Source: a virus. From it: DNA of 24,764 nucleotides. Of the stretch, positions 1-24,764 are shown piece after piece. Made by a program: the position numbers and the translations under genes. The DNA lies in IMG/VR virus record IMGVR_UViG_3300046529_000202, positions 1 to 24,764 of that record; one strand, written 5' to 3'. Numbering within the stretch: the first letter of the stretch is position 1; each line of letters begins with the position of its first letter. The notes beneath the pieces were generated by a model. That model searched no databases and was not told the origin of the DNA. It saw only the letters and a list, made by a program, of their open reading frames with translations.

Positions 1-62
1 ACGACCCGACCGAGACAGACGTGCCGCAGCAGCAAGGCGCGACAGCACCGCGGGGCCGGTAA
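1..62 (+). CDS. C-terminal end of an upstream gene (partial)
   Basis: A frame open from the window edge ends in TAA at 60-62, directly abutting the next ATG at 63. The 19 visible residues are polar and Gln/Pro-rich and end in PRGR; they show no recognisable domain. In T7-type gene order the gene before the adaptor is the major capsid protein, so this may be a capsid-region gene, but the visible part cannot show it. Confidence 0.45.
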   Translation, partial: DPTETDVPQQQGATAPRGR

Positions 63-1295
63 ATGTCGGCCTTTACGCTGCCGATCGACATCATCAACCG
101 CGCGCTCCAGCTTGCGCGGCAGCCCCGCATAACCACCCTCGCCGACCACAGCGAGCAGGCGCTCGAAACCGTATTCACTTACGACAAGCTGCGCGAGAGC
201 GAACTGACCACGAACTTCTGGCGCTTCGCCACCAAGCGTGCGGTCCTCCGCGCCATCGGCATCGACACGGTGACGTGGGTGCCCGCTACGTGGGTCTCGG
301 GCACAACCTACGCTTCCGGTGCGATCGTCTCATACACTCCCCCCACCGGGCTCTACGCGGGCGAGACGTTCTATTGGCAGACCCGCGCGGCGAAGACCGC
401 GGCAACGGTCTCCCCCGAACTCGACCCCGACTACAACCGCTACTGTGGTGCGTTGGCGCTCGACCTCTACAATACAGGGACCACCGGCCTCACCACCACA
501 GCGTATCAGCAAGGCGAGATCGTCCTTGTTCCGGCTGCCTATGCAGGTGGCACGACCTATGCCATCAATAACGTGGTCCGCTCAGGAGCCATCTGGTACG
601 TCTCCCTGACGGCCGGCAACATCGGCAACGCCGTCACTGACACGACCAACTGGGTTCCGTGGACGAGCCTCGGCCGCAGCGCGAGCAGCTACGGCGTGAC
701 CGCCTCCGGCAGCCCGATCCCGCTCACCTATCCCGGTGCCATCAAAATCTACGCCTCGATGTATGCGAACAACGAGGACAACCCGGTGTCGGCTACCGGG
801 AACTGGCTTGATGTGACGGGGGCCAGCACCACCCCGCTCCAGATCATGTGGCCGGTCGGTGCCGGGCCTTCGCATGATCTTGCAAGCTCCAATGTGTATG
901 CTCTGCCCAACGCTTTTCTGCGGCGCGCGCCGACCGATCCCAAGGCCGGGCTCTATTCCTACCTTGGCTCGACTTCGGGTGCGTCCCCGGAAGATTGGAC
1001 CCTGGAGGACAAATATCTCGTCAGCCATGCCCCCGGCCCCTTGATGATGCGGTTTATCGCGAGCGTCGTGGACGTGTCCGCGATGGACCCGCTGTTCTGC
1101 GAAATGCTCGCCGCGCAGATCGCCGAGGAGACGACTGCTTCATTCAAGACCCTCGATCCTAAGCTCCTGCCGCAACTCATGGCGTCGATCTCTCGCAAGT
1201 ACAAGAGCGACCGCCGCCGGGCGGTTCTCACCAACGCAATTGAGATCGGCCCGACCAGCATGTTCGAGAATAGGTACGTCACGGTGCGTGCCTGA
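63..1295 (+). CDS. Tail adaptor (gp11-like tail tubular protein A) with inserted carbohydrate-binding-like modules
   Basis: Probable adaptor ring between portal and tail nozzle. The N-terminus (residues 5-64, with YDKLRESELTTNFWRFA at 40-56) has the helical pattern of T7 gp11-type proteins, and the fold seems to resume near residue 279 with ALPNAFLRRAPTDPKAG. Between them lies about 210 residues of Trp/Tyr/Gly/Thr-rich sequence with repeats resembling CBM5/12 (chitin-binding-like) modules: SGTTYASGAIVSY (79-91), AGGTTYAINNVV (161-172) and NWVPW, plus a weaker third copy near 229-250. T7 gp11 is about 196 aa, so at 410 aa this one is doubled by the insertion. The start abuts the preceding TAA, and the stop overlaps the next ATG (TGATG). 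The family call is by motif; carbohydrate binding is inference. Confidence 0.75.
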   Translation: MSAFTLPIDIINRALQLARQPRITTLADHSEQALETVFTYDKLRESELTTNFWRFATKRAVLRAIGIDTVTWVPATWVSGTTYASGAIVSYTPPTGLYAGETFYWQTRAAKTAATVSPELDPDYNRYCGALALDLYNTGTTGLTTTAYQQGEIVLVPAAYAGGTTYAINNVVRSGAIWYVSLTAGNIGNAVTDTTNWVPWTSLGRSASSYGVTASGSPIPLTYPGAIKIYASMYANNEDNPVSATGNWLDVTGASTTPLQIMWPVGAGPSHDLASSNVYALPNAFLRRAPTDPKAGLYSYLGSTSGASPEDWTLEDKYLVSHAPGPLMMRFIASVVDVSAMDPLFCEMLAAQIAEETTASFKTLDPKLLPQLMASISRKYKSDRRRAVLTNAIEIGPTSMFENRYVTVRA

Positions 1296-3319
1296 TGGGT
1301 GCCTCCAACCCGACGCAGTACACCTTTCAGCAGGGGGAAGTTTCCCCGTGGGCACAAGGCCGCATTGATCTGCCAACCTACCGGCAGTCGATGAACCTGT
1401 GCCTCAACTCCTTCCCCACCGAGGAGGGCGCGTGGACCCGCCGGCCGGGGTTCTTCGATGTCGGGTACACCTACAAGGGGTACGCCGGGATCATCCGGTC
1501 GTTCATCGCGGGCGACATCGCCACCTCCGGTGTGAACGTCGTCTACGGGCTTGAGATTACGAGCGACGGGTCGAACTCATGGCTCCGGGTGTGGGAGCCG
1601 ACCGCCAACGGCTACTCTGGCCTCCTCTGCGATGCCGCGGCCGGCACCATTACCAGCTTCTCGGGAGCGACCCCGACGCTGATGACGATGAGCTCCGCGC
1701 AGAACTGGTCAACCGGCGACACGATCATCATCACCAACAACACAGGGACGGGGGCGAGCGCCGCCACCGTGCGCAACCGGCAACTCATCGTCACGAAAGT
1801 CTCGACCACCACCTTCACCCTCGCCGACGCGGTGACGGGAACCGATATAGTCGGCAGCGGTATGAGCTACACGACGACCACGGCAAGCGCGCAGCGCATC
1901 GTTGTCAAGGCCCTTCCCTACACCAGTGTCGCGGAAGTGGCGAAGCTCCGCGTCGTGCAATCCGGCATCGCTGCGCTTCTGCTGTCGAAGGGGCACGCCC
2001 CATGGTTGCTGGAGATCGTCGGCGGCGCGATCACCGTTTCAAAGGACGCGGACTTCAAGGAGGTCGATGGCCCCTATCTCGACCCCTACATCGGCACCAG
2101 CCAGACCGGCAATAAGACCGCGACGTGGACGACGACGGACGGGCTCACCTATCACCTGACGATCGGTTCGGACGGCGACGTTGGCCGCCTGTTCGACAGC
2201 ACCGATGTAGGGCGCGCGATGCGACTATGGACCCAGCCGGTCGCATGGGCTGCGGGCACCTACGCCTCGGGCGATACCGTCACCTATAATGGTTCCTATT
2301 GGCGCAGCGTCGCCAGTTCCAACACCGCCGTACCGGGGCAGCCTCTCTCCGTAGCCGGCGTGCAGACGTTCCCTTGGGTGCTCGACCCCACGCTTGGCGA
2401 CTGGACCGCGGGATATATCACGGTCGTCACCAACACCACGCACATCGACGTTCTCGTGCAGGCCAACTACGCCGCGCACACGCTGCAAAACGCGAGCAGC
2501 ATCATCGACACCTGGCAGATCGGCAAGTACACCACGGCCACCTATCCCGCCGTTGGCGGGTGGATCGACGGCCGGCTCCTCCTCGGCGGTGCCGTGCCGA
2601 ACAGCGTGGACGCCAGCAGTCCAAACGTGTTCGACGGGGTGGCGTCCTATTACGGTCTGTTTAGCCCCTCCGACACGACGGGTGGGGTGTTCGACGACGC
2701 AGCGATCAATGTGACGTTCAATGACAGGGACAACAACCAAATCCTGTGGTTCTCGCCCGACCGGCAGGGAATGATCTTCGGCACCGAAGATGGTCAATGG
2801 CTGTTCGGTGCGCAGTCGGCCGGCGACGCACTTACCCCCACGCAGGCGACCGTGCGCAAGGTCAGCCGGTTCAAGTCAGCCTTCATCGAGCCCGCCCGTG
2901 TCGGGACGGCGCTGCTGTTCGTCCAAGCGTTCGGCCGCAAGGTCTACGAATACATGGTCGATGCGTTTTCCAATCGTTTCACTGGCCGGCTCTTGAACGC
3001 CAACGCGCAGCACCTCCCTGACGAACACGGTGGCATCACCGAGATCGCCTACCAGGAAGACCCGCTACCCTGCCTATGGGCATGCACTTCGGACGGCACG
3101 CTGCTCGGCTGCACCTATCGTCGCTACTCGGACTTTGCGACCGTGCCGCCGGAGTTCAACGGGTGGCACCAGCACACCCACGGCGCAAGCCGCCTGTTCC
3201 AGAGCCTCGCGATTATGAGCGTGACCAACGGCCAGGACAGCCTCGTGGCTGTGACCTACGACGCAACGCAGACGGCACACCACATTGAAGTGATGTCGCG
3301 CATGTGGGGACCAGCATGA
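1295..3319 (+). CDS. Tail nozzle protein (gp12-like tail tubular protein B), N-terminal and central part
   Basis: Probable tail-tube tip protein that attaches to the adaptor. The N-terminus (QQGEVSPWAQGRID at 12-25, CLNSFPTEEGAWTRRPG at 36-52) is the typical opening of podoviral nozzle proteins, and the propeller-like core continues through QILWFSPDRQGMIFGTEDG (482-500) to IEVMSRMW (664-671). A CBM5/12-like repeat sits at about 313-365 (WAAGTYASGDTVTYNGSYW), the same kind of module as in the preceding adaptor. At 674 aa it is shorter than T7 gp12 (794 aa) and lacks the usual C-terminal block, which seems to lie in the ORF at 4154-4825 in the same reading frame. The start is fixed by TGATG coupling at 1293-1297. 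Confidence 0.8.
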   Translation: MGASNPTQYTFQQGEVSPWAQGRIDLPTYRQSMNLCLNSFPTEEGAWTRRPGFFDVGYTYKGYAGIIRSFIAGDIATSGVNVVYGLEITSDGSNSWLRVWEPTANGYSGLLCDAAAGTITSFSGATPTLMTMSSAQNWSTGDTIIITNNTGTGASAATVRNRQLIVTKVSTTTFTLADAVTGTDIVGSGMSYTTTTASAQRIVVKALPYTSVAEVAKLRVVQSGIAALLLSKGHAPWLLEIVGGAITVSKDADFKEVDGPYLDPYIGTSQTGNKTATWTTTDGLTYHLTIGSDGDVGRLFDSTDVGRAMRLWTQPVAWAAGTYASGDTVTYNGSYWRSVASSNTAVPGQPLSVAGVQTFPWVLDPTLGDWTAGYITVVTNTTHIDVLVQANYAAHTLQNASSIIDTWQIGKYTTATYPAVGGWIDGRLLLGGAVPNSVDASSPNVFDGVASYYGLFSPSDTTGGVFDDAAINVTFNDRDNNQILWFSPDRQGMIFGTEDGQWLFGAQSAGDALTPTQATVRKVSRFKSAFIEPARVGTALLFVQAFGRKVYEYMVDAFSNRFTGRLLNANAQHLPDEHGGITEIAYQEDPLPCLWACTSDGTLLGCTYRRYSDFATVPPEFNGWHQHTHGASRLFQSLAIMSVTNGQDSLVAVTYDATQTAHHIEVMSRMWGPA

Positions 3320-4152
3320 CCGTACAGCCTCTCCTTCTCGGAAATTGCATGTACCTCGACGGCGCGGTGCCGACGCTGATGCTGACCGCCATTGGTGACG
3401 CGCCGCCCCCGCCGCCTGGGACGGTTGGTGCAGTTCATTTCGACGGGTCTACATATCTCGATTTGGCGGCGCTGACGGCGACCGATAGCACGGTTCTTTC
3501 CTTCTCATTTTGGTACAAAAGCGCGGCCGATATTGGCGCGGGTGGATCGCCTCTGTGGGTCGGCGACACGGCCGGGCTTAACCCCGGAGCCGACGGAGGC
3601 GGGGCACTCCAGAATTTTGCGGAGGGAACATATCTGAGACAGTCAACCTCCTTCGCGAACGCACTTGTGTTTGGTACAACTGTTACCGCAACAAACAGTC
3701 AATGGCATAATGTCCTCGTAATGGCCGATGTTAATCACGCGGCAGGGTTACGGATTTTTAAGCTATACATAGATGACGTAGATGTAACCGACACGCCCGC
3801 AACAGATACCGGAGTGGCTTTTACGATGGTGGCTAACGGTCTTCAATTTACAATCGGTGGCGATACATTTGGCGATAATGTCACAATGGATTTCGCGGAA
3901 TGTTGGTGGGGGTTAAATCAGTTCATTGACTTTACTGTGTCGTCGAACCGCCGTAAGTTCATTTCCGCAACTAAAAAGCCAGTTGGTCTAGGGGCTGATG
4001 GCTCGCTTCCTACCGGCACGCCGCCGACGTTCTTCCTGAGCCTTACCCCTGCCGCGGCTCCATCGACTTTCGCAACCGACCTCTCAGGGAACGGCAACAC
4101 CTTCTCGATTACGGGGGCGCTAACCACCGCTTCATCGAGCCCGAGCGACTGA
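3316..4152 (+). CDS. LamG/concanavalin-like domain protein inserted in the tail nozzle locus
   Basis: The ATG at 3316 overlaps the nozzle stop by 4 nt (ATGA), so it is preferred over the in-frame ATG at 3304. The first 25 residues (CMYLDGAVPT at 11-20) resemble nozzle continuation sequence. After a proline run comes a jelly-roll-like domain: GAVHFDGSTYLDL (38-50), SFSFWYKS (62-69), and near the C-terminus TDLSGNGNTFSITGAL, the usual end of LamG-like domains on phage tails. Such domains commonly bind glycans, so a receptor-binding role is inferred. Roughly 3480-3970 is visibly AT-richer than the flanking genes, as in a recently acquired module. It ends at 4152, just before the GTG of the next ORF. 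Confidence 0.65.
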   Translation: MTVQPLLLGNCMYLDGAVPTLMLTAIGDAPPPPPGTVGAVHFDGSTYLDLAALTATDSTVLSFSFWYKSAADIGAGGSPLWVGDTAGLNPGADGGGALQNFAEGTYLRQSTSFANALVFGTTVTATNSQWHNVLVMADVNHAAGLRIFKLYIDDVDVTDTPATDTGVAFTMVANGLQFTIGGDTFGDNVTMDFAECWWGLNQFIDFTVSSNRRKFISATKKPVGLGADGSLPTGTPPTFFLSLTPAAAPSTFATDLSGNGNTFSITGALTTASSSPSD

Positions 4153-4153
4153 T

Positions 4154-4825
4154 GTGGCCGCTTTTGACCTACGCAATTCCGCCTTCCTCGATGGAACCAT
4201 GTTCGTCCTCACCGGGACGGGCGACGTGAGCGGCGTCACCTTCTACGGCTGCATGCAGTACGTCGGGCGCACCGTCACGGTGTTCTGCTGCGGTCTCGAC
4301 GTGGGCGACTACGTGGTTGCGGCGGACGGTTCGGTTGTCGTTCCCTATGGCTCCGACGTAGACGGGCTGTTCAACGCGGCCCTCGTGATCGCAACGAACG
4401 CCGCCACATGGGGGCCGCTTGCGACCCCGATCGTGATCTCCGGCGTCACCTACACCGTGCCGGCAGTCATCGGGTTTCCATTCGTCTCGAAGGGGCAACT
4501 GCTCCGGCCGCTCGCTGAGGGCGAAATCAAGTCCACCAAGGGGTCAGGGCTCGGCAAGGAGCAGCGGGTACATCGCGTCGGCGCGCTCCTCAACGGCACC
4601 ATCGGCATCTATTTCGGAACCGATTTCAGCAATGTGACGCAGGCGGAACTTCGGTCACCCACAACCGACATCATCCTCGACCACGCAACCATGTTCTCCG
4701 GCGTCCATCGCGGCGTCGTGGATGACGGCTACGACTTCAACGGCATGGTGTGTTGGCAGATCAGCCGTCCGTTCCCGGCGACCGTCGTGGCGATAACCAG
4801 CTTCCTTGAGACATCGGAAATCTGA
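4154..4825 (+). CDS. Tail nozzle C-terminal-like protein
   Basis: A 223-aa protein whose second half looks like the C-terminal region of gp12-type nozzle proteins: GFPFVSKGQLLRPLAEGE (106-123), GKEQRVHRVGALLNGT, then CWQISRPFPATVVAI near the end, where homologues carry a motif of the same shape in their last 30 residues. It starts with GTG one base after the LamG-like ORF stop (TGATGTG at 4150-4156), suggesting re-initiation, and is in the same frame as the nozzle core at 1295-3319. Read together, the two ORFs approximate one nozzle protein interrupted by the LamG-like ORF. It could also be an independent tail-tip subunit. The stop overlaps the next ATG (TGATG). Confidence 0.6.
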   Translation: MAAFDLRNSAFLDGTMFVLTGTGDVSGVTFYGCMQYVGRTVTVFCCGLDVGDYVVAADGSVVVPYGSDVDGLFNAALVIATNAATWGPLATPIVISGVTYTVPAVIGFPFVSKGQLLRPLAEGEIKSTKGSGLGKEQRVHRVGALLNGTIGIYFGTDFSNVTQAELRSPTTDIILDHATMFSGVHRGVVDDGYDFNGMVCWQISRPFPATVVAITSFLETSEI

Positions 4826-5766
4826 TGGCGACGACATTCTCCTACACAACGCCCACTCGGTACGGGGGGCTGCGGCCCACCAGCGCATTTCCGGGTGGTG
4901 TTGTCGGTACTGGCACGCAAATCCCCGGCGTCATTGATCCGACCGCAACCTCCGAAGACCCGGCGCAGACCCAGCTTCTCAACGAGCAGGCGAGGCTTGA
5001 CGCCCAGGCCGCGCAGGACGCGGCCAACGCAACCGCCGAGACCGCCCGTGGTGCAGCGAATACCGCCGAGGCTGACGCCTACCGCATCGCCGCCGGCACG
5101 GCGGGTGGGAACGCTGACATGGAGTTGCAGGCGGCGGCGCTCACGGCCTTCCAGCAGGCACGCGAAGTCCGCAAAACGGTGGGATCGCAACTGGCCGAGG
5201 TCGCGTCGAACGGCTTTCGCGAAAGCGGCACGAGCCTCAACCTCCTCCGCGACAGCGTAAGCCAGGGTGCCATTACCGATGCGCTGACGAAGCTCCAGGG
5301 CAACATCACCGCGGCCGGCTACAGGGGGCAACAGGCGGCCGCGACGGCCGAGGGGCTGGCCGCTACGGGGAACGCAGGTTCTGCCACCGCCCTCGCGGCG
5401 CAGTACGCCGCGGCCGGCGTGCTCGCCACCTCCCAGTCCGCCAACCTCGCAAAGACGATCGCGACAACGCCCCCGCCGGCCACTGGTGGAGGGGGTAGCG
5501 GACTTCGGGTTGTTCCCTCCAAGCCTGATCCCTTCCTTACCGGCGGACTGGTGAACCCGGCCTTCGATCCGAACGCTATGGTGACACCGCCGGAAGGGCC
5601 GACAGACACGAGCGCCTTTGACACCGCGACGCCCGCACAGCAGAACCACACCCCGTTGAGCAGCGGCGCCGGGAGCAGCAGCAGCGTCACAGACTTCGGT
5701 GGTGGCGTTTCAGACGCTCCTGCAAACCCGGTGAGCGACATCGCCTCCAGCAATAGCGACCAGTAG
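4825..5766 (+). CDS. Internal virion / DNA ejection protein, gp14-like
   Basis: Probable internal core protein ejected into the cell envelope during infection. Residues 45-210 are Ala/Gln-rich and helical, with the signature ASNGFRESGTSLNLLRDSVS (127-146) followed by ALTKLQGNITAAGYRGQQAA, the pattern of podoviral gp14-like core proteins. The C-terminal third is Gly/Pro/Ser-rich and probably disordered. At 313 aa it is longer than T7 gp14 (196 aa), mainly through that tail. It is the first of the ejection-protein genes and is coupled to the nozzle C-terminal ORF by TGATG at 4823-4827. The gp14-like call rests on motif and gene order. Confidence 0.7.
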   Translation: MATTFSYTTPTRYGGLRPTSAFPGGVVGTGTQIPGVIDPTATSEDPAQTQLLNEQARLDAQAAQDAANATAETARGAANTAEADAYRIAAGTAGGNADMELQAAALTAFQQAREVRKTVGSQLAEVASNGFRESGTSLNLLRDSVSQGAITDALTKLQGNITAAGYRGQQAAATAEGLAATGNAGSATALAAQYAAAGVLATSQSANLAKTIATTPPPATGGGGSGLRVVPSKPDPFLTGGLVNPAFDPNAMVTPPEGPTDTSAFDTATPAQQNHTPLSSGAGSSSSVTDFGGGVSDAPANPVSDIASSNSDQ

Positions 5767-5768
5767 AC

Positions 5769-6515
5769 ATGGCAACAATCAAAACCTACGTCGCGCCAGT
5801 AGAGCACCTTCGCCCGAGCGATCTCACCTACACGTCGAACATCCAGCTTGCTCGCCGGGAGAGCCAGTATTCGACCGAGCAGGCGGCGGCGCTGAAAGCC
5901 GGCGGGGCGCTCGATGCGCAAACCATCCTCAGCACGCGCAAGGCCGATGTCGCGTTGATGGACTTCCTCAACCCCACCTCCCGGTCACGGGGCGGCGGGG
6001 GAGGTGGGGGTGGCAGTCTCGGCTCGAGATCGGCCCCCCGACAAGAAGCTGCCCGCGCGGCAAACGCTCTCGTCCGATCCCTCGCTCCTCCCGCTCTGGC
6101 GGACCAACCCGACGCCAGCGCGCCGCCCCCGCTGCACCACTATTGGGACACAAACCCCTTCCCGACGCCGAAGGCGGGGCCGTTGCCGACTGTCACCTTC
6201 GGTGGGCAGGGCCTCGCTGCCGACCCTTACGGGCTGAACACAGACAACAGCGAGGAGTTCCGCACGGGCATGGGCATCCTGTCCGGTGAAACGGCGCCCT
6301 CCGGCGCGGTCGGTGCCACTGAGCCGCAGCCGACCGCGGGCGGAAACTACCAGCAGTACGGCTACGGTACTGGTGGCGAAACGGTGGGTGGCGAGACTAC
6401 CGCCCCCACCTCCCCCGTGCCAGCATCCACGTTCCAGAGTTGGGTGAACTGGGCCACCGGGGGCGCGAACGCTGACGCGGGCGGATCAAGTGATACCTTC
6501 CAAGGACCGAACTGA
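5769..6515 (+). CDS. Hypothetical virion-associated protein, Gly/Pro-rich
   Basis: No family recognised. The 248-aa product has a compact N-terminus (about 1-75, possibly helical around RRESQYSTEQAAALKAG), a run of eight glycines at 75-82 acting as a flexible linker, and a low-complexity Gly/Thr/Pro-rich C-terminal half. It starts 2 bp after the gp14-like stop, and its own stop overlaps the gp15-like start (TGATG), so it is co-translated with the ejection proteins. A minor virion or ejection role is inferred from position only. Confidence 0.7.
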   Translation: MATIKTYVAPVEHLRPSDLTYTSNIQLARRESQYSTEQAAALKAGGALDAQTILSTRKADVALMDFLNPTSRSRGGGGGGGGSLGSRSAPRQEAARAANALVRSLAPPALADQPDASAPPPLHHYWDTNPFPTPKAGPLPTVTFGGQGLAADPYGLNTDNSEEFRTGMGILSGETAPSGAVGATEPQPTAGGNYQQYGYGTGGETVGGETTAPTSPVPASTFQSWVNWATGGANADAGGSSDTFQGPN

Positions 6516-7804
6516 TGTCTGATACTGGCAGTCTCCTCGGTCTGAGCCCCCCGCCGGCCCCCGAGCCAGAAGCACTCCCGGTGATGGAGAGGGAGCACCC
6601 GGCCCTCGAAGCGTTCAAGTCCATCCCCAACACCCCGGAGGTGCAGGACTGGGCCGAGAGCGCCGCGCAGAAGGTCCAGGCGTTCGCCAACGTCAGGGCC
6701 ATCGCTGACGGCGCGACCGCGGCCGGGAACGAGTACGTCCAGAACATCGACAACTTCAAGTCGGGCCTCGTGCGTATGGCGCACAGCGACCCGACCACTC
6801 TGCCGCTCGCGCTCGACCTGGTGCCCGACGCCATCAATACGATGGTCGGTGAGGACGGCGCGGAGCATGCCGCGGCGCTGACCCGTCATATCCAGAACCA
6901 GGTCGCCGCGGCCGGCATACAGTCCTTGGCGACGACTGACGAAATGGCCGCCCGCTATGCGCTCGGCAAATACGGCGAGCACCTGACCGATGAGGACCAG
7001 GGACACCTCAGCGGTTTTATCGACACGATGAAGTCCGCCCGCGCGGCCGACAGCGCGGCGCAGGGCGTCGAGCAGGCCCGCCAGGCTCGCCTCGCCTCCG
7101 ACACGCAGGCGCACGACTGGATGACGCAACTCAGCGACCCTCAGACCGGCGACGTGAATTTCCCGACCAACTGGCTGCGCGACATGGTGGCCGATCCTCG
7201 CGTCGTGCCGGAGACCAAGGCCGCGCTGTGGCAGGCCCACGACCGGCTGTTGAGACAGGGCGACCCCGCGCAGTCCGACCCTGCCACGCTCGTCTCCCTC
7301 ATCAACCAGATGACGCTCCCGAACAACGGCGGTCTCACTCCGACCGATGTGTGGCAGCACGCCGGCAGCAACCTTTCCCTCGCTGACACGCAGATGCTCG
7401 CGGGAGCAGCCTTCCCGAAAACCCCGCAGCAGCGTGCGGAGGTGGCCGCCGTCGCCGCCACGCTCGCGACTGCACGCGACATCATCGCATCGCCGGAGAA
7501 CGGCCCCGCCGGGCAAGCTGCCTTCGGGCGCTTTGTCAACTGGCTGATGCCCGCCTACCGCAACGCCGGCAACGGCAGTCTCAACCCGAAATCGGACAAC
7601 TGGATACTGGGCGGGGAGAACGGCACGCCCGGCATGATACAGGCGTTCATGCCCCGCGGCGATGATCTCTTGGTGGGGCCGATCCGGCAGATGAATACCG
7701 CCAACACCGCCGACCGCCCAAGCCTCGGCGCGATCTTTGGAGGAGAACCGATGCCAAATGCCTCGCGCTACCCAGGCATGCGTAACCCGATGGTGCGTGG
7801 ATGA
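6515..7804 (+). CDS. Internal virion protein, gp15-like
   Basis: A 429-aa, mainly alpha-helical, Ala/Asp-rich protein with no membrane segment. It lies between the gp14-like and gp16-like genes, where T7-type phages encode gp15, which helps form the ejection channel. Helical stretches include the region around AESAAQKVQAFANVRAIADG (45-64) and RARAADSAAQGVEQARQARL near 175-195. T7 gp15 is 747 aa, so this is clearly shorter. The start is coupled by TGATG, and the end overlaps the next gene by 4 nt (ATGA at 7801-7804). The assignment rests on position and composition more than on a signature motif. Confidence 0.55.
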   Translation: MSDTGSLLGLSPPPAPEPEALPVMEREHPALEAFKSIPNTPEVQDWAESAAQKVQAFANVRAIADGATAAGNEYVQNIDNFKSGLVRMAHSDPTTLPLALDLVPDAINTMVGEDGAEHAAALTRHIQNQVAAAGIQSLATTDEMAARYALGKYGEHLTDEDQGHLSGFIDTMKSARAADSAAQGVEQARQARLASDTQAHDWMTQLSDPQTGDVNFPTNWLRDMVADPRVVPETKAALWQAHDRLLRQGDPAQSDPATLVSLINQMTLPNNGGLTPTDVWQHAGSNLSLADTQMLAGAAFPKTPQQRAEVAAVAATLATARDIIASPENGPAGQAAFGRFVNWLMPAYRNAGNGSLNPKSDNWILGGENGTPGMIQAFMPRGDDLLVGPIRQMNTANTADRPSLGAIFGGEPMPNASRYPGMRNPMVRG

Positions 7805-10800
7805 GCGACATCCCAGCTTTCCTCAATGCCCCGGTAGACGAAGCCCCCGACATTGACCCCGAGGTAGAGGCTCGCCGTGCCGGCTACTCCTGGCCGGAGA
7901 TCAACGCTCACATCGCCGACAGCACAGCGAAGGCATTGTCCGTGGGCTACACCCCCGCGGAGATCGACCAGCACCTCGGTCGGCCCGACCCGACTGCGTT
8001 CCAAGACCGTGCACGCGCGACGTGGGCGGGGGCGCAGGCTGCCGACCCGAAGCTCCTTGACACCGCGGACCTCACCGCTTCCCCGACGTTCCGCAGCGAT
8101 TACGCCACGGCTCTCCTCAACGGTGAGGTGCGCGGCCCCCAAGACTTCGCTGACAACTACGCTGTGGCCTCACTGGAGGCAGCCCATGATATACACGGCG
8201 TTGATGATAGCAGCATGCAGGGGGTCAGGGCGAAGCAGTCTCAGGCCGCCGCCGCCGCCGATGCTGCGTCTCCTCAGCTTCCTACGCGGGAAGACCTAAT
8301 CGACGCCTCGGTATCGCTGACGGGCCAGTACGGTGATGAGGATCAGGTCCGCACGAATTTGATGAACCACTGGCTAGACACCGGCCAAGACCCCGCGAGT
8401 GCGGCGATGCAGGCGCAGGTTGACCCCGCGCTTGAAAACAAACTCCTGTCGCCCTTCGGCCAGGGGCACAGTGAAGTCCCTACGACGATCGAGCAGTTAT
8501 CATCGCCAGCCCGTGATGCGATCGAGAAGTTCTACTTCGTCCCTGGCGAGGAATTGCCCGACGCGAAGACGGTGGGTGACGCCTTCACCGATCTTGGCAT
8601 AGACATCGCGACCGTCGCGGGGTTGAACCTTGCTGGCAAGTATATCGTGGCCCCCCTGGCGCGGGCGGCAATGCGGAAGCTCGGCGAGTTGCCGAAGTGG
8701 TTGGGCAACCTCGCCGAGACAACGACCACCGACAGCGTTGACATGGCCAAGCCGCCGGGCATGGCCAACAATGAGGTGTCTGTCGCGGACACTTTGAAGC
8801 CTGTTGAGCCGGCGCGTATGGAGCCTGCCCCCGTTGTCGAGGGTGCCCCGCCCAAGCCCGACGTATTTGTAGAAGGCAGCACCCCCGCCGCGCAGCTTGA
8901 GACGCTGGCGCGGGATAACGCAGAGACAGCTTCTACCCCTACAACATTCCGTGACCTCGCCGCCGAGCAAGACCCCGAGACACAGGCTCTCGCAGCCGGC
9001 GCCGACCACACTGCTGCCTTTGGCTCATGGACCAAGACAGTTTTCGGCGATCTCCTCGGGGACGAAAGCGGAGCGATCCTTATTCCGCCTGTTGTTCGTT
9101 CTGAGAAGATCGAAGCCAAGAACTACGCCGACGAGTTGATCCGTAAGGTATCTACTGGCCTCGGCACGCAGCGATCGGAGAACGTCGCTCAGGGCTTCGA
9201 GCAGTTCTTCAAAGACCTTGCGCCATTCATGCCACGCTGGAAGCAGGAGATTGCCAAAGGCCCCGGCGGCGATCCAATGGGCACGGAAGTCGGCCGCGTT
9301 GTCAACGCGATTGAAGGCAAAGGCGTCGTCGAGGCGGATAATCAGATGGCCCCATATGTTCGCTTTCGATCTGAGCAGAACGATGCCATCAAAGCGCAAC
9401 TGGATGCGGCTATCGCCAAAGGCGATCTCGACCCGATCCAATACCGAGAAAATTACCTCGCCCACCTGTATACCCCCGAGAGCATCGGTAAGGTCGGCGG
9501 CGCGGGCGGGGGCCGCACGGGGAGCCTTGGCTTCACCAAAGAGCGTACTCACGCCACCTACGAAGACGCGCTCACGAGCGGTCTCAAGCCCCTCTACGAC
9601 AACCCTATCCTCATGGACCTAGCGAGCATAGACACGAAGTTAAAGACGCTCGCCACTGTGGAAATGCAGGGCATAGCCCGCGACGCCGGATACATGAAAT
9701 ACTACACCGACCCCCGCGCGGCGGCAGCGGACGGGATGAAGAAGCTGACTGGCCTCAACTCCGAAAAGTCTGTCTCGACGGTCAACCCTGACGGCACCCC
9801 CGGCCCCGTTATCCACCACCAGCTTTACGGGAAGGATGGCTTCGACAAGATTTGGAACAATTGGGTTGGATGGGAGGGGATGCAGCGAAACGCCACGGTC
9901 GCGACGATCGAGGACGCAATGCTGAAAATGAAGAACGCCTCGACATATTTCAAGCTGCTGTTCCCCGGCTTCCACACCATCACTGAGTATAAGAACGGCA
10001 TGGCAAGTGGCGTGGCAAACGCGCTTACCGAGTTGCAGGGGGGTGAACTGGCCCGCGGTGCATGGGACTTGGCGATCTCTCCGATCAAGCCGCTCGAATA
10101 CATTTACAAGTCAGCTACGAAATGGCGCCCGATGTACCGGGCGATGGAAGCCGACCCCGCGCTCGACGCCTTCGTAGCCGGCGGGGGCGGCCTTGCCGGG
10201 CGCTCCAAGGTGTACTCCGCTACCGACAGCCCGACAATCTGGAAAATGTGGACCCGTGGTGGTCTGACCCAAGAGATAGGCGAAGGGCTGACGAAGATGC
10301 TTACTCTGCCCCGCACTCGGGCCGGCGAGGGCGTCAAGGGATTTGCGGGTGATGTGACCAACTTGCCAATGGTGCCCCTTCGGGCGGCGGCCAACGCTGT
10401 CAGCAGCGCCACGGCTCCGATATGGGATCACATGATCCCGCTGCTCAAGAGCGGCGCCGCCATCGAACGGTTGCAGACTTTCATTCGGCAAAACCCAACT
10501 GCCAGCGAAGCCGCCATGAGCCGCTTCCAGAGGCAAGTTGTGACCAACATCGAAGACCGGATGGGGGAATATAACACCGCCAATCTGTTTTGGCCGACTG
10601 CTGTGAAGCGCGCCGCCAACCAGTCGATGCTATCAACGACATGGACCTACGGTACAGTTGACGCGACGCTGCGCGCGTTTGGATACGCCCCCGGCCGCGG
10701 GCTCGTATGGGACCATGTGGCAACCACGAACCTCATGGGCCAGTTGGCGACGGTGGCCTTCACCAATGCAGCATGGACACTCCTCGCGACAGGTGCGCTC

Positions 10801-11547
10801 CCTACCAGCACGCTTGATTATATGATCCCGTTCGCCAATGCCCGCGGGCTCGCGCGCCTCATCCTCCCTGGCGAGGAGAAGGAGTACTACGATTGGTGGA
10901 AGATCGTCGCGTCTACCTATGCCGTCTATCAGGACAAGGGCATGGGTGCGGCGTTCCAGCAACTCGCCCAGTCTGGCACAGAGTACGCCAAAGGAAAGCT
11001 CGCGCCGGTATGGCAAGCGGCACTTGCCATCGTAACCGGGTCCGACGCAATCGGGCATAAGATTGCGTACACCCCCGGCGGCATGGCGAAATTTCTGACC
11101 GACCAATTTATGCCGATCTTCTTTCAGAGTTGGGACAAGTCCAAGGCTCTCGGACTGAACCCCGTCGAAAGCATGTTTGGCCTGCGAGAAGCCCCAAAGG
11201 CGATGACTGATTTCAGTGGCTTCCTTGACCAGCAAACCAAATTGCACACGCGATGGACCACCGAGGAACTGGCCCGCGCTCGCAAAGAGGCTCTCGCCGT
11301 AGGCGCTGAGCCGCCCGAAGGAGGCAGCGTATCGGCCCGCGGCGGCGCGTCTGCTCCCCGTGTCAGTAATCGCGCGGGGGGCTTTGTCCAGCAACCTTCG
11401 CCGCGGCAGAACCCGTCGTTCTACGGTTACGCTCCGCAACCCCAGCAACCCGCCGCGGGGCGGCCAAGTGTCGAGCAGGCCGCCGCGGGGCCGATGATCC
11501 TCCGCGGCGCGGGTCGCCGGCCTACCACTCGCCGGAGGGCTAGATAA
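7801..11547 (+). CDS. Large internal virion / DNA ejection protein, gp16-like
   Basis: The largest gene, 1248 aa, close to T7 gp16 (1318 aa) and in the corresponding position. Near the N-terminus are two tandem motifs of the form GY-x-x-x-EI: AGYSWPEINAHI (27-38) and VGYTPAEIDQHLGRPDP (48-64), a pattern often seen in large podoviral ejection proteins. No clear lytic transglycosylase active site was seen. There is a hydrophobic stretch around LMGQLATVAFTNAAWTLLAT (about residues 979-998), and the C-terminal 80 residues are Pro/Gly/Arg-rich and basic. The expected role is periplasm-spanning DNA translocation. It is coupled to both neighbours (ATGA at 7801, TAATG at 11545-11549). Confidence 0.7.
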   Translation: MSDIPAFLNAPVDEAPDIDPEVEARRAGYSWPEINAHIADSTAKALSVGYTPAEIDQHLGRPDPTAFQDRARATWAGAQAADPKLLDTADLTASPTFRSDYATALLNGEVRGPQDFADNYAVASLEAAHDIHGVDDSSMQGVRAKQSQAAAAADAASPQLPTREDLIDASVSLTGQYGDEDQVRTNLMNHWLDTGQDPASAAMQAQVDPALENKLLSPFGQGHSEVPTTIEQLSSPARDAIEKFYFVPGEELPDAKTVGDAFTDLGIDIATVAGLNLAGKYIVAPLARAAMRKLGELPKWLGNLAETTTTDSVDMAKPPGMANNEVSVADTLKPVEPARMEPAPVVEGAPPKPDVFVEGSTPAAQLETLARDNAETASTPTTFRDLAAEQDPETQALAAGADHTAAFGSWTKTVFGDLLGDESGAILIPPVVRSEKIEAKNYADELIRKVSTGLGTQRSENVAQGFEQFFKDLAPFMPRWKQEIAKGPGGDPMGTEVGRVVNAIEGKGVVEADNQMAPYVRFRSEQNDAIKAQLDAAIAKGDLDPIQYRENYLAHLYTPESIGKVGGAGGGRTGSLGFTKERTHATYEDALTSGLKPLYDNPILMDLASIDTKLKTLATVEMQGIARDAGYMKYYTDPRAAAADGMKKLTGLNSEKSVSTVNPDGTPGPVIHHQLYGKDGFDKIWNNWVGWEGMQRNATVATIEDAMLKMKNASTYFKLLFPGFHTITEYKNGMASGVANALTELQGGELARGAWDLAISPIKPLEYIYKSATKWRPMYRAMEADPALDAFVAGGGGLAGRSKVYSATDSPTIWKMWTRGGLTQEIGEGLTKMLTLPRTRAGEGVKGFAGDVTNLPMVPLRAAANAVSSATAPIWDHMIPLLKSGAAIERLQTFIRQNPTASEAAMSRFQRQVVTNIEDRMGEYNTANLFWPTAVKRAANQSMLSTTWTYGTVDATLRAFGYAPGRGLVWDHVATTNLMGQLATVAFTNAAWTLLATGALPTSTLDYMIPFANARGLARLILPGEEKEYYDWWKIVASTYAVYQDKGMGAAFQQLAQSGTEYAKGKLAPVWQAALAIVTGSDAIGHKIAYTPGGMAKFLTDQFMPIFFQSWDKSKALGLNPVESMFGLREAPKAMTDFSGFLDQQTKLHTRWTTEELARARKEALAVGAEPPEGGSVSARGGASAPRVSNRAGGFVQQPSPRQNPSFYGYAPQPQQPAAGRPSVEQAAAGPMILRGAGRRPTTRRRAR

Positions 11548-12230
11548 TGGCCCGCCCACCTCGCATACGCAACCCCGGCCGCGGGCACGTCCCGCCGGGG
11601 TATGTGCTCGGCCGCTCTGACAAGGGTATCGGAGACGTACAGCTTATCCCGGTTCCCAGCTTAGGGCAGCCGGCCGGCGCGGGAGCATTCGTCGGCACGG
11701 GCGCGGTGGGGGTCACGAGCGTCGCCACCGGGACGGGGCTGACCGGCGGACCCGTCACCTCAACCGGGACGATCAGCATCGCCAACACGGCGGTCACACC
11801 GGGGGCCTACACGCTCACCAGTCTGACGGTGGACAAGCAAGGCCGCCTTACCGCGGCGGCCAGCGGAACCGCGCTCGGCCTCCTGACGCCGTACATTTTC
11901 ATCGAGGGTGTACCCACCGCATCAGAGTTTTTCCGTATCGTGCTGACCGACAACGGCACCTTTGCCGCCAATTTCTCGGGGTCGAGCGGACTGGCATCCG
12001 TTGCGGCCACAGCGTCTACCGTCGTCACGGTCAATATCATACACAGTGGCACGCCCACGACGATCGGTACAGCCACTTGGGCGATCTCCGGCACCGCACC
12101 AACCCTCGCGACAACCGGCGGGTTGGCGCAGAACTTCGTTGCCGGCGATGTGGTTGAGTTTGTCTTTCCCGCGTCTCCCGACGCAACCCTCGCGAACATC
12201 GCGCTCTCCCTGCGCGCTCAGCGAACCTAA
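11547..12230 (+). CDS. Tail fibre protein
   Basis: A 227-aa protein with a short basic Pro-rich N-terminus followed by the classic tail-fibre repeat region: ATGTGLTGGPVTSTGTISIA (80-99) and TLTSLTVDKQGRLTAAASG. This sequence type forms trimeric beta-structured shafts in many phage fibres. The C-terminal 120 residues are beta-rich and could be a knob. The product is short for a fibre, so adhesion may be shared with the two following genes and the LamG-like protein. The start overlaps the gp16-like stop (TAATG). Confidence 0.75.
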   Translation: MARPPRIRNPGRGHVPPGYVLGRSDKGIGDVQLIPVPSLGQPAGAGAFVGTGAVGVTSVATGTGLTGGPVTSTGTISIANTAVTPGAYTLTSLTVDKQGRLTAAASGTALGLLTPYIFIEGVPTASEFFRIVLTDNGTFAANFSGSSGLASVAATASTVVTVNIIHSGTPTTIGTATWAISGTAPTLATTGGLAQNFVAGDVVEFVFPASPDATLANIALSLRAQRT

Positions 12231-12240
12231 AGGAAGTATA

Positions 12241-12705
12241 ATGGCCCGTGGCGTTTATAGTGTTGTGTTTGCCGGCGTATCTGTCTCGGCGGTGCAGGAT
12301 TTGTTCTTAGTGATCGCCGACACGACACACAAGGCGGTCATTCATGGTGTGCAGATCGGCGCCGTCAGTACCGCGGTCCAGAACCTCAAACTTACGGGTA
12401 AGAGGATGCCGGCCACCCTGACCGCTGGTTCGGGTGGCACAACTCCGACACCGCAGAAGACGGACCCGCAGGATGCCGCGGCGAGCTTCACCGCGCATGT
12501 CAACGATACATCGCAAGCGACGACAAGCGGCACGGCTTCAACCGTCATGGCCGACATGTTCGCCACGATCAACGGCTATCTGTGGTTTCCGCCTCGTGAG
12601 GACCGACCGAAGATTGACTTGTCCGAGGGTTTCGTCATCTCACTCGATACCGCCCCCGCCGCCAGCATGGTTATGAGCGGTACGATTTGGGTTGAGGAAA
12701 TCTAG
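12241..12705 (+). CDS. Hypothetical tail-associated protein
   Basis: A 154-aa protein of unknown family. The ATG at 12241 is chosen because a strong ribosome binding site (AAAGGAAG, 12229-12236) precedes it and it follows the fibre stop by 10 bp. A longer in-frame extension upstream would overlap the fibre gene and has fibre-shadow composition. The sequence is beta-rich, with Ala/Thr/Ser stretches, and ends MSGTIWVEEI. Its place between fibre and beta-helix genes suggests a small virion or receptor-binding component; this is inference. Confidence 0.7.
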   Translation: MARGVYSVVFAGVSVSAVQDLFLVIADTTHKAVIHGVQIGAVSTAVQNLKLTGKRMPATLTAGSGGTTPTPQKTDPQDAAASFTAHVNDTSQATTSGTASTVMADMFATINGYLWFPPREDRPKIDLSEGFVISLDTAPAASMVMSGTIWVEEI

Positions 12706-12709
12706 TCCA

Positions 12710-14077
12710 ATGTCCACGATCTTCGTCAGCGCGGTTGATGGATCAAATGCCGACAACGGAACAACCTGGGCGCTCGCCAAGCAGACCGTGGCGGGCGCCC
12801 TCGCCATCGCCACATCAGGAGATATTATTGTCGTTGATAATGCCGGGACGTTTACGGCAAATGCGGCGCTTACCTGGACGGTTCCAGCGGGCAACATTGC
12901 AATAATTAGTGCTACGAGATCAGGCACAACGACATTTGTGCCCTCGGCAGGAGCCACTGAAGCACTCGGAGCGGCCTCTTTTACATTTCTTTTGGCTGCG
13001 ACCAATGCCGCGTCAGTCTATATATTTGGTATGACCATAAAAGGAGGAACGAACAATAGTACGAATTGTAGCATCGGTATTGACTTTACTGGAAATGCTA
13101 CGATGGTGTGGGATATTGAATCTTGTACGTTTGATATACCCTCGGTTGCTGGGTGCAATATAACGCTGGGTCGTGGAGCAAGCACAACCGCCGCGCCGTC
13201 TCTTCTTCGTATGATAAATTGTACTTATAACCGAACGGGTTCCAATACTTCGCAATATATAATTGTGGGAAACATAGTAGCAGAAATCATAAATCCTACA
13301 TTTTCTTTTGCAGGAGCTAGTAAGCCAGCATTTCTTACCGGCGCGTCATCATTAGTACGTGGGTCTTTGACAATTCGAGACGGCGATATTTCTGGATATA
13401 ATGTCTCTGGTGGTACGTTAATTCAAGCAGCGCAGATGACGCATTGTAACATCTTGCTTGAAAATCTAAAGCTAAGCGCAACACCTACTATAATTAGTGG
13501 TACATGGGCGGTGGGGACGGGTGGTGTAACAATTAGAAACTGCGATAGTGGGAACACGACACACGTTTTCGAGTTCATTAATGCCTACGGTACGCTGACG
13601 GCTGATAACACCGTCTATATTACTTCTGGTGGGGCAGTGTTTAATGGTGGTGGGGCCTCCTGGAAAATCATTACCACAAGCCTGTGTGATGAATGGCACC
13701 CATTTATCTTACCGCTTATATATGTTTGGGATACAGCTTTGACGGCGCAGACCGCCTCGATAGACCTTATTCGTGACAACGCGACGGCCCTGACCGACCG
13801 GGATATCTGGTCGGACCTTGACAGCGCGGCGTCGGCGAGCTTCCCGAACTACACCTATCAGACCAACCGCAACGCCCAGCCTTTCACCGGCTCGACAGCT
13901 AATCAACCAACCTCGACCGCCACCTGGACTGGAACCGGGGGGTTCTCTAACCCGACGAAACAAAAACTCCAAAACGCCTTCACGGCGGCGGCGACCGGTC
14001 TTCTTCAATCCCGCGTCTACGTCGGGAAGGCTAGTGAGACACTTTATATGGACCCCTTCATCGGCGGGGTAGGTTAG
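12710..14077 (+). CDS. Right-handed beta-helix tail protein (tailspike-like)
   Basis: A 455-aa protein. The opening (STIFVSAVDGSNADNGTTWA, 2-21, then AGALAIATSGDIIVVDNAG) is the usual entry to a pectate-lyase-type parallel beta-helix. It is followed by repeated short strands with Asn/Gly/Thr turns (MTIKGGTNNSTNCSIGIDF, GSLTIRDGDISGYNVSGG, GGVTIRNCDSGN). Such proteins form phage tailspikes, some of them polysaccharide depolymerases; no catalytic residues could be assigned here. Bases from about 12990 to 13740 are strikingly AT-rich compared with the flanks, suggesting horizontal acquisition. The start at 12710 is chosen for the GAGGAAA site at 12693-12699, over an in-frame TTG at 12692. Confidence 0.72.
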   Translation: MSTIFVSAVDGSNADNGTTWALAKQTVAGALAIATSGDIIVVDNAGTFTANAALTWTVPAGNIAIISATRSGTTTFVPSAGATEALGAASFTFLLAATNAASVYIFGMTIKGGTNNSTNCSIGIDFTGNATMVWDIESCTFDIPSVAGCNITLGRGASTTAAPSLLRMINCTYNRTGSNTSQYIIVGNIVAEIINPTFSFAGASKPAFLTGASSLVRGSLTIRDGDISGYNVSGGTLIQAAQMTHCNILLENLKLSATPTIISGTWAVGTGGVTIRNCDSGNTTHVFEFINAYGTLTADNTVYITSGGAVFNGGGASWKIITTSLCDEWHPFILPLIYVWDTALTAQTASIDLIRDNATALTDRDIWSDLDSAASASFPNYTYQTNRNAQPFTGSTANQPTSTATWTGTGGFSNPTKQKLQNAFTAAATGLLQSRVYVGKASETLYMDPFIGGVG

Positions 14078-14335
14078 TTGGCGCGCACCGTCTGGGCCCG
14101 TTCCGGGGCCGTTCAGCAGCCGCCCTACACCGTATGGACCAGAGACGGGGCGATCGGCGCCGTCTCCACCCCGCCGCCCCCACCGCCCTGGGTCATCACC
14201 AGTCGCCGGATACGGCTGGCTGAGGAGACGGCTGACGACGACGACGAGATATGGCACCGCTCGGCGCGATATTCGTTCCCTGCGCCGCCCACGCCTCCAC
14301 AGCATCGCCGGCTAATTGGCCTGATGACAGGTTGA
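14078..14335 (+). CDS. Small Pro-rich hypothetical protein
   Basis: An 85-aa ORF beginning with TTG directly after the beta-helix stop (TAG at 14075-14077). It contains PPYTVW, a run of six prolines and an acidic stretch ETADDDDEIW. No family recognised. The TTG start and adjacency point to re-initiation from the tail gene; the Pro-rich segment suggests a linker or chaperone-like piece. It is the last gene of the structural block, and its final bases overlap the start of the putative lysis promoter. Confidence 0.5.
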   Translation: MARTVWARSGAVQQPPYTVWTRDGAIGAVSTPPPPPPWVITSRRIRLAEETADDDDEIWHRSARYSFPAPPTPPQHRRLIGLMTG

Positions 14336-14360
14336 CATAGATGCAACACTGTGGCATATT
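14332..14360 (+). promoter_or_regulatory. Putative sigma70-type promoter for the lysis cassette
   Basis: A perfect TTGACA at 14332-14337, a 17-bp spacer, then CATATT at 14355-14360 (4 of 6 matches to the -10 consensus), about 40 bp before the ATG at 14398. A second TTGACA (14359-14364) overlaps the -10. This short, AT-richer patch is one of very few intergenic gaps on the + strand and separates virion genes from lysis genes. Confidence 0.5.
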
Positions 14361-14397
14361 GACAACACCAACACCACCTCATTTAAGGAACTGACCC

Positions 14398-14559
14398 ATG
14401 AGTGCCGTCGAAACCGCCCGCGCAATGGTCGCTGAGGTCGAAGCCATGCTCGTCCGCCACAAGGACGCGCTCGCTGCCGCTGAAGCGGAGGACGCTGCCG
14501 AAGCAGCCCGCATCCCTACGGTAGCCGACTTGCGCGAATTTATCGCGCGCATGGCATAG
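14398..14559 (+). CDS. Small acidic helical hypothetical protein
   Basis: A 53-aa ORF with a good ribosome binding site (AAGGAA, 14385-14390, 7-nt spacer) just downstream of the putative promoter. It is rich in Ala, Glu and Val and looks like one long amphipathic helix (VETARAMVAEVEAMLVRHKD, 4-23), ending TVADLREFIARMA. No family recognised. As first gene of the lysis transcript it may be an accessory or antiholin-like factor, but nothing in the sequence proves this. Confidence 0.6.
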   Translation: MSAVETARAMVAEVEAMLVRHKDALAAAEAEDAAEAARIPTVADLREFIARMA

Positions 14560-14561
14560 CT

Positions 14562-14618
14562 GTGGGTGCCGGCGTTGTCGGCGCCATCCTCGCAATCCCA
14601 GTCGTCCTCTGGTGGTAG
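14562..14618 (+). CDS. Possible 18-aa hydrophobic peptide
   Basis: GTG at 14562 opens an 18-codon frame, MGAGVVGAILAIPVVLWW, closed by TAG at 14616-14618. It begins 2 bp after the preceding stop and ends 1 bp before a GTG that could start the holin. The peptide is wholly hydrophobic with terminal Trp residues, like a minimal membrane segment. There is no clear ribosome binding site, and it could be only a translational bridge or chance. Confidence 0.25.
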   Translation: MGAGVVGAILAIPVVLWW

Positions 14619-14619
14619 T

Positions 14620-14925
14620 GTGGACCCAACACCGTACCCGAGCTACCACTACATCGTAGGAGAGGTCGCAAGCGCCTTGGCTATCGTCGGGGCGTTCTTC
14701 GCCTACCTCCCTGCTCTCGCGACCCTACTGGCAATCCTCTGGTACGTGATCCTCATCATCGAGAGCCGCACAGGCGCGGCCCTGCTCGCACGCATACGCA
14801 TCAAGCGAGAGGCGGCCACGCAGCGTTCGGTCGTCAAGGAACACGCGCTCCTCGCCGCGGAGACAATCAAGGAACAAGCAACGATCGCAGCCGAGACGCT
14901 GCGTGACAACGGAGGCAACCCATGA
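14620..14925 (+). CDS. Holin candidate
   Basis: Located directly before the endolysin. From the GTG at 14620 it is 101 aa: a short N-terminus, then two closely spaced hydrophobic segments (EVASALAIVGAFFAYLPALA and LLAILWYVILII, about residues 14-45), then a long charged, probably helical cytoplasmic tail (RIRIKREAATQRSVVKEHAL onward). An alternative GTG at 14566 would add a Ser/Gln-rich 18-residue extension that looks less natural. The likely role is to permeabilise the inner membrane and release the signal-less endolysin. The stop overlaps the endolysin ATG (ATGA). A non-holin accessory membrane protein remains possible. Confidence 0.6.
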   Translation: MDPTPYPSYHYIVGEVASALAIVGAFFAYLPALATLLAILWYVILIIESRTGAALLARIRIKREAATQRSVVKEHALLAAETIKEQATIAAETLRDNGGNP

Positions 14926-15377
14926 GTGACGACCCGGTAAACCAAGCCACCATCGACCTCATCAAGCGCAACGAGGGCTGCGTCCTGACCGCCTATCCCG
15001 ACCCCGCGACCGGCGGCGACCCGTGGACGATCGGGTTTGGCCATACCGGAGACGACGTATCCCCCGGAATGGTCATCACCAATGAGCAGGCCGAGGCGCT
15101 GCTCGTCAAAGACCTCGACAAGTTCGAGACAGGCGTGAGCGACGCGATCGACGGTAACGCTACGACCTCGGACAATCAGTACGGCGCGATGGTCAGCCTG
15201 GCGTACAACATCGGCCTCGGTAATTTCGAGAAGTCGTCAGTGCTCCGGCTACACAACACGGGTGATTTCGCCGCGGCGGCCGGCGCCTTCCTTCTCTGGA
15301 ATAAGGCCGCGGGGCACGTGATGACGGGGCTCGACCGCCGCCGGCACGAGGAGCGCGCCCTCTACCTGACACCGTGA
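14922..15377 (+). CDS. Endolysin, GH24 lysozyme (muramidase)
   Basis: A 151-aa T4-lysozyme-type (GH24) enzyme that cleaves the MurNAc-GlcNAc bond of peptidoglycan. Catalytic Glu18 lies in LIKRNEG (13-19), followed by AYPDPATGGDPWTIGFGHTG (24-43), which supplies Asp27 and Thr36 of the E-D-T triad. The D-to-T loop is 3 residues longer than in T4, as in many proteobacterial phage relatives. QYGAMVSLAYNIGLGNF and the terminal GLDRRRHEERALYL are typical of the family. There is no signal peptide or SAR segment, so release should depend on a holin. It has a good ribosome binding site (GGAGG, 14911-14915) and overlaps both neighbours (ATGA at 14922, GTGA at 15374). Confidence 0.93.
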   Translation: MSDDPVNQATIDLIKRNEGCVLTAYPDPATGGDPWTIGFGHTGDDVSPGMVITNEQAEALLVKDLDKFETGVSDAIDGNATTSDNQYGAMVSLAYNIGLGNFEKSSVLRLHNTGDFAAAAGAFLLWNKAAGHVMTGLDRRRHEERALYLTP

Positions 15378-15451
15378 CCGAGCTTAACCGGAACGCCTTG
15401 TTCACAGTGATCTCGGTGCTGTTCATGTTCGCTCTGCCGTTTATCCTATGA
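15374..15451 (+). CDS. 25-aa single-pass membrane peptide in the lysis cassette
   Basis: GTG at 15374 overlaps the endolysin stop by 4 nt (GTGA) and the ORF ends in TGA at 15449-15451, overlapping the next ATG by 4 nt. The 25-aa product has a polar N-terminus (MTELNRNA) and one hydrophobic helix (LFTVISVLFMFALPFIL). The double overlap fits the coupling used throughout the window and argues it is translated. Function unknown; a holin partner or antiholin is possible. Confidence 0.5.
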   Translation: MTELNRNALFTVISVLFMFALPFIL

Positions 15452-15672
15452 GCCGGCTCGTCGAGATCATTCAAGACGTTGACGGCCAGTTGTCCTCCAA
15501 ACGGGTGCTGGCCTTCTCGGCGTTTACCGCCTATCTGCTGACCGGCGTAGCCGCCATCTTCGGGCATGCCTTCCCTGACATCTTCGTTTCGGGACTGCAC
15601 ACCATGACCCTCGGTGGGATCGCCGCGGCCATACCGGAACGGTTCGCTCCCCCACAGCCGGGTAGACCCTGA
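15448..15672 (+). CDS. Holin-like small membrane protein
   Basis: A 74-aa protein with a polar N-terminus (MSRLVEIIQDVDGQLSSKR), a first hydrophobic segment (VLAFSAFTAYLLTGVAAIFG, 20-39), a short loop and a second one (SGLHTMTLGGIAAAIP, 48-63). Size, two membrane segments and placement between endolysin and spanins fit a holin or an accessory membrane protein. With the candidate at 14620, the cassette may use two such proteins. The start is coupled by ATGA to the 25-aa peptide and the stop overlaps the Rz-like start (TGATG). Confidence 0.6.
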   Translation: MSRLVEIIQDVDGQLSSKRVLAFSAFTAYLLTGVAAIFGHAFPDIFVSGLHTMTLGGIAAAIPERFAPPQPGRP

Positions 15673-16061
15673 TGCCGATCGCCCTCCTCTCCATGCTGGC
15701 GGCTTGCCGCATCTGCAAGATCGTTCTCGCCGCCGCGGCTCTCACCGCTTTGTTCCTCGGGTTCCTCGCCTACGAACGCCACGAGGCCGCGGCCGGCGCA
15801 CGCGCCAAGGTCATCGCCGAACAGGCAAAGCTCACCGCCGCCGAGAGTGAGCGCAGACAGAAGGTAATCGCCGATGCGCGTCAGAAGGCTGATCTTGCCG
15901 TCGCCGCAAACGCCGCGCTACAGCGACGTAATGCCGGGCTTACGGCCCGTATCAATGATCTCTCTCGTCGCAACGATAATCGGAGTTGCCTTGATCCTGA
16001 CGGGGTGCGGCGCCTCAACCAAGTTGGACAGCCGGCCGGTCGAGGAACTGCGGGGGGCTGA
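15672..16061 (+). CDS. Inner-membrane spanin, Rz-like
   Basis: A 129-aa protein with an N-terminal membrane anchor (about 16-34, KIVLAAAALTALFLGFLAY) followed by a charged Ala/Lys/Gln/Arg-rich coiled coil (35-100) and a C-terminal region LSRRNDNRSCLDPDGVRRLN (97-116), a form typical of Rz proteins. It would span the periplasm and pair with the Rz1-like lipoprotein to fuse inner and outer membranes in the last lysis step. The Rz1 frame begins inside its 3' part, the usual nested or overlapping spanin arrangement. The start overlaps the preceding stop (TGATG). Confidence 0.8.
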   Translation: MPIALLSMLAACRICKIVLAAAALTALFLGFLAYERHEAAAGARAKVIAEQAKLTAAESERRQKVIADARQKADLAVAANAALQRRNAGLTARINDLSRRNDNRSCLDPDGVRRLNQVGQPAGRGTAGG

Positions 16062-16245
16062 TGCGCCCGCTGCCCTGACGCAGCCCTGTGAAGGCCCTGT
16101 GGACCTCCCAGGAGAGGCGCTGAGTGCCGGCGCCGTCGAGCGCACCTGGGCTCGCGACCGCTCGGCTCTGGCCGCCTGTGCCCAAGCGCAGCGGGCCGTG
16201 GTCGATTTCTACAAGCTGAGGGATCAGGGCCTTGCGGGGCCTTAA
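15931..16245 (+). CDS. Outer-membrane spanin lipoprotein, Rz1-like
   Basis: In a different frame from the Rz-like gene, starting inside it and extending 184 nt past its stop. From the ATG at 15931 the 104-aa product has a lipoprotein signal (MPGLRPVSMISLVATIIGVA, 1-20, then LILTGC) with the lipobox cysteine at residue 26; an alternative ATG is at 15955. The mature part is Pro/Ala-rich, then helical (GAVERTWARDRSALAACAQA). Lipoprotein signal plus overlap with Rz identifies the o-spanin. The longer in-frame ATG at 15874 would put a basic extension ahead of the signal and seems less likely. Confidence 0.78.
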   Translation: MPGLRPVSMISLVATIIGVALILTGCGASTKLDSRPVEELRGADAPAALTQPCEGPVDLPGEALSAGAVERTWARDRSALAACAQAQRAVVDFYKLRDQGLAGP

Positions 16246-16402
16246 CCTTGGGACGGACACAGACCGGGAAGAAGCGATCGACACCGAGTTGAAAGCCGTC
16301 GTCATCGGGCTCCTCGAAGCCTACCCACTACCTGAGATCATCGCCGCTCTCTCCCGCCGCCTCGGGGCTTGCCGGCGGCTGAACCGAGAGATCATGGAGT
16401 GA
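16232..16402 (+). CDS. Small helical hypothetical protein (TTG start)
   Basis: A 56-aa frame starting with TTG inside the Rz1 3' end and finishing at 16402, where its TGA overlaps the GTG of the next ORF (GTGA). The sequence has an acidic N-terminus and amphipathic helices (ELKAVVIGLLEAYPLPEIIA, then ALSRRLGACRRLNREIME) and looks protein-like. No family recognised. The overlap supports it, but the weak start codon lowers certainty. Confidence 0.45.
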   Translation: MRGLNLGTDTDREEAIDTELKAVVIGLLEAYPLPEIIAALSRRLGACRRLNREIME

Positions 16403-16626
16403 CCGGCTACATCGTCGTCTTGACGTTCCTGTCCGGCATTGCAGGCCACCCGCAACAGGCCACGGTCTCCTGCCCAACTACCGCCTGCATCGAACGGCTC
16501 CTGGTGTACGCGCATGAGAGCCGACTGCTCAGTCGGCTCCGAGCATGGGAGCCAGGACGGTATGCCCCTCTCTCGGTCGGTGAGGCCGTTGTATGGCCGC
16601 CGATGATCGACGAGCAGTTCCTCTAG
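16399..16626 (+). CDS. Small hypothetical protein
   Basis: From the GTG at 16399 (GGAG just upstream, GTGA overlap with the previous ORF) the product is 75 aa. It opens with a moderately hydrophobic segment (MTGYIVVLTFLSGIAG) that may be a weak signal or anchor, has two cysteines (SCPTTAC), and ends PPMIDEQFL. A TTG at 16369 in the same frame gives a longer but less natural N-terminus. No family recognised. It is the last + strand gene before the integrase. Confidence 0.5.
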   Translation: MTGYIVVLTFLSGIAGHPQQATVSCPTTACIERLLVYAHESRLLSRLRAWEPGRYAPLSVGEAVVWPPMIDEQFL

Positions 16627-16751
16627 CCGTTTTCCAAAACCACGCTAAGCCCTTGATCTCTGGTGAGCGGTTTTCCGTTCTGCGGTGTCTTAACTTACTG
16701 ATTTTTTATATGGATACCGAGAACAGCATGGAGTAGCAAAGACTACGGAAA
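16627..16751. other. Convergent intergenic region, candidate phage attachment (attP) zone
   Basis: 125 bp between the last rightward gene and the end of the leftward integrase gene. It holds GTTTTCCAAAA at 16629-16639 and GTTTTCC at 16670-16676; the same motif recurs at 16770-16780 and 16781-16787 in the integrase 3' end. A 6-bp stem with a TTTT loop (16665-16680, one G-T pair) covers the second copy, and a T6 run lies at 16702-16707. No tRNA piece was recognised. Repeats next to an integrase suggest integrase arm sites or an att core, unproven. Confidence 0.35.
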
Positions 16752-17795
16752 TCAATCGGTTACGGGCTGGTTTTCCAAAAGTTTTCCATCGCGGCGCTCC
16801 AAGCGGGCCATCGCAGCCCCGGCCAATTCGCGGCGGTTCGCCGTCTTGGTGTAGCCCTCCGTCGTCGCCGTCTTGGCATGGCCGAGGATGAACGCGATCG
16901 TCGCGACATCACACCCCTCCTCCGCAAGAAACGTCCCGAGGGTGTGGCGCAAGCCGTGGAAGCTGAGCCCTGGCGCTATCTTGCCCTCGGCCACGAGCCG
17001 GCGGATCAGGCGGAAGAAAGCATTGCGCAGCACCTCGGCGGTCATCGGCCGCCCGCGCGCACCGAGCACTATCGTCAGCGACGTGCGTGGCAGAGGCTCC
17101 AGTATTTCGCACAGCCGGCGGTGAGCCGGTATCCAAACGAGCCGGCCTGTCTTCTGCGTGCGCGTCTCGAAGGATCGCCCGTCATAGCAGGCCCACGTCA
17201 CCCGCGCCACGTCGCCCTGCCGGAGCCCGGTGTAGGCCGCGAGCGCGACGGCGACCCGGAGCCACGGCGTCGCCTCCGCGAGCACCTGGTCCACCTCATC
17301 GCGGCGCCAAGGACGATTGACCAGCTTCGCATCCCGCGGCCGGCGGATCGCGTCTACCGCCGCGGCCGGATTGGCAGCGCATCGGCCGCGCTTCATGCCC
17401 CATGAGAATAGCAGGCGCAGCACCTTCAACGTCGTGTTGGCCGCGGAGCGCGAACGGCTCGCGAGATCGTCCCGAAGCTCGTACAGGAAATCCGTCGTCA
17501 CCTCGGCGAGCGGCATCCCGTCGAGCTTGCGTATACCATCAAAGACGCGCTGGTAGTCGTAGCGTGTCCTGGGTGCATGCGTAAGGAACTCGGGGGATGC
17601 GCGGTACACCGCGATCAGACCGCCGAGCGTGTCCGGTGGCACGCTCGGCGGTGGGCCGGTATCGAGCGCGCGGAGCTTGGCAACGAACTCGGCCGATCCC
17701 GGCGTGCCAGGAAGCCGGGTCATCGTCGCGCGATGATAGTAGTAGACCCTGCCCTTAGCGCGGGCGACCTTGACGCCTTTGAGGCGGACGATCAT
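16752..17795 (-). CDS. int: Tyrosine recombinase / phage integrase
   Basis: Site-specific recombinase expected to integrate the phage into the host chromosome. From the ATG at 17795 (a longer frame to 17858 overlaps the upstream gene further), 347 aa. The N-terminal core-binding domain (about 55-150) is followed by the catalytic domain with TGLRQGD (Arg192), TRTQKTGR (Lys215), SFHGLRHTLGTF (His280, Arg283), ILGHAKT (His306) and the nucleophile Tyr315 in TTEGYTKTA. All catalytic residues are present, so it looks active. It overlaps the Xis-like gene by 41 nt and is the last gene of the leftward operon, convergent with the lysis genes. Confidence 0.93.
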   Translation of the reverse strand: MIVRLKGVKVARAKGRVYYYHRATMTRLPGTPGSAEFVAKLRALDTGPPPSVPPDTLGGLIAVYRASPEFLTHAPRTRYDYQRVFDGIRKLDGMPLAEVTTDFLYELRDDLASRSRSAANTTLKVLRLLFSWGMKRGRCAANPAAAVDAIRRPRDAKLVNRPWRRDEVDQVLAEATPWLRVAVALAAYTGLRQGDVARVTWACYDGRSFETRTQKTGRLVWIPAHRRLCEILEPLPRTSLTIVLGARGRPMTAEVLRNAFFRLIRRLVAEGKIAPGLSFHGLRHTLGTFLAEEGCDVATIAFILGHAKTATTEGYTKTANRRELAGAAMARLERRDGKLLENQPVTD

Positions 17796-18000
17796 CACGG
17801 ACCAACTGCAACCACTCGCTTGCGGGGCGAGCATCGACCTGCGTAGCGGGAGCGTCAAGCCATTTGTCGATCGCCACGCGGTCCCACAGGCGCTTCTTGC
17901 CTATGAGCCGCGGCGCGACCGGGACATGCGCGAGGAAGTGGTTGACGCTGACCCCGCAGTAGGCCGCCGCCTCGGCGCGGTCGAGGAGGCGGGGGTCCAT
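17755..18000 (-). CDS. Small HTH DNA-binding protein, excisionase/AlpA-like
   Basis: An 81-aa protein starting at the ATG at 18000 (AAGG just upstream). The first 55 residues match the winged-helix pattern of Xis/AlpA-like and MerR-type DNA-binding domains: LLDRAEAAAYCGVSVNHF (5-22), then RLIGKKRLWDRVAIDKWLD (31-49). The C-terminus is Arg-rich. Lying just upstream of, and overlapping, the integrase, it is a likely directionality factor or regulator of excision. A general regulator cannot be excluded. Confidence 0.72.
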   Translation of the reverse strand: MDPRLLDRAEAAAYCGVSVNHFLAHVPVAPRLIGKKRLWDRVAIDKWLDAPATQVDARPASEWLQLVRDDRPPQRRQGRPR

Positions 18001-18002
18001 CC

Positions 18003-18428
18003 TTACCGCTGGCCCCAGGGGGTCCACGCTTCCCCCGCGTCGTCGGTGCCTGTGATCGAAGCAATCGGGAACGGTGGGGTCGCGGTCGGCCGGAGCGTCG
18101 TCTCGTGTCTCCGTCCCTCGATCGCGGCGATTTCCCGCTCGATCCACCAGATAGCCTTGCGGAGTTCCTGCACTTCGGATTGGCCGGATTTCTTGCCGGC
18201 GCGCAGGAGGTACTTGAGCGGCGCCCAGCGGTAGGGCTTGTCCATCAGGAAAGCCTCTACCACGTCGATCGCCTCCATCCCGCTCGCGCTCTTGTAGTGG
18301 GCCGGATTGATGTTGTCGTAAGCAGCGGCGGGAGCACAGGCATGCCGCTCGCCCTCGATAAACCATGTCAGGCAGTCGGGGCACAACGTTTGCGGTTTTC
18401 TCGACGCGGGGCCGTAGCTTGTGCTCAT
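18003..18428 (-). CDS. DUF3310 domain protein
   Basis: A 141-aa protein. NPAHYK (41-46), EAIDVVEAF (52-60) and the block LKYLLRAGKK...LRKAIWWIEREI (71-100) are the hallmarks of DUF3310, a small helical domain common in phage replication regions whose function is not established. The N-terminus carries CPDC (17-20) and another Cys near 31, which may form a small metal site fused to the domain. The C-terminal 30 residues are Pro/Thr-rich. The start overlaps the preceding stop (ATGA). Confidence 0.8.
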   Translation of the reverse strand: MSTSYGPASRKPQTLCPDCLTWFIEGERHACAPAAAYDNINPAHYKSASGMEAIDVVEAFLMDKPYRWAPLKYLLRAGKKSGQSEVQELRKAIWWIEREIAAIEGRRHETTLRPTATPPFPIASITGTDDAGEAWTPWGQR

Positions 18429-18850
18429 AGCATCCTCCGAAAGTGGGTAAGCAGGGCCTCCTCGTCGAAGAACACTTCATCGACGATGTTGTACATCAAG
18501 TCCCATTCGGCCGGTTCCGCGTCGAAGAACACGAAGGTCGGCCGCGACCAGCCGTGCATGACGCCGAGCTCGATGTGAGCGGACTTGCCCGCTGGTAGCA
18601 CGAGGATCGCTGCATCAGCAGCGGCGAGGTGGTGCATGTCGAACTCGAAGTGCAGCCTGGCGGCTTTGCCCTTGAGCGCCTGGGCGTAGGTGTCGCCGCG
18701 CTGGCGGTGGAAGCGTTGCCATTCCCCATCGGCGGTGGGGCCGCCCGCGTGCCAGTCGTCGAACACATCATGTCCGATGTCGCGCAGCCCCTTCCCGATG
18801 TTCGGGATGTGGGGGTTCTTGAGCGACCCGATCAGATAGATTTTCATCAT
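18425..18850 (-). CDS. Nucleoside 2-deoxyribosyltransferase-like protein
   Basis: From the ATG at 18850 (ATGA overlap with the upstream stop; ATG 18847 also possible) the product is 141 aa. MMKIYLIGSLKNPHIP (1-16), HDVFDDW (27-33), FEFDMHHLAAADAAILVLPA (68-87) and GKSAHIELGVMHG (88-100) form the Rossmann-like core of the nucleoside 2-deoxyribosyltransferase superfamily, with Glu94 as the expected catalytic residue. Members cleave or transfer N-glycosidic bonds of deoxynucleosides or nucleotides. In a phage this suggests nucleotide-pool salvage or processing of modified nucleotides; the substrate is unknown. A longer frame to 18961 only adds sequence antisense to no known motif and overlaps the upstream gene. 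Confidence 0.75.
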   Translation of the reverse strand: MMKIYLIGSLKNPHIPNIGKGLRDIGHDVFDDWHAGGPTADGEWQRFHRQRGDTYAQALKGKAARLHFEFDMHHLAAADAAILVLPAGKSAHIELGVMHGWSRPTFVFFDAEPAEWDLMYNIVDEVFFDEEALLTHFRRML

Positions 18851-19959
18851 GTCTCCAGCATCGAAGGGTTGACGGTGTAACGGGCGACCTCGCCGTACTC
18901 GGCGTGAAGGATGATCGCCTTCATGTCGCGCTGGGCGCGGTAGCCCTTGTTGTGCGCCCATGCGTCGGCTGGCGGCAGGATGCGGAAGCTCTCAACGCTG
19001 CAACCAGGGAAGTCGAAGACCTTTTGTGAGTGGATGTGGCCGGTCCACCACGCGCGGTGCTCGGTCGCGCCCCACAGGGCGGCCCGGTCAGTCGCCATGA
19101 TACCCGGCAGCGCAGCGTACTTCGCCTCGTGGCCGTGGTGGGTGCCGATCAGGTTCTTGCCGAAGGTGAAGTAGTGGAAGTGGCTGGGCGTCGTGTCCAC
19201 GGTAATGCGTGGGTTGTTCTCATAGATGTTGTGCAGGCACTCCATGAGGAATATGGACGATGCGAGGTCGTGGTTGCCGATCTCGATGATGACCAGCACC
19301 TCGCGGTGGCGCGCGGCGGCGGTCTCGACCGCGTGCCGCATCGTCCGCACCGCGGCCCGCACCATCTTGGGGAACCGGCCATCGCTGTCGAGCATGTTGC
19401 GGGATGTCGGGGTCACGGCATCGAATGAGTCGTAGTGCATGAAGTCGCCGAGGAAGACGACCGCACATCGGTCGCAGGCCGGCGTCGTCCCTACGAGGTG
19501 GGTGATCGCCTTACCGAGAAGCGCCTCCCCGATGTCCAGGTCGTAGGAAGAACCTGTCTCGTGCTTCCACGAGAGCATGCCCATGTGGTGATCGCCGACC
19601 GGGTAGCAGGCCATGAGGGCGGGGTTACTAAACCCACTGTAAAGGAACCCTTCCGCGCCGTAAGGTATGGGCTCGGCGCGCGGCAGGTCTTCCGCCATCG
19701 CCTTCGCCCACTCCTGCATGTTGTGGATGCGCTCGGCGTCCTCGGGCTTCTCGATGATCCACTGCGCACGCACGTCACCGTCAGGGCCGTACAGCGTGGA
19801 GATACGGGCGACCTTGGCCGGGTCCGGTACGTGGGGAACCTGGTCGTCGGTGCGGCCCGCGAGAACGAACCGTTCGCTCGTGACCTTCCCCTTGCCGTCA
19901 GTCGTGTAGCCAGCACGCTTCATACGCAGCCGCTCGGCACCACCCATGCGCTTTTTCAT
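18847..19959 (-). CDS. Calcineurin-like metallophosphoesterase
   Basis: A 370-aa protein. The C-terminal two thirds hold the metallophosphoesterase motifs in order: GDHHMG (122-127), LGDFMHYD (170-177), EIGNHD (226-231), THHGHE (273-278) and WTGHIHS (305-311), which supply the two-metal site. The N-terminal about 110 residues are unrecognised and may be an HTH-like or accessory domain (GAERLRMKRAGYTT at 7-20). The reaction is phosphoester hydrolysis on a nucleic acid or nucleotide; the substrate is unknown. It lies between a methyltransferase and a deoxyribosyltransferase-like gene in the replication operon. The start overlaps the methyltransferase stop (ATGA). Confidence 0.82.
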   Translation of the reverse strand: MKKRMGGAERLRMKRAGYTTDGKGKVTSERFVLAGRTDDQVPHVPDPAKVARISTLYGPDGDVRAQWIIEKPEDAERIHNMQEWAKAMAEDLPRAEPIPYGAEGFLYSGFSNPALMACYPVGDHHMGMLSWKHETGSSYDLDIGEALLGKAITHLVGTTPACDRCAVVFLGDFMHYDSFDAVTPTSRNMLDSDGRFPKMVRAAVRTMRHAVETAAARHREVLVIIEIGNHDLASSIFLMECLHNIYENNPRITVDTTPSHFHYFTFGKNLIGTHHGHEAKYAALPGIMATDRAALWGATEHRAWWTGHIHSQKVFDFPGCSVESFRILPPADAWAHNKGYRAQRDMKAIILHAEYGEVARYTVNPSMLET

Positions 19960-20429
19960 ATCAGGTTTGCCAATAGAAGATCAGCCCGCATGAGCATCAC
20001 CCAGTAGGTTGCGCAGGCGTGCTTGTCACGAACCGCTGTCGTCGTACCAAACAACGGCAGCCAATATGGTTGGAGGAGTTCAAGAACCTTCGCCAACTTC
20101 TGATCGTGATCGTTCCATTTGAACGCCATGAGCGCCCCCGCTCGCGAGACACGATACGCTTCGCTTGCGGAACCCGCGATAATATCTCGAATGTCGGCCG
20201 TGGTGTGGTGCCCATAGTTCTTGGACATTTTTGCATTGGCGCCGAAGTTTACGTGCGGTGGGTCAAATACCACGAGATCATAACCCGCACCCACCTCCGG
20301 CGGAAGCGCACGGGTGTCAGCAACAATCGAGGGGGACACCTCTGCGCGCTTGTCAATGAATGTGGTAAGCGGGTTGTTGCGGTCAAACCACATTGCGCGG
20401 TTGCCGGCGAACAGGTCTAAGATTTTCAC
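19956..20429 (-). CDS. SAM-dependent methyltransferase (probable DNA modification)
   Basis: From the GTG at 20429 (GTGA overlap with the upstream ORF) the product is 157 aa. KILDLFAGNRAMWF (2-15) is a motif I (SAM-binding) variant and VVFDPPHVNFG (53-63) the DPPY-like motif IV; later FKWND (103-107) is typical of a small phage/bacterial methyltransferase family. There is no separate target-recognition domain. It may protect phage DNA from host restriction or modify a nucleotide; the target is not readable from sequence. An in-frame extension to 20555 is Arg/Pro-rich shadow sequence and was dropped. Confidence 0.72.
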   Translation of the reverse strand: MKILDLFAGNRAMWFDRNNPLTTFIDKRAEVSPSIVADTRALPPEVGAGYDLVVFDPPHVNFGANAKMSKNYGHHTTADIRDIIAGSASEAYRVSRAGALMAFKWNDHDQKLAKVLELLQPYWLPLFGTTTAVRDKHACATYWVMLMRADLLLANLI

Positions 20430-20617
20430 GCATCGTCCTTCTGCGCTGGGGCGCTCTCGTCGTATGGGAACACCTCGTCGAGCGGGGTCTCGCGATTGAC
20501 GTGGCGCCCGCGCGACCGGCCGGGCCGGAAGGGTTTGCTGCGGAAGTCGTACCATTCCTCGTTGTCGGCGAGGCGATCAAGCTGTGCAAACACGGGCTCC
20601 CTCCCTCTCTTAGACAT
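20426..20617 (-). CDS. Small hypothetical protein
   Basis: A 63-aa polar protein with an Arg-rich middle (FRPGRSRGRHVNRE) and an acidic C-terminus. No family recognised. Two starts are plausible: ATG at 20617, overlapping the nuclease stop by 8 nt but without a ribosome binding site, and GTG at 20593, which follows a strong AGGGAGGGAG site by a few bases and would give 55 aa. The stop overlaps the methyltransferase GTG (GTGA). The residues around NEEWYDFRSKPFRP look conserved-protein-like. Confidence 0.6.
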   Translation of the reverse strand: MSKRGREPVFAQLDRLADNEEWYDFRSKPFRPGRSRGRHVNRETPLDEVFPYDESAPAQKDDA

Positions 20618-20963
20618 ACCCGGCGGCTTTCAGTAGGGCGAAGTGGTCCTCGGCGGACATCATCACGAACCATTCGCCGCGGCACGTCACACCGCGCGGC
20701 CCGGTCCTGGGCACGTTGCGGCGGAAGGCAACGAAGGCCATGTGCTCCGGTGGGGCGTCGCGGCGGGCCTGGTCCATCGCGTTGTGGTGGTTCAGCGCCT
20801 CGACCCACTTCACTTCGTAGTGGACGCCAGGGACGCTATGCACCACGTCAGGGCTGTCACCGCCACCGGCATGCTGCTGCCCACGCCGGGCCTCATAGCC
20901 GTGCTCGATCAGCTTGTCCCGCCACGCCCATTCACCGCGGATACCCTTGTCCCTGGAGTTCAC
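20610..20963 (-). CDS. PDDEXK-type nuclease (Holliday-junction-resolvase-like)
   Basis: From the GTG at 20963 (GTGA overlap with the tiny upstream ORF) the product is 117 aa. SRDKGIRGEWAWRDKLIEHG (3-22), with Glu11, then RRGQQHAGGGDSPDVV (26-41), with Asp39, and HYEVKWVE (48-55), with Glu50 and Lys52, give the E...D...ExK active site of small archaeal/phage Hjc-type nucleases. The C-terminus carries HMAFVAFRRN and RGEWFVMM, also usual in these phage proteins. The expected role is cleavage of branched DNA during replication or recombination. A longer frame to 21176 adds no recognisable domain. Confidence 0.72.
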   Translation of the reverse strand: MNSRDKGIRGEWAWRDKLIEHGYEARRGQQHAGGGDSPDVVHSVPGVHYEVKWVEALNHHNAMDQARRDAPPEHMAFVAFRRNVPRTGPRGVTCRGEWFVMMSAEDHFALLKAAGYV

Positions 20964-21058
20964 GGTGCGAGGACATTCAACAAGATTGCCAGCATGAGGG
21001 CGACGGCGAACTGTTCGCCAAGGGCTCCGATCACCAAAATGAGCAGCGAATACATCAC
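20960..21058 (-). CDS. 32-aa membrane protein in the replication operon
   Basis: GTG at 21058 (or ATG at 21055) overlaps the upstream stop as GTGA, and the TGA at 20960-20962 overlaps the nuclease GTG as GTGA. The 32-aa product is two hydrophobic stretches (MMYSLLILVIGALG and FAVALMLAILLNVL) joined by one Glu-Gln turn. It fills the gap between two genes exactly, in the coupling style of the operon. No family recognised. Confidence 0.55.
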   Translation of the reverse strand: MMYSLLILVIGALGEQFAVALMLAILLNVLAP

Positions 21059-21342
21059 GCCATTCCCGCAGGCGGCCGGGCAATGAAATCAGTCTGCGCG
21101 TCGCATTGTTCTTCGAGATAGCAGAGGTGCGCGTGGAACTGAGCGTCCCATCGCCCGAGGACGATCTGCCGTGCATAAGGATTGTCCGACAGGTGCTCGG
21201 CTTGGTGGACCGCTGCGGCGGCGAAGACCGTCACCGCGGCCATCGCGGTCGCCGGGCCGTAGGTCTTGAGGGCTTCGTTGAAGGTCTGCGCGAGGTCGTT
21301 GCGGACATTGAGGATGTCCTGTGCTGCCTTGTCGTCGCTCAT
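21055..21342 (-). CDS. Small hypothetical protein downstream of DNA polymerase
   Basis: From the ATG at 21342 (ATGA overlap with the polymerase stop) the product is 95 aa. The N-terminal half is helical (ILNVRNDLAQTFNEALKTYG, 10-29); an Ala/Val-rich stretch (ATAMAAVTVFAAAAVHQAEH) could be a buried helix or weak membrane segment; the C-terminus is mixed with two Cys. No family recognised. A longer frame to 21366 overlaps the polymerase more and lacks a better start. Confidence 0.6.
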   Translation of the reverse strand: MSDDKAAQDILNVRNDLAQTFNEALKTYGPATAMAAVTVFAAAAVHQAEHLSDNPYARQIVLGRWDAQFHAHLCYLEEQCDAQTDFIARPPAGMA

Positions 21343-22958
21343 TTTTTGTACCTCGTGCCGGCCCAACCTTCAACGCTGATCGGGACTTTGATCTCCTGAC
21401 TGTACCGGGTCGGTTCAGCCATGATCTGCTCATACAGCAAGTAGCCGCTGTGTGCAAGCGGTATCTCGCTCATGCACTCATCGTACACGGTGAGCACGAG
21501 CGGTTTGTGGGCGGCCTCCAGACGCTCACATGCTTCTACCAGGAAGCCGCGGGCGATCTTCTGTACGACGTTCTCACACAGGAGGCCACCGTATGCGTAG
21601 ATGGTCTTCCACTGGCCCGTCTTCGTCGCCTTGTAGGACCACCCCGGCCGGCGGTCGTTGACATCCCACGGCATCGAGCGCACGCAGGTCCGCGCGTCCC
21701 TGTACCACATGATCTGCCCGTCGGGGAGGTGGCAGGCGAGCGCATGGGGGTGCCATTGGTAGACAATCCCGTATGCCTCGGCGCGACCCTGTAGCTGCAT
21801 GGCGGCGAGCGCCGCGGCCTCCAGCGCCTTCCACAGCTTCGGCACCATCGGCGCCCACACCTCGCGGTAGGTACGGATGACACCCTGCGCGAACTCGTCA
21901 GGCTGGTCAGGGCAGTAGCGCGCCTTAAACTTGGCCCAGCCCATGCCGAAGCCGCAGCCCAGCACCGTGTTCTTGCCGATCTGGCGCTCCGGTACGTGGT
22001 CGTGCTTGTTGAGAGAACCCTTCGGCCGGTTGTAGATCGCCTCGGCCATGTCGAGGTACACATCGCCGGCTACCATCATCGCGGTCTTGTCGTGCTGCCC
22101 GGCGAGGGCGAGGACAACGCGCGCCTCGATCCCCGCGAAGTCTCCCGTGTTGAACTCGTGCCCGTCCGCGGAGATCAGTGCGTGCCGCAGGCCAGACGCC
22201 ACCGCGGCGATCGGGTCGCCGTAGAGGTCGGCTACGAAATCGGCGCTTCGGGTAAAAATAGCTGAGACAAGCTGTGCCGGGTCGTGACCTCCCTCGATTT
22301 TTCCTCGGGGGAAATTTGTGGGCTGGAGGAGGCGGCCGGCGGTGCGGCCGGTGCCGGCTCCGTGGTACTGCTGGGTGTAGCGCACCCGCCCGTCGCTGTT
22401 GACGCAGGCAAGCATGCGGCTGAGCTTCGCGATGCTCGCGGACCCAAGCACTGCCCTGATCTCAAGCACGCGACGCACGCTCTCTGGAACGGGTCGAGCA
22501 CCTTGCAGTTCGCTTGCCTCCATATCCGGCCCGTCGTCATCCTCCTCCTGGTCCTCCGCGAGCCCGGTAATCCCGAGCGCCTTCAAGTTGTCCTTCGCCA
22601 AGCTGTCGATCTCGAAGCCCTGGCTGTTGCACCAGGCAAGGAGCTTCGCGGTCTGTGCAACAGCGAGGCCGCCGGTCAGCGCGTCGAACTCGGCGGCGAG
22701 CGGCTTGGACGCCTGAGCCACGATGTCGAGACAGGCGTGGACGTAGCCGATGTCGATGCGTAGGCCGCGCTGATTGATGCGCTGGTCCAGTTCCCATACC
22801 CGACGCTCGTAGGGTGTGAGAGGCCCTATGGCATCGCTGAGTGCGATCTCGGTGCGCACGTCTTGCAGGCAATAGGCACCGACACGCTCCAGCGTCTCAG
22901 GGCTCCGGTCATAGGCGCCATCGGGGAACTGCCGGCGCCATTCAGCCTGTGTGGTCAC
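21339..22958 (-). CDS. Family A DNA polymerase, polymerase part with the end of the 3'-5' exonuclease domain
   Basis: Replicative DNA polymerase. The 539-aa product begins (GTG at 22958) in the last part of the exonuclease domain: AYCLQDVRTE (28-37) is Exo III (Tyr29, Asp33). The polymerase domain has TGRTAGRLLQPTNFPRG (203-219), motif A GDFAGIEARVVL (272-283, Asp273), motif B RQIGKNTVLGCGFGMG (325-340) and motif C VLTVYDECMSEI (488-499, Asp493), so it should be catalytically intact. Exo I and Exo II are missing here and lie in the separate ORF at 23155-23622. T7 polymerase carries all of this in one 704-aa chain. Both ends overlap neighbours (GTGA, ATGA), so the split looks fixed rather than a reading error. 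Confidence 0.9.
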   Translation of the reverse strand: MTTQAEWRRQFPDGAYDRSPETLERVGAYCLQDVRTEIALSDAIGPLTPYERRVWELDQRINQRGLRIDIGYVHACLDIVAQASKPLAAEFDALTGGLAVAQTAKLLAWCNSQGFEIDSLAKDNLKALGITGLAEDQEEDDDGPDMEASELQGARPVPESVRRVLEIRAVLGSASIAKLSRMLACVNSDGRVRYTQQYHGAGTGRTAGRLLQPTNFPRGKIEGGHDPAQLVSAIFTRSADFVADLYGDPIAAVASGLRHALISADGHEFNTGDFAGIEARVVLALAGQHDKTAMMVAGDVYLDMAEAIYNRPKGSLNKHDHVPERQIGKNTVLGCGFGMGWAKFKARYCPDQPDEFAQGVIRTYREVWAPMVPKLWKALEAAALAAMQLQGRAEAYGIVYQWHPHALACHLPDGQIMWYRDARTCVRSMPWDVNDRRPGWSYKATKTGQWKTIYAYGGLLCENVVQKIARGFLVEACERLEAAHKPLVLTVYDECMSEIPLAHSGYLLYEQIMAEPTRYSQEIKVPISVEGWAGTRYKK

Positions 22959-23158
22959 GCTACTGCTCGTAGGGCTACCGTGGTGCCACCTTCGGGCGCG
23001 TGTGGGTCAGGCGGTCCTACCTCGTGATCCATGCGGACCCCGTAAATTAACAGGGCGCGCTCGATGTCGAACAGTGTGTCCGCCGACGCGCCATTCTTGC
23101 GTAGCCGGCCATGACGAGCGACGAGCCCGTTTACCTCGATGAGGTCCAACTCGGTCAC
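22955..23158 (-). CDS. 67-aa ORF separating the two DNA polymerase halves
   Basis: GTG at 23158 overlaps the exonuclease stop (GTGA) and its TGA overlaps the polymerase GTG (GTGA). The 67-aa product (MTELDLIEVNGLVARHGRLR at the start, then ADTLFDIERALLIYGVRMDH) looks like a helical globular protein with a Pro-rich tail. No homing-endonuclease (HNH, LAGLIDADG, GIY-YIG) or intein motif was seen. It may be an insertion, or a subunit bridging the two halves; function unknown. Confidence 0.6.
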   Translation of the reverse strand: MTELDLIEVNGLVARHGRLRKNGASADTLFDIERALLIYGVRMDHEVGPPDPHAPEGGTTVALRAVA

Positions 23159-23622
23159 GGCCCTACCAACCTCGCCATCCATGTCTTGATCGTCATCGGC
23201 TTGGAGAGCGAGATCGTCAAGGCGCTGCCCTCCATGTCTTTCTGCTCGGTGAGGCCGAGCACCTGTGCGGCGGTCTCCAGCTTGGCCGGCAGCCCATTGT
23301 AGAGGCAGCGTGCCATCGTGCAGTCCCATCGCTCGACCGGAATGGGCGGCATGCCATATTGCCGCTCCATGATGTAGTGCCAAATCGCTTGCTCGAAGCC
23401 GGCGTTGTGGGCCTCGAAAATCACTTGGTCCCACACTGCATACTGGCGTAGAAGTTTGAGCAGATGGTCGTCAATGCCGGGGGTCCATATTGAGGAGTGA
23501 TGCCCGTCAACGACCCACGCCGCACACAAAATTTCGGTCGTCGGGTCTTCCGCGTAGCGCCACGCCCCCGCTTCCTTGAGGTCGCAATTGCTCGCAGTCT
23601 CGAAGTCGAGAGTGAGACGCAT
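23155..23622 (-). CDS. 3'-5' exonuclease domain of the family A DNA polymerase (separate ORF)
   Basis: A 155-aa protein equal to the N-terminal part of phage family A polymerases. LTLDFETAS (3-11) is Exo I (Asp6, Glu8), and FEAHNAGFEQAIW (69-81) is Exo II with Asn73 and Glu77 where many relatives have Asp. LPAKLETAAQVLGL..QKDMEGSAL (111-135) is the usual stretch after Exo II. It then ends in a short tail instead of running on to Exo III, which is in the ORF at 21339-22958. Proofreading would need the two chains to assemble. The start overlaps the stop of an upstream small frame (TGATG at 23620-23624 on the minus strand). Confidence 0.82.
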   Translation of the reverse strand: MRLTLDFETASNCDLKEAGAWRYAEDPTTEILCAAWVVDGHHSSIWTPGIDDHLLKLLRQYAVWDQVIFEAHNAGFEQAIWHYIMERQYGMPPIPVERWDCTMARCLYNGLPAKLETAAQVLGLTEQKDMEGSALTISLSKPMTIKTWMARLVGP

Positions 23623-23708
23623 CAGAACCAGCGCATATCTTTATAGGGCGTTGTTGGCGGGCGACCGATGCCCTTGGCCTTTTCGCACACCCCGCAGGCG
23701 TGCGCCAC
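23622..23708 (-). CDS. Possible 28-aa CxxC peptide or frameshift extension
   Basis: In another frame from the 89-aa ORF, GTG at 23708 gives MAHACGVCEKAKGIGRPPTT and ends KDMRWF. Its TGA overlaps the exonuclease ATG (TGATG), the junction style seen elsewhere. It has no ribosome binding site and lies mostly within the 89-aa ORF. It could be a mini-gene, the true C-terminus of the upstream gene after a frameshift, or chance. Confidence 0.3.
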   Translation of the reverse strand: MAHACGVCEKAKGIGRPPTTPYKDMRWF

Positions 23709-23910
23709 TGTAACGGTTTGTATCTGTGAGCAGCGCGCGGAATACGCGGTAGGCGTCGCCGAGCTTGGTGTGCAGGATGCGGTAGAGGCGGTTGCCCTCA
23801 TTGTCCACGCCGTAGACAACCGGCCGGCGGCGGTTCTTGCGCTCGGCCACAGCGAGGGCGGCAGCGAGCAGCACCTCTTTCAGAGGTACGCCCGCGTGGT
23901 TGTAGATCAT
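23641..23910 (-). CDS. Small basic hypothetical protein, 89 aa
   Basis: ATG at 23910 with a strong ribosome binding site (AAAGGGAG, 23917-23924, 6-nt spacer); the longer frame upstream is discarded because it runs through a structured non-coding leader. The product has a helical N-terminus (VPLKEVLLAAALAVAERKNR, 8-27), a compact middle (VVYGVDNEGNRLYRILHTKL) and a basic C-terminus. No family recognised. It is the first gene after the terminator and inverted repeat and precedes the exonuclease by 18 bp, leaving a small gap that an overlapping frame may fill. Confidence 0.6.
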   Translation of the reverse strand: MIYNHAGVPLKEVLLAAALAVAERKNRRRPVVYGVDNEGNRLYRILHTKLGDAYRVFRALLTDTNRYSGARLRGVRKGQGHRSPANNAL

Positions 23911-23919
23911 GGTGTTCTC

Positions 23920-24024
23920 CCTTTGCTTTCGCCTGCCGCCGCGTTGCCCAAAGTAGCCCTGTCTACTGCCTGGAGTCAGGGATCGAAACCAGGATACGGC
24001 CGGTGCGGCAGGCGAAAGAAAAGG
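23920..24024 (-). repeat. Long inverted repeat in the leader of the 89-aa gene (putative structured 5' UTR)
   Basis: Arms 23920-23939 and 24005-24024 pair over 20 positions with a single mismatch (23925/24019), including a perfect 14-bp block CTTTCGCCTGCCGC / GCGGCAGGCGAAAG, around a 65-nt loop. The downstream arm's outer end overlaps the ribosome binding site (23917-23924), and the upstream arm shares bases with the U-run of the adjacent terminator hairpin. The loop holds further short stems (CCTGG/CCAGG, GTAG/CTAC). A leader that controls translation or transcription is inferred; a miniature mobile element with terminal repeats is an alternative. Confidence 0.6.
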
Positions 24025-24039
24025 TGCGGGCCTCGCACC
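24015..24039 (-). terminator. Rho-independent terminator after the ssDNA-binding protein gene
   Basis: On the minus strand a 6-bp stem GGTGCG / CGCACC (24039-24034 with 24028-24023) with a 5-nt loop is followed at once by TTTTCTTT. It lies about 53 bp past the stop of the gene at 24092. The U-run overlaps the upstream arm of the long inverted repeat, so termination and the long stem may exclude each other. Confidence 0.6.
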
Positions 24040-24044
24040 CGCCT

Positions 24045-24076
24045 GGGGGTCGTTGTTTGTTTCGCAGCAAACCCCT
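24045..24076 (-). other. GC-capped inverted repeat between ssDNA-binding gene and terminator
   Basis: GGGGT (24046-24050) can pair with ACCCC (24071-24075), and a second stem GTTTG (24055-24059) with CAAAC (24068-24072) uses some of the same bases, so the two pairings compete. It lies 16 bp past the gene's stop. It may be part of the same termination or leader structure. Confidence 0.3.
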
Positions 24077-24091
24077 AGCGATACGCTTATT

Positions 24092-24742
24092 CTACACGAG
24101 CCCGGTGAGGCCCGCGGTTGGGTCGATCGCCGAAACGTGCCCAGTGTATTTCGAGAAGTCAGTCGCGGGTCCGTACTTCTCCTCGGCGTCGGGGCCACCC
24201 GCGATGCGCTCGCCGCTGTTCAGCGACAGCACCTCGTTGAGATAGGCCGAGACACCACCGCCCATGCCCTCGTAGCCGGCGATCTGGAAGGTGCCGATCG
24301 CCAGCACGCCGCTGTAGAAGAACGGCGTGGCGATTTCGCGCGGGGCGTCCGATGTGCCGTACTGCACGTACTTGCCATTGAGGAGCACCACGAGGCGCGG
24401 GGGCATCAGCGGCGAGCCGTCCTGTTTCTTGACGTTGGAATGGGGGTTGAACATGACCTTGCCGCGCGCCCACTCGCGGTCCTTGCCCTTGGCCTTCGCC
24501 TCGTCGGCGACCTTCGTGCCATCCTCCACCGGGAACTTCTCGGCAGCGCCGGCCGGGAGGTTCGCACGCAACATCGCGCGGATCGGTGCCCAGTCGGGGT
24601 GATCGGGGGTGAACAGGAATGTCGCTTCGTAGGCGGCCTTGAACACCCTCCCACGCACTGTGCGTTCGGGCTTGGGGGTGATGAGGTAGTTCCACACCAT
24701 CGGCGCGGGGTGGGTCATCTGGTAGTTTTTCGTGAGGTCCAT
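24092..24742 (-). CDS. ssDNA-binding protein, DUF2815-like
   Basis: A 216-aa protein with no signal or membrane segment. WARGKVMFNPHSNVKK (91-106), then FFYSGVLAIGTFQIAGYEGM (141-160), GGGVSAYLNEVLSLNSGERI (161-180) and AGGPDAEEKYG fit the DUF2815 family of phage ssDNA-binding proteins, OB-fold replication proteins with the role of T7 gp2.5. It is the first complete gene of the leftward replication block and is followed by a terminator and structured leader. The ATG at 24742 has a weak GGAA upstream. The remaining 22 bp to the window end hold nothing recognisable. Confidence 0.7.
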   Translation of the reverse strand: MDLTKNYQMTHPAPMVWNYLITPKPERTVRGRVFKAAYEATFLFTPDHPDWAPIRAMLRANLPAGAAEKFPVEDGTKVADEAKAKGKDREWARGKVMFNPHSNVKKQDGSPLMPPRLVVLLNGKYVQYGTSDAPREIATPFFYSGVLAIGTFQIAGYEGMGGGVSAYLNEVLSLNSGERIAGGPDAEEKYGPATDFSKYTGHVSAIDPTAGLTGLV

Positions 24743-24764
24743 GTGGGTTCCAGTCAGGTTTGAG

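Follow-up and report, generated by a model that had tools for sequence, protein, structure and literature searches.

We propose that the family A DNA polymerase of a tailed phage has undergone an inherited gene fission. The cut runs through the proofreading exonuclease domain, between motifs Exo II and Exo III, and the two resulting genes, with a further ORF between them, would specify a two-chain proofreading enzyme produced by coupled translation. We assign this reading a probability of roughly 80%. The conversion of one ancestral gene into two, both conserved, was recognized from intact close relatives, from the presence of the same split in two viral species (that of the DNA analysed here and that of IMG/VR contig 3300049927_000065, hereafter L003), and from the dN/dS ratios of both parts. 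The coupling of translation, the docking of the chains and the proofreading activity are what we infer from the sequence.

The stretch of DNA analysed (the window; 24,764 nucleotides) is a 24.8 kb tailed-phage contig, in which tail genes occupy the plus-strand half. The split polymerase is encoded on the minus strand by the first (exo) and last (pol) of three consecutive ORFs. The coordinates of these ORFs and the GTGA overlaps on both sides of the middle, 67-aa ORF had been given in the initial annotation of this DNA, and the same positions were found in the sequence. The features of the locus are as follows.

23155–23622, minus strand: exo ORF of 155 aa with an ATG start; carries Exo I and Exo II in the N-terminal portion of the proofreading exonuclease domain
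23599–23607, minus strand: Exo I, D6-F-E8, in the exo ORF; no variation at D6 or E8 among 43 exo sequences
23392–23409, minus strand: Exo II, H72-N-A-G-F-E77, in the exo ORF; F76 and E77 invariant and N73 nearly invariant in the 43 exo sequences
23158–23196, minus strand: C-terminal tail of exo, MTIKTWMARLVGP, extending past the point where homology to close intact relatives stops; residues 145–153 predicted as a helix
23155–23158, minus strand: GTGA overlap of the exo stop and the start of the 67-aa ORF, read from the sequence
22955–23158, minus strand: 67-aa orphan ORF in the gap (candidate cargo gene), GTG start
22955–22958, minus strand: GTGA overlap of the stop of the 67-aa ORF and the pol start, read from the sequence
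21339–22958, minus strand: pol ORF, 539 aa, GTG start; carries Exo III and the remainder of the exonuclease domain, together with the complete family A polymerase domain
22917–22958, minus strand: N-terminal head of pol, MTTQAEWRRQFPDG, which close intact relatives lack; 11 of 14 residues common to L003
22860–22874, minus strand: Exo III, Y29-C-L-Q-D33, in the pol ORF

At both GTGA junctions, the start codon shares bases with the TGA of the previous ORF. No strong Shine–Dalgarno sequence was found before the GTG start of either the 67-aa ORF or pol in the window, suggesting that the output of both depends on coupling. The gene upstream of the triplet encodes an Enc34-type single-stranded DNA-binding protein, and the downstream genes are a small ORF, a RusA-like resolvase, a methyltransferase-like ORF, a DNA repair exonuclease and a nucleoside deoxyribosyltransferase-like ORF. 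A DNA search of isolates detected no isolate relatives of the window, and a search of genome_contigs detected no prophage relative of the polymerase.

The exo ORF matched positions 672–790 of the PHROG 17 'DNA polymerase' model (E = 2.6e-16), while the pol ORF matched positions 803–1231 (E = 4.9e-53), indicating that the two ORFs are successive pieces of one protein family. Homology of the pol ORF to the phage family A DNA polymerases (PHROG 17/PF00476) extended over the whole length of the polymerase domain, with up to 34% identity to annotated phage polymerases over 96–100%; the PF00476 match itself (E = 4.9e-6) was under the gathering score. In family A, polymerase and exonuclease usually reside in one polypeptide, although this feature is not strictly defining, and proofreading active sites are normally formed inside one chain. 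In the window polymerase, Exo I, Exo II and Exo III are all present, but they are shared out over two chains encoded in separate frames with a gene between them. The initial annotation had placed Exo I and Exo II in the exo ORF and Exo III with the polymerase domain in the pol ORF, with intact motifs on both sides and the cut between Exo II and Exo III, and this assignment agrees with the PHROG 17 positions and the motifs of both ORFs. Neither of the two observations that it had named as contrary evidence was made: the exo ORF is a piece of a PHROG 17 polymerase rather than an unrelated exonuclease, and the pol ORF, having no Exo I or Exo II of its own, does not carry a complete exonuclease domain.

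Two residues of the motifs deserve mention. Exo II of the window has Glu (E77) at the position of Asp in E. coli Pol I, and this Glu is found in 43 of 43 aligned exo sequences. The window has VYDE as its polymerase motif C (21477–21488) and L003 has VHDE, His being the usual residue at the second position.

A sequence-profile search of the exo half against the PDB gave nothing significant, and structure comparison was used instead. AlphaFold2, supplied with 43 sequences, modelled the exo half alone with a mean pLDDT of 92.1, the tail forming a less certain helix. The predicted exo half matched the exonuclease domains of two phage family A polymerases of solved structure, both single-chain enzymes: phiVC8 DpoZ (PDB 7pbk; 7pbk_B, residues 21–167; Z 9.3, rmsd 2.5, 123 aligned; VIA-align) and Thermus phage G20c Pol I (PDB 7r0k; Z 9.1). 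Alignments to other DnaQ/RNase H-like exonucleases were about equally good, which is usual for this fold.

The relative L003 (about 70%; exo 68% and pol 73% identical to those of the window) has its polymerase cut at the same place, with 4-base ATGA overlaps at both junctions, and gene order around the split polymerase is kept between the two phages. A search for the same split in related phages had been suggested in the initial annotation, and L003 provides it with a different gap gene, namely, one encoding a 171-aa protein of PHROG 11619 'DNA methyltransferase' (E = 7e-35). The two inserts, of about 200 nt in the window and about 510 nt in L003, showed no meaningful DNA or protein similarity. 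The GC3 of the methyltransferase insert was 0.55 against 0.74–0.80 in its flanks, as if this gene had been acquired recently. The shared cut indicates that the split predates the divergence of both phages and that the gap gene has since changed; the different genes found in the gap indicate that it holds exchangeable cargo. This split-with-cargo form was found in two viral species only. The dN/dS between the window and L003 was 0.20 for pol and 0.12 for exo, the latter being a rough value with dS at 2.4, near saturation, and these ratios indicate purifying selection on both halves. The same arrangement was found in IMG/VR contig 3300046809_000340, which is 99.9% identical to the window over 8.4 kb. 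Seven of the eight differences between these two contigs cluster at 20177–20285 (~110 bases), in the methyltransferase-like ORF (19956–20555).

We then compared the cut site between split and intact polymerases. In many of the closest intact relatives, a short turn, approximately LSKPN-KKG-YYDRSPETLERVxxYCxQD, leads from the end of the exo core to the Exo III helix. The cut site is a loop of variable length in intact relatives, and in more distant phages its length varies widely. The exo ORF ends in SKPMTIKTWMARLVGP in the window and in SKPMTMVSWMEKLI in L003, and the portion of the L003 tail aligned with that of the window is MTMVSWMEKLI. The pol ORF starts with MTTQAEWRRQFPDGAYDRSPETLERV in the window and with MTTQAEWRRRFVKGTYDRTPETLRRV in L003. 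Despite the different gap genes, 11 of the 14 residues of the pol head are identical and the DNA carries several synonymous changes, suggesting that the head is conserved as protein; this conserved head may have a docking role. In the intact polymerase of Ruegeria phage Tedan (L011, 3896–6358), the linker EIEAWMESKGITGDYRRQ resembles the exo tail plus pol head of the window (TIKTWMARLVGP plus MTTQAEWRRQ). Such a linker perhaps represents the ancestral loop, a resemblance that is suggestive only.

The 67-aa ORF had been described in the initial annotation as being without a known family and without an intein or homing-endonuclease signature, and profile searches likewise gave no match in Pfam, PHROG, NCBIfam or PADLOC. 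No homologues were detected in phages (E up to 10), plasmids or genome_contigs, and the sole match in viral_contigs was the 99.9% identical contig. An open frame across the insert is not improbable by itself (0.13 in base shuffles, for one given frame). The codon log-odds per codon was +0.05 for the 67-aa frame, −0.59 for the other two minus-strand frames and +0.32 for pol, which weakly favours the frame. AlphaFold2, run on the single sequence with no alignment, predicted two helices and a beta hairpin (pLDDT 78), and fold searches with this model yielded no match at E 0.001 or better. We take this ORF to encode a real small protein, carried as cargo.

Scanning of IMG/VR with the exo profile showed exo and pol in one ORF at 39 of 41 loci, the exceptions being the window's copy and L003, while the pol-profile scan showed 72 of 79 loci to be intact. 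In the pol scan, a second and distant split group was detected (L115, L121, L122, L123 and L137). A dedicated scan of this second clade gave 15 contigs (L115, L122, L148–L158, L174 and L193), all with the same break in the same loop; their exo and pol frames overlap by 20 nt, with no gene between. Compared with intact sister phages, a 10-nt insertion makes the exo stop (after QRLCKPQKVRAKRAK), and in most of the contigs the pol GTG has GTAAGGG upstream. The dN/dS of these halves was 0.035–0.08, indicating strong purifying selection. A third break, near 3900–3930 in L159, L160 and L166, lies ~20 residues upstream, likewise within the Exo II–Exo III interval, and carries the ATGAATAA start/stop overlap. 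These three contigs sit among intact sisters ~74% identical to the second group, and possibly do not form one clade. In the tree of the polymerase part, four state changes were needed, and the well-supported branches alone forced at least three. These results indicate that polymerases were broken between Exo II and Exo III on three or more independent occasions, in the window clade, the 15-contig clade and the three contigs, a count to be read as a guide because the trees were quick searches without bootstrap, with a long-branch warning from the program.

The starts in both insert-free split lineages suggest that their halves are made as separate chains. A programmed frameshift is possible in principle in these two lineages, and the GTG after GTAAGGG and the ATGAATAA overlap favour reinitiation. 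For the window, a programmed frameshift was ruled out by the unrelated DNA of ~200 or ~510 nt in the gap. Of 60 isolate records taken at even intervals down the ranking, Salmonella phage SE-W109 (KX649889; L197, 299–3396) alone had the match under two annotated polymerase genes. Its family A polymerase is annotated as two ORFs with the break after ~124 residues, which could reflect either a sequencing error or a further split.

Based on these observations, we propose the following mechanism. The loop linking Exo II to Exo III would have been split to become the end of one gene and the beginning of the next, and a further gene would have been seated in the break. Termination–reinitiation is an established behaviour of ATGA and GTGA junctions, and exo, cargo and pol would be translated in turn from one mRNA by this process at the 4-base stop/start overlaps. 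Such coupling would keep the synthesis of exo and pol close together and their amounts similar. The exo chain alone is predicted to fold as the core of an RNase H-like exonuclease, while the N-terminal ~45 residues of the pol chain would supply the Exo III helix (Y29 and D33) and complete the active site on docking, so that proofreading would be performed by an exo–pol heterodimer. A precedent for such reassembly is the split family B polymerase of Aeromonas phage 25, whose gp43A and gp43B co-purify and are active (PMC2988022). The exo chain could also act alone or be made in excess. The middle gene would be passenger cargo, and not a splicing or assembly factor.

The middle gene lies inside the coupled triplet with both overlaps kept, as might be expected if it were a functional part of the enzyme, such as an assembly or processivity factor. 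However, L003 has an unrelated methyltransferase in the gap and the two other split lineages have nothing there, suggesting that assembly probably does not require the middle gene, and we consider such a part for it very improbable. The gap might instead be removed at the level of RNA or protein, by a self-splicing intron or an intein, to give one continuous polymerase: an intron is present in the family A polymerase gene of phage LUZ24 (PMC3517423), and an intein is annotated in the polymerase of Salmonella phage Ent3. No Rfam intron was detected at E up to 1 in the locus of either phage, the only match in both loci being a frameshift element at E 0.91, far under the gathering score, and the RNA of the insert folded no better than shuffles (z −0.15). 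In addition, the inserts of the two phages differ in sequence and length, unlike a homologous intron, and each junction brings together a stop and a start codon, for which an intein would have no use. Restoration of a single chain by splicing is thus hardly to be expected, a small probability being left for an intron of an undescribed class.

The chains could also be functionally parted, with pol working without proofreading and the exo fragment being a free-standing nuclease or dispensable. The LUZ24-group phages and phiEco32 resemble the window in that the proofreading exonuclease and the polymerase come from different genes (PMC3517423). However, gp25 of LUZ24 is a whole exonuclease domain encoded several genes from the polymerase, with all three motifs (DLE, GHNILDYD and YCLQD) in one 170-aa chain, whereas in the window the active site itself is divided over two chains and no gene carries a complete domain of this type: exo lacks Exo III, and pol lacks Exo I and Exo II. 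The pol chains of both the window and L003 retain Exo III, which an exonuclease-free polymerase would have no cause to preserve, and the purifying selection on both halves also argues against parting. We therefore regard functional parting as unlikely. A 24.8 kb viral contig might be suspected of an error in sequencing or assembly, or of carrying a polymerase gene in decay beside another functional replicase, and the annotated polymerase break in the single isolate record of SE-W109 is possibly such an error. Against this reading stand the second contig, 99.9% identical over 8.4 kb, the 70%-identical species with the same split and other gap DNA, dN/dS values well below 1 and the integrity of all catalytic motifs. 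Error and decay, both already doubted in the initial annotation, are therefore extremely unlikely.

Split phage polymerases are already known. In Aeromonas phage 25, the family B polymerase is split into gp43A and gp43B, the chains of which co-purify and are active, and in 44RR an untranslated spacer instead of the homing endonuclease lies in the break (PMC2988022). Phage 25 resembles the window in having its replicative polymerase as two genes, with an extra gene (a seg homing endonuclease) associated with the split. It differs in polymerase family, since the window polymerase belongs to family A and is cut between Exo II and Exo III, and in the gene in the break, which is not a homing endonuclease but an orphan ORF without a family match in the window and a methyltransferase in L003. 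Split family A polymerases have been described in the OM43 phages MEP401 and MEP402 (PMC10580990) and in cyanophage Mic1, in two ORFs with a 298-bp spacer (PMC7156551). These also consist of two family A ORFs with a gap, which in MEP401 contains a small ORF of unknown function; in contrast to the window, however, the cut lies inside the polymerase domain and leaves the exonuclease whole, and an intron is either suggested or named in those papers. The open-licence literature searched yielded no description of a cut that passes through the proofreading site, between Exo II and Exo III, and holds swappable cargo.

Taken together, these findings point to a replicase whose catalytic residues come from two genes, a state apparently reached independently by three or more lineages of phages. 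A proofreading polymerase seems able to tolerate being severed between Exo II and Exo III, which looks like a natural site for such a cut. The exchange of the gap gene indicates that a replicase gene serves as a cargo slot, and in neither of the two cases seen is a homing endonuclease involved. Now that exo is a chain of its own, coupled in translation, its supply may allow the phage to tune proofreading and hence its mutation rate. The wider proposal, that Exo II–Exo III is a recurrent fission site, used by one lineage as a cargo slot in its replicase operon, and that exo supply tunes proofreading and mutation rate, is tentative, and we give it a rather low probability. The two halves would provide a ready split-enzyme pair in which proofreading could be added or withheld, and with which the question of how a severed replicase keeps its fidelity would be directly testable.
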